Source: Candidatus Roizmanbacteria bacterium RIFCSPLOWO2_01_FULL_40_13
Lineage (GTDB): Bacteria > Patescibacteriota > Microgenomatia > UBA1406 > GWC2-37-13
DNA length: 45,715 nt
Direction: 5' to 3'
NCBI GenBank assembly: GCA_001789745.1
Contig: MGAN01000009.1
Span: 1 to 45,715 of the forward strand
A program made the translations under genes and the position numbers. Within the stretch, counting starts at the first letter, position 1. The number at the start of each line of letters is the position of its first letter. The notes under the pieces are model-generated. The model ran no database searches and was not told the origin of the DNA. It saw only the letters and a list, made by a program, of their open reading frames with translations. Below are positions 1-45,715 of the stretch, piece by piece.

Positions 1-729
1 AAAAAACCAATATCCCTCTTTATCGAGTTTTAATATTTTGTTATAAAGAGGAGTTAAATCCAGGTTTGGATCCGGAGGCGTTTTAATTCTAATGTTTCCG
101 TATTTTGGGTCTTTGCGAATGACTAAGTTGTATCCTGCCTTTTGAGCGGATTTTAAGACCTCGTCGTTGCCGGTTTCGATGATAAAAGACTTACCCAAAT
201 AAGAAGTAAAGACTATGCCATTATTCAACTCTTGGATTGAAATAACTTTTAATTTGAGTTTTTCCAGCATTCCGTCAAGTATTGTAAATACAAATTCGGT
301 CAACTTTATATCTTCAACCAAAACTATTTTTAGTCCATCGATTAGATTATTTATTAAAAATTCATACCGATCGGCTGTTGGTTCCGGATAATATATTTCG
401 AGAAAGTGGTCATCATCGATTGCAAAATTTGCCAAAATCTCCAGAGGTTTTTGTAAATTTTTTTTAATGTGTTTTTCCCTGTTTAAAAAATCAAGTACTT
501 TTTTCGTTGAACAGGTAAGGTCAGCAGATTGGTGATGATCAAATTTACCAAGACCGGTATCGACATGAATTGTCTCCGGATTTGAATCCGGGGATTTATC
601 ATGCAAAGTTTTGCCGGCAGAAACGAAATTGATAGTTGCATCACTCCAACCGGGTAGGAATTTTTTAATTAGCCAAGTTGAGGCTATCGCGTCCAGGTCG
701 GGAGACATGTGGGTGACAATAATTTTCAT
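1..729 (-). CDS. DHH-like phosphoesterase, 3' end cut by window edge
   Basis: Open frame of 243 codons running off the left edge; the C-terminus is missing. The N-terminus carries a THMSPDLDAIAST stretch (Asp11 and Asp13, resembling DHH motif I), then HVDTG near residue 55 and FDHHQ near residue 63. This order of metal-ligand motifs fits DHH/DHHA1-type or MYG1-like manganese-dependent phosphoesterases. A second half rich in beta-strand-like sequence follows (GNIRIKTPPDP near 220). Its ATG overlaps the proS stop as ATGA, so the two are probably cotranscribed and translationally coupled. Substrate is unknown; a nucleotide or short-RNA phosphodiester is only a family-level guess. Confidence 0.75.
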   Translation of the reverse strand, partial: MKIIVTHMSPDLDAIASTWLIKKFLPGWSDATINFVSAGKTLHDKSPDSNPETIHVDTGLGKFDHHQSADLTCSTKKVLDFLNREKHIKKNLQKPLEILANFAIDDDHFLEIYYPEPTADRYEFLINNLIDGLKIVLVEDIKLTEFVFTILDGMLEKLKLKVISIQELNNGIVFTSYLGKSFIIETGNDEVLKSAQKAGYNLVIRKDPKYGNIRIKTPPDPNLDLTPLYNKILKLDKEGYWFF

Positions 730-2417
730 AAAAATGATGAGACCAATTGGTCGATTGAGATTAATTCGGAAGACTTCTCGGGTCTTTTTTTATGTTCGAT
801 TTTGTCACCTGATCTTTTGGAGACGACCAAACGGTGTGGAATACCTATGAGATCTGCATCGGCGAATTTTTCTCCGGCGGTTACATCTTCCCGATCGTCA
901 AAGAGAACTTCTTGACCTTTTTCCTTAAGCACATAATAAACTTTATAAACTTTTTTACTCACTTCTTCATCTTCAAGGTCGAGTCCGACAAGATGGAATT
1001 TGTAAGGAGCGACTGATTCCGGCCAGATAATTCCTTTGTCATCGTGGAATTTTTCGACGATCGCAGCCAGGCTCCGACCTATTCCAATGCCGTAAGAACC
1101 CATGTAAAAATACCTCTCTTTACCTGTCCTATCCACGTATACGGCATTTTTCATTCTTTTAGAGTAATGATATCCTAATTGGAAAATGTTCCCCACTTCT
1201 ATGCCCCTTTTTCCGATTAATTTATTACCCGACTCAGATATGTATCCCTCTTTAGCCAAAGCGATATCAGCGAGTTTTTCGCAATTAAAATCTCTTCCGT
1301 AATTAACGTTGATTGAGTCTGTAGTTTTTTCTTTTTGGCCGCCTATAAAATTCTTAACCGTCGTTAATGAAAGGTCACCGATATATCTTGCTTTTTTATG
1401 GCCCCACGAGTGGACATAGCCTTTTTTTGTGCCTAATTTTTTCAAATCTATTTCGCTTGCGTCCTCAAGTTGGCCAACGGCATCAACCGTATGTTCTAAT
1501 TTAATTTTATTTACATCAAGGTCGCCTCGGATAACCGCGATAATTATTTCATTATTTACTCTTTTTTTATAGACAACGTTTTTTAAAAATCTTGATTTTG
1601 GTAGTTTATAATGTTTTAAATTGTCGTCCATTGTTTGAACCCATTCCGGCTGACTGATTATCGCAAAAGTTTTGATTTCATCGTTAGGATTAATTTCTTC
1701 TCTTTTGAATTTTGCCACATCGACGTGCGCATTATAACTTTTGCCATCTGTTAAAAAAGTAGTTTCGCCAATTTCAGATTCGACAACAAACTCATGACAG
1801 TATTCTCCTCCGATGTAGCCGTTATCAGATTCGACAACAATAGTATCCAACCCCATAATCGTAAAACATTTAATATAAGCATCCCACATTTTCCCGTATT
1901 CTTTTCTGAAACTTTCCTCATCTACGTCAAAGGAATAAGCGTCCTTCATTATAAATTCCCTGACACGAAGCAATCCTCCTCTTGCCCGAAGTTCGTCCCT
2001 GAACTTAAGCGAGAATTGGTAGATATTGAAAGGCAAGTCCTTGTAACTCGGGCGAAATTTTCTGACAACGTCGACAAACATCTCTTCGGCCGTACCTCCC
2101 AACGCAAACCAGAAGTCACGCCGGTCTTTGATTTTCATCAATTCAAAACCTGTCGTCTTAGTCCTGCTGGTTTCCTCCCAAAGCGAGAGCGGATGCAATA
2201 CCGGAGACAACATTTCCTGTGCACCCGATTGGTTCATTTCCTTACGGATTATATCCATGATTTTCAGTTGAACCAACTGCCCGAGGGGAAGGATAAAATA
2301 TCTGCCTGCCGTCGATTCCCGAATAAACCCCGCCTGGTAAAGTAATTTATGTGAGTTTAAGGTGGCGTCAGACGGGGCTTTTTTTACCGATTTGCCGAAA
2401 AGTTTAGAATAAAGCAT
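726..2417 (-). CDS. proS: Prolyl-tRNA synthetase
   Basis: Class II aminoacyl-tRNA synthetase that charges tRNA-Pro in the cytoplasm. At 563 residues it has the usual length of the bacterial-type enzyme. Visible parts: the ALGGTAEE loop (105-112), motif 2 with FRDELRARGGLLRVREF (139-155), a middle insertion-domain region of about 180 residues, motif 3 GIGIGR (443-448), and the C-terminal anticodon-binding fold with VLFDDREDVTAGEKFADADLIGIPHR. The stop overlaps the next start by four bases. A TATAAT-like hexamer (2431-2436) lies 13 bases upstream of the ATG, after a 490-base gap, so this is probably its own transcription start. No T-box leader was seen. Confidence 0.97.
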   Translation of the reverse strand: MLYSKLFGKSVKKAPSDATLNSHKLLYQAGFIRESTAGRYFILPLGQLVQLKIMDIIRKEMNQSGAQEMLSPVLHPLSLWEETSRTKTTGFELMKIKDRRDFWFALGGTAEEMFVDVVRKFRPSYKDLPFNIYQFSLKFRDELRARGGLLRVREFIMKDAYSFDVDEESFRKEYGKMWDAYIKCFTIMGLDTIVVESDNGYIGGEYCHEFVVESEIGETTFLTDGKSYNAHVDVAKFKREEINPNDEIKTFAIISQPEWVQTMDDNLKHYKLPKSRFLKNVVYKKRVNNEIIIAVIRGDLDVNKIKLEHTVDAVGQLEDASEIDLKKLGTKKGYVHSWGHKKARYIGDLSLTTVKNFIGGQKEKTTDSINVNYGRDFNCEKLADIALAKEGYISESGNKLIGKRGIEVGNIFQLGYHYSKRMKNAVYVDRTGKERYFYMGSYGIGIGRSLAAIVEKFHDDKGIIWPESVAPYKFHLVGLDLEDEEVSKKVYKVYYVLKEKGQEVLFDDREDVTAGEKFADADLIGIPHRLVVSKRSGDKIEHKKRPEKSSELISIDQLVSSFL

Positions 2418-2430
2418 AGGTTATCAGGAA

Positions 2431-2436
2431 ATTATA
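2431..2436 (-). promoter_or_regulatory. Candidate -10 element for proS
   Basis: TATAAT on the minus strand, 13 bases before the proS ATG, which would give a leader of about 6 bases. No convincing -35 hexamer was found at the normal distance. Confidence 0.4.
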
Positions 2437-2497
2437 TAACAAAACTAAAAACATTCGTGAAACAGTTTAGATAGTATAGATTAAATATTGAATATGT

Positions 2498-2519
2498 TCT
2501 GATTAATCGATTAATCAGA
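2498..2519. repeat. 22-bp perfect palindrome
   Basis: TCTGATTAATCGATTAATCAG plus a final A reads identically on both strands, centred on ATCGAT. It lies about 80 bases upstream of proS. It could be an operator for a dimeric regulator or a cruciform; no T-run follows, which argues against a terminator. Confidence 0.6.
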
Positions 2520-2553
2520 GCATTGTTAAAATAGGTTCAAGTAATTATTAATT

Positions 2554-2600
2554 CTTGAAAAAAGAAATTTTCAAGGTTAATTTAAAGTACTCTGTACTTT
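2554..2600. repeat. Two short adjacent hairpins
   Basis: CTTGAAAA (2554-2561) pairs with TTTTCAAG (2568-2575) around a 6-base loop. AAAGTAC (2584-2590) pairs with GTACTTT (2594-2600) around a 3-base loop. They sit in tandem with the 22-bp palindrome upstream of proS. Function unknown. Confidence 0.5.
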
Positions 2601-2910
2601 GTTAGTTTAAGTGTCATTTCGTGTGTCTAAAAACGAAAAAATTTAATATTTTAATAAACCTATAAAACATAGCTCAATTTTATCTTTAAGCTCAATTTCT
2701 TTAGTTGAAATGATATGTTAGTAACTTGTAGTAATATAGATAAGGACATTTACATCTTTAAAATATAATGAAATTTTCAATCTAGATTATTATAATAAGC
2801 TAAAGTTCTTTATAGGGACACACTTTTTGACACTTAAGCCTACTTTGTTCATTCAGACTTTTTGGTGTTAGCCGAAAGTTAATTAAAATTTGGAGATAAA
2901 TGGGAAAGAT

Positions 2911-3459
2911 TTAGGAATTATTTTTATAACCGAGCTTGTCTAGAACTTTGCCTGCGGTTTCAAGCGGCCCGGAAGAGTAGGTATCGATTGTCAAGTGAAA
3001 GTATTTCGGGCTAAAAAAGTCAAAATCACCGTATATTTTTTTCCAATGTCTGAAATTATCTTCTTTCCTTTCTTTAATTAATTTTTTGGCTTGTTCTACA
3101 AGAACATTATCCCTATTCACAACCCTGTCTATTTGCAGTGCCGGATTTGAACACACCAATAAAACCCTTAAGGTATTTTTAAAGTCCCTGGCCATAAAAC
3201 CCGCAAGCCAGGACTCTATGGCGTATTTACCTTTTTTCAATAATCTTTTTGTACGATTATCTATTTGGTAATCGACCTCTTTCCCCCCTTTGCTCGATAA
3301 AGGATGGACATATTCTTTAAGAAAATCGCGTAAAATTTTCCCGCCCGAAGTAAATCTCCATCCTTTAGGTTTTAGATAAGGTTTCAGATTATCCAGAAGA
3401 GTATTTTTACCTGTGGCAACCTCACCCGATATAGTGACATTATCGTATTTGAGCTCCAT
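2911..3459 (-). CDS. Cytidylate-kinase-like P-loop nucleotide kinase
   Basis: 182 residues starting with a beta strand and a P-loop, VTISGEVATGKNT (8-20), the nucleoside-monophosphate-kinase-like Walker A. Later parts (FTSGGKILRDF, ESWLAGF, LRVLLVCSNP, DRVVNRDN) resemble the short CMP-kinase-like or AAA_17/AAA_18 family in which a GG..R.. substrate segment follows the P-loop. The probable reaction is ATP-dependent phosphorylation of CMP/dCMP or another small nucleotide; the exact substrate is not proven. It lies 32 bases after rseP at the end of the rpsB-tsf-frr-rseP operon. No Shine-Dalgarno sequence precedes the ATG. Confidence 0.7.
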   Translation of the reverse strand: MELKYDNVTISGEVATGKNTLLDNLKPYLKPKGWRFTSGGKILRDFLKEYVHPLSSKGGKEVDYQIDNRTKRLLKKGKYAIESWLAGFMARDFKNTLRVLLVCSNPALQIDRVVNRDNVLVEQAKKLIKERKEDNFRHWKKIYGDFDFFSPKYFHLTIDTYSSGPLETAGKVLDKLGYKNNS

Positions 3460-3491
3460 GAGACTGATGAAACTAATTGGACAAAAGGGAA

Positions 3492-4586
3492 TTATTTATA
3501 AATTTTAATAATATCATTGACCGTGACTATTCCGGCTAAGGAGAGGATAATAATAAAACCAATTAAGTTTAAGCCTCGTTCCAGGCTCTGATTGACTCTT
3601 CTTTTGGTCATCCACTCATAAACTACAAAGATGAACCTGCCGCCGTCAAGAGCCGGAAACGGAAGGATATTGATAACTGCCAAATTTAGCGACAGTAAAG
3701 CCATAAGTTCCAAAACCGCATTTTTGCCGAATTTAAGGGCCTGGCCGGCGTAGCGCGCTATCCCCACCGGACCCGCTATCTCAACTTTCGGCTTTTGCAG
3801 TGTAACCAATTGAACAAGTGTTTTAGTCAGCTCGACTACAATTTTCTGCGTAATGTTGGCCGCCTCAATCAATCCAAAAAAGGGCGCCCGATACCAGGGG
3901 TACTTTTTTTCGGTAAAGGGAGTAGTGATGACTACGCCCAGCGGTCCTTGATTTTTGGGTGGTTTACTTCGAGGAGTCAATTCTATGATACGTTTTTTAT
4001 CCCGCCTTTCTACGGTCAGGACTATTTTTTTATCCAGATACTTTTGTGTAAGCACCGTTAGATCGTTCGGCGAAGATATCTTATATTCTTTTCCGTCAAA
4101 TTTGAGACCGATAATCATATCTTCGGCTTGAAGACCAGCTGATGCAGCGGGAGACTCTTGCTGGACTTTTTCGACCAGTACTTTATTGAGGGGAATCGGG
4201 ACTCCTTGGGTAAAAAGGTAGGAAATGACCACCCAACCCAAGATAAAATTGCCCAGGACACCGGCTACAATAATTGACGCTTTCTGCCACGGTTTTTTAT
4301 AAACAAAAGCGCGATTTTTTAAGTTGCCGATTGCCAATTGTTGATCTTTGATAGTTTTATCGGTGAGTTCATGATACTCTTCTCCGAAAAGTTTTACAAA
4401 ACCGCCAACGGGAAAAAGGTTAAGACTATAGAGCGTCTCACCGATTTTCTTACCGAATAGTCTGGGCGGAAATCCCAAGCCGAATTCCTCTACCTTTACG
4501 CCGTTTTTTTTGGCAGCCAAAAAATGACCCAATTCATGGATCAAAATCAGTATTCCGAAAATGATAATAACGACCAATGTTGACAT
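3492..4586 (-). CDS. rseP: Site-2 intramembrane zinc metalloprotease (RseP family)
   Basis: 364 residues, usual family length. The first membrane helix contains the zinc-binding HELGH (17-21). A second helix near 100-125 (ASIIVAGVLGNFILGWVVISYLF) is followed by a PDZ domain (about 130-200: SPAASAGLQAEDMIIGL). A C-terminal membrane segment carries the third zinc ligand in PALDGGRF (LDG at 313-315). Members of M50B cut membrane-embedded substrates such as anti-sigma factors and leftover signal peptides. GGAG stands about 10 bases before the ATG, one of the few clear Shine-Dalgarno sites here. It follows frr by 4 bases, the classical frr-to-rseP neighbourhood, but without uppS, cdsA and dxr between them. 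Confidence 0.95.
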   Translation of the reverse strand: MSTLVVIIIFGILILIHELGHFLAAKKNGVKVEEFGLGFPPRLFGKKIGETLYSLNLFPVGGFVKLFGEEYHELTDKTIKDQQLAIGNLKNRAFVYKKPWQKASIIVAGVLGNFILGWVVISYLFTQGVPIPLNKVLVEKVQQESPAASAGLQAEDMIIGLKFDGKEYKISSPNDLTVLTQKYLDKKIVLTVERRDKKRIIELTPRSKPPKNQGPLGVVITTPFTEKKYPWYRAPFFGLIEAANITQKIVVELTKTLVQLVTLQKPKVEIAGPVGIARYAGQALKFGKNAVLELMALLSLNLAVINILPFPALDGGRFIFVVYEWMTKRRVNQSLERGLNLIGFIIILSLAGIVTVNDIIKIYK

Positions 4587-4590
4587 AATT

Positions 4591-5151
4591 TTATATCTCC
4601 ATGATTTCTTTTTCTTTTGTTTGCTTTAATGTTTGTAATTTATCCATTATTTCCCTGCTGATTATTTCAACCTCTTTTTCAATTTTATATTTCTGGTCTT
4701 CGGTTATTTCTTTATTGTCCAAAGATAGTTTAATTTTTTTGCGCGCTTCGTCTCTAAAACCCCGAAATGTATTTTTTCGCTCTTCTATTTTTTGGCTAAT
4801 CAGTTTGACAAACTTTTCTCTCTGCTCTTGGGAGAGGGGAGGAATTCTTGCAATTATGCGATTGCCTTGAATTGCGGGTGAAATACCAAACGCTGATTTT
4901 AATATAGCTTTTTCTATATCTGGAAGGATTGACGAGTCAAAAGGAGTTACTGACAAAGCAGACGGGCCATCGGTCATAATGGTTGCCAGTTCCGTGAGTT
5001 TGAGTTTTGACTGACCGTCGTATGCCTCGACTTGCAAATTCTCCAATAAGGCCGGATTTGCTTTTCCTGTACGAATGGTCTTGAGATCTTCTTTCAGATA
5101 AGACAGAGCTTTTTCGGATTGTTGTTTGAATTGATTAATAATTGGATTCAT
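4591..5151 (-). CDS. frr: Ribosome recycling factor
   Basis: 186 residues, the standard length. The N-terminus has the helical LKEDLKTIRTGKANPALLENLQV region, the middle has ATIMTDGPSALSVTPFDSS, and ARIPPLSQEQREKFVKLI and RGFRDEARKKIK match the conserved helix hairpin. It splits post-termination ribosomes together with EF-G. The gene sits 7 bases after tsf; pyrH, which usually lies between them, is absent. Confidence 0.97.
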   Translation of the reverse strand: MNPIINQFKQQSEKALSYLKEDLKTIRTGKANPALLENLQVEAYDGQSKLKLTELATIMTDGPSALSVTPFDSSILPDIEKAILKSAFGISPAIQGNRIIARIPPLSQEQREKFVKLISQKIEERKNTFRGFRDEARKKIKLSLDNKEITEDQKYKIEKEVEIISREIMDKLQTLKQTKEKEIMEI

Positions 5152-5158
5152 AGAATCG

Positions 5159-5614
5159 TTATTCTCCCAATACCCATCTTAAAAATCGTCCGATTTTTAT
5201 ATTTTCACCGAATTTCAGGACTGCATCGTTGAGAAGACCGGAGACTTTTTTACCGGTGTCACGGATATATTCTTGATTCTTAAGTTCCTCCTGGTTTTTT
5301 GCCGGAATTGATGCAACCTGCATACTTAATTCCGTGCCCAGTTTTTGAAACTCTTGGTTTTGGGAGACAAAGTCGGTTTCACTTAACAGTTCGATAAATC
5401 CCGCCACTTTTCGATTGTGATGAATATAACTGAAGATCGAGCCCTGACTGGTTGTGCGACCAGATTTATCCTTAACTTTTTCAATTCCCCATTGCTGCAG
5501 CAATTTTTTAGCCTGACCTAATTTATTATTGCTTTCTTCCAATGCTTTCTTGCACAAAGCAATTGAGATACCTGTCTCTTGACGCAGTTGTTTGAGTTTG
5601 CTGATGTCGAGCAT
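5159..5614 (-). CDS. tsf: Elongation factor Ts, short form
   Basis: Guanine-nucleotide exchange factor for EF-Tu. The N-terminal UBA-like part is clear (LKQLRQETGISIALCKKALEE), followed by the characteristic GSIFSYIHHNRKVAGFIELL and ETDFVSQNQEF with the TDFV motif that contacts EF-Tu. At 151 residues it is little more than half the E. coli protein and shows only one core subdomain, as in other short-type EF-Ts. I start at the ATG at 5614 (MLDISK); the longer frame depends on a TTG with no supporting signal. It lies 27 bases after rpsB. Confidence 0.95.
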   Translation of the reverse strand: MLDISKLKQLRQETGISIALCKKALEESNNKLGQAKKLLQQWGIEKVKDKSGRTTSQGSIFSYIHHNRKVAGFIELLSETDFVSQNQEFQKLGTELSMQVASIPAKNQEELKNQEYIRDTGKKVSGLLNDAVLKFGENIKIGRFLRWVLGE

Positions 5615-5641
5615 AAAATTTGACAAAAAAACAAATTTGAT

Positions 5642-6322
5642 TTATTTTTTAGCGTATGCTGAAATGATTTTATCTGCAAGATATTCAATAGATGATTGTG
5701 AATCGTCATTGGCAGGGATAGGATAGTTTACCAGATCAGGGTTAACATTAGTGTCGACCACCGCGATAACCGGAATATCGATTCTCAATGCTTCTGTAAC
5801 TGCATTTTTTTCCTTCTTGATATCGATGACAAAAATAGCATCCGGTAGTTTTTCCAGCTGGATAAGTCCTCCATAACCTCTTTCCAATTTTTGCAACTGC
5901 TTTTCCAACCTCAGACGATCGTGCTTGACAAATTTTTGCCAGGACCCCTCCTGTTTATCTTTGTTCATCTGTATGAGTTTCTTGATATTTTTGGTGATTG
6001 TTTCAAAATTACTTAGCAGACCGGCCGGCCATTTATTAGTAATAAAGGGAAGAGAGTTATCTTGACAGAGTTTTTGGACGAATATTGCCGCGATTTTTTT
6101 TGTCGCAACCACAAGTAAAACCTTTTTTTCCTGAGCCAACTGTTCAACGAATTTCACAGCTTTTTCAAGCAGCTGGGTTGTCTGGGTTAAGTCGATAATC
6201 GAAACGTCATTTTCGGTCGTATAGATATATTTTTTAGCTTTGGGGTGTACTCTACTCGACTTGTGTCCTAAGTGGGCTTTTGCGTCAAATAGTTGTTTAA
6301 CTAAGGCTTGGTTGACAGTCAT
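5642..6322 (-). CDS. rpsB: 30S ribosomal protein S2
   Basis: 226 residues. Family signatures include AKAHLGHKSSRVHPKAKKYIY near the N-terminus, FITNKWPAGLLSNF, the coiled-coil region (about 115-150), and PDAIFVIDIKKEKNAVTEA followed by IPVIAVVDTNVNPDLVNYPIPANDDS. It is the first gene of an operon with tsf, frr and rseP. TAAAAT with an upstream TG ends 6 bases before the ATG, so the mRNA may be leaderless. Confidence 0.98.
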   Translation of the reverse strand: MTVNQALVKQLFDAKAHLGHKSSRVHPKAKKYIYTTENDVSIIDLTQTTQLLEKAVKFVEQLAQEKKVLLVVATKKIAAIFVQKLCQDNSLPFITNKWPAGLLSNFETITKNIKKLIQMNKDKQEGSWQKFVKHDRLRLEKQLQKLERGYGGLIQLEKLPDAIFVIDIKKEKNAVTEALRIDIPVIAVVDTNVNPDLVNYPIPANDDSQSSIEYLADKIISAYAKK

Positions 6323-6328
6323 TTGCTC

Positions 6329-6337
6329 ATTTTATCA
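6329..6337 (-). promoter_or_regulatory. Extended -10 element of the rpsB operon
   Basis: The minus strand reads TGATAAAAT, an extended -10 (TGnTAAAAT), ending 6 bases before the rpsB ATG. Transcription would start at or next to the A of ATG. The -35 region is weak. Confidence 0.5.
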
Positions 6338-6384
6338 TATATTAGATAGTTTTAATCAGAATTTTTACGGATTAAGGCGGAAAT

Positions 6385-7263
6385 CTAAAGCGAAAGGCTT
6401 TTAAGAAAGCGGCGAAACTCACCGTTAATTTCGGTATGCTGAATGGCAAATTCAACCACGGTTTTAAGATACTCCAATTTATTACCGGTATCAAAGTATT
6501 TTCCGTTTTTAATTTCACAGGCATAGACTGGAACCCCATTTTTTTTAAGTTCATTTATAGCATCCACCAACCAGATTTCCCCGCCCTTTCCCGGCTTAAG
6601 ATTTTTTAGAGCCGGAAAAATCTCGGGAGGTAAAATATATGCCCCGTGTGTAGCCAGATTGGAGGGAGCGTCCTCAGGTAAAGGTTTTTCAATGATACTT
6701 TTGATTTTACTGACATTATCGTCGACTGGTTCAAGGTCGGCGATTCCATATCTGCTTAAGCGGTCTTCCGATTCGATCCTGACGCCTGAAATCATCACTC
6801 CTCCGTATAATTCCCAGGCTTTAATCATCTGCATGAGTCTTGGCGGCTGGGAAAAGATAAACTCGTCACCCCACATGACTGCAAATGGTTCATTTCCGAT
6901 AATTGGCTCGGCGGATAAAACAGGAGTCCCATTCCCATAGGGACCTTTCTGTCTAATATAGATGAAGTTGGCCATTTCGGAAATTTTTTCCAGGTCGTCA
7001 AGCAGCTTATTTTTATTGCTTTGGATTAAATTTTTGGCGAGGTTGCTGTTGGTCGAATCAAAGTGGTCCTCGATGGCGCGTTTGCTTGATCCGGTTACAA
7101 TAATTACATCCTCGATGCCGGAAGCAACTGCTTCCTCAACTACATACTGAATTACAGGTTTATCGACAACAGGAAGCATCTCTTTGGGCATGGCTTTGGT
7201 TTGCGGAAGAAATCTTGTACCAAAGCCGGCAGCAGGAATGACTACCTTAATGATTTTTTGCAT
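6385..7263 (-). CDS. galU: UTP-glucose-1-phosphate uridylyltransferase
   Basis: 292 residues, standard GalU length. The nucleotide-binding loop AAGFGTRFLPQTKAMPKEML (12-31) is intact, followed by KPVIQYVVEEAVASGIEDVI, FAVMWGDEF (UTP/metal site Asp), EKPLPEDAPSNLATHGAYIL and LVDAINELKKN. It makes UDP-glucose from UTP and glucose-1-phosphate for cell-surface glycans, which fits the glycosyltransferase, Wzy-like polymerase and phosphomannomutase elsewhere in the window. It directly follows the Ig-like membrane protein (3 bases), so both may be read from the consensus promoter at 7696-7725. Confidence 0.97.
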   Translation of the reverse strand: MQKIIKVVIPAAGFGTRFLPQTKAMPKEMLPVVDKPVIQYVVEEAVASGIEDVIIVTGSSKRAIEDHFDSTNSNLAKNLIQSNKNKLLDDLEKISEMANFIYIRQKGPYGNGTPVLSAEPIIGNEPFAVMWGDEFIFSQPPRLMQMIKAWELYGGVMISGVRIESEDRLSRYGIADLEPVDDNVSKIKSIIEKPLPEDAPSNLATHGAYILPPEIFPALKNLKPGKGGEIWLVDAINELKKNGVPVYACEIKNGKYFDTGNKLEYLKTVVEFAIQHTEINGEFRRFLKSLSL

Positions 7264-7266
7264 AAA

Positions 7267-7683
7267 TTATTCAAACTGTATCGTGACTTTTTGACTTAAT
7301 TTCACATCCGGCTCAATCAGAGCTTCTAATTGCGCTATGCCCGGAGTGGTTGAAGATAAACTAAATGAAGCTTTTCCGTTGTTGTCTGTTACTGCAGAGA
7401 TTTCTTTTAAGGTGCCTATGGAATTATTTACGATTACTCTTCTGTTGGAGATAGGTTTGTCTGATTCGCTGACTACAAATACATATATACTAGATGCAGA
7501 ATCACCGTTGGCATTTAACGAAGCGAGAGGCCAGGCCAGTATTTTAGATCGTACAGGGGACGGCGTTGAATCGTCTTTTGCCCGAATTAGCTGGGTGATC
7601 GGTTCATCAAATAGCGTAACGGCGGCAAAAAATGCAAAAGAGAGGAAAAAGACTGTTATAAGAGCCAAAAGCTTCTTATCCAT
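7267..7683 (-). CDS. Small membrane-anchored Ig-like (invasin/Big_1-like) protein
   Basis: 138 residues. One N-terminal membrane helix (LLALITVFFLSFAFFAAVTLF, residues about 4-24) is followed by a short linker and one Ig-like domain with ANGDSASSIYVFVVSESDKPISNRRV, a conserved TDNNGKASFSLSSTTPGIAQLEA stretch and a final strand. This pattern is typical of Big_1/invasin-type domains displayed outside the cell. The start is placed at MDKK (7683) because the upstream extension runs through a consensus -10 element. Function unknown; adhesion or cell-wall attachment is a guess. Confidence 0.7.
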   Translation of the reverse strand: MDKKLLALITVFFLSFAFFAAVTLFDEPITQLIRAKDDSTPSPVRSKILAWPLASLNANGDSASSIYVFVVSESDKPISNRRVIVNNSIGTLKEISAVTDNNGKASFSLSSTTPGIAQLEALIEPDVKLSQKVTIQFE

Positions 7684-7695
7684 ATCTATAGTGGC

Positions 7696-7725
7696 ATTAT
7701 AAAACAATTAGTTACTCTTTGTCAA
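7696..7725 (-). promoter_or_regulatory. Consensus sigma-70 promoter upstream of Ig-like gene and galU
   Basis: On the minus strand TTGACA (7725-7720), an 18-base spacer and TATAAT (7701-7696): both hexamers are perfect matches. Predicted start is near 7689, giving a leader of about 6 bases before the ATG at 7683. The promoter overlaps the last codons of tmk. It is the strongest promoter-like sequence I saw in the window. Confidence 0.7.
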
Positions 7726-8418
7726 ATCTGTATACTTTGAGATGATCTTCTTTTGTTTTAATATAGCAATAATTTGGGCGTGAATAGCTTGTTTGTTTAA
7801 GAGATTGCCATTTCTTACGCAATTGATCTTGAGCCAATGTTTATTTTTTTTACTGTTTTCCAGGTATAGCTTCTCAACTTTTTTTCTGTAAACTCCGTTA
7901 TCCTCATGAATATCGTTGGATTTATCCGAAAGGTATTTTTTTTTGCCTTTTTGCTTAGATAAGACTGAACCTATTTGCCAAGGAACGAAGAGATAGATGA
8001 CGATATCTTCTTTTGGCAGCTTTTGGATTTTGTACTCGAGATCAAATACCCATTTGTTAAATTTGTCTCTATCTTGCTGGTGTAGAATTTTAGCGCCTTG
8101 ATAAACAAAGTTGGAGGTAGCGTAGCGATTACAGACTATATAGTTGCCCTTTTTGAGATGTTTACTAATTTTTTTACTTACTGTGGCGCGGTCAAGAGCG
8201 AAAACCAAAGCAGTTAGATAAGGCGACACCTGATCTAAACCACCAAACTCACCGCTTAAGAATCTGGCGACTATCTGACCATAGAATCCGTCATATTGAG
8301 GAAAGTCAAAGTAACTCACGGGTAGATGATTTTTCTTAAGATAGTCTCTTAACAATAAAGATTGAACAGTCTTACCTGATCCGTCGCCGCCGTCGATGAC
8401 AATTAGTTTTCCTTTCAT
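7708..8418 (-). CDS. tmk: Thymidylate kinase
   Basis: 236 residues, slightly longer than usual (about 210). P-loop IDGGDGSGKT (8-17), then YFDFPQYDGFYGQIVARFLSGEFG (the DFP..Y dTMP-binding region), TALVFALDRA (DR motif) and CNRYATSNFVYQG. It phosphorylates dTMP to dTDP. The start overlaps the stop of the upstream Clp-like ATPase by 4 bases (ATGA). The region after about residue 130 (LPKEDIVIYLFVPWQIGSVL, then a lysine-rich lid) is more divergent. Confidence 0.92.
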   Translation of the reverse strand: MKGKLIVIDGGDGSGKTVQSLLLRDYLKKNHLPVSYFDFPQYDGFYGQIVARFLSGEFGGLDQVSPYLTALVFALDRATVSKKISKHLKKGNYIVCNRYATSNFVYQGAKILHQQDRDKFNKWVFDLEYKIQKLPKEDIVIYLFVPWQIGSVLSKQKGKKKYLSDKSNDIHEDNGVYRKKVEKLYLENSKKNKHWLKINCVRNGNLLNKQAIHAQIIAILKQKKIISKYTDLTKSN

Positions 8419-10661
8419 AGAGTTATTACTTGATCCTGATTCAGCTTACCTTGCAGTATAACTTTGGCTATTTTATCTTCCACTTCGTCTCTTAGCAAGC
8501 GCTCTAGATTGCGCGCTCCAAATTTTGGATCATAGCCTTTGGCGACCAGATCATTGATATAAGAGTCGGAAAGACTAATCTTAACTTTATGGAGGCTGTA
8601 AATATCCTGAGAGATGACATCGAGCATCTTTTTGGCAATTAGTTTGGCGCTTTCAAGATCCAAAGGCCGATAGGCTATTACGCCGTCAAATCGATTGAGG
8701 AACTCGGGTGAAAAAATTTTTTGCTCGATAAGATGATCAATGAGACTGACGGAATTCATTTGACTAATGCGAGATCCTCCAGGGTTACTGTAAATAAAAT
8801 CCGATCCGGCATTGCTGGTTGCTATGATAACCAGATTCTTACAATCGACCCGTTTGCCAAAACCGTCGGTAAAATACCCCTCGTCCAGCACAGACAGGAA
8901 AATATTGATTAAATCCCTGTTGCCTTTTTCAATCTCATCCAAAAGCAAGACTCCGTACGGACTTTCTCTTACTCCTTTCGCCAAGAGTCCCGGATTGCCG
9001 GTATCGATCGACCCGATTAATTTAGGAATGTCAGCCGTAGACTGAAAATTAGACATATCAAAGCGAAGAAGATATATTTCGCCGCCAAAAAAAATCTTGG
9101 CTATCGCCTTGGCCGTCTCGGTCTTACCCACTCCCGTTGGTCCCAGGAATAAAAAACTGGCCAGAGGTTTTTTCCTCTTACCAAGCAGCAAAAACGACCG
9201 ACGCAAAGTAGACGCGACTTTTTTTATAGCTTCATTTTGATTGACTATTTTGGCCAGCAGCAGTTCTTCCAGGTGAATCAATTTATCTTTGGTGTTTTGA
9301 TTGACCGTGACCGGGACATGTGTTTTTTCACTGACGACTTTGTCGATTAGATCAGGCATTACAACCGTCTTATGAACTTGATCGGATTTGGCCAATACAC
9401 AGGCAGAATCCAGAAGATCGATGGCTTTTTCCGGAAAGGGAATTGCAGTAAGATAAAAATCGCTTTTTTGAATTGCTGTTTTTATCGTCTCATAAGGCAA
9501 AATAAGGCCATAGCGGTTTTCAAATGCAAAGCTTAGGGAAATCAGGATTTTTTCCGCTTCTGAGGCCGTGACTTCTTTGACATCAATTTTGACAAAAGAA
9601 CGGGCCAGCCTTTCGTTGTTAAATATATATTTTTCATAATAAAAGGGGGTAGTAATACCGATAAATTGCAGGGAATTTGATTTGGCATACTTTCCGATTG
9701 AGGAGGTTAAATCGATTTTTGCATTGTCATTTGCTAAATACCGGTCCAGATTGTCGATAAAGATGAGAATATTTTTGGCTTTTTGAGCTTCTGCAAACAG
9801 ATCTTCTAAAAAACTTTCCCTTTTTTTCAGGTCTGTCTCCTGATTTAAGATTTTCTCCATGTTGAGCCAAATAATTCTTTTGTACATGAGCATTGATTTA
9901 GTTTTGCCCTCGTACATTTTTTTGGCTAAAGCAATAACTACCGTATGCTTGCCTACGCCCTCCTCTCCGACTATGACTACATTAGCTTCCTGACTTTTGG
10001 ATAGTGTACGTTCGATTTCATCGATCTCTTTTTCCCGATCGACAATATTGAGCGTCTTATTTTGATAGGCTTGTGAGGTTAGGTCTTGGCCGTATTGGTC
10101 TAAAGTCGGTGTAAAACCTTCCGACCAATCGCGGGCAAGAGGAGGAATCGAGAAAAGATTAGCTTTGCTAAACCAGCGGGTGTGATGAATATGCTTCTGA
10201 TAATAATCCTCAAACCAAGATGCGACTTGTTTATAATTAACCTGATCGAGCAAATGCTGCCCGATAAATTTAAGTCTTAAGTGTTCCTTAACCTCCTCTT
10301 CTGATTTCCGAAAGCTGTAGGCTATAAAGCCAAAAGGCAGATATAAAAGATAAAAAACCAAAAAAAACGGAAGCGCTATAAGCAGCAAAGCCTGAAGGAA
10401 AAAATAAAAAAATAACAATGCCGATCTCATGATAAAACCAATGGATCGGGAGATGATATTAAAGCTTAGGATTGAGATCCAATGATCAAAGGAAAAACCC
10501 GCAGATCTATTTTCCGTAACCAGATTCTTCCAGGGATAAAAGAGTGTTTTCGTTAAGTCCGGGACCGAAAAAAAATAGGGTAGAAAAATGACAATATTGA
10601 CGACGGCCGTTTTAAAATTTACAAGTTGGTTACGGATAAAGAGTGAGAAATTTTTGTGCAT
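8415..10661 (-). CDS. Membrane-anchored Clp/HSP100-type AAA+ ATPase, two AAA modules
   Basis: 748 residues from the ATG at 10661, chosen because a -10 element ends 6 bases upstream and the longer frame runs into it. The N-terminal 120 residues hold two or three hydrophobic segments (about 21-32, 66-115) in place of a Clp N-domain. Then comes the ClpC-like linker TPTLDQYGQDLT, AAA-1 with Walker A GEEGVGKHT (232-240) and a Walker B reading LIFIDNLDRY, where Asn replaces the catalytic Glu. AAA-2 is complete: GPTGVGKTE (507-515), LLLDEIEK, sensor TSNAG, arginine finger in FLNRFDG and sensor-2 GARNLERLL. No M-domain and no IGF-like ClpP-docking loop are visible. It is probably a membrane-tethered unfoldase; partner unknown. 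Confidence 0.85.
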   Translation of the reverse strand: MHKNFSLFIRNQLVNFKTAVVNIVIFLPYFFSVPDLTKTLFYPWKNLVTENRSAGFSFDHWISILSFNIISRSIGFIMRSALLFFYFFLQALLLIALPFFLVFYLLYLPFGFIAYSFRKSEEEVKEHLRLKFIGQHLLDQVNYKQVASWFEDYYQKHIHHTRWFSKANLFSIPPLARDWSEGFTPTLDQYGQDLTSQAYQNKTLNIVDREKEIDEIERTLSKSQEANVVIVGEEGVGKHTVVIALAKKMYEGKTKSMLMYKRIIWLNMEKILNQETDLKKRESFLEDLFAEAQKAKNILIFIDNLDRYLANDNAKIDLTSSIGKYAKSNSLQFIGITTPFYYEKYIFNNERLARSFVKIDVKEVTASEAEKILISLSFAFENRYGLILPYETIKTAIQKSDFYLTAIPFPEKAIDLLDSACVLAKSDQVHKTVVMPDLIDKVVSEKTHVPVTVNQNTKDKLIHLEELLLAKIVNQNEAIKKVASTLRRSFLLLGKRKKPLASFLFLGPTGVGKTETAKAIAKIFFGGEIYLLRFDMSNFQSTADIPKLIGSIDTGNPGLLAKGVRESPYGVLLLDEIEKGNRDLINIFLSVLDEGYFTDGFGKRVDCKNLVIIATSNAGSDFIYSNPGGSRISQMNSVSLIDHLIEQKIFSPEFLNRFDGVIAYRPLDLESAKLIAKKMLDVISQDIYSLHKVKISLSDSYINDLVAKGYDPKFGARNLERLLRDEVEDKIAKVILQGKLNQDQVITL

Positions 10662-10667
10662 ATTTTG

Positions 10668-10697
10668 AGTATATATCAGTCTGCCTTGAAATTGCAA
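10668..10697 (-). promoter_or_regulatory. Promoter of the Clp-like ATPase, leaderless type
   Basis: Minus strand: TTGCAA (10697-10692), 18-base spacer, TATACT (10673-10668), then 6 bases to the ATG at 10661. This supports the shorter start and a leaderless mRNA. Confidence 0.6.
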
Positions 10698-10731
10698 TTT
10701 AAAAAAATAAAATGCCGCAAAAAAAAAGAAT

Positions 10732-10766
10732 TTGACAAACAGGAATTTTTTTTAATAATGTATAAA
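10732..10766 (+). promoter_or_regulatory. Candidate promoter of the PP-loop/ATP-grasp operon
   Basis: TTGACA at 10732-10737 is perfect. The -10 is ambiguous: TAATGT at 10756-10761 has an 18-base spacer, while TATAAA at 10761-10766 is a better hexamer but 23 bases away. Either puts the start a few bases before the ATG at 10775. It is divergent from the Clp-like ATPase promoter, with about 110 bases between the two start codons. Confidence 0.4.
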
Positions 10767-10774
10767 GCACAATA

Positions 10775-12157
10775 ATGTCAGATCAACCTTTACACGTTTT
10801 TCGAAAAATAAATAAAACCGGAGTCGAGATCAAAATAAAAAAAAGGGTATACGATATTAAATATCCCTACCAGATCTGGGAAAAGTTGCCTAAGTCGCTG
10901 CATCGACTGTTTGCCGACAGTCTCGCTTATATTTCAACCTGGCATCTGCCTTTGGTCAATAAAACCTTTTTAAATTATCACTTTTCCCATCCTCCGATCG
11001 AACCGGTTTTTTTTAAGATTCTCCTTTACTCTATACCGATGAATATCTTTGAGGAGCGAAATCTTAAAACCTCGGAACTGGTAAGGCAGTTTTATAACGC
11101 TAATTTCAAAACCCAGTTTAAAGCTCTTGATTCTTCCTACTCCGGTAAAAAAGTTAAAAAAAGATTGAAAAATAAAGCTATCATACTATTTTCATTCGGA
11201 AAAGACAGCCTGTTGACCTACGGGATACTCTCGGAGCTTGGGATTAACTCGGCCCTTATTTTTATGAAAGAGCCCCAGTGTTTTATCGAAAATAAGCACA
11301 AAAAGAGGTTGGCCGACAAGTTTTACCAAAAAATCGGAGTGGAGGTGAAATTCTTTTCCCTTTCCATAGGTAAGCTTCGCCAGGATAAAGATATGTGGTG
11401 GGGTTGGGACATAATTCTTTCCCAGTACGCTTTCATACTTATTCCTTATTATTTCTATCATCAGGCGCGCTATCTTTTTTTCGGCAACGAGCAAAGTTGC
11501 AATTTTTATTTGAGAGACAAAGAAGGATACTTGGTCAATCCGGTCTATGAGCAAAGCGTTTCTGCTATGCAGCTGATGCAGGATATTCCAAAACTTTTTT
11601 TTATCAAAACCCAGATCGGAAGTCTGGTTGAGCCAATCCATGAGATATTTGTAACTTTTATTCTTCATCACAGATACGCAGAGATCGGCCGTTTTCAGAT
11701 GTCTTGCTTTTCCGAAGAAGAGCAGGCTAGAAATAAGAGGTGGTGCGGCGTCTGTGAAAAATGCGCCAGGATGTATATATTTCTTAGAGCATTCAACATC
11801 TCAACCGAGCGGGTAGGTTTTTCTAACAGCGACATGCTTTCGAATAAAAAAGAAAAGTACTATGTTCTTTTCAACGGCGAAAGCGATATAAGCGCTTATG
11901 GAGGGAGCGGACTCGGGCGTGACGAGCAACTTTTGGCATTTTATCTCTCGTATAAAAACGGCGCCAAAGGAGAGTTGATCGACAGATTTAGACGTTTGCA
12001 CTTAAACGAAGCTGAGCAAAAGCAAGAAAAGTTGGTAGAGGAATATTTCGGAATCCACAGCTCCTATTCCCTACCCTCAACGCTAAGAAAAAAAGTCTTA
12101 AGAATTTTTGATAAAGAAAAAAAAGCCGCTTTAAAATATCTTGCTAAAATTTTATGA
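10775..12157 (+). CDS. PP-loop ATP-pyrophosphatase-like protein, possibly MurL-related
   Basis: 460 residues. A core of SFGKDSLLTYGILSELG (140-156) is the PP-motif (SGGxDS type with Phe-Gly-Lys) that binds ATP pyrophosphate in adenylating enzymes. FFGNE follows at 235-239, and a cysteine cluster RWCGVCEKCARM (Cys324, Cys327, Cys330, plus Cys311) probably binds a metal. This arrangement resembles MurL-type proteins, which epimerise the terminal L-Glu of a UDP-muramoyl dipeptide through adenylation, but I cannot confirm orthology. Its stop overlaps the next start as ATGA, the first link in a four-gene operon with two ATP-grasp ligases and a flavoprotein. Likely job: activating a carboxylate or carbonyl of a peptide or peptidoglycan precursor. 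Confidence 0.6.
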   Translation: MSDQPLHVFRKINKTGVEIKIKKRVYDIKYPYQIWEKLPKSLHRLFADSLAYISTWHLPLVNKTFLNYHFSHPPIEPVFFKILLYSIPMNIFEERNLKTSELVRQFYNANFKTQFKALDSSYSGKKVKKRLKNKAIILFSFGKDSLLTYGILSELGINSALIFMKEPQCFIENKHKKRLADKFYQKIGVEVKFFSLSIGKLRQDKDMWWGWDIILSQYAFILIPYYFYHQARYLFFGNEQSCNFYLRDKEGYLVNPVYEQSVSAMQLMQDIPKLFFIKTQIGSLVEPIHEIFVTFILHHRYAEIGRFQMSCFSEEEQARNKRWCGVCEKCARMYIFLRAFNISTERVGFSNSDMLSNKKEKYYVLFNGESDISAYGGSGLGRDEQLLAFYLSYKNGAKGELIDRFRRLHLNEAEQKQEKLVEEYFGIHSSYSLPSTLRKKVLRIFDKEKKAALKYLAKIL

Positions 12158-13227
12158 AAAAAAAGAAGAAAAATCCTTTGAGCAGGTCTAACTATCATAG
12201 TCTTCCCCAGTCGGTTGCCGTAATCTTCAGCGAAGTAAAAAGGAATTATTTCCCAACCCAGATGCAGTATCTCACCGAAAAAGATGCTTTTCACGATGCG
12301 CAGGTTATCGCCGACTACCTTGAGAAGATGAAGATCAGCGCCTATCTTTTTCCGGGAAATGAGATGCTGGCTGTCAAACTGCGAAGGGCTAAGCCGACTA
12401 TGGCTATAAATTTGGTCGGATCGGTCAAGGGCAATGAGTATCTGGCGTCAACCATACCGGCTTTGCTTGAACTTCTTGACATTCCCTATACCGGCGCCGG
12501 AATCCTGGGTGAATCACTCTCATACAATAAATTTTTGATTAAGAAGTTGCTGCAGCAAAACGGCGTACCTATTCCAAACTACCAACTATTTAACAATCAT
12601 AATGATCCGCTCGATCCAACGTTAAGATTTCCTTTAATTTCAAAACTAAATGAAATTCACGGAGCAGTAGAGATCACTCAAGACTCGGTATCAGAAACCG
12701 AGAAGCATCTGCGAAAAAGAATGAAGTATCTAATCAATACCTATGAGCAGCCTATCTTGGTCGAGGAGTTTATTGTGGGTCGGGAGATCACCTCGATTTT
12801 GCTGGAAGGGCTGAATAAAAAAGTTTATAGTGCGGAAAAGATCTTTAACAAGCCTGATCAAAAATATATCTTTGCCACTTTTGCTGATCAGTGGCTGGAA
12901 AGCGGAAGTGAGGCATTTAGGTATCAGCAGTACAATGATCCGCTGCTTCGTGAATATATAAAAAAAGCTTTTGAGATTACCAAGATGGCAGACTACGGTA
13001 AATTTGATATCAGACTGGACCCGTCGGGAAGATATTATTTTATAGACGCCAACAGCAATCCGGCGTTTGGTCCTAAGGAATTAGAGTGCGCCATAGCTAA
13101 TATTCTTGATCTTTATGATATCTCGTTCAGCGATATTTTAAAGCGGCTTCTGATCAATACGCTGAGAGACGCAAAAGGCAAAAAGCTGCTTCCTCTGACC
13201 AAAAACGGCTTTAACTCTGAAAATTAA
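12154..13227 (+). CDS. ATP-grasp ligase, D-Ala-D-Ala ligase-like, divergent glycine loop
   Basis: 357 residues. After a basic N-terminus the pre-ATP-grasp half contains AINLVGSVKGNEYLASTIPALLELLDIPYTGAG, as in D-Ala-D-Ala ligases, with SLSYNKFLIKKLLQQNGVPIPNY following. The usual KPxxxGSSxGI loop is replaced by SKLNEIHGAVEI (about 165-176). The distal half has LVEEFIVGREITSILLEG and the metal-binding FDIRLDPSGRYYFIDANSNP with Asp where the family usually has Glu. It should make an amide or ester bond using ATP via an acyl phosphate; substrates are unknown. It overlaps the PP-loop gene by 4 bases and precedes a second, only distantly similar ATP-grasp by 10. Confidence 0.8.
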   Translation: MKKKKKNPLSRSNYHSLPQSVAVIFSEVKRNYFPTQMQYLTEKDAFHDAQVIADYLEKMKISAYLFPGNEMLAVKLRRAKPTMAINLVGSVKGNEYLASTIPALLELLDIPYTGAGILGESLSYNKFLIKKLLQQNGVPIPNYQLFNNHNDPLDPTLRFPLISKLNEIHGAVEITQDSVSETEKHLRKRMKYLINTYEQPILVEEFIVGREITSILLEGLNKKVYSAEKIFNKPDQKYIFATFADQWLESGSEAFRYQQYNDPLLREYIKKAFEITKMADYGKFDIRLDPSGRYYFIDANSNPAFGPKELECAIANILDLYDISFSDILKRLLINTLRDAKGKKLLPLTKNGFNSEN

Positions 13228-13237
13228 TAATTGATTT

Positions 13238-14263
13238 ATGGTAAAAAGGAAAAATCTGGCTCTTATTTACAACCTTCGCCGCCACTATCCCGATCCCAAA
13301 GACCCTAGGAGCAATCTGGAAGCGGATTTCGACGACCCGCCTACTATTGGTTGGATGATCAAGCATTTAAAAAAGATAGGCTATAATGTCATCCCGATTG
13401 AGGCTGACGAAAAAGCTTATCTTAAGATATACAGGCATCGGAAATCGATAGATTTGGCTTTTGATTTTTCTTTCGGTCTCTGGGGAGAGAATAAATACGG
13501 TCATATTCCGGGGATGCTTGAGATGTTGCGGATTCCTTTTGCCACCTCCTCTTCTTTTACCAGAAACCTTACCTTGAATAAGGTTAAGATGAAGCAAATT
13601 CTAGCGGCAAATAATATCCCAACCCTTCCTTTTCAGGTTTTTAAAAATAAAAGCGATGTAAAGATAAAAAAACTTCCCTATCCCTTAATTGTTAAGCCGA
13701 TCGCCCAAGGATCATCTGCTGGTATAACCAATAAGAGTATTGTAAAAAGAGATAAAGAGTTGGAAAGACAGATAAATTTTATAAATACAATTTTCAACAC
13801 GCCTGCTTTTGTAGAGCCATTTCTTGACTTTAGGGAATTCTCGGTTCCGTTGTTGGGGAACCCTCCCAGAATACTTCCGATAATCGAGCCGGATTTCAGC
13901 TTGCTGCCAAAAAAATACCGGCATATTGATTCACTGGAGGTGAAGTGGATATTCGAAGAACAGGAAGAAACTAATTACCTGGTTTGTCCCGCAAAACTAA
14001 GCGGAACAATAAAAAATAAAATCGAAAAAGTGGCATTGGCAACTTGGGATGCGCTTGAAATTAATGATATCTGCCGGATCGATATGAGAACGGACAGAAA
14101 TGAAAATCTCTATGTTTTGGATGTGAATGCGCCTCCCGGACTGATACCTCCCGAAGTATCGATGACTTCATATTTTCCGCTTGCGGCACGGGCAGCCGGT
14201 ATTGAATATGAAGAATTGCTGAAAATAATTCTCAATTCTGCTATAAAGAGGTATAGGCTATAA
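13238..14263 (+). CDS. ATP-grasp ligase, D-Ala-D-Ala ligase-like, canonical loop
   Basis: 341 residues. N-terminal substrate-domain sequence (LALIYNLRRHYP..., SFGLWGENKYGHIPGMLEMLRIPFATSS) is followed by LTLNKVKMKQILAANNIPTLPF, the canonical ATP loop YPLIVKPIAQGSSAGI, AFVEPFLDFREFSVPLLG, and CRIDMRTDRNENLYVLDVNAPPGLIPP with Arg, Asp and Asn ligands (Asp replaces Glu in the first position of the DVN triad). This looks like a functional carboxylate-amine ligase. True D-Ala-D-Ala ligase activity is possible, but two such genes side by side after a PP-loop gene suggest a dedicated short peptide or a modified wall precursor. The next gene begins 4 bases after the stop. Confidence 0.82.
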   Translation: MVKRKNLALIYNLRRHYPDPKDPRSNLEADFDDPPTIGWMIKHLKKIGYNVIPIEADEKAYLKIYRHRKSIDLAFDFSFGLWGENKYGHIPGMLEMLRIPFATSSSFTRNLTLNKVKMKQILAANNIPTLPFQVFKNKSDVKIKKLPYPLIVKPIAQGSSAGITNKSIVKRDKELERQINFINTIFNTPAFVEPFLDFREFSVPLLGNPPRILPIIEPDFSLLPKKYRHIDSLEVKWIFEEQEETNYLVCPAKLSGTIKNKIEKVALATWDALEINDICRIDMRTDRNENLYVLDVNAPPGLIPPEVSMTSYFPLAARAAGIEYEELLKIILNSAIKRYRL

Positions 14264-14267
14264 AAAT

Positions 14268-15239
14268 ATGTACGATCTAATCATCATCGGAGGAGGCCCT
14301 GCCGGACTTACAGCCTCAATCTACGCTTCTTGTTTTGGTTTAAAACATTTAGTTATCGCTAAAACTTTAGGAGGACAGATGATGCTTGCACCTGACATTT
14401 TAAATTACCCCGGCTTTACGGAAATCGCCGGTATAGATTTGACTCAAAAGATGGTCGATCAGCTTAAAAAAAGAGGCGGAGAGATAGTAACCGACGCGGT
14501 AATCAAAGTAAGCAAAATCGAAGGAGGTTTTCTGTTAACCGCGGAACAAAATAAGGAATATCAAGCCAAAACGATTATCTTGGCAACCGGAGTTGAAAGG
14601 AGGAAGTTAAATGTCCCCGGTGAAAACGAGTACATTGGCCGGGGTATTGAGTACTGTGCCAAGTGCGGCAAGTTCGATTATCTGGGTAAGACGGCCGTTG
14701 TCATAGGCGGCGCAAATTCCGCTGCCCAAACTGCTGTTCAGGTTGCGCACTCTGCCAAAAAGGTTACCGTCATTTATCGGGGCAGCGAGCTTCGCTGCGA
14801 CGAAATTTGGAAAAAGCACATTCAAGAAAATCCTAACATTGAGATAATCTTTAATTCGACGATCTCGGAAATTAAGGGTAACGGACAGTACGTAACCGCA
14901 GTAACCATACAATCGAAAAACGAACAAGGACAGCCGGAAGCGAAAGAGCTGATCATAGACAAGGTTTTTATCGAAATCGGCGGAGTTCCGGGCACGGCTT
15001 TGCTAATTCCTTTAGGGGTATCTATGGATCCGGGTGGATTTATTGCCATTGATGAAAGATTGGCTACCAATGTGTCCGGAGTTTATGTTGCGGGTGACGT
15101 CATCAGTCACAAATACTCCATCGAGCAGATAACTTCCGCCGTCGGATCAGGCGCCCGCGCCGCCAGCCTGGTTTTTTCCTACCTCAAGCAGTCTGCAGCC
15201 CCTACTCTCTGGGGCAGCAGCCAGATAAAAAGAAGTTAA
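14268..15239 (+). CDS. Thioredoxin-reductase-like FAD/NAD(P)H flavoprotein
   Basis: 323 residues. FAD-binding GGGPAGLTASIYA (8-20), LGGQM, NYPGF, an ATG(VERRKL) segment, the redox-active pair CAKC (Cys130, Cys133), the second dinucleotide fold VVIGGANSAAQTA (145-157), and the C-terminal GVYVAGDV...QITSAVGSGARAA. Members reduce thioredoxin or related disulfides with NADPH. Two departures stand out: the Asp after CATC in the classical enzyme is Gly134 here, and the HRR NADPH-phosphate motif reads IYRGSELR. It is the last gene of the ATP-grasp operon and may act on the operon product or on a thioredoxin-like partner. It could also be the general TrxB. Confidence 0.85.
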   Translation: MYDLIIIGGGPAGLTASIYASCFGLKHLVIAKTLGGQMMLAPDILNYPGFTEIAGIDLTQKMVDQLKKRGGEIVTDAVIKVSKIEGGFLLTAEQNKEYQAKTIILATGVERRKLNVPGENEYIGRGIEYCAKCGKFDYLGKTAVVIGGANSAAQTAVQVAHSAKKVTVIYRGSELRCDEIWKKHIQENPNIEIIFNSTISEIKGNGQYVTAVTIQSKNEQGQPEAKELIIDKVFIEIGGVPGTALLIPLGVSMDPGGFIAIDERLATNVSGVYVAGDVISHKYSIEQITSAVGSGARAASLVFSYLKQSAAPTLWGSSQIKRS

Positions 15240-15261
15240 ATTTGAGTAAGACTAAGTTTGT

Positions 15262-16416
15262 TTATGACTTATTTGAGATAAGCCGCAAAAATAATTTTTC
15301 CGTTTTGTCGATCGAAGATTCAGAACTATACTTTTTCGAACTTTCAGCCGCCTCACCGGAGAATTTCTCTCTCTTTTTACTGTCCCTGAGTAGAATACCC
15401 AATTTTTCAACGAACTCTTTTTGAGATTTTACCAGAAATCCGTTTTTTCCATGATTTATAAAATCCTTGGGTCCCGGAGCCTTAAACGCTACTATGGGTA
15501 ATCCATGGATTAAAGCTTCAAGTATGACTAAAGCTTGTACGTCCGCTTTGGAGCTATAGATAAATATATCACTAAGACTATAAATTTCGGATATTTTGTC
15601 AATTTTGACAGGACCCAAGAATTTGACCACCTTAAGTAAATTTAATTTATTGACCAGTTTGAGCAAATTCTTGTCTTCGGGTCCGGCTCCCGCAAGCAGA
15701 AAAGTAATATTGAATTTTTTGTTGGATTTCAGCAAGCGGGAAACTATTTTTATAAGGACGCTTAAGTTTTTTTCTTTTGCCAGTCTTGAAACGCACAGCA
15801 AAATTGTTGAATTTGCAGCGATACCGTATTTTTTGACAAGTTTAGGCTTATCTAAGTTTTTTTCAATTTCGGAAAATCTTAAGGTAGTTATCACAGTTAT
15901 TGGTGTTTTTTGCGTTTGTTTTAAAAGCTTCCGCTTGAATGTACCGGTTTCTACCAGAATATGAGAGGCTTTGTCCATGATATTGGTGATATTTTTGGCG
16001 AAATGTTTACTGAAAAGCGTTAGACCGGTTAATTTTTTTAAATAAACTTTTGCTAAGTAAACATAATTTGTATGAAAAAAGAAAATAGAGGGACAAGCAT
16101 AATGTTTCGCTAAGCTTAGTGCCAGTCGACCGATATGGAAAGGATGATGGAAGTAGATAAGGTCGATTTTTAATGGTAATCGATGAAGTATAAAAATTTT
16201 GGGAATGGGTAAGATAAGGGGATAATCAGGATAAATTGGATTTGGCAAGGAAGCTAGTCTGATGACGTTTTTCTCAGGTCTTTGTTCTGGATGGTGAGGC
16301 GCCAATAGAGTTACATTATGACCTCTTTTTTCAAATTCTTTTTTCTGGCGGGCTAAATTTATTGCAACACCGTTAATGCTGGGAGTATAGGTGGCTGTAA
16401 TAATAAGTATATTCAT
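15262..16416 (-). CDS. Glycosyltransferase family 4 protein
   Basis: 384 residues, GT-B fold. N-terminal acceptor domain MNILIITATYTPSINGVAI with GHNVTLLAPHHPEQRP; C-terminal nucleotide-sugar domain with LLCVSRLAKEKNLSVLIKI (donor-phosphate Arg/Lys), VKFLGPVKIDKISEIYSLSDIFIYSS, and a DVQALVILEAL segment in which Asp replaces the first Glu of the usual E-x7-E. It resembles lipid-linked or diacylglycerol glucosyltransferases of this family. Donor could be UDP-glucose from the nearby galU product; acceptor unknown. It converges with the trxB-like gene, only 22 bases apart. A palindrome lies upstream (16432-16448). Confidence 0.9.
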   Translation of the reverse strand: MNILIITATYTPSINGVAINLARQKKEFEKRGHNVTLLAPHHPEQRPEKNVIRLASLPNPIYPDYPLILPIPKIFILHRLPLKIDLIYFHHPFHIGRLALSLAKHYACPSIFFFHTNYVYLAKVYLKKLTGLTLFSKHFAKNITNIMDKASHILVETGTFKRKLLKQTQKTPITVITTLRFSEIEKNLDKPKLVKKYGIAANSTILLCVSRLAKEKNLSVLIKIVSRLLKSNKKFNITFLLAGAGPEDKNLLKLVNKLNLLKVVKFLGPVKIDKISEIYSLSDIFIYSSKADVQALVILEALIHGLPIVAFKAPGPKDFINHGKNGFLVKSQKEFVEKLGILLRDSKKREKFSGEAAESSKKYSSESSIDKTEKLFLRLISNKS

Positions 16417-16431
16417 AATCTAAAATAATTA

Positions 16432-16448
16432 CTTATTTCGGAAATAAG
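16432..16448. repeat. 8-bp inverted repeat upstream of the GT4 gene
   Basis: CTTATTTC and GAAATAAG flank a single G. It lies 16 bases from the glycosyltransferase ATG, in the right place for an operator. No T-run follows. Confidence 0.4.
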
Positions 16449-16481
16449 CACCGGAAGAGTCAATTTGTTTTATTTTTACCT

Positions 16482-17168
16482 TCAGCCTTTTTTGCGTATG
16501 AATTCGTCAACAGCCTTTCTACAACCGTCCCAGTAGTAATAATCGTCTATGATGACATATCCTCCCGGGATAACCAGGGGATATAAATTATCTAAAGCCG
16601 ATGCGGTTGATTCATACCAGTCCGCATCAAGACGAAGCAAAGCAATTTTCCTGATCACATTTTTATATTTAGGAAGTGTGTCTCTAAACCAACCTTTAAC
16701 AATCTTTACCTGATGGGTGTTGATTTTAAGTTTATTAAACAACAGTTCCTTAATGTGGTCATCATCTGCCCTGATTTTACCAGTTAGTTTAATTGCTTCT
16801 TCTCCATCGGCCTCTATGGGTATCGGCATGCCTTGGAAAGAATCAAAAAAATAAGTCTTGTTTTTGTAACCGTATTTTCTTGAAATATAGGATAGGATTC
16901 CCGCAGTACCGCCTTTCCAAACTCCGGTTTCCACAAAATCGCCGTTAACGCTCTGCTTAGCTAATCGTTCGGCTATGTCCCAAAGAGATTTTAATCTTAG
17001 GTAATTTACGTGGGTAAACGGTTGTATCAGTTTTAAGAGTTCCTTTCTTTCTAAATTTAAGTCGAAAAAAGAATGCAGGTCGAAGGAAAGGTTATACAGA
17101 TATTTGAAGTTTTTATTATCCGGATCGGCGAATCCTAATTTATTGACGATTAAAGATTTTAAAGACAT
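16482..17168 (-). CDS. TylF/MycF-like SAM-dependent O-methyltransferase
   Basis: 228 residues. SAM-binding VETGVWKGGTAGILSYI (about 78-94), FDSFQGMP, and the metal/catalytic end LRLDADWYESTASALDNLYP and GGYVIIDDYYYWDGCRKAVDEF, which match the macrocin O-methyltransferase family (Mg-dependent, methylates sugar hydroxyls). It probably methylates a surface glycan; it sits beside the GT4 gene. The C-terminus ends right after the last core helix. TAAAAT lies 6 bases before the ATG, so it may be read from a leaderless start as well as from the tRNAs upstream. Confidence 0.88.
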   Translation of the reverse strand: MSLKSLIVNKLGFADPDNKNFKYLYNLSFDLHSFFDLNLERKELLKLIQPFTHVNYLRLKSLWDIAERLAKQSVNGDFVETGVWKGGTAGILSYISRKYGYKNKTYFFDSFQGMPIPIEADGEEAIKLTGKIRADDDHIKELLFNKLKINTHQVKIVKGWFRDTLPKYKNVIRKIALLRLDADWYESTASALDNLYPLVIPGGYVIIDDYYYWDGCRKAVDEFIRKKG

Positions 17169-17174
17169 TTGAAT

Positions 17175-17180
17175 ATTTTA
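17175..17180 (-). promoter_or_regulatory. Candidate -10 for the TylF-like gene
   Basis: TAAAAT on the minus strand with a 6-base gap to the ATG at 17168. Its -35 position falls inside the tRNA-Val gene and shows no consensus. Confidence 0.35.
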
Positions 17181-17188
17181 AAACATTG

Positions 17189-17261
17189 TGACCGCTGAGG
17201 GTCTTGAACCCCCGACCTTTGCGATGTAAACGCAACGCTCTGCCAACTGAGCTAAGCGGTC
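17189..17261 (-). tRNA. tRNA-Val (TAC)
   Basis: Complete cloverleaf: acceptor GACCGCT/AGCGGTC, D-arm TAGCTCAGTTGGCAGAGC, anticodon stem TTGCG/CGCAA around TTTACAT giving anticodon TAC, and T-arm GGGGGTTCAAGACCCTC. Discriminator base A at 17189. The 3' CCA is not encoded, so CCA-adding enzyme is required. Six bases separate it from tRNA-Ile. Confidence 0.96.
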
Positions 17262-17266
17262 TTAAG

Positions 17267-17338
17267 TGGGTGCGCCAGGGATCGAACCTGGGACCTCGTT
17301 CTTATCAGGAACGCGCTCTACCACTGAGCCACGCACCC
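17267..17338 (-). tRNA. tRNA-Ile (GAT)
   Basis: Acceptor GGGTGCG/CGCACCC, D-arm GTGGCTCAGTGGTAGAGCGC, anticodon stem CGTTC/GAACG around CTGATAA giving anticodon GAT, T-arm CCAGGTTCGATCCCTGG. Discriminator A at 17267; no encoded CCA. In many bacteria this tRNA sits in the rRNA spacer; here it is about 5 kb from the 16S gene. A TATAAT on the minus strand at 17414-17409 could be its -10. Confidence 0.96.
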
Positions 17339-17434
17339 TTTTACACCTCGATGAGTAGGTCAGAACAGCCTTTTTGCATTAAACTCATTTCCTTTTTCGG
17401 TCTAAATTATTATAACAGAGTTTAATGAAACCCC

Positions 17435-17995
17435 TTATGTAAAGTGAAATTTTTTGAGATCGGAAACCTCTATTACTCCTTTGCTGCAAATTGAGAAAAA
17501 TCTTAAAGCCGCAATCTGGCCAAACTCGCGATTAGTCTGGCAACAGTCTTTTAATACATAAACATTATAGCCAAGGTGAGAGGCTGTAACCGCAGTTTCT
17601 CTAATGCAACAATCTGTCTGGCAGCCGGTAAGATACAAATCCTTAATCCTCAATTTTTTAAGAAGTTTTTCTAATCCGCTTAACCAAAACCCGTCATACC
17701 CTCTTTTTTTAAGAACATAGTCATTTTTACCAGGCTTAAGTTCATCTATCACTTTAGGATCATTTCGCTTTTCCATTGATTGCTCACGATAATTGATTAA
17801 TTTATAAATTGGATCAAATCCTCTAAATGCCGAATTGATGTAAATTAAGGGAATTTTTTTTGAGCGAGCTAACCTGACAGCTTTTTTTACCTTAAAAATA
17901 AGTTTTTGTCTGGTTTCTATTGGGACAAGAGGTTTTTCACCTTTGATATAAAGATCAATCATATCCGTGATCAATAAAGCCTTGTGTTTATTCAT
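17435..17995 (-). CDS. Isochorismatase-like cysteine hydrolase (nicotinamidase-type)
   Basis: 186 residues. Catalytic triad of the family is visible: Asp11 in LLITDMIDLY, Lys96 or Lys97 in DYVLKKRGYDGFW, and Cys130 in TGCQTDCCIRETAVTASHLGYNV, with the usual cis-peptide region before it. Members hydrolyse amides or enol ethers (nicotinamide, isochorismate, N-carbamoyl compounds); the substrate here cannot be told from sequence. TATACT lies 5 bases before the ATG. Confidence 0.9.
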   Translation of the reverse strand: MNKHKALLITDMIDLYIKGEKPLVPIETRQKLIFKVKKAVRLARSKKIPLIYINSAFRGFDPIYKLINYREQSMEKRNDPKVIDELKPGKNDYVLKKRGYDGFWLSGLEKLLKKLRIKDLYLTGCQTDCCIRETAVTASHLGYNVYVLKDCCQTNREFGQIAALRFFSICSKGVIEVSDLKKFHFT

Positions 17996-18000
17996 AAAGT

Positions 18001-18006
18001 AGTATA
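18001..18006 (-). promoter_or_regulatory. -10 element of the isochorismatase-like gene
   Basis: TATACT on the minus strand, 5 bases before the ATG at 17995, predicting a leaderless mRNA. The -35 is poor (TGGTAA). Confidence 0.45.
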
Positions 18007-18070
18007 CTCAGTTTAAAAGATATTTTACCATAATCAATTGAATGGTAAATAGAGCAATATAAAGCTTTTT

Positions 18071-18079
18071 TGTTAAAAT
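18071..18079 (+). promoter_or_regulatory. Extended -10 upstream of the GNAT-like gene
   Basis: TGTTAAAAT (TGn plus TAAAAT) ends 5 bases before the ATG at 18085. It supports the start at MEKRI and a leaderless transcript. Confidence 0.5.
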
Positions 18080-18084
18080 TCAGC

Positions 18085-19188
18085 ATGGAAAAACGAATAA
18101 GTCGCAATAGGCAAAAAAATACGTTTGCGTCGCTAGGTTTTGCATCAGAAGCAGTTGGAAGGAATGAGCTTTCTGCCACAGATTTTTTTAAATACGTACC
18201 GATGATTTTTGACGCCAGCGCAAGATTATTAGTTCCTCAAGCTACGCAACTTGACGTGTTAACATTAGTCGGTTATCCTATAGTAGATATTCTAAACCCC
18301 CTCTTGCACCCTAAAGTTGAATTCGAATTCATAAAAGATGATGCCGGAGGAACAGATACCATTGGATTCATCATTACCTGGAAGGGGGAAAAACAAAATT
18401 GGCACCATTTGTACCTGCCTAAGGAGCTGGCCAAGTATTTTATGGAGAATTTAATTTCTGATAAAAGACGCAATCCATATTTTGTAGTACTTATGAAGGA
18501 TGAGGATTATACATTATTGAAAGAAGGTTTCACAGAAGCAGAGTTAAGAAGTTTTACAGATGGACGTCAATTAAAAAAAGGTAAACGAACCAAGGAAGAC
18601 ATTGCTTATTATTACAGGATGGGTCTGACCTGGGACAGATTTTGTAGTGTTAGTGAAGAAAATAAACCTAGAGTAGTAATCGAATTACCAGACAGCCCTC
18701 TCAATTTGAATGAAATGGTTCAGGTGCGAATTCCGGAGAGTTTAAGATCAAAATTACCTGAGTCTGAACGTAATAAAAAAGTAACCGCAAGATTATTAAC
18801 GGTTGAGGATTTTGAGGCATTTTATCGTCTGCATTATCGGGATAACCCACACCCCTCGTTAAAATTAACAGATTTTATAGCAATGAATGTCGGTTTATTT
18901 GCGGATGATGAACCAATTGCTCAAGCGGGAAATGTAGCTGAGGCCGTTTTTGATTTTGGCGGTAGCAGGAGACATATCAACTTGGCAGGAAATTTGATTG
19001 TGCGTAGGGACTGGCGGGGTATTAATTTAGGTGAAGCCTTGAGTTATTATACAAGATTTAATGATTTCAAAAGGGATCCGAGCTCAATTTTGATCGCCGA
19101 TAATGTATTGGGAACTAGAGATATGTGGAAAAAGCTTTATGGTCAAATACCGGTAGTCGCCAAGACCGCCTGGGAGGGTATTGAATAA
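18085..19188 (+). CDS. GNAT-acetyltransferase-like protein with unknown N-terminal half
   Basis: 367 residues from the ATG at 18085. The C-terminal third looks like a GNAT fold: TARLLTVEDFEAFYRLHYRD opens like an acetyltransferase, LFADDEPIAQAG is the middle strand, and NLIVRRDWRGINLGEALSYY resembles the acetyl-CoA loop (V.p.yRG.GlG..L), though the Q/RxxGxG/A motif is imperfect. The first 230 residues match nothing I recognise; they are soluble and include FIITWKGEKQNWHHLYLPKELAKYF and PRVVIELPDSPLNLN. It stands alone between the isochorismatase-like gene and the metal-transport pair. Substrate unknown. Confidence 0.6.
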   Translation: MEKRISRNRQKNTFASLGFASEAVGRNELSATDFFKYVPMIFDASARLLVPQATQLDVLTLVGYPIVDILNPLLHPKVEFEFIKDDAGGTDTIGFIITWKGEKQNWHHLYLPKELAKYFMENLISDKRRNPYFVVLMKDEDYTLLKEGFTEAELRSFTDGRQLKKGKRTKEDIAYYYRMGLTWDRFCSVSEENKPRVVIELPDSPLNLNEMVQVRIPESLRSKLPESERNKKVTARLLTVEDFEAFYRLHYRDNPHPSLKLTDFIAMNVGLFADDEPIAQAGNVAEAVFDFGGSRRHINLAGNLIVRRDWRGINLGEALSYYTRFNDFKRDPSSILIADNVLGTRDMWKKLYGQIPVVAKTAWEGIE

Positions 19189-19210
19189 TTATTTTTCAAT
19201 TTAATATAAT
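19181..19210 (+). promoter_or_regulatory. Promoter of the MgtE-N/CBS and Nramp-like pair
   Basis: TTGAAT (19181-19186), 18-base spacer, perfect TATAAT (19205-19210), then 6 bases to the ATG at 19217. Predicted transcription starts at the A of ATG. Confidence 0.65.
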
Positions 19211-19216
19211 CAACTT

Positions 19217-20422
19217 ATGATCTACTTTTCCGAATTGAAGGGAAAAAAAGTTGTGACGGAAGATATGATTCAGGTTGGAATACTTGAGGATCTGATATTC
19301 TCTGCATCCGAAAATCCCTCTATTACAAAAATTGTAGTCAAAAATAAAGATGATATTCGCTTAACGATTCCTGTAGTTTTTTTGTCCAAAATTAATAATT
19401 ATATTTATCTTAAAAAGGATTTTCGCACTACTAATTTAGCTGAAGATGAGTTATTTATTTTAAAAAATATACTTGACAAGCAAATTATTGATCTTCAGGG
19501 AAATAAAGTAGTTAGGGTAAACGACATTGCAATACAGAATAAGGGAGGATTTTATATCGCTGGAGTTGATATTGGAGTTTTGGGACTACTGAGGTGGTTT
19601 AAGTTAGAAAAAACATTCAGGAAAATCAGCAGCAAAATTAATTTTAAGCCGGTATCCCAGTTTTTATCCTGGGCAGATATTCAGCCATTGGAATTAGTGC
19701 ATGGCCAAGTGAAGTTAAAAAAAGAGGAGCAAAGATTAGAAAAAATGAGACCGGAAGATTTGGCAGATTATCTTGAGAAAACTAATTTAACCTCAGTTAA
19801 AAAAATATTAAATATACTTGACGAAAAATTTGCGGCTAACGTGGTTGGCAATTTAAATGTTAATTACCAGTCCTCTTTATTTAAATTGTTTACTCCAGAT
19901 AAAGCGGCAAGAATCATAGCTTCGATTGATCCAGACGACGCAGTTGACTTATTGTTAATTCTAACTGAAAAAAAAAGAAATCAAGTTTTGAATTACCTAT
20001 CAGAAAAAAAATACAAAGAACTTATGCACTTGATGAGACTTTCAAATACGCCTATTGGTAATTTGATCTTACCCGAATTTATAGCTGTTTATTCAGACGA
20101 TTTGGTGGGAGAAATACTAAAAAAAATTAGAAAAGGAACAACAGATTTTTCATTTTTACAGCATGTTTATGTGGTAAATAAACAAAATGAGTTAATCGGA
20201 GTAGCTAATCTTCATGAATTAATCATGCAAAGCTTCCAAACGCCGATTTACCGTTTTATGATCCAGAATGTAGTGGTGGTACATTTAACCACACCGGGGG
20301 AAATTGCTTTAAAAAAGATCTTGAAATATAAATTAAGCGCTTTACCCGTAATTAACAATGATAAGCAAATTGTCGGTTTGGTCACTATCGTTGATTTAAT
20401 AAACGCATTTAATAAGGGTTAA
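19217..20422 (+). CDS. Soluble PRC-barrel, MgtE-N and CBS-domain protein (metal sensor-like)
   Basis: 401 residues without membrane helices. Two PRC-barrel-like halves open the protein (about 1-80 and 85-145, including QGNKVVRVNDIAIQ). A helical MgtE N-terminal-like domain follows (about 175-270: RPEDLADYLEKTN, KAARIIASIDPDDAVDLLLIL), then two CBS domains (about 285-401: VYVVNKQNELIGVANLHELI and LPVINNDKQIVGLVTIVDLI). In MgtE this N-plus-CBS part senses magnesium and gates the channel, but the MgtE pore is missing. The next gene, 29 bases away, is an Nramp-related transporter. I infer a regulatory or partner subunit of that transporter. Confidence 0.85.
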   Translation: MIYFSELKGKKVVTEDMIQVGILEDLIFSASENPSITKIVVKNKDDIRLTIPVVFLSKINNYIYLKKDFRTTNLAEDELFILKNILDKQIIDLQGNKVVRVNDIAIQNKGGFYIAGVDIGVLGLLRWFKLEKTFRKISSKINFKPVSQFLSWADIQPLELVHGQVKLKKEEQRLEKMRPEDLADYLEKTNLTSVKKILNILDEKFAANVVGNLNVNYQSSLFKLFTPDKAARIIASIDPDDAVDLLLILTEKKRNQVLNYLSEKKYKELMHLMRLSNTPIGNLILPEFIAVYSDDLVGEILKKIRKGTTDFSFLQHVYVVNKQNELIGVANLHELIMQSFQTPIYRFMIQNVVVVHLTTPGEIALKKILKYKLSALPVINNDKQIVGLVTIVDLINAFNKG

Positions 20423-20451
20423 ATCTTTAATTAAAGCATTCAACTAAAAGA

Positions 20452-21699
20452 ATGAGATTTTTGTGGAACAAGTATAAATTTTTATTTTTATCTTTTTTCT
20501 CAGTTTTTGGGCCGGCGACTATTTCGGCCATAGCCGACAATGACGCAGCCGGTGTAGCGACTTTTACTTTGGTCGGAGCTAAATTCGGCTACTCTATTCT
20601 TTTTGTCTTACTTTTTGTGACTATACTTTTAGCAGTTACCCAAGAGATGGGTGTAAGAATCGCCGTAGTCACGGGCAAAGGATTAGGCGATTTCATCAGA
20701 GAAAGATATGGAGTCAGGACCGCTTTGCTGGTTTTCCTGCTGCTCTCAATTGCCAATTTGGGATCGATTGTGGCCAACTTTTCTGCGCTAAAGGCTGTCG
20801 CCGGCATGTTTAATTTTCCGGCGTTCTTGCTGATTATCTTAATTATCGGTTTTGCTTTTTTGATTATCTCTAAAGGGGGCTATCATACTAATCAAAGAGT
20901 TTTTTTGCTGGCGGCACTTTTTTATTTTTCCTATATCTTTTCTGCTTTTCGATCCAATCCAAATTGGGGTCAGGCGCTGGTTAGTCTAATTTCACCCGGT
21001 CAACTGCAGTTTTCACAGGAGTTTATTTTTGCCTCGATTGCAGTATTGGGTACGACAATTACTCCCTGGGGTCAATTTTTCGTCAACAGCTTCATGGTAG
21101 ACAAAAAAATACAGTTGGATAAGCTAAGATTCGCCCAAATTGAAACTTACTTCGGATCGTTCTTAGCCAACTTCTTCTCTTTTTTTATGGTGGTGGCGAC
21201 TGCCGCGACTCTTTATAAGCATGGGATAAACTTGGTATCAGGGGAACAGGCTGCCATTGCCATTGCGCCTTTTGCCGGACAGTTTGCCGGCTTTTTATTT
21301 GCTTTTGGACTGGTTAACTCGGCTATTATGGGAATAATCGTCATTTCGTTGACCACTGCTTATGCCTTTTCCGAATTTTTTGGCTTTGAAGGCAGTCTTG
21401 ATGCTCCTTTTGAAAAAGGAAAGTTATTCTACGGAATATTTCTTTTCCAGCTGGTTATTGCCTCGGTTATCGTTATGCTGCCGTTTATCAGTTTATTTCA
21501 GATAGTATTATATACTCAATCTGTCAATGCGATTCTTTTGCCTCTGATATTTTTTTATCTGCTTAAGATTACCAATAACCGGAGCCTGATGGGGAAATAC
21601 GTAAATAACAAATGGCAAAACTACCTGGCGATTTGTTCTTCTGGTATAATAATTGTTTCGGCTATTTTTGTAATATTTGGCTTATTGTTTAAACTCTAA
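20452..21699 (+). CDS. Nramp-related divalent metal transporter, probably magnesium-type
   Basis: 415 residues with about 10-11 membrane helices. TM1 reads GPATISAIADNDAAGVATF: the DPGN motif of classical Nramp has become DAAG (Asp31 kept, Asn replaced by Gly34). In TM6, LGTTITPWGQFF stands where classical members have the metal-binding Met in MPH; Thr204 occupies the Met place. Loss of that Met and Asn is the known mark of Nramp-related magnesium transporters, since the Met disfavours magnesium. Together with the MgtE-N/CBS neighbour, magnesium uptake is the best guess; manganese cannot be ruled out. Confidence 0.88.
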   Translation: MRFLWNKYKFLFLSFFSVFGPATISAIADNDAAGVATFTLVGAKFGYSILFVLLFVTILLAVTQEMGVRIAVVTGKGLGDFIRERYGVRTALLVFLLLSIANLGSIVANFSALKAVAGMFNFPAFLLIILIIGFAFLIISKGGYHTNQRVFLLAALFYFSYIFSAFRSNPNWGQALVSLISPGQLQFSQEFIFASIAVLGTTITPWGQFFVNSFMVDKKIQLDKLRFAQIETYFGSFLANFFSFFMVVATAATLYKHGINLVSGEQAAIAIAPFAGQFAGFLFAFGLVNSAIMGIIVISLTTAYAFSEFFGFEGSLDAPFEKGKLFYGIFLFQLVIASVIVMLPFISLFQIVLYTQSVNAILLPLIFFYLLKITNNRSLMGKYVNNKWQNYLAICSSGIIIVSAIFVIFGLLFKL

Positions 21700-21704
21700 A
21701 AAAT

Positions 21705-22526
21705 ATGAAGAAACTGATAATTGTTGCCGACTGGGCCTCCGATACTCTGACCTGTCAAGAGGTGCGATCGGCGGTGGAGGGTTATTTAAAAGAACATGAA
21801 GGAGGAATTATCACATTTATCCACTCTACTCCATCAACCATACACACCGCATTTCTGGTTGCGCAGATAGTCGAGGTTGAGGAACGTTTTGGCAAACCAT
21901 TAGAAACAGTTATCTTTCAGAATACTGACCCCCGACTTCACTCGGATGAGGCGCTTAAGAATTCAGAAGGCGCAAAACCCTTGATTGTCAGGCTAAAAAC
22001 CGGAATTTATCTAACCGGTCCCAATGCCGGATATGACTTCTCTTTAATCAAGGATAAAATCGAGGAAGTGTATGAATACAAAGGGTTGAATACCAAAGGT
22101 CAATTTCACTCAAGGGATCTGTATTCGCGAATATCAGCCCACCTCATGGACGAGATGGAAGACGAGATGGAGTTGGAAGAGGTATCAAGCAATCTTATCC
22201 CAAGATTGGAAGGTTTACGTATCGCCCATATAGATAATTTTGGCAATATCAAGACATTAATCCCCCACTCGCATTTTAAGGGAAAATATGAATACAACGA
22301 TTTGGTATTTATTTCGATAAATGGAATTAAACAAAAGGCCAAATATGTGACCAGTCTTTTTGGCGGGAAACCCGGTGAATTGGTAATCTATCCCGGTTCA
22401 TCAGGCAGGACAGATGACAGATATTTGGAGATTACTGTTTGGCGACACTTTACAGAAAAAAATCCAACCACCGGAGTTGATAAGTTTAATCTGCCAAGAC
22501 CGGGAATGAAAATTGAACTTCTTTAA
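21705..22526 (+). CDS. DUF62 / SAM hydroxide adenosyltransferase-like protein
   Basis: 273 residues. The two-domain layout of the SAM-hydrolase/fluorinase superfamily is visible: N-terminal LIIVADWASD with catalytic-site Asp, VIFQNTDPRLHSDEA in place of the usual V.DPGVG, LTGPNAGYDFSLI (GPNNG), FHSRDLYSRISAHLM (FHGRD..AP.AA), and the C-terminal IAHIDNFGNIKTLI (D.FGN). Known bacterial members hydrolyse S-adenosylmethionine to adenosine and methionine. The first motifs are altered, so the activity is uncertain. It follows the transporter by 5 bases and converges on the 16S gene. Confidence 0.85.
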   Translation: MKKLIIVADWASDTLTCQEVRSAVEGYLKEHEGGIITFIHSTPSTIHTAFLVAQIVEVEERFGKPLETVIFQNTDPRLHSDEALKNSEGAKPLIVRLKTGIYLTGPNAGYDFSLIKDKIEEVYEYKGLNTKGQFHSRDLYSRISAHLMDEMEDEMELEEVSSNLIPRLEGLRIAHIDNFGNIKTLIPHSHFKGKYEYNDLVFISINGIKQKAKYVTSLFGGKPGELVIYPGSSGRTDDRYLEITVWRHFTEKNPTTGVDKFNLPRPGMKIELL

Positions 22527-22565
22527 AGTTAATTTTAGTCTAATAAGCGGGTTAGGGATTTTTAA

Positions 22566-22609
22566 AGTCCCGCTTCGCAAATATCTGCTTTGCGGGACTA
22601 ATTTTTTTT
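22566..22609 (+). terminator. Rho-independent terminator after the DUF62 gene
   Basis: AGTCCCGC (22566-22573) pairs with GCGGGACT (22592-22599), with a further inner GCA/TGC pairing, followed by eight T (22602-22609). It ends the transporter-DUF62 transcript. On the minus strand the same stem lies 25 bases after the 16S 3' end and could also limit read-through, though with a weaker T-run. Confidence 0.8.
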
Positions 22610-22624
22610 CTAAGAAAAAAATTA

Positions 22625-24294
<1,670 letters not shown>

Positions 24295-24295
24295 T

Positions 24296-24317
24296 GATTC
24301 CGATATTTATCGGAATC
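24296..24317. repeat. 10-bp hairpin just upstream of 16S
   Basis: GATTCCGATA and TATCGGAATC flank TT, directly before the mature 16S 5' end on the transcript. Likely a processing stem or leader structure of the pre-rRNA. Confidence 0.6.
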
Positions 24318-24420
24318 TAGAATCTGTGTTTCTTGAACCTTATACATACCAAGGATCTAAGACAGATTCTACGACCTAACCCGGTTACTAGACTAAACCG
24401 ATTTGTTAAAGTGCCTTACA

Positions 24421-24449
24421 ATTTTAATAGATACATAAGCAATAGTCAA
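24421..24449 (-). promoter_or_regulatory. 16S rRNA promoter
   Basis: Minus strand TTGACT (24449-24444), 17-base spacer, TAAAAT (24426-24421): each hexamer one base off consensus. Start near 24414 gives a leader of about 120 bases. It begins 3 bases after the mreB stop. Confidence 0.65.
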
Positions 24450-24451
24450 TC

Positions 24452-25516
24452 TTATATTTTGGGCATAGCCAACTTAAGTAAATCCGGGAAGTTTTGAGTC
24501 AGCTTCAAAAGACCTTTGATGACAGTGTCGTCAGGATCCGTAACAGAATTGACATCTATCTTGAGTTCTGATGCCAAAAATTGATCTAACCCAATTGCTT
24601 TGGCTACTCCACCGGTTAAGATTATACCACGATTATATATTTCATCCAAAACCTCGGGCGGAGAGATGTCGATAAGATCTTTAACATTGTCGACGATCTG
24701 ATAGATATTACCGTATAAAGCTTCTTTCACGTCGGACGTTTTGATTCTGACTGATTTTGGCAGGCCGGTTTCAAGTGATTTGCCTCTGACGGTGAAAGTT
24801 TTATTTTCTTGCTTGAAATTCAGAAGATATATTTTTAAGTGTTCGCAGGTATTGTCGCCTAAAACTATCCCATACTTCAGATAAGCGTAGTTGGCCAGAA
24901 CAAGATTCATATTATCACCGGCTACTTTTAAGGTTTTTTTAGAAACGATGCCTCCGCCGCTGATGATGCTCATCTCAATCAAACCCCCACCGACGTCAAT
25001 CAAAAGATGGGGATGATGATAGAAGATATTGAGTCCGATACCAATACCTGACGCTAATGGTTTTTCGATAAGATAGACTTGCGAAAAACCTATTTTGTAA
25101 AGCACCTCTTCAACAGCTTTTTGTTCTATTTCGGTAACACTATTGGGAACAGCGGCTACAGCCCTCAGTTGAGGCTTGACGATTTTATATCTATCCAGGT
25201 AGATATTCACCGATTTTTTCATAAAGTACTGCAGCATGGCAAATTGCGCGTCAAAATCGGAGATTACCCCATTTATTACGGGTCTGATTATTTTGATAAA
25301 ATCCGGCGTTTTACCGACTATGCTTTTTGCTTCGCCGCCAAAAAATATATACTCTTTGCTTGAGGTATTGTAGCCCAGATAAGACGGTTCGATTAAAACT
25401 ATTCCCTTTTCGCCTATGCCAATTCTCGTATTGCTGGTGCCAAGATCAAAACAGACGTCAAATGTCGAAAAAAATGGCAGTTTAATTTTGTTAAATAATT
25501 GTCTAAAATTAAGCAT
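24452..25516 (-). CDS. mreB: MreB-like actin-family protein
   Basis: 354 residues. Actin-fold phosphate loops are clear: FDVCFDLGTSNTRIGIGEKG (phosphate 1), HLLIDVGGGLIEMSII (phosphate 2), RGIILTGGVAKAIGLDQFL (adenosine motif). Connect regions include RAVAAVPNSVTEIEQKAVEE and IEKPLASGIGIGLN, as in MreB, with the usual insertion. It probably forms membrane-bound filaments that guide wall growth. A short basic/hydrophobic N-terminus (LFNKIKLPFF) may touch the membrane. The 16S gene follows directly on the same strand; the Wzy-like gene is divergent with the two starts only 5 bases apart. Confidence 0.9.
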   Translation of the reverse strand: MLNFRQLFNKIKLPFFSTFDVCFDLGTSNTRIGIGEKGIVLIEPSYLGYNTSSKEYIFFGGEAKSIVGKTPDFIKIIRPVINGVISDFDAQFAMLQYFMKKSVNIYLDRYKIVKPQLRAVAAVPNSVTEIEQKAVEEVLYKIGFSQVYLIEKPLASGIGIGLNIFYHHPHLLIDVGGGLIEMSIISGGGIVSKKTLKVAGDNMNLVLANYAYLKYGIVLGDNTCEHLKIYLLNFKQENKTFTVRGKSLETGLPKSVRIKTSDVKEALYGNIYQIVDNVKDLIDISPPEVLDEIYNRGIILTGGVAKAIGLDQFLASELKIDVNSVTDPDDTVIKGLLKLTQNFPDLLKLAMPKI

Positions 25517-25521
25517 TGATT

Positions 25522-27753
25522 ATGATGTTAGATAAAGTTCTTAATATACTATACCTTAGCTTATTTCTGATCACTCCCTTTATCATGGCTCCTTATACAT
25601 CCGAGTTATTCGAATTTAATAAGATGATTTTTATTTATTTGATCGCTTCGGGAGTATTGTTTGTCTGGCTTTTAAAAATTATTTTGCACAAAAGAATTAT
25701 AATAAAAAAAACTCCACTAGATTTTCCGATCTTACTCTTTTTAGCTACACAGATTCTCTCCGCTTTATTTTCCATTGATCGGCATACGTCTTTTTTTGGT
25801 TATTACGGCCGTTTTAACGGCGGTTTGCTGTCGATCTTTTCCTATTTAGTTTTATTTTACGGTTTTATCGAAAATTTTGCTGAAAACAGAGCAAGAGCGG
25901 GTCAATTTATCACCGGTATCCTAAAAGTTTCGCTGATTGCATCCTTATTTGTTATATTGTGGGGTTTGTCTGGAAAATTGGGTTTCGATTTTTCCTGTCT
26001 ACTTTTTACCGGACAGTTGAGCAATAGTTGTTGGACAGATCAGTTCAAACCCGCAGAGCGTATGTTTTCCACTCTAGGCCAGCCCAATTGGCTTGGCGCC
26101 TACCTAGCCATCAATTTTTTTATCGCTTTTTACTTTTTTCTCAAGAATCTTACCAACCAGAAATTTAATAAAACATATCTGACAACCATTTTCTATCTAA
26201 TTTTGAATTTTGCCGCTGTTTTATTTACCAGGTCCAGATCTTCGTTGTTGGCAATTTTTACCGGAATTTTATTGTTAATTATACTCGTAGCAGTCCGGCC
26301 TAAAACTTATCTGAATAAAAAAGCACTTCTCAAGTATTTTTCTCCCGTCTTAATACTGCTTCTGCTGCTAATCCTAATTTTCAAAACCGGGATAGAAAAA
26401 ATAGATAAATTTATCACAATTTCCAGCTACAACAAATTCATAAAGTCAACCGCCCCGGTTGATGGCAGATTGGAACAGCAGCCTAAATTAGAGCAAAATC
26501 CGGCCAATATCAGCGCGGTAAATGTTACCGGTTCCTCAGATATTAGAAGGATTGTCTGGCGTGGAGCTATTGATTTAGGGTTAAAATATCCTGTTTTTGG
26601 CACAGGTGTAGAGACTTTTGCCTATAGTTACTACTTCACCCGGCCAATCGAACATAATTTAACCTCGGAATGGGATTATCTTTATAACAAAGCCCACAAT
26701 GAGTATCTTAATTATCTAGCCACAACAGGATTCGCTGGTTTAACGACCTATTTATTTTTGCTAATTTCGGTTTTACTATATGGTTGGAAAAAAATCAAAT
26801 ATCAAATATCAAATATCAAAAACAAGGATCAGGCGGACAATAATTTGTTGATAACCTATCTATTAATTTCTTTTCTGACAATTTTGATTACTAATTTTTT
26901 CGGTTTCTCAACCACCACCATCAATCTCTATTTTTACCTAATTCCGGCATTTTTGCTAGTTCTGGGCGAGAGACCCGTCTCCGACGTCTATTCTCGTCAA
27001 CTTACCAGCCAGCGCCTATCGCTAGCTAGCCTGACTTTGCGGCGGAAAGTCTTTTTTTTATTTTCACTGCTTACTACCGGGTACTTACTACTTTTTTTTA
27101 CCCGTTATTATCTGGCTGATATTAAATACGCCAAAGCCGATAAGTTGAGCAATGTCGGCGAATATCAAAATGCAGCAAATTACCTGACTCAGGCGCTGGC
27201 TTTAAAACATGAACACGTCTTCGAAGACAGACTTTCCCATGTTTTAGCCAATCTTGCCTTTACCGCCTCCTATCAGGATAATAAATCATCGGCCGCCAAA
27301 CTGCGCCGGTCCTCCGAAGCTTACAATCTTAAAAGTCTCAAGACAAGCCCGATGAACGTACTCTACTGGAAGACCCGGGCCAAAAATTATTATCTCTATT
27401 ATCAGATGGAACTTAACCCTAAAGATCTGGATGAGGCGATAAATGCCTTGAAAACAGCCAAAAAAATTTCTCCTACAGATCCAAAGATCCCCTATAGTTT
27501 AGCTATCTTCAAGTCCCTTTTAGCGCAAGAGATAGAGAATAAAGGAAAATCAGATGCGCTAAATCAGGAATCCCTGATCGAGGTCGAAGACTCAATTAAA
27601 TTAAAATCAGACTACCGCGATGCCTATTTTCTCAAGGGCCAGTTATTAAAGCAGCAGGGTAAAACCGGTGAGGCAAGAGCTGCATTTAAATTTATTCTTG
27701 ATCGGATAAATGCTGAAGATAAGGAAGCGCGTCTGGAACTGGAGTCGATCTAG
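25522..27753 (+). CDS. O-antigen ligase/Wzy-like membrane protein with C-terminal TPR-like repeats
   Basis: About 743 residues. Roughly ten to twelve membrane helices span residues 1-440, with Wzy_C features: LFTRSRSSLLAIFTG, a large external loop with VFGTGVETFAYSYYF and YNKAHNEYLNYLATTGFAGL (the conserved H-N-E). One more helix near 515 is followed by an outside or inside helical tail (about 540-743) with TPR-like repeats. It likely polymerises or attaches a surface glycan or modifies pilin. The first in-frame codon is TTG; I chose the ATG at 25522 (25525 is equally possible). A 7-base tandem repeat lies inside the frame at 26794-26821. Confidence 0.85.
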   Translation: MMLDKVLNILYLSLFLITPFIMAPYTSELFEFNKMIFIYLIASGVLFVWLLKIILHKRIIIKKTPLDFPILLFLATQILSALFSIDRHTSFFGYYGRFNGGLLSIFSYLVLFYGFIENFAENRARAGQFITGILKVSLIASLFVILWGLSGKLGFDFSCLLFTGQLSNSCWTDQFKPAERMFSTLGQPNWLGAYLAINFFIAFYFFLKNLTNQKFNKTYLTTIFYLILNFAAVLFTRSRSSLLAIFTGILLLIILVAVRPKTYLNKKALLKYFSPVLILLLLLILIFKTGIEKIDKFITISSYNKFIKSTAPVDGRLEQQPKLEQNPANISAVNVTGSSDIRRIVWRGAIDLGLKYPVFGTGVETFAYSYYFTRPIEHNLTSEWDYLYNKAHNEYLNYLATTGFAGLTTYLFLLISVLLYGWKKIKYQISNIKNKDQADNNLLITYLLISFLTILITNFFGFSTTTINLYFYLIPAFLLVLGERPVSDVYSRQLTSQRLSLASLTLRRKVFFLFSLLTTGYLLLFFTRYYLADIKYAKADKLSNVGEYQNAANYLTQALALKHEHVFEDRLSHVLANLAFTASYQDNKSSAAKLRRSSEAYNLKSLKTSPMNVLYWKTRAKNYYLYYQMELNPKDLDEAINALKTAKKISPTDPKIPYSLAIFKSLLAQEIENKGKSDALNQESLIEVEDSIKLKSDYRDAYFLKGQLLKQQGKTGEARAAFKFILDRINAEDKEARLELESI
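26794..26821 (+). repeat. Heptamer tandem repeat inside the Wzy-like gene
   Basis: ATCAAAT occurs three times perfectly (26794-26814) and a fourth time as ATCAAAA. It encodes IKYQISNIK in a loop between membrane helices. Since 7 is not a multiple of 3, loss or gain of a unit would shift the frame. Confidence 0.85.
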
Positions 27754-27755
27754 AA

Positions 27756-28202
27756 TTAAAGGCTTACATTTGAACTTGAAACACCGTATCTGCAGGGGTC
27801 ACAGATTCCAAATCCGCAAGAAATCCCATAGCCGGATTGATTTACTCCCGCACCTGCGTCATTGGGATTTTCTATACATGAATAAAGCCTATAGTAGGCT
27901 CCATCGCTAGATTCATAAGCGTAAGGAGTGCCGCCTTGATCTTTTGGCAATACGGGTAAATATTGGGCCGTGGCACAACCGCCAGGATGACAAAAAGGAT
28001 CCGGGATCGAACCAACGGGATAAGCTTGATTATCCAAGTAATACTCCTCCAAAGCTTTTTGAATCGTCTGCAGGTCGGTTTTTCTTCTGGCGTCTTTGCC
28101 TGACCGCAATGAATTCATATAGCTGCTAAATCCCAAGACTGCAAAAATTCCCAAAATTGCCAAGACGACCAAAAGCTCGATTAAAGTGAACGACTTATTC
28201 AT
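27756..28202 (-). CDS. Type IV pilin-like protein, cysteine-rich C-terminus
   Basis: 148 residues. Prepilin N-terminus NKSFTLIELLVVLAILGIFAV with Glu5 of the mature protein and Ser instead of Gly at the cleavage site, then the conserved amphipathic DARRKTDLQTIQKALEEYYL helix. The globular part has six or seven cysteines (CHPGGC, YSCIEN, SCGFGICDPC) that may form disulfides. It overlaps the upstream pilin by 4 bases (ATGA) and ends 2 bases from the convergent Wzy-like gene stop. Confidence 0.9.
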   Translation of the reverse strand: MNKSFTLIELLVVLAILGIFAVLGFSSYMNSLRSGKDARRKTDLQTIQKALEEYYLDNQAYPVGSIPDPFCHPGGCATAQYLPVLPKDQGGTPYAYESSDGAYYRLYSCIENPNDAGAGVNQSGYGISCGFGICDPCRYGVSSSNVSL

Positions 28203-28738
28203 CTTAAACAGTAATAACAGTCATTTCCAGACGCAGGACAGGTGGTGGTGTTACCCGGAGTTGTGCAAAGATTGTCCGAATATAAATAAGTTAGGCTGCT
28301 GTCAAAAGCTTTGGAAGCCGGCTGGAAATCAATCACGAATGCCAATCCCCCGGAAGTGGTGATCAGATTTAAGGCGTTGACTATGTTGGAGGGTGGAGCC
28401 GATTTTAATTCACCGGTGGTTGTAAGTTGTGTCATTACATAATTAGCACAGCCGGAGCTAAAGTTACTGGGAATGTCATCGGCCGTGCACCCGTCGGTCC
28501 CAAGATAAGTGCAGGCACCGGCCGGGCTAGCAGGATCGCACCAGGGATAATATAACTTAGAGGCAAAATATCTGTTGATCGCTCCTTTTATCTCGATAGC
28601 GCTTTGTTGAACGGTAGTATCTTGTCCCCTGCGAGTTTGTTCGATCGGATCTAACGCAATCAAAAGTCCTACTCCCAAGATTCCCAGAATCGCAATGACG
28701 ATAAGCAGTTCAACGAGGGTAAATGATTTTTTCAGCAT
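28199..28738 (-). CDS. Type IV pilin-like protein
   Basis: About 179 residues from MLKKSFTL at 28738; the longer frame upstream (MTIKKYKSSIKI) is unlikely before a prepilin leader. Cleavage region KKSFTLVELLIVIAILGILGVGLLIAL with Ser at -1 and Glu at +5. The head has several cysteine pairs (PWCDPASPAGAC, TDGCTADD, GNTTTCPASGNDCYYC). It is cotranscribed with PilB, PilT and PilC upstream and is a candidate minor or major pilin. Confidence 0.88.
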   Translation of the reverse strand: MLKKSFTLVELLIVIAILGILGVGLLIALDPIEQTRRGQDTTVQQSAIEIKGAINRYFASKLYYPWCDPASPAGACTYLGTDGCTADDIPSNFSSGCANYVMTQLTTTGELKSAPPSNIVNALNLITTSGGLAFVIDFQPASKAFDSSLTYLYSDNLCTTPGNTTTCPASGNDCYYCLR

Positions 28739-28789
28739 TATTTTGATACTACTCTTATATTTTTTAATTGTCAAGCAATAAATTACTAT

Positions 28790-29989
28790 TCATTTAAGAG
28801 TTGCTGTTAAGCTATAAATTGGAGTAATGATGGCAAAAACCAAGAAACTTACTCCTATACCCAGAATGACCAAAATCAAAGGCTCGATCAAAGTAGTCAT
28901 GGCCTTAATCGCTATGGCCGAGTCAGACTCAAAATATCTGGAGACCCGGAGCAGAGTTTCATCCATGTGGCCGGTCTGCTCTCCGATCATCGTCATCTGA
29001 ACTAAAATTGGCGGGAATATCTCGGTTTGCTTCATGGCGGCGCCCAGTGTAACTCCTTTTTCCACCTGTTTTTTTATTTTTGCAAAGGCTAGTTTATAAA
29101 CCAGATTTGCAGAGGTCTCGACTACGATATTTAATGTCTCAAGTAAAGATACTCCTGACGAGGATAGTATTGAAAGTGTCCTGGTTGCGTCAACAAGTGC
29201 CGCCATTTTAATGACGTTACCCAAGACCGGAAGCCGCAGAAGAAAAGTATCCAGCCGGAGCTTGCCGTATCCGGATTTGAAGTATCTGTAAAGAATTAAT
29301 CCCGCAACTCCCATAATTAAAACGATAAAGATCCAGTACTTTGACAATATAGTCGAGATAAAAATTAAAATTTTGGTAGAAAACGGAAGCTCTGCGTCAA
29401 AATCTTTGTATAAATCAAGCAATTTCGGCACGACAAAAGTCATCATAATAAAAGCAACGACAAACATGCCCAAAATAATAAAAGCGGGATAGACCAATGA
29501 GGCCTTTAATTTTCCCTTGAATATTCTTTCTTTTTCTAAATTTTGCGACAGTTTCATCAAAATGTCACTCAATTTGCCGGTCGCTTCCCCCGATTTGACC
29601 AAGGAGACATATAAACTACTGAAATATTGAGGATATAATGCCAGAGATGAAGAAAAATTTCTTCCGGATTTAATTTCCTTATCGAGGTTTTCCAATACTT
29701 CTAAAAATGAAGATTTACTTACCTGTTTTTTTAATATTTCCAATGCGTCAATAAGTGTTAAACCAGCATCCAGCATAATCGCCAATTGTCTGGTAAAGTC
29801 AACAATATCAGAAAAACCGACTCTCCTAAATAGGGAGATGGCTGAAATTGAGGAAATGTCGCTTTTCCATATCCCTATAGGAAAGTAATTATTGGTTTTT
29901 AAATATCGGAGGACAGCTTCTTGACTGTCTGCTTGGATTTTTTCTACAACGGTTTTACCGTTTTTGATAGCTTTGTACTTAAACTGCAT
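28790..29989 (-). CDS. pilC: Type IV pilus inner-membrane platform protein
   Basis: 399 residues, usual PilC/GspF length. Two repeated T2SSF domains: the first with VDFTRQLAIMLDAGLTLIDALEIL and SGEATGKLSDILMKLSQNLE, the second with ATRTLSILSSSGVSLLETLNIV and GEQTGHMDETLLRVSRYFE. Three membrane helices (about 170-190, 220-240, 370-395). It couples the PilB and PilT motors to pilin entry and exit. Confidence 0.96.
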   Translation of the reverse strand: MQFKYKAIKNGKTVVEKIQADSQEAVLRYLKTNNYFPIGIWKSDISSISAISLFRRVGFSDIVDFTRQLAIMLDAGLTLIDALEILKKQVSKSSFLEVLENLDKEIKSGRNFSSSLALYPQYFSSLYVSLVKSGEATGKLSDILMKLSQNLEKERIFKGKLKASLVYPAFIILGMFVVAFIMMTFVVPKLLDLYKDFDAELPFSTKILIFISTILSKYWIFIVLIMGVAGLILYRYFKSGYGKLRLDTFLLRLPVLGNVIKMAALVDATRTLSILSSSGVSLLETLNIVVETSANLVYKLAFAKIKKQVEKGVTLGAAMKQTEIFPPILVQMTMIGEQTGHMDETLLRVSRYFESDSAIAIKAMTTLIEPLILVILGIGVSFLVFAIITPIYSLTATLK

Positions 29990-30000
29990 AAATTATTAGC

Positions 30001-30087
30001 GTCATCCTGAACTAGTACACCCTGAGCTTGTCGAATGGGTTTCAGGATCTGAGTTTAATTGGGATCCCGAAATAAATTCGGGATGAC
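30001..30087. repeat. GTCAT palindromic element, copy 1
   Basis: Starts GTCATCCTGAA and ends with the hairpin ATCCCGAA-5 bases-TTCGGGAT (30064-30084) then GAC. It lies between pilC and pilT and interrupts an otherwise continuous pilus operon. Confidence 0.75.
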
Positions 30088-30109
30088 AGACAACTGGTGA
30101 AAATGTCTG

Positions 30110-31162
30110 TCATTTAAGGAATTTGCGCATTTCATTAGGCCTGATTGCATACGATAGTGCCGTGTCTTTTGAGATAAGACTCTTTTCATATAATCGCAAA
30201 AGGTATTTTTCAAACAAGGTTAATCCCTGCTCTTCCTCGGTCTCCAAGATATTGTCTAAAAGATGAGTTCTGCCCTCACGGATAACAGCCGCCACGGATG
30301 AGATATTTAAAAGAATCTCGACGGCAGGTAGCCTTTTGGTTTTATCCAAAGAAGGAATCAGGCGTTGGGCAACAACAGCTTTTAGAACTTGCGCAAGCTG
30401 AGAGCGGACCTGGTTTTGTTGATTGGCGGGAAAGACGTCGATGATGCGATTAATAGTTTCGGAAGTGGAGCCGGTATGCAAGGTGGAAAAAACCAGATGT
30501 CCGGTTTCGGCGATGGTTAAGGCAGACTGAATGGTTTCATAGTCTCTCATCTCGCCAATAAGCACAATGTCGGGGTCTTCTCTAAGCGTCGATCTTAAAG
30601 CAATATTCCAAGAATGCGTATCTTGGTGCAACTCTCTTTGTGAAATAATTGATTTGGCAATAGGATAAACGTATTCTATCGGGTCTTCAATTGTAATGAC
30701 GTGTTTGGAATATTTGTGGTTGATTTCATCGATGATGGCAGCTAACGTTGTAGATTTACCTTCACCGGTCGGCCCGGTAACAAGTATTAATCCTTGATTG
30801 ACACTGGTAAACTGATGAAGTTGATCCGGAAGATTTAACTCTTCGATTGTTTTGATTTTGCTGCCGATTAAGCGAAAAGCCGCGGCTAATTTATTTTTAC
30901 TATAGTAGATATTTGTACGAAAGCGGTTGCTTTTATACTCATAGCCTAGGTCGATTTCTTTGTTGGCAAATAAATTCTCTTTTTGTTCTTCATTAAGAAT
31001 TGAAATTACCAACTTTTCAATAATTTCATGCGTTAAAACATTGACCGATTTTATTATATATAAGTCGTTGTTGATTCTAATTGTAGGATAGTAATTGGGA
31101 ATCAAATGCAAATCCGATGCCTGTTTTTCTATAGTGGTGTCAAACAAGTGAAATAAATCCAT
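30110..31162 (-). CDS. pilT: PilT-type retraction ATPase
   Basis: 350 residues. Walker A GPTGEGKST (130-138), Asp box, Walker B LREDPDIVLIGEMRDYETI and the His box GHLVFSTLHTGS are complete, as is the N-terminal PAS-like part (ASDLHLIPNYYPTIRINNDL). Drives pilus retraction, required for twitching or DNA uptake. Unlike PilB it has no N-terminal MshEN domain or zinc site. Confidence 0.96.
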   Translation of the reverse strand: MDLFHLFDTTIEKQASDLHLIPNYYPTIRINNDLYIIKSVNVLTHEIIEKLVISILNEEQKENLFANKEIDLGYEYKSNRFRTNIYYSKNKLAAAFRLIGSKIKTIEELNLPDQLHQFTSVNQGLILVTGPTGEGKSTTLAAIIDEINHKYSKHVITIEDPIEYVYPIAKSIISQRELHQDTHSWNIALRSTLREDPDIVLIGEMRDYETIQSALTIAETGHLVFSTLHTGSTSETINRIIDVFPANQQNQVRSQLAQVLKAVVAQRLIPSLDKTKRLPAVEILLNISSVAAVIREGRTHLLDNILETEEEQGLTLFEKYLLRLYEKSLISKDTALSYAIRPNEMRKFLK

Positions 31163-31189
31163 AATCTAAAATTGAGAGATCAAATCAAT

Positions 31190-32902
31190 TTAAATCTCCG
31201 ATACTCTCAAAATCTCTTCAATTGTGGTTGTGCCTTCCAGAACTTTCAGATAGCCGTCCTGTTTCATAGTTATCAATCCTTCTTTCTTTGCCTGATCTTC
31301 GATCTCTTTGCTGGTTGTATGTTTTAGGATCATTGAGTTGATGGTTGGAGTGATTTTTAAGACTTCAAATATCGCGATTCTTCCGAGATATCCCGAGTGA
31401 GCGCAATCATCGCAACCTTGTCCTTTAGCCAACTGAATCGGTTTACCGTCAAGGTAGATTTTAGGCAGGAGATCTCCCAAAACCTGTTTTAAACTATTGT
31501 ACGCTTCCTCGCCAGGAGTATAACTCGATTTGCAGTAAGTGCAGATTCTTCTGACAATTCTTTGAGCTAATGATGCGTTCAAAACGGAGGCGATTAAAAA
31601 TGGCTCGCCTCCCAAATCTATAAGTCTTGGGATAGCGGTCGCCGAGTTACTGGTATGTAAAGTTGAAAAAACCAGATGACCCGTCAAGGCTGCCTGGATT
31701 GATAATTGTGTTGTTTCTTTGTCTCTAATTTCTCCCACCAATATTATATTCGGGTCTTGCCTTAAGAATGACCTTAGGCCGGTTGCGAATGTTAGACCAG
31801 CCTGATGATTGACTTGCACCTGATTAATTCCCGGAATTTGGTATTCAACAGGATCTTCGATGGTCAATATATTCACGGAGGGTTTATTAAGTTGTGATAA
31901 AATTGAATAAAGCGTTGTTGTCTTACCTGATCCAGTCGGGCCGGTGACTAAAACTATACCGTAGGGTCTGGAAATAGCAGCTTCCAAATTTTTGAGCGGT
32001 GTACCTTTTAATCCAAGATCCGGCAAAGTCGGCAACCCGCCGGTTTTCTTAAGCAGACGAAGGACAATTTTTTCACCGTTGACAGTAGGCAGTGTTGAGA
32101 CGCGCAAGTCGTCTTCTTCCTCGCCTAATTTAAAGTAAAATCTACCGTCCTGCGGAATTCTTTTTTCGTCTATTTTCATCTCTGCCAGGATCTTAATTCT
32201 TGAGATAATTGCGTCGTGGATACCGATAGGCAATATCAGTTTATCCTGGAGTATGCCGTCGATTCTATAACGTACGCGGGTCTTGCTGTAACCGGGCTCG
32301 ATATGAATATCAGAAGCACGGCTTTTGACCGCAAATTCCAAGATAGTATTGACTATCTTGGAGACAGGCGCTTCCTTGATTACCGCGCCGGCGCTGGTTT
32401 CGGGCTTGATTACCAGAGTCGGTTGAACCTCTTTTAGAGCTTCTTTAATTTCGGGAGTCAGACTTTGTGAATAGGCAAGATCGATTGTTTTTCTGATATC
32501 GTCGGATATCCCCAGGGCCAAGACAATTTTTTTGCCGGTTTTTCTGCTTAAAAAATCTGTGACGGTGATATCAAATGGATCCGATGTGACAATCGTCAGC
32601 GTTTCGTTTTGTTTGTCAAATCGCACAGGTATGATGCCGTATTTTCTGGCAAGAAATTCGGAGACAAATCCCAGAGCTTGAGGGTCGATTGCGGCCGATG
32701 CAATATCCACAAAAGGCACCTTCATCAAGCTGGCAATTGACTCCAGGATATATTTTTTTTCGATATCCGTATTTTTAAACAGATAGTCAGTTATGGGTAT
32801 ATTATTCTTTATGCTTTCAAACTCTATTTTCTTAGCCCTCTGTTGGTCGATGATACCCTTTTGCGTAAGCAGATTAAGTATTTGCCTGGGGGAAATATTC
32901 AT
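31190..32902 (-). CDS. pilB: PilB/GspE-type pilus assembly ATPase
   Basis: 570 residues. N-terminal MshEN-like domain (about 1-150: KYILESIASLMKVPFVDI, RKYGIIPVRFDKQNETLTIV), linker, then the ATPase with SRASDIHIEP, Walker A GPTGSGKTTTLYSIL near 320, LRQDPNIILVGEIRDKETT, GHLVFSTLHTSNS and a four-cysteine zinc site (RICTYCKSS and GCDDCAHSGYLGR). Powers pilus extension. A TATAAT (minus strand) lies 9 bases before the ATG. Confidence 0.97.
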   Translation of the reverse strand: MNISPRQILNLLTQKGIIDQQRAKKIEFESIKNNIPITDYLFKNTDIEKKYILESIASLMKVPFVDIASAAIDPQALGFVSEFLARKYGIIPVRFDKQNETLTIVTSDPFDITVTDFLSRKTGKKIVLALGISDDIRKTIDLAYSQSLTPEIKEALKEVQPTLVIKPETSAGAVIKEAPVSKIVNTILEFAVKSRASDIHIEPGYSKTRVRYRIDGILQDKLILPIGIHDAIISRIKILAEMKIDEKRIPQDGRFYFKLGEEEDDLRVSTLPTVNGEKIVLRLLKKTGGLPTLPDLGLKGTPLKNLEAAISRPYGIVLVTGPTGSGKTTTLYSILSQLNKPSVNILTIEDPVEYQIPGINQVQVNHQAGLTFATGLRSFLRQDPNIILVGEIRDKETTQLSIQAALTGHLVFSTLHTSNSATAIPRLIDLGGEPFLIASVLNASLAQRIVRRICTYCKSSYTPGEEAYNSLKQVLGDLLPKIYLDGKPIQLAKGQGCDDCAHSGYLGRIAIFEVLKITPTINSMILKHTTSKEIEDQAKKEGLITMKQDGYLKVLEGTTTIEEILRVSEI

Positions 32903-33017
32903 AATATGATAATTATAAGTTGGAAAAAAATGCGCTTATCTCAATATAGGTATTTTTTTGATAAAATGCAAGTGTTTGCTAAAAATGTAAGAGTTCACAC
33001 TTCTTGACACAGAATTT

Positions 33018-33108
33018 GTCATGCTGAACTTGGTTCAGCATCTGATTTTAGCGTATTAATAATAAAAACTAACTAAAAATCGGATCCTGAAATAAATTCA
33101 GGATGACA
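33018..33108. repeat. GTCAT palindromic element, copy 2
   Basis: Two hairpins: TGCTGAAC/GTTCAGCA (33022-33040) and ATCCTGAA/TTCAGGAT (33084-33104), bounded by GTCAT and ATGACA. The second hairpin has the same loop (ATAAA) as copy 1. It lies in the 233-base divergent region between pilB and the delta-prime-like gene. Confidence 0.75.
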
Positions 33109-33153
33109 TAATGTGATACAGTTTTTTCAAAGACCGTGAACTCTTACCTAAAA

Positions 33154-33816
33154 ATGATACCATTGATCTTAATTGCAAAAAGCAATAAAATCAGCGAAGC
33201 TTATCTAGACGACTTTATAGGCAAAAATAATATTGCAGAGCGAAACATTCTGGGAGTCTATCCGCTTAAAAACGAACTTGCCATCTCTCAAATCCGAGAC
33301 GTAAAAAAACAATTGACAATGAGCTCCTCCTCTACCAGATTAATAATTTTATATCAGTTTGATAGGGCGGCAACGGAAGCGCAAAATTCTTTATTGAAGT
33401 CGCTGGAAGAGAACAGCCTCGACAATCAGTTTATTCTCGTTGTCAGCAATAGCGAGCAAGTTCTGCCGACTATCAGATCACGCGCAAAAATAATCAACCT
33501 GGTACAAAATGTCAGTTTGGAGTCTCAACGGCTGGTTTGGCTTAAGCTGTTTTTACAACAGGTTGAAAAATCAGAGGATTGCGTTTTTTTAGCGGATGCG
33601 AGCCTATCCGGCTTAACAAAGGATAAAGTGTTAGAGTTTATCGATAATATAATTTATTATTATCGTCTAAAACTAAAAAAAAATTATATTTATGCCCGTA
33701 TTCTTAACAAAAGTTTGAGATTAAAAAATTTAATTGAAAATAATAACCTTAACCCGCAACTTACCTTCGATAATCTCTTGATTTTCATAAATAAAACGAT
33801 TAGGATGAAAGAATAA
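33154..33816 (+). CDS. DNA polymerase III delta-prime-like clamp-loader subunit
   Basis: 220 residues from the ATG at 33154 (a GTG at 33136 is possible). The core matches HolB/DnaX-type proteins: [19 protein letters not shown] (Walker B-side helix) and [22 protein letters not shown] (sensor 1 and SRC-like motif). The P-loop half is missing, as in short delta-prime proteins, so it is not itself an ATPase. It would help load the sliding clamp. Its stop overlaps the first pilin start of the plus-strand pilus cluster by one base, so a replication gene heads a pilus operon. Confidence 0.85.
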
Positions 33817-34229
33817 TGAGAGGATTTACTCTGCTGGAGCTCTTAGTGGTGATTTCCATAATAGGAATGCTGGCTGCACTATCTTTACCCAATTTTATGT
33901 CTGCCAGAGAAAGAGCCAGAGACGCGCAGAGAAAAAGCGATCTCAAGCAGATTCAGAAGGCTCTTGAGTTATATAAATTAGATCAGTCTCCTCCTGCTTT
34001 TCCCGCAATTCTGCCTGCACCCGGCACGGCTTGGACTGTAGGCTCAAATACCTATATGAATAAATTCCCCGGAGATCTGTCTGCGCCTTATTTTTATTTT
34101 CCTGACAATGTTAATTTAACTTATGAGCTTGCAGCCTGTTTGGAAAACCAAGCGGATACCGACGGGGCTGGTTGCCCTGGAGGTTACACTTGTTCATCCG
34201 GTATATGTTATATTGTAAATGAACCATGA
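33816..34229 (+). CDS. Type IV pilin-like protein
   Basis: 137 residues. Shortest leader in the cluster: [27 protein letters not shown], with Gly at -1 and Glu at +5. Then [24 protein letters not shown], the common helix. Cysteines in the tail ([23 protein letters not shown]). First of six pilin-like genes in tight coupling. Confidence 0.92.
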
Positions 34230-34675
34230 TAAACAAACTTAAAATTCAAAAATCAAACCTCAAAGCAAAAAATTCATTCACTCTGTTGGAGATGTTGGTG
34301 GTGATCGGCATAATCGCGGTTCTGGTGGGATTCGGGGCAGTTTCTTATTCGACTTCACAAAAAAAAGCCAGAGACACAAGAAGAAAACTTGACATGGAAG
34401 CCATAAAAAACGCCATGGAGCAATATTATTCTTTATGTAATTCGGTATATCCGGCCGCAATATCCGGAAAAGTGCCAAATTCCATCCTGACTCAGGCTCC
34501 GCCAACCTGCTCCACCGTTACAACTATTTTAACTGTTTCTCCGACCGACCCTAAAACCGGCGACTCCTATGATTATGATGATACTGCTACTCCACCTTCA
34601 ATTTGCGCGACCGACGGAGCAACCAACTTAATGGAATCTGAATCAACCGTCTATTGTGTTTATTTACAGCAATGA
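34226..34675 (+). CDS. Type IV pilin-like protein
   Basis: 149 residues. A leader made of low-complexity repeat-like codons ([15 protein letters not shown]) precedes [21 protein letters not shown] (Ser at -1). Helix [21 protein letters not shown] follows. Its start overlaps the previous stop by ATGA. Confidence 0.9.
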
Positions 34676-35145
34676 TTAAAAAATTGCGTTCGACCGGAGC
34701 AAATTTCGAATTTAAAAAATCATTCACCTTGATCGAGATTCTGGTTGTAGTAACGATCATCAGCGTGTTGATCGGCACAGTGGCAATATCTTATTCTTCA
34801 TTAACCAAATCGTCCAGGGATGCAAGACGCCGTACTGATCTGGAGCAGATGAGAGCAGCGCTGGAGATGTATAGAAGCGCAGAGAGCGCGACCGGCGAAT
34901 ACCCAAGTTTCGCAGAAGCCGACTGCTCTGGACTTTCGTCAGTTGCGAATTTTTCCTCTTACCTGCCTTTTATTCCCAGTGATCCAAAGCAAGGATCCAA
35001 CTATAGTTGTGATGTCAGCGTCAACTCCTTTAGTCTTAAATCGACTCTGGAGGTGGGAACATATGCTGATTGTGGCGGAAATTGTGGCGCCACCACACCT
35101 TGCGAATATGCAGTTGGTCCATATGGTAAATTATGCGGTCCGTGA
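34672..35145 (+). CDS. Type IV pilin-like protein
   Basis: 157 residues starting at the ATG that overlaps the previous stop (ATGA); the upstream extension MCLFTA lies inside that gene. KKSFTLIEILVVVTIISVLIG (Ser at -1), then SRDARRRTDLEQMRAALEMYRS. Four or five cysteines near the C-terminus (CGGNCGATTPC). Confidence 0.9.
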   Translation: MIKKLRSTGANFEFKKSFTLIEILVVVTIISVLIGTVAISYSSLTKSSRDARRRTDLEQMRAALEMYRSAESATGEYPSFAEADCSGLSSVANFSSYLPFIPSDPKQGSNYSCDVSVNSFSLKSTLEVGTYADCGGNCGATTPCEYAVGPYGKLCGP

Positions 35146-35660
35146 ACAATCAACAACCAACCATCAACAATTTGGGATATACTCTGATCGAGATTCTCAT
35201 AGTCTCGTCAATTATCGTTATCTTCAGCGGGATCTTGCTCGCTTCATATAATAATTTTACCCAAATTAAAAATCTGGAACAGGAAGTCAGTTTTCTGGCA
35301 GATACATTATCCTTAGCCAAAAGCAAAACTCAAGCCGCCGATATTGAACTAGCCTGCAGTGGGGTTGAAGAATTTGGCGGTTATACCGTTGAGCTGGACT
35401 CTTCAGGTTATGTCATGAAGCAATGTTGTCGGGACGCAATCAGCAATAATATCGGCAACTGCAGTGCCGGATTGCAAAGTCGTCAATTTGCCTCCAGGAT
35501 AATCAATCTCACCGGGACGGTTACCATAGAATTTTTCCCCGTAAGCGCGGGAGCATCGATGAATACCGTTACGCTTAAAAATGAGATTATTGAAAAATGC
35601 AGCGATATTACAGTACTTTCAAGCGGTATTATTTCTGCAGGCAATCCATATCCATGCTAA
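35142..35660 (+). CDS. Pilin-like protein, GTG start
   Basis: About 172 residues. I choose the GTG at 35142 because it overlaps the previous TGA as GTGA, matching the junction style of the cluster. The leader VNNQQPTINN looks derived from a simple repeat. Cleavage region LGYTLIEILIVSSIIVIFSGILL (Gly at -1). The head resembles GspH/FimT-type minor pilins (LEQEVSFLADTLSLAKSKTQ). Confidence 0.88.
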   Translation: MNNQQPTINNLGYTLIEILIVSSIIVIFSGILLASYNNFTQIKNLEQEVSFLADTLSLAKSKTQAADIELACSGVEEFGGYTVELDSSGYVMKQCCRDAISNNIGNCSAGLQSRQFASRIINLTGTVTIEFFPVSAGASMNTVTLKNEIIEKCSDITVLSSGIISAGNPYPC

Positions 35661-36169
35661 AAAAAAATTTGCAATCATTTTCTCTAATTGAGATGATGAT
35701 CTTTATTGTTATTTTGAGTATATTTTTTATTATGGCCGCCTCGGTGGTCACTTTTACCTTAAGAAATATGAAATTTAACGAAAGTAAAATAAAAGCTACT
35801 CACTATTCCAATCAGTTAGAAGAATGGTTAAGAACCCAAAAAGAAATTGACTGGGGCGGAGAGCTTTGCAACGGGTGTGTCAACCCGTCCAACTTTACCC
35901 AATCGGCTACCGGTCAAGGTAATTCGGGTGACAACTACCAGACTACTTATTGTTTTAACAGTACGCCGATTTCCGGGTGGCAGGATCTTGGTCAATGTGC
36001 GGATTACACTCTCAACTCAATTTTTAAGCGGGAAGTGGTATTTACAAGTCAATTTATTTCCGGCTACGTAAATCAGATTAATGTCTCAATAACTATCTCC
36101 TGGAAAGATCTAGGCGATGATAGAAGCATTTCTACTAATACTGTCTTTACAGTTCTTGAACAGCCATGA
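35654..36169 (+). CDS. PilV-like minor pilin
   Basis: 171 residues from MLKKNLQSFSLIEMM; start overlaps the preceding stop by 7 bases. One N-terminal helix (MMIFIVILSIFFIMAASVVTF) then a longer beta-rich head (QLEEWLRTQKEIDW, VSITISWKDLGDDRSIS), the layout of PilV/GspI-like minor pilins. Ser at -1. Confidence 0.82.
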   Translation: MLKKNLQSFSLIEMMIFIVILSIFFIMAASVVTFTLRNMKFNESKIKATHYSNQLEEWLRTQKEIDWGGELCNGCVNPSNFTQSATGQGNSGDNYQTTYCFNSTPISGWQDLGQCADYTLNSIFKREVVFTSQFISGYVNQINVSITISWKDLGDDRSISTNTVFTVLEQP

Positions 36170-36768
36170 TGATCAGCAAATTAAGCGTTAAAGGATTTAC
36201 TTTTATAGAAACTTTGGTAGTCATTGCTCTTTTTGGCTTAACTTTGCCCCTGGTATTAACCATTCTTTTTACCATTATGAGACAACAGATCAGAATTTTT
36301 TCTCTATCCGAAGTTAAAAGACAGGGTGATAATATAGTAAATTTTTTAGACTCTGCCGTTAGAGAAAATGCCTATCGTATCTACGATTCCTCTGGTGCCG
36401 AAGTCTGTCATGAGGATAATAGCGAGCCTTTTCCTCATCAGGGGACCCCGGCTAGTTTTAGAGATAGATATAACAGCAGTTTTTCCTTAGACTATACTTA
36501 TCCTGACCTTTTGTTCTCCTATCCCGACCCGAATTTTCCCGCTCCGACGCACAGTTTTCCCCAAGGCCCGCTCAATAGTACTAAAATGATCGTAGAGTCT
36601 TTTTTCATCTCTTGTATAAGGTCCTCACAGTATTCTGCTCCCTTGGTGACCGTAAATTTTACCATCTGTTTTAACCACGACGGCTCTTGCACTTCAAGTA
36701 ATCCTGAAGAGATTGTCTCGCTTGATTATCAGACAAATATTAAATTGAGAAGCTTTCCCACCCCTTGA
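36166..36768 (+). CDS. PilW/GspJ-like minor pilin
   Basis: 200 residues. VKGFTFIETLVVIALFGLTLPLVLTILF (Gly at -1, Glu at +5), then SLSEVKRQGDNIVNFLDSAVRENA, as in PilW-type minor pilins. ATGA overlap with the PilV-like gene. Likely part of the tip-initiation complex. Confidence 0.82.
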   Translation: MMISKLSVKGFTFIETLVVIALFGLTLPLVLTILFTIMRQQIRIFSLSEVKRQGDNIVNFLDSAVRENAYRIYDSSGAEVCHEDNSEPFPHQGTPASFRDRYNSSFSLDYTYPDLLFSYPDPNFPAPTHSFPQGPLNSTKMIVESFFISCIRSSQYSAPLVTVNFTICFNHDGSCTSSNPEEIVSLDYQTNIKLRSFPTP

Positions 36769-36799
36769 CTTGAACCGGTTTTTTTTAGATACTGAAAAC

Positions 36800-37828
36800 A
36801 TGTCAGACGATTTGATCTCTCTTAATTTAGATGAGAATATTATCAGGATAGCCGGCGCAAAAAATGACAACGGTAAACTTGATATAGAACTTCTCGTTGC
36901 CCAGTCCGGTGTGCCGTCATTTTTTGAAAGTGAGACAAAAAAAGTATTTGACGAATCCTTATCTTCACTTAAAAAAATTATTTCACTGTACAGGTTAAGT
37001 AAAAAAAGATTCAATATTGTCATCCCGGACGGTTTTACTTATTCCCAGATCGTCCATATGCCACGGCTTAAAGAAAAAGAACTCCTGTCTGCTATCAAAT
37101 ACCAGGCAGATCAGTTTATACCCATGCCTATCGAAGAGACCTCTCTTGATTTAGAGATACTGGAAGATAATAAAAATTCAGAAAATATCCTGGTTTTGCT
37201 GGTAGCAGCTCCGCAGAATCTGGTAGAAAGAGTGCAGAATATAGCAGAACAATCAGGAATTTATCCCGAGTCAATAGAAAACGAATTGAGCGCCACAGGG
37301 AAATTTTTAGAAAATTTCTACAGTCCTCAAATTCAGACCGGAAGTACGATTTTTATCAACATCGGATATTCCTATACCTCATTCTATTATTTTGATCATA
37401 AAAAGAGGTTGATAATTGATAATCATACTTTTCCCGCAGGATTGTCTGTCTTTTTACGCGAAGCACAGGTTGATATAAACGTAGATTCGGAAAAAGCTAA
37501 AAATCTCTTAAAAACCGTAGGATTCGCACCCGGGTCCTCTTTGGACTTGAGTCAATTTTTACAGCCTGCAATAGACGCGCTTTCTTCTGAACTGCAAAAG
37601 TTTATTACCGCCCTAATGGCAAAGCATAAAGCCTCAAGCCCCTCCCATATTTATGTTTATAATCTTGCTACGGATATCAAAGATATTGAAAAACAAATAC
37701 AAAAAACTGTAGCCATACCTACAGGGATATTCAATCCGCTTCCGATCACTAAACGGACTCACGCGGTTGAACCCTATGTTAATAATTTGCCTGCGTTTAT
37801 CAATGTGATTGGCGGTTGTCTAAAATGA
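36800..37828 (+). CDS. pilM: Type IV pilus actin-like assembly protein PilM
   Basis: 342 residues from the ATG at 36800; an upstream TTG would add ten residues without homology. Actin-like fold: ISLNLDENIIRIAGAK opens the first strand pair, then VIPDGFTYSQIVHMPRLKEKELLSAIKYQADQFIPMP, the PilM hallmark, and a second phosphate loop TIFINIGYSYTSFYYF. PilM sits in the cytoplasm and binds the N-terminus of PilN. The usual second-site Gly is replaced by Tyr/Ser, so ATP binding may be weak. Confidence 0.9.
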   Translation: MSDDLISLNLDENIIRIAGAKNDNGKLDIELLVAQSGVPSFFESETKKVFDESLSSLKKIISLYRLSKKRFNIVIPDGFTYSQIVHMPRLKEKELLSAIKYQADQFIPMPIEETSLDLEILEDNKNSENILVLLVAAPQNLVERVQNIAEQSGIYPESIENELSATGKFLENFYSPQIQTGSTIFINIGYSYTSFYYFDHKKRLIIDNHTFPAGLSVFLREAQVDINVDSEKAKNLLKTVGFAPGSSLDLSQFLQPAIDALSSELQKFITALMAKHKASSPSHIYVYNLATDIKDIEKQIQKTVAIPTGIFNPLPITKRTHAVEPYVNNLPAFINVIGGCLK

Positions 37829-38388
37829 GAAGAAAGATTAACCTGATTAAATCGGGTAGAAGATTTGCGGACAAACTGAGCGTTTATATCAAAGCCAGAA
37901 ATACTTTAGTCTTCACCTTTTTATTTTTTTTATTGACAAATTTTTTCATCTATTATTTTCTGTCACAACAAAATAAAAATGTATCCGACCTGTCAAGGAA
38001 AAAGGCGGAATTAGTCCAATTTTTTATCGATAATAAGGAAGCGGAAGCGGAATTTATTTATTTTAGCAATAAGCAAAGACAGTTTACCCGTTTATTAAAA
38101 GATGACGTTAACTTTTATCCTTATTATAATCTATTGAAAGCCAGTCTGGAGAAGTTTTCGTTTTTTGTAAAATTGGACTCCGTTTTTATCGATAAGGATA
38201 AAACAACCAGTTTTGCAATAAGTTTTGATAACTACAACAATCTGATTAATTTTTTGAAATTTGCCGAATCAGAAGATTTTTTAGAAAACTTCGATCAACT
38301 GTCTTTGATTAATTTTAGCACTGCAGACGCAAGAACCTCAAGAAAAGAATATAGATTAAATTTTGAAGGAAGATTTAGGGTCTTATGA
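37825..38388 (+). CDS. pilN: PilN-like pilus alignment protein
   Basis: 187 residues. N-terminus MRRKINLIKSG carries the INL motif that PilM binds, then one membrane helix (about 30-48: LVFTFLFFLLTNFFIYYFL), a coiled-coil segment and an alpha/beta domain. ATGA overlap with pilM and pilO. Identification rests mostly on order and layout. Confidence 0.82.
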   Translation: MRRKINLIKSGRRFADKLSVYIKARNTLVFTFLFFLLTNFFIYYFLSQQNKNVSDLSRKKAELVQFFIDNKEAEAEFIYFSNKQRQFTRLLKDDVNFYPYYNLLKASLEKFSFFVKLDSVFIDKDKTTSFAISFDNYNNLINFLKFAESEDFLENFDQLSLINFSTADARTSRKEYRLNFEGRFRVL

Positions 38389-39071
38389 CAAAACTCAAAT
38401 TAGATTACCAGGAAAAAAAAATATTGTCAGTGAACCTGCCTTACCTGGTTATTTTTTTAATTTTAAATTTAATTTTGCTTGGATTCATACTTTTCAATGT
38501 TAATCAGTTTCTCACAAATGTACAAAAAATCGATTCATTAGACAGTGAAATTGCCGAGTATATAGCGAAGAAAGACATTTTGGATTTTAAAAACCAAATA
38601 ATCGAAGGAGAGGTAGATCTGGATTATGTTAATCAAATTTTTACCCAATTGGTACCTATTAAGGAAGACTACTTTTCGATTCTGTCAGCGCTTGAGAGAT
38701 TATCTGTTGAGACTAATTTTATCATTACATCCTATAATTTTAATGTTGCAGAGTCGACTCCGGAAAAACTGGCATTTGTAATAGAAGGCCAAGGCAGTCC
38801 GAATGATTTTTTGCGATTTTTGGAGGAATATAACTTTTCCGGTGGAAGACTGATTACAATTGATAAAATTGATTTTACCCAGGAGGCCTTTACCGGTGCC
38901 AAAGTCAATATCAAAGTCTATGCGGGCAAAGCTCAAGCGAACAGTAAAACTTTATCCAAGAGTGAAGTTGACACCTTCCTGATTAGAAGAATTTTGGAGA
39001 AAGTCGAACTTAATCTACAAAGTCAGCCGACACAGTTTGAAGACTATTCTACTAAATCAAACCCTTTTTAA
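38385..39071 (+). CDS. pilO: PilO-like pilus alignment protein
   Basis: 228 residues. One N-terminal membrane helix (about 20-38: YLVIFLILNLILLGFILF), a coiled coil (FLTNVQKIDSLDSEIAEYIAKKD) and a ferredoxin-like domain. It pairs with PilN outside the membrane. No PilP or PilQ follows, as expected without an outer membrane. Its last 15 bases overlap the convergent rpsP gene. Confidence 0.8.
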   Translation: MTKLKLDYQEKKILSVNLPYLVIFLILNLILLGFILFNVNQFLTNVQKIDSLDSEIAEYIAKKDILDFKNQIIEGEVDLDYVNQIFTQLVPIKEDYFSILSALERLSVETNFIITSYNFNVAESTPEKLAFVIEGQGSPNDFLRFLEEYNFSGGRLITIDKIDFTQEAFTGAKVNIKVYAGKAQANSKTLSKSEVDTFLIRRILEKVELNLQSQPTQFEDYSTKSNPF

Positions 39072-39299
39072 CAAATTTTTTAATTTATTTATTCCTTCCG
39101 ACAGCACTGCGCCTTTGTTCAACCAGTCCTGAAATTTTTTTTTGTCCAGTTGCAAAACCGGCGGGTTTGGCATAGGGTTATAATAACCGATTTGATCTAT
39201 ATAGCGACCCCCCCTTTTTTTTCTTTGGTCAATTACTATAATTCGATAGCTGGGATACTTCTTTTTCCCTACCCTCATTAATCTGATGGCAGCTGGCAT
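39057..39299 (-). CDS. rpsP: 30S ribosomal protein S16
   Basis: 80 residues, full length. AAIRLMRVGKKKYPSYRIIVID, RGGRYIDQIGYYNP and the C-terminal LNKGAVLSEGINKLKNLL match the family. Its usual partners rimM and trmD are not adjacent. The gene's 3' end lies inside pilO on the opposite strand. Confidence 0.97.
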   Translation of the reverse strand: MPAAIRLMRVGKKKYPSYRIIVIDQRKKRGGRYIDQIGYYNPMPNPPVLQLDKKKFQDWLNKGAVLSEGINKLKNLLKRV

Positions 39300-39319
39300 A
39301 ATTTAAAATTTCTAATTAT

Positions 39320-39377
39320 CTAATTGATCCAATCAAATTCCAACATCCTGAGACCCCATATATTTTAGATCAATTAG
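39320..39377. repeat. 10-bp inverted repeat between rnc and rpsP
   Basis: CTAATTGATC (39320-39329) and GATCAATTAG (39368-39377) surround 38 bases. The position just upstream of rpsP on its strand could fit a regulatory hairpin or a small mobile repeat. Confidence 0.5.
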
Positions 39378-39390
39378 GTTAATTCATTTA

Positions 39391-40080
39391 TTATATCATC
39401 TTTTCCAAAGTTTTTCTGGCCGCTGCTTCTTCAGCTTCTTTTTTAGATTTTCCCTCGCCGATTCCGTACTTTTGGTTTTTAATCGAAACCTCAACTTTAA
39501 AGATTCGCCGGTGTTCGGGTCCTTTTTCCTCCAACAGAGTATATTTGGGCGTGAGTTTAAATTTTGCCTGGGTGTATTCTTGTAGCCGGCTTTTGGGCGA
39601 AAGATAGAGATTATTTTTAATAATCGTATCGAGCTTACTCCGGAATAAATACTTTAGAACAAAGTCGTATGCCTTTTCAAAATTTATATCGATAAAAATT
39701 GCGGCAATCAATGCCTCAAAACAGTCTGCCAAGATATTGACATTTTTTCTACCCAATTCCCTATCCTGTCCTCTGGAAAGATAAAGATATTCTCCAAGAT
39801 CCAGATTTAACGCCGCCTCTGCCAGGCTCTCCGTTCTTACGATCGAGGCTTTTATTTCTGTATAGTCGCCTTCTGTTAGTTCGGGATATTTTTTATATAA
39901 GTAAAGTGAAGTGATCAGAGAAAGTACGCTGTCGCCTAAAAATTCCAGCTTTTCATTTGAGGGCAGATAAAAATTTCTGTGTTCGTTGAGATACGATCGA
40001 TGCACAAATACATTTTCCAGTAACTGCCTGTTTTTGAAGAGCAGATTAATTTTTTGCTCAAAAACTCTAAGATTTCTCAT
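39391..40080 (-). CDS. rnc: Ribonuclease III
   Basis: 229 residues. Signature NEKLEFLGDSVL (42-53) with catalytic Glu and Asp, ADCFEALIAAIFID (second metal-binding Asp/Glu), and a C-terminal double-stranded-RNA-binding domain (about 155-229: SRLQEYTQAKF ... GIGEGKSKKEAEEAAARKTL). Processes rRNA precursors and would be the candidate enzyme for trimming the enlarged helix of the 16S. Its start overlaps nusB by 14 bases. Confidence 0.97.
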   Translation of the reverse strand: MRNLRVFEQKINLLFKNRQLLENVFVHRSYLNEHRNFYLPSNEKLEFLGDSVLSLITSLYLYKKYPELTEGDYTEIKASIVRTESLAEAALNLDLGEYLYLSRGQDRELGRKNVNILADCFEALIAAIFIDINFEKAYDFVLKYLFRSKLDTIIKNNLYLSPKSRLQEYTQAKFKLTPKYTLLEEKGPEHRRIFKVEVSIKNQKYGIGEGKSKKEAEEAAARKTLEKMI

Positions 40081-40429
40081 GTCCTACGATTTTACCTAAA
40101 ATTGCGTTAACAAAAGCATAAGATTTTTCACCGGATAGCTCTTTCGCCAATAATACAGCCTCGTCGATCACTACTTTTTTTGGGGTTTCATTCAGGTAGA
40201 TTAGATCATAGATGCTCATTCTTAATATGGCAAGGTCAACTCTGGCTATTTTATCCAAAGGATAACGTGAGGCATACCTTTCAATGGCCCGGTCTATTTT
40301 ATCAAGTTTGGCAAGAATTTTTTCAGTTTCTAATTCTTTGGGATACGGTAAATCAACAGTTTTGTTATTGAAGGATAAAGCATACAGATTTTGTATAATC
40401 CTGATCCTTTTAAGATGCCGCGGGTCCAT
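40067..40429 (-). CDS. nusB: Transcription antitermination protein NusB
   Basis: 120 residues, slightly short. RIIQNLYALSF, then a helical body ending in LDKIARVDLAILRMSIYDLIY, TPKKVVIDEAVLLAKELSGEKSYAFVNAILGKI, which is the family signature. Acts with NusE in rRNA transcription and fits with rnc in one operon. Confidence 0.94.
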   Translation of the reverse strand: MDPRHLKRIRIIQNLYALSFNNKTVDLPYPKELETEKILAKLDKIDRAIERYASRYPLDKIARVDLAILRMSIYDLIYLNETPKKVVIDEAVLLAKELSGEKSYAFVNAILGKIVGHEKS

Positions 40430-40441
40430 ATCTACACTTTT

Positions 40442-40540
40442 GTCATTCAGAGCGCAGCGAGGAATCTCCTTATAACCATTTGACTGATTTTAATGGGATC
40501 CTTCGGCTCTCCCGCCTTTGGCGGGATCGCTCAGGATGAT
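40442..40540. repeat. GTCAT palindromic element, copy 3
   Basis: GTCATTCAGAGCG ... CGCTCAGGATGAT with an inner GC-rich hairpin CCCGCC/GGCGGG. It lies between rpmF and nusB. Confidence 0.65.
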
Positions 40541-40564
40541 AAGCAAATTTATGTATAATAATTG

Positions 40565-40714
40565 TCATTTTCCGCAATGTTTACAAACCCGATGTGGCAG
40601 CTTCTTTTTATGGCAGTTTTGACAAACAACTAAGTTAGGAAATGATTTAGCTCTTGAGTTTAGCCTTTTACCTTTTCGCTGGGTTGAATGTTTTCGTTTT
40701 GGTAAGGGAGCCAT
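40565..40714 (-). CDS. rpmF: 50S ribosomal protein L32
   Basis: 49 residues, below the size of many gene finders. MAPLPKRKHSTQRKGKR is the typical L32 opening, then NLVVCQNCHKKKLPHRVCKHCGK with the four zinc-binding cysteines in two CxxC pairs. It lies upstream of nusB and rnc on the same strand. Confidence 0.96.
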   Translation of the reverse strand: MAPLPKRKHSTQRKGKRLNSRAKSFPNLVVCQNCHKKKLPHRVCKHCGK

Positions 40715-40754
40715 ATTAAAAATTACTAAGTTCTAATTACTAATTTCTAATTGA

Positions 40755-40829
40755 TATATACCCGTCTTAGTTGATTTTGCAAATTTTCAACTAAAAATAT
40801 CTTATTAAATCAACTTAGAGGGGTATATA
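40755..40829. repeat. Long imperfect inverted repeat between rpmF and the holA-like gene
   Basis: Two 23-base arms (40755-40777 and 40807-40829) with two mismatches, TATATACCC.TCT.AGTTGATTT, separated by 29 bases. It falls in the divergent promoter region of two genes. Confidence 0.75.
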
Positions 40830-40833
40830 CTGA

Positions 40834-40861
40834 TTGCAATCTCAATCAATAGAAGTATAAT
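40834..40861 (+). promoter_or_regulatory. Promoter of the holA-like gene
   Basis: TTGCAA (40834-40839), 16-base spacer, TATAAT (40856-40861), with a leader of about 22 bases before the ATG at 40890. It starts directly after the 23-bp inverted repeat. Confidence 0.5.
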
Positions 40862-40889
40862 ATCAAAACAGATCTCTAAAAACAATAAT

Positions 40890-41573
40890 ATGTTAACGAT
40901 TATATGCGGAGAAGATACAGTCGGCTCAAGAAATTATTACAATCAGCTAAAGAAAGAATATTTAATACAAGGTATTGAGATAAGGGAAATTAACTATCAG
41001 GATGTCGTAAAGCTTAGTCAGTGGCTGGCTGAGTCCCGATCTCTCTTCGGCGATAAAAGAATTTTCTTTACCAGTCGCCTGAATAAGCAATTCAGAAAAG
41101 ATAATAAACTATTTTTACAGGAACTGCAGAAACTGGCCAAACTAAAAGATGTTCTGGTAATCGATTGGGAAGAAATATCTGCATGGGAGCTGAAACTTAA
41201 AAAACTGGGTCAGATAAAAGAATTCAAGGCCGATAGAACTATCTTTAAACTGCTCGGTCTAGCCTTGCCGGGCAAACGTCAAGTTTTTATTAATTATTTA
41301 AATTACCTGGATAAGACTTTGAGTGAAAACTTTATTTTTATCATGTTGGTCAGACACGCGCGAAATTTAATTCTAATTAGCCAGGGTATAACGCCCGCCA
41401 AAGTTCAAACCTGGCAAAAATATAAACTTGAGGCACAGGCATCTGCCTGGAAAAAAGAGAACTTAATAAATTTTTATCAGGCTTTGTTTAAAATTGAAAT
41501 AGGGATGAAAACGAGCACAAACCCTTATACGGTTAAAGAATCACTAGAAATATTGGCTTGTCATTTTCTTTAA
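40890..41573 (+). CDS. holA: DNA polymerase III delta subunit-like protein
   Basis: 227 residues, shorter than typical delta (about 330). MLTIICGEDTVGSRNYYNQLKKEY opens like the HolA N-terminus (FYGEE), FGDKRIFF and KLKDVLVIDWEE follow; the C-terminal helices have FIFIMLVRHARNLILIS (delta LLR..R.LL) and FYQALFKIEIGMKTSTNPYTVKESLEIL (D..iKtG). It would open the sliding clamp. The homology is moderate, but the end-domain pattern is clear. Confidence 0.8.
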   Translation: MLTIICGEDTVGSRNYYNQLKKEYLIQGIEIREINYQDVVKLSQWLAESRSLFGDKRIFFTSRLNKQFRKDNKLFLQELQKLAKLKDVLVIDWEEISAWELKLKKLGQIKEFKADRTIFKLLGLALPGKRQVFINYLNYLDKTLSENFIFIMLVRHARNLILISQGITPAKVQTWQKYKLEAQASAWKKENLINFYQALFKIEIGMKTSTNPYTVKESLEILACHFL

Positions 41574-41590
41574 ATTGATATAATAGACTT

Positions 41591-41731
41591 ATTGCGTAAT
41601 AAGAAATTTTAATCATTCCTTACGTCATTCTGGTAAGCCCCGCCTGTGGCGGGGCGCATCCAGAATAGTTGTTAATCAATTTGTAGATTCTGGACAAGCC
41701 AGAATGACAAATTGATTCCTAATTACGCAAT
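41591..41731. repeat. GTCAT palindromic element, copy 4, inside an outer inverted repeat
   Basis: Outer arms ATTGCGTAAT (41591-41600) and ATTACGCAAT (41722-41731) enclose inner arms GTCATTCTGG (41624-41633) and CCAGAATGAC (41699-41708). A GC-rich hairpin GCCCCGCC-TGT-GGCGGGGC (41637-41655) lies within. Confidence 0.8.
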
Positions 41732-41873
41732 GACTCTTTTATACTTAAAACTGTGACCGGGACATAACGTCATTTTGGGCTTGACGGGAAGTTGCATACG
41801 GCGGCGATGGAGACGGATTCCTCGATCCGCTGAGTTCGCTCTCGGATTGACCATTAAATAAATATGTCCTATA

Positions 41874-41879
41874 GATAAT
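41874..41879 (+). promoter_or_regulatory. -10 element of the phosphomannomutase gene
   Basis: GATAAT, with 6 bases to the ATG at 41886. An overlapping TATAGA (41870-41875) lies 17 bases after TTGACC (41847-41852), so two choices exist; both give a leader of 0-4 bases. Confidence 0.45.
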
Positions 41880-41885
41880 AGAACT

Positions 41886-43301
41886 ATGATTAGAATTCCT
41901 GACCATATTTTTAGGGGCTACGATCTGCGGGGATTAGTCGGGAGCGAACTAAATGATAATACTGTAATGCTGCTGGCAAAAGGTTATGCTACCTGGCTAA
42001 TCCAGAGAAAGATCTACGATTGCGTAATCGGATATGACTGCAGAATATCCAGTCCCAAATTCCGTGATATCTTTGTCAAAGAAATGACTGATGCGGGAAT
42101 TACGGTCTATGATATCGGAATGACTCTTACCCAAATATGTTACTTCGCATGCTATTACTTCAGGACAAGAGGTATGGTTATGATTACGGCATCTCACAAT
42201 CCCAAGGAGTATAACGGCTTTAAATTTGGTACAGGATATTCAGAAACGATGTTGACCGAAGATATTCACGTATTTCGAGATCTGGTCAAGTCAGAAAATT
42301 TTTTAACAAGATCAGTAAAAGGAAAATGCATAAAAAAGGACATAAAGCAAGATTATATCGACGATCTGATGCGAAGGATTGATCCGATAAGGAAATTTAA
42401 GGTCGTGGTTGATTCCTGCAACGGATCAGCAGGTATTTATCTTCCGGATATTTTAAGGCAGGTTGATTGCGAAGTAATCGAACAGAATACAAAGCCTGAC
42501 GGTAATTTCCCGTCAGGTACTCCTGATCCGACCGAAAGCGAAGTACAAGAAAGATTAGCCCGGAGAGTAGTTAAGGAAAAAGCCGACCTTGGCTTTTCCT
42601 ATGATACTGACGGTGATAGGATAGGTGTTGTTGATGAGGATGGTAGTTTAATCTGGAATGATACCCTGGTTGCGCTATACTCAAAAGATATCTTAAATTC
42701 CTTACCCGGTTCAAAGATTGTTTACAACACCCTTTGTTCCAAGCAAGTTGACGATGTTATTAGGGCAAGCGGAGGCATACCGGTGATGTGGATGACCGGT
42801 CATTCCTTTATCAAAGCCAAAGTCCGCGAAGAAAGAGCGCCTTTTGGGGGAGAGCTGTCCGGGCATATTTACTTTGTCGACAATTTCTACGGTCACGATG
42901 ACGGAGCCATTGCCACACTTCGACTTCTGGCTTATCTGACCAAGGTTAAAAGGTCGCTGAAACAGGAAGTAGCGCTTCTCCCTCACTATATCTCAAGTCC
43001 CGAAATTAAAGTCGGATGCCCGGATAAAGTAAAATTCGAGTTTGTCAGGGAAAAAATCGGTGGCGAAATCAAAAAGCTTTATCCTAATGTAAAATATGTG
43101 GAGATCGACGGAGTAAGAATGGACACTGACGAAGAAATGCTGATAGTCAGAGCGTCTCAGAACGGACCTTATCTTACCGTAAAATTCGAGGCTAAAACGC
43201 AAATAGCTTATAATCGTCTGAAACAACAAGTGTCAGATATCCTGCATAAATTCAAGGAAATTGACTTTAAAAGTGGAGTAAATACTTCATCTCTTACTTA
43301 A
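41886..43301 (+). CDS. Phosphomannomutase/phosphoglucomutase
   Basis: 471 residues, alpha-D-phosphohexomutase family. All four site loops are visible: FRGYDLRG (9-16), phosphoserine loop TASHNP (101-106, Ser103), metal loop DTDGDR (240-245), sugar loop GELSGH (322-327), and a C-terminal phosphate site RASQNGPYLTVKFEA. It interconverts the 1- and 6-phosphates of mannose or glucose, supplying GalU and GDP-mannose routes. The AlgC-like length supports dual PMM/PGM use. Confidence 0.95.
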   Translation: MIRIPDHIFRGYDLRGLVGSELNDNTVMLLAKGYATWLIQRKIYDCVIGYDCRISSPKFRDIFVKEMTDAGITVYDIGMTLTQICYFACYYFRTRGMVMITASHNPKEYNGFKFGTGYSETMLTEDIHVFRDLVKSENFLTRSVKGKCIKKDIKQDYIDDLMRRIDPIRKFKVVVDSCNGSAGIYLPDILRQVDCEVIEQNTKPDGNFPSGTPDPTESEVQERLARRVVKEKADLGFSYDTDGDRIGVVDEDGSLIWNDTLVALYSKDILNSLPGSKIVYNTLCSKQVDDVIRASGGIPVMWMTGHSFIKAKVREERAPFGGELSGHIYFVDNFYGHDDGAIATLRLLAYLTKVKRSLKQEVALLPHYISSPEIKVGCPDKVKFEFVREKIGGEIKKLYPNVKYVEIDGVRMDTDEEMLIVRASQNGPYLTVKFEAKTQIAYNRLKQQVSDILHKFKEIDFKSGVNTSSLT

Positions 43302-43304
43302 AAT

Positions 43305-43784
43305 ATGGCAAAAGCCGTGATTTTCGATAAAGACGGAGTAATTGTCGAAACGCGGAAGCTTCACTTTGAAAAATGGAAAAAGACTTTTGAAAAATATAAT
43401 AAAAGTTTTAATGAAAAAATTTTAAATGAACTGATGGGTCGCATTCCTCTTGCGCTCGCAACCTCTTCGAGATTAGAGTCAATGAATTTGGTTTTAGATA
43501 AATTTAAACTCCGCTCCTATTTTAAGGTATTAGTCAATGCTTATGACGTTAAATCTGCAAAGCCTGACCCTGAGATTTATTTATCAACTGCCAAGAAATT
43601 AAAAGTTAAACCCAACGATTGTGCAGTTTTTGAAGATTCTTATTCCGGTGTAGAAGCGGCTAAACGGGCAGGAATGAAAATTATTTTAGTTATGACCTCA
43701 CTAACTCAAAAAGAAATTCCGAATGCCAATCTGGCAATTAAAGACTTTATTAAAATAAACGTGGCAGACGTGAAAATGATATAA
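43305..43784 (+). CDS. HAD-family phosphatase (beta-PGM-like) missing most of its cap domain
   Basis: 159 residues versus about 215-220 for the family. The core motifs are intact: FDKDG (7-11, nucleophile Asp8 and Asp10), LALATSS, SAKPDPEIY (Lys) and VFEDSYSGVEAAKRAGM. Between NELMGR and IPLALATSS about 50-60 residues of the helical cap are absent, in frame. It starts 3 bases after the phosphomannomutase stop, so a sugar-phosphate role is probable. Whether it is active without a cap is open. Confidence 0.8.
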   Translation: MAKAVIFDKDGVIVETRKLHFEKWKKTFEKYNKSFNEKILNELMGRIPLALATSSRLESMNLVLDKFKLRSYFKVLVNAYDVKSAKPDPEIYLSTAKKLKVKPNDCAVFEDSYSGVEAAKRAGMKIILVMTSLTQKEIPNANLAIKDFIKINVADVKMI

Positions 43785-43794
43785 TAATTTCGGT

Positions 43795-45417
43795 ATGGAT
43801 AAAAAAATAAAAAGCAGCGATGAGACGATCCAACTTTCAAAATTCACTCAAGCTTTGCTGGCTTCGTTAAAATCAATAAAGATAAAACCTCAGCCTGACG
43901 AATTATCAAAAATCGCAGTCTCTCAAACCGTGTCGTTTCTGGCTTTAGTCTATGAAAAAGTCAGAAATGCAGTCGAATTTCGCGAAGAACACTTAATTCT
44001 TAGAGCCGCTATTGAAAGAATACTGAAAAGAAGGCTTTCCTTAAATCCGGAAGGTAAAGGTGAAGCTGAAAATTTAATCAGAGAACTTCTTTGGGCTCGC
44101 TACTTTGATAACGAAAGTCTGGGAAGCCAAGACATCGCAAAAATCCAATTAATTATTGGTGTTTATTTATCGATTAGGGGATATCTTACAACCGGAAAAA
44201 ATCCCGATGAACAGCAATTCTTACGTCAATACTTATACGATCTTATCACCTGTGAAATAGAAGAAACTCTAAAGCCCGAAGCAACCGTCAGAAATTCCAG
44301 TTTTACCTTTTATATTTTTCAGGTCTTACGCAACAAGATAAAACTCGGAGGTCTAAGCGAAGAACAACGCGATGCTTATTTTTTGGCGGCAATTGAAAAA
44401 GCCTATAGAAAAAGTGATAAAGCATATCAAAGATATCACCTGTTCGCAACTTTTTATAAGCGGTTACAGGAATATTCTCAGTTGGAAGTTCAGGAGTTTT
44501 CAACTAAACTGCCTGAAATTTTTCAAAAGATAGATAAGATTATAAAAAGTCCTTATGTTGATAATTTAGCCCGTTTTTGCAAGAAGCAGATACCTCCACT
44601 TCTCATCTTATTTGAGGTTTTAATTAAAAAGCCAATCGAATCCGCAACAATACTTCAAAATAAAAGTAAACTTTGGAGCGAAGTGGATTACACCTGCCGG
44701 GAAAAATATCAACATGTTGGCTCCAGGCTTAAGACTCTTGCCGTCAAAGCCTTTATCTATATTTTTTTGACCAAGATGATTCTGGCATTAGTCCTCGAAT
44801 TTCCGGCATCATTATATTTTTATAAGGAGGTTAACAGCTTCGCGATAATTGTCAATACGATTTTTCCTCCTTTGCTGATGTTGTTTATAGTCTTGTTTTT
44901 TCGCACTCCGGGAGTTGAGAACAGCAAAAGAATCCAGCAAAGGATAATCGAAGTAATCGACGCAGATAAAAGCTTCGAGAATCAAATCTCTTATATTCCT
45001 AGGAAAGCCAGGATTAGACGGCCCATTCTGGTTTTCGGATTTACAGTTTTCTACTCTCTGACTTTTCTTATAACCTTATTTTTGATCTATGAAGTGCTGT
45101 CTTTGCTGAAGTTTAATTTAATCAGCCAAACGATATTTATATTTTTTGTCAGCGTAGTCACATTTTTTTCCTACCGCATCAAGCAGATTGTCAATGAATA
45201 CCGACTTTCGGAAAAAGAGTCCGTACTCGCCCCAATCGGGGATTTTTTCTTTATGCCGATTCTTTCACTGGGCAAATTTTTCAGCACTGAGATAGCCAGG
45301 CTGAATTTTTTTATTTTTATATTCGATTTCCTAATTGAAGCTCCCTTCAAGTTGGTCTTTGAGGTCGTCGAAGAATGGATCTCCTTTGTCAGGCAGAGAA
45401 AAGAAGAGATTATTTAA
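43795..45417 (+). CDS. 540-residue membrane protein of unknown function
   Basis: I do not recognise it. The first 300 residues are soluble and helical with many charged residues (RAAIERILKRRLSLNPEGKG, EEQRDAYFLAAIEKAYRKSD), then about four membrane segments (near 318-345, 350-375, 410-437, 445-465) and an amphipathic C-terminus (IARLNFFIFIFDFLIEAPFKLVFEV). No signal peptide or catalytic motif was noticed. It starts 10 bases after the HAD gene and may share its operon. Confidence 0.75.
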   Translation: MDKKIKSSDETIQLSKFTQALLASLKSIKIKPQPDELSKIAVSQTVSFLALVYEKVRNAVEFREEHLILRAAIERILKRRLSLNPEGKGEAENLIRELLWARYFDNESLGSQDIAKIQLIIGVYLSIRGYLTTGKNPDEQQFLRQYLYDLITCEIEETLKPEATVRNSSFTFYIFQVLRNKIKLGGLSEEQRDAYFLAAIEKAYRKSDKAYQRYHLFATFYKRLQEYSQLEVQEFSTKLPEIFQKIDKIIKSPYVDNLARFCKKQIPPLLILFEVLIKKPIESATILQNKSKLWSEVDYTCREKYQHVGSRLKTLAVKAFIYIFLTKMILALVLEFPASLYFYKEVNSFAIIVNTIFPPLLMLFIVLFFRTPGVENSKRIQQRIIEVIDADKSFENQISYIPRKARIRRPILVFGFTVFYSLTFLITLFLIYEVLSLLKFNLISQTIFIFFVSVVTFFSYRIKQIVNEYRLSEKESVLAPIGDFFFMPILSLGKFFSTEIARLNFFIFIFDFLIEAPFKLVFEVVEEWISFVRQRKEEII

Positions 45418-45420
45418 AAT

Positions 45421-45612
45421 TCATCTGATTTTTTTTGATTTTGTACGTTTAGAATCCCTGCGGTATGCTTCTATTACCTGATCTACCGCAAGGTCGAAAG
45501 CAGCAGCGCCGACCCCATAAGCCAGCAAAGCAATGCTAGCAGCTAAAAACCACGGTCTAAGTCTATCGTAAAATAATTTTTTTGTCTCAAGAGATACTTT
45601 TTTTTCAGTCAT
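45421..45612 (-). CDS. Small membrane protein of unknown function
   Basis: 63 residues with one hydrophobic segment (PWFLAASIALLAYGVGAAAFDLAV) between a charged N-terminus and a very basic tail (RRDSKRTKSKKIR). It converges with the 540-residue gene, 3 bases apart. Codon pattern looks normal and the frame is clean, but no homology is known to me. Confidence 0.5.
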   Translation of the reverse strand: MTEKKVSLETKKLFYDRLRPWFLAASIALLAYGVGAAAFDLAVDQVIEAYRRDSKRTKSKKIR

Positions 45613-45641
45613 ATTTTACTATAATGCTCTCGATTTCCTTT

Positions 45642-45662
45642 TTTGTGGACACCGTCCACAAA
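45642..45662. repeat. 9-bp inverted repeat near the right edge
   Basis: TTTGTGGAC and GTCCACAAA flank ACC, about 30 bases upstream of the small membrane protein start. The absence of a T-run on either side favours an operator over a terminator. Confidence 0.55.
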
Positions 45663-45715
45663 CTAGTTGGTGAAAATAATTTATCTACTTGTAATGATAG
45701 CATAAAATAGGTCAA

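Follow-up and report, generated by a model that had tools for sequence, protein, structure and literature searches.

Gene content and organization of the locus

The window, a stretch of 45,715 nucleotides from a member of the Roizmanbacteria, contains a compact group of four plus-strand genes (positions 10775-15239), which encode a PP-loop protein (PP), two ATP-grasp ligases (AG1 and AG2) and a TrxB-like flavoprotein (TRX) (Table 1). The open reading frames and the gaps of -4, 10 and 4 bases reproduced the gene packing of the original prediction, and the SFGKDS and cysteine motifs of PP, as well as the ATP-grasp loops, were found as it had quoted them. A promoter-like TTGACA-16-AATAAT sequence, with 11 of 12 consensus matches, ends 15 bases 5' of the first start codon. 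As the left neighbor, a Clp-like AAA gene, is divergent and the right neighbor, a glycosyltransferase gene, is convergent, the four genes constitute one transcription unit at most. The window genome (G000) comprises 1.04 Mb in 21 contigs and is 89% complete, and the bacterium, a tiny one, probably depends on a host.

Table 1. Positions of the genes, motifs and bordering features in the window
Feature	Position	Strand	Basis and remarks
Clp-like AAA protein, bordering the gene-swap site on the left	8415..10697	-	Family match and position in relatives
Promoter-like site upstream of the PP gene	10732..10759	+	Consensus match only
PP, PP-loop, MurL-like protein	10775..12157	+	460 aa; ORF, NF041275 MurL match, AlphaFold, fold match
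GKDS of the PP-loop, residues 142-145	11198..11209	+	G142 and K143 invariant; common to dcw MurL
Four-cysteine site of PP (C311, C324, C327, C330)	11705..11764	+	Invariant; in most dcw MurL too
AG1, ATP-grasp ligase with altered loop	12154..13227	+	357 aa; Dala_Dala_lig_C match
Altered nucleotide loop of AG1, KLNEIHGAVE, from K164	12643..12672	+	Alignment of six AG1
AG2, ATP-grasp ligase with canonical KPxxxGSSxGI loop	13238..14263	+	341 aa; Dala_Dala_lig_C and TIGR01205 matches
AG2 loop, KPIAQGSSAGI	13694..13726	+	Sequence and alignment
TRX, TrxB-like flavoprotein, island-specific paralogue	14268..15239	+	323 aa; second TrxB homologue in genome
CAKC active-site-like motif followed by G (housekeeping TrxB: D)	14655..14666	+	Alignment
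YRGSELR where housekeeping copies have the HRRxxxR (NADPH) motif	14775..14795	+	Alignment
MgtE-type, NRAMP-type and SAM-hydrolase-type genes (names assigned by eye), bordering the site on the right	19217..22526	+	Position kept in relatives

The PP-loop protein and its relation to MurL

No Pfam family matched PP. In NCBIfam, MurL (NF041275) was matched at E=1.1e-7 and 30.7 bits, below the model cut-off of 700, and 67 of 78 PP homologues matched MurL at E<1e-3 with no match to any other family, in line with the earlier suggestion that MurL is the nearest relative. None of the 78 members matched the QueC or asparagine synthase families (Pfam, E 0.01), and the PP profile gave no usable match against PDB sequences. 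In addition, PP relatives were absent from the phage, plasmid and viral collections searched, a PHROGs search gave no match, and none of the four island proteins matched PADLOC (E 0.001), which includes the known anti-phage defence proteins Qat and Cap9.

An AlphaFold model of PP (pLDDT 94.6) placed QatC, QueC and Cap9 in the lead by fold, with Z scores of 13-14, compared with about 10 or lower for other PP-loop enzymes. The matches to 2pg3 (Z 13.6) and 3bl5 (Z 13.4) confidently point to a predicted QueC-like PP-loop fold, and the structural match to QueC spans mainly residues 130-345 of the model. Residues G142, K143, C311, W323, C324, C327 and C330 are invariant across the 78 homologues. QueC has a four-cysteine site, and the four cysteines of PP probably form a similar metal site. 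Despite these likenesses to QueC, QatC and Cap9, PP has no sequence-family match to them, and their partners and extra domains are unlike those of the island. A role for PP as a tRNA-modifying enzyme was set aside, the resemblance being in fold alone. The MurL assignment is a low-scoring one (30.7 bits), and the fold fits QueC-like amidating enzymes as well.

MurL inverts a terminal glutamate in one direction, using one ATP and forming AMP, and its authors proposed that the alpha-carboxylate is adenylated (PMC8788868, PMC5808125). PP shares with MurL the GKDS of the PP-loop, an NExS motif, the four-cysteine set, a conserved glutamate and a similar length, and MurL is the sole sequence family that matches it; however, many MurL-invariant positions outside this core are changed in PP, which also has other gene neighbors and occurs in archaea. 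A second MurL-like class, which shares 21-30% identity with that of the window, was observed in relatives, usually within the dcw operon with MraY on one side and MurD on the other, and one such dcw MurL scored 357.9 bits with the MurL model. In the tree, dcw MurL forms a clade apart from window-class PP (support 100), and several genomes carry both. MurI was present in 2 of 26 genomes with dcw MurL versus 47 of 90 (p=3e-5), indicating that dcw MurL largely excludes the MurI-type racemase. No such exclusion was seen for window-class PP (MurI in 7 of 22 genomes, p=0.34), nor was it found paired with MurD or MurD2 in place of MurI, as would be expected of a MurL.

The ATP-grasp ligases

Both ligases passed the cut-off of 24 bits for Dala_Dala_lig_C (PF07478; AG1 39.4 bits, AG2 95 bits), and both fell below that of 245.65 for Ddl (TIGR01205; AG2 135.1 bits, AG1 84.4 bits). 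The D-Ala motif GGxSxEHEVS is missing from both N-termini. AG2 keeps the GSSxGI loop of Ddl; in contrast, it carries KW for the KY pair (Tyr to Trp) and DxN for the metal-binding ExN (Glu to Asp), and the AG1 loop is replaced by KLNxxxGxV. Judged by their sequences, AG1 and AG2 belong to the Ddl/LAL superfamily of ligases and lack the D-Ala motif of Ddl, and the family matches together with the differing loops agree with the earlier description of the pair as Ddl-related and unlike each other. An AlphaFold model of AG1, built on six sequences, was set aside as poor (pLDDT 52).

K164, L165, N166, G170 and V172 of the AG1 loop are invariant in six of six AG1 proteins, from Roizmanbacteria to Aenigmatarchaeota; this conservation from bacteria to archaea means that the loop is not a product of decay and argues for a function. 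The Aenigmatarchaeota relatives have an AG1 that is 42-43% identical to that of the window and an AG2 that is 53-57% identical, the latter suggesting that AG2 moved between domains.

The flavoprotein

TRX scored 288.7 bits with the TrxB model TIGR01292, below the cut-off of 343.45. It shares with TrxB the FAD/NAD folds, by family match, and in most island copies a CxxC; on the other hand, it falls into a separate clade, about 30% identical to the housekeeping TrxB copies, and has CAKCG for CATCD and YRGxxxR for HRRxxxR. The housekeeping TrxB of the window genome is encoded elsewhere (G000:C13:24125), and this separate gene and the distinct clade ruled out TRX as the housekeeping enzyme. Within the window's genus group, five of six island copies have the CxxC. 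The sister genome G001 has HAKW instead, and as both cysteines are lost there, a function as a dithiol enzyme cannot be common to all copies.

The majority of relatives carry a single TrxB, and two were observed in the window's genus and in G006, namely the housekeeping copy and the neighbor of AG1-AG2. Six genomes of the genus group possess the paralogue, and it adjoins AG1-AG2 in every one of them. The same subfamily adjoins PP in three Gottesmanbacteria, in one case with a PP-TRX gap of 1 base. Sequence relationships and position thus mark TRX as a paralogue dedicated to the locus of the ATP-grasp pair, in support of the original view that the flavoprotein is part of the system.

A gene-swap site and the neighbors of PP across phyla

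With genes in relatives called as longest ORFs, the interval from the Clp-like gene to the MgtE-type genes was found to vary in content. It is empty in G007, holds a FemAB-like gene alone in G015, G030, G032, G034 and G066, PGM1-like plus AG2 in five genomes, and a double ATP-grasp alone in other relatives. PP-AG1-AG2-TRX occupies it in G000 and G001. G002 and G006 have AG1-AG2-TRX with no PP beside it, and in G004 and G005 PGM1 takes the place of PP beside AG1-AG2-TRX. This interval is a hotspot of gene swapping, and PP is not an obligatory part of it. Only 3 of the 13 PP genes in the window's subclade lie beside ATP-grasps, and no Dala_Dala_lig_C protein occurs in 5 of the 22 relatives that carry PP; conservation of the four genes together, on which the original prediction had staked its reading, was accordingly partial.

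Within five genes of PP at 75 loci, 39 of 620 slots are ATP-grasp genes against about 1.6 expected, a figure that rests on our assumed background of 0.25% and on loci that are related by descent rather than independent samples. ATP-grasp neighbors occur at 30 of the 75 loci, 22 of them directly adjacent and on the same strand. Counted on branches of the PP tree with strong support, such a neighbor was gained or lost at least 13 times, which makes the link between PP and ATP-grasps recurrent but loose. In other phyla, PP is found with a double ATP-grasp (a LAL-type half and a Ddl-type half), accompanied by a homologue of L-Ala-D/L-Glu epimerase, a third ATP-grasp and a PLP decarboxylase of the LysA/Orn family. 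Other PP loci combine AG2 with a homologue of lysine 2,3-aminomutase (KamA family), and FemAB-like enzymes are also among the partners.

Window-class PP is present in many Patescibacteria and also in DPANN archaea, including Woesearchaeota, Aenigmatarchaeota, Nanoarchaeota, Diapherotrites and others. A check for bin contamination covered some of the archaeal loci, and a Woesearchaeota copy was flanked by RadA (449 bits) and RNase P component 4, consistent with an archaeal host. No archaea of these DPANN groups are known to make murein.

A proposed peptide pathway and its alternatives

Taken together, the most likely role of the four-gene set is to assemble and remodel a short non-ribosomal peptide. 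Our best explanation, with the chances of its being right or wrong about evenly balanced, is that the island as a whole serves as a small operon for NRPS-free peptide synthesis. From the families, motifs and neighborhoods described above, we infer the reactions, their order and the product. AG1 and AG2, as the core pair, would join amino acids via acyl-phosphates; PP would then use ATP to adenylate the carboxylate of the last residue and, in the manner of MurL, invert that residue from L to D; and TRX would oxidize or reduce the product or a partner. Elsewhere, PP, the PGM1-like ligase, the FemAB-like transferase, the dipeptide epimerase, the PLP decarboxylase and lysine 2,3-aminomutase may serve as interchangeable tailoring or supply enzymes. 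The product would be a short peptide with D-residues and, in some lineages, beta-residues. The bolder of the two readings offered at the outset, a new peptide pathway, fits best, as PP neighborhoods are rich in ATP-grasps across phyla.

The more conservative reading, a MurL-like epimerase with Ddl-type ligases in wall synthesis, proved wrong or weak. In such a pathway, PP would act as MurL on UDP-MurNAc-dipeptide, and AG1 and AG2 would supply D-Ala-D-Ala or a variant for MurF. MurL is the only sequence family matching PP, and the G000 assembly yielded no Dala_Dala_lig_C proteins besides AG1 and AG2. MurA, B, C, E, F and MraY were recovered from the assembly, and MurI, Alr and an above-cut-off MurD were not. 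G000 is, however, only 89% complete, and the formal status of the pair as its only Ddl-like copies does not extend to sister genomes. G037, which carries an AGAG-PP island, also has a canonical Ddl with GGxSxEHEVS. In addition, G001 and G052 combine the PP-AG1-AG2 island with MurD side by side with a MurI-type racemase. As PP has its own clade, distinct from the dcw MurL that tends to replace MurI, coexists in sister genomes with MurD and a MurI-type racemase, and has homologues in DPANN archaea, these sequence comparisons indicate that it is not the wall MurL, and a wall pathway is very unlikely.

The main rival to epimerization is amidation. PP would then be a QueC/AsnO-like amidating (or nitrile-forming) enzyme, and the C-terminal cap that it places on an ATP-grasp dipeptide would give an osmolyte or a capped peptide. 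AsnO caps the C-terminus in N-acetylglutaminylglutamine amide, the cluster for which (asnO-ngg) brings together a PP-loop enzyme, an ATP-grasp and a GNAT-type enzyme. Genes of these three kinds co-occur repeatedly, and QatC, QueC and Cap9 are the nearest folds of PP; however, PP lacks a glutaminase domain, lies nearest to MurL in sequence with no QueC or asparagine synthase match, and resembles QueC mainly over the central segment given above, and the island ligases are Ddl/LAL-like. C-terminal amidation and nitrilation of a peptide by an asparagine-synthetase-like enzyme have been described for nitrilobacillin, in a paper that compares the enzyme with AsnO and QueC (PMC13060819). Overall, we regard amidation as unlikely. 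It is also quite unlikely that AG1-AG2 and the flavoprotein form one system, beside which the swap hotspot placed a PP with an unrelated job. Most members of the window's PP subclade stand alone, and AG1-AG2-TRX occurs without it or with PGM1 instead. Against such a chance arrangement, PP and AG1 overlap by 4 bases in the window, PP has independent ATP-grasp neighbors in many other phyla, and three Gottesmanbacteria have PP next to the same TrxB-like subfamily.

Returning to the peptide pathway, we tentatively propose, as a possibility that falls somewhat short of an even chance, that it is a modular NRPS-free route shared by Patescibacteria and DPANN archaea, both of them ultra-small, combining Ddl/LAL ATP-grasps, an ATP-driven epimerase derived from MurL and, in some lineages, beta-amino acids supplied by an aminomutase. 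Its parts, ATP-grasp peptide assembly and MurL-type chemistry, are known ones in unexpected organisms; our literature searches, the coverage of which makes absence weak evidence, returned no account of such clusters in Patescibacteria. The peptide possibly acts as a signal, antagonist or protectant of host-dependent cells. As genomes of Patescibacteria and DPANN archaea are strongly reduced, a dedicated and swappable peptide operon within about 1 Mb would hint strongly at a molecule important for lifestyle, and the one-way, ATP-driven peptide epimerization of MurL would have been reused outside cell-wall synthesis. The locus also offers small enzymes that lend themselves to direct testing. In a Nanoarchaeota bin, a lysine 2,3-aminomutase (445.7 bits) is fused to AG2 and adjoins PP.

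Wall genes and the surroundings of the island

The wall-type ("true") MurL adjoins MurD in the dcw operon of the relative G040 and of 25 further relatives, including many Roizmanbacteria and their kin, and a MurI-type racemase is usually absent from genomes with this arrangement. The Xanthomonas alternative wall pathway seems widespread in Patescibacteria, a group not named for this pathway in two reviews consulted by term search. The window's own assembly encodes MurA, B, C, E and F together with MraY, after which its dcw cluster ends; in the whole assembly, neither MurI, Alr, canonical Ddl nor a MurD above the cut-off was found, and Alr was likewise not found in most relatives.

Loci related to the wall genes and the island
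Feature	Location	Remark
True MurL and MurD pair, dcw operon	G040:C21:32507-34659 (L060:7100-9678)	Example locus
Lysine 2,3-aminomutase/Ddl-like ATP-grasp fusion protein	L156:5753-7876	Nanoarchaeota bin
Conserved protein c66, ~370 aa	L176:10424-11554 and relatives	In clusters of double ATP-grasp, PP-loop and dipeptide epimerase genes; no match in Pfam, NCBIfam or PHROGs
Gene-swap hotspot	Window 10698-19216 and equivalent intervals in relatives	Border genes named below
GNAT-like protein	Window 18070-19188	Assigned by eye; no Pfam match

The hotspot is bordered by a Clp-like AAA gene on one side and by MgtE/NRAMP/SAM-hydrolase-type genes on the other; its gene content varies among genomes, in some of which the interval is empty. 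Another, different GNAT-like protein adjoins the island in the sister genome G001.
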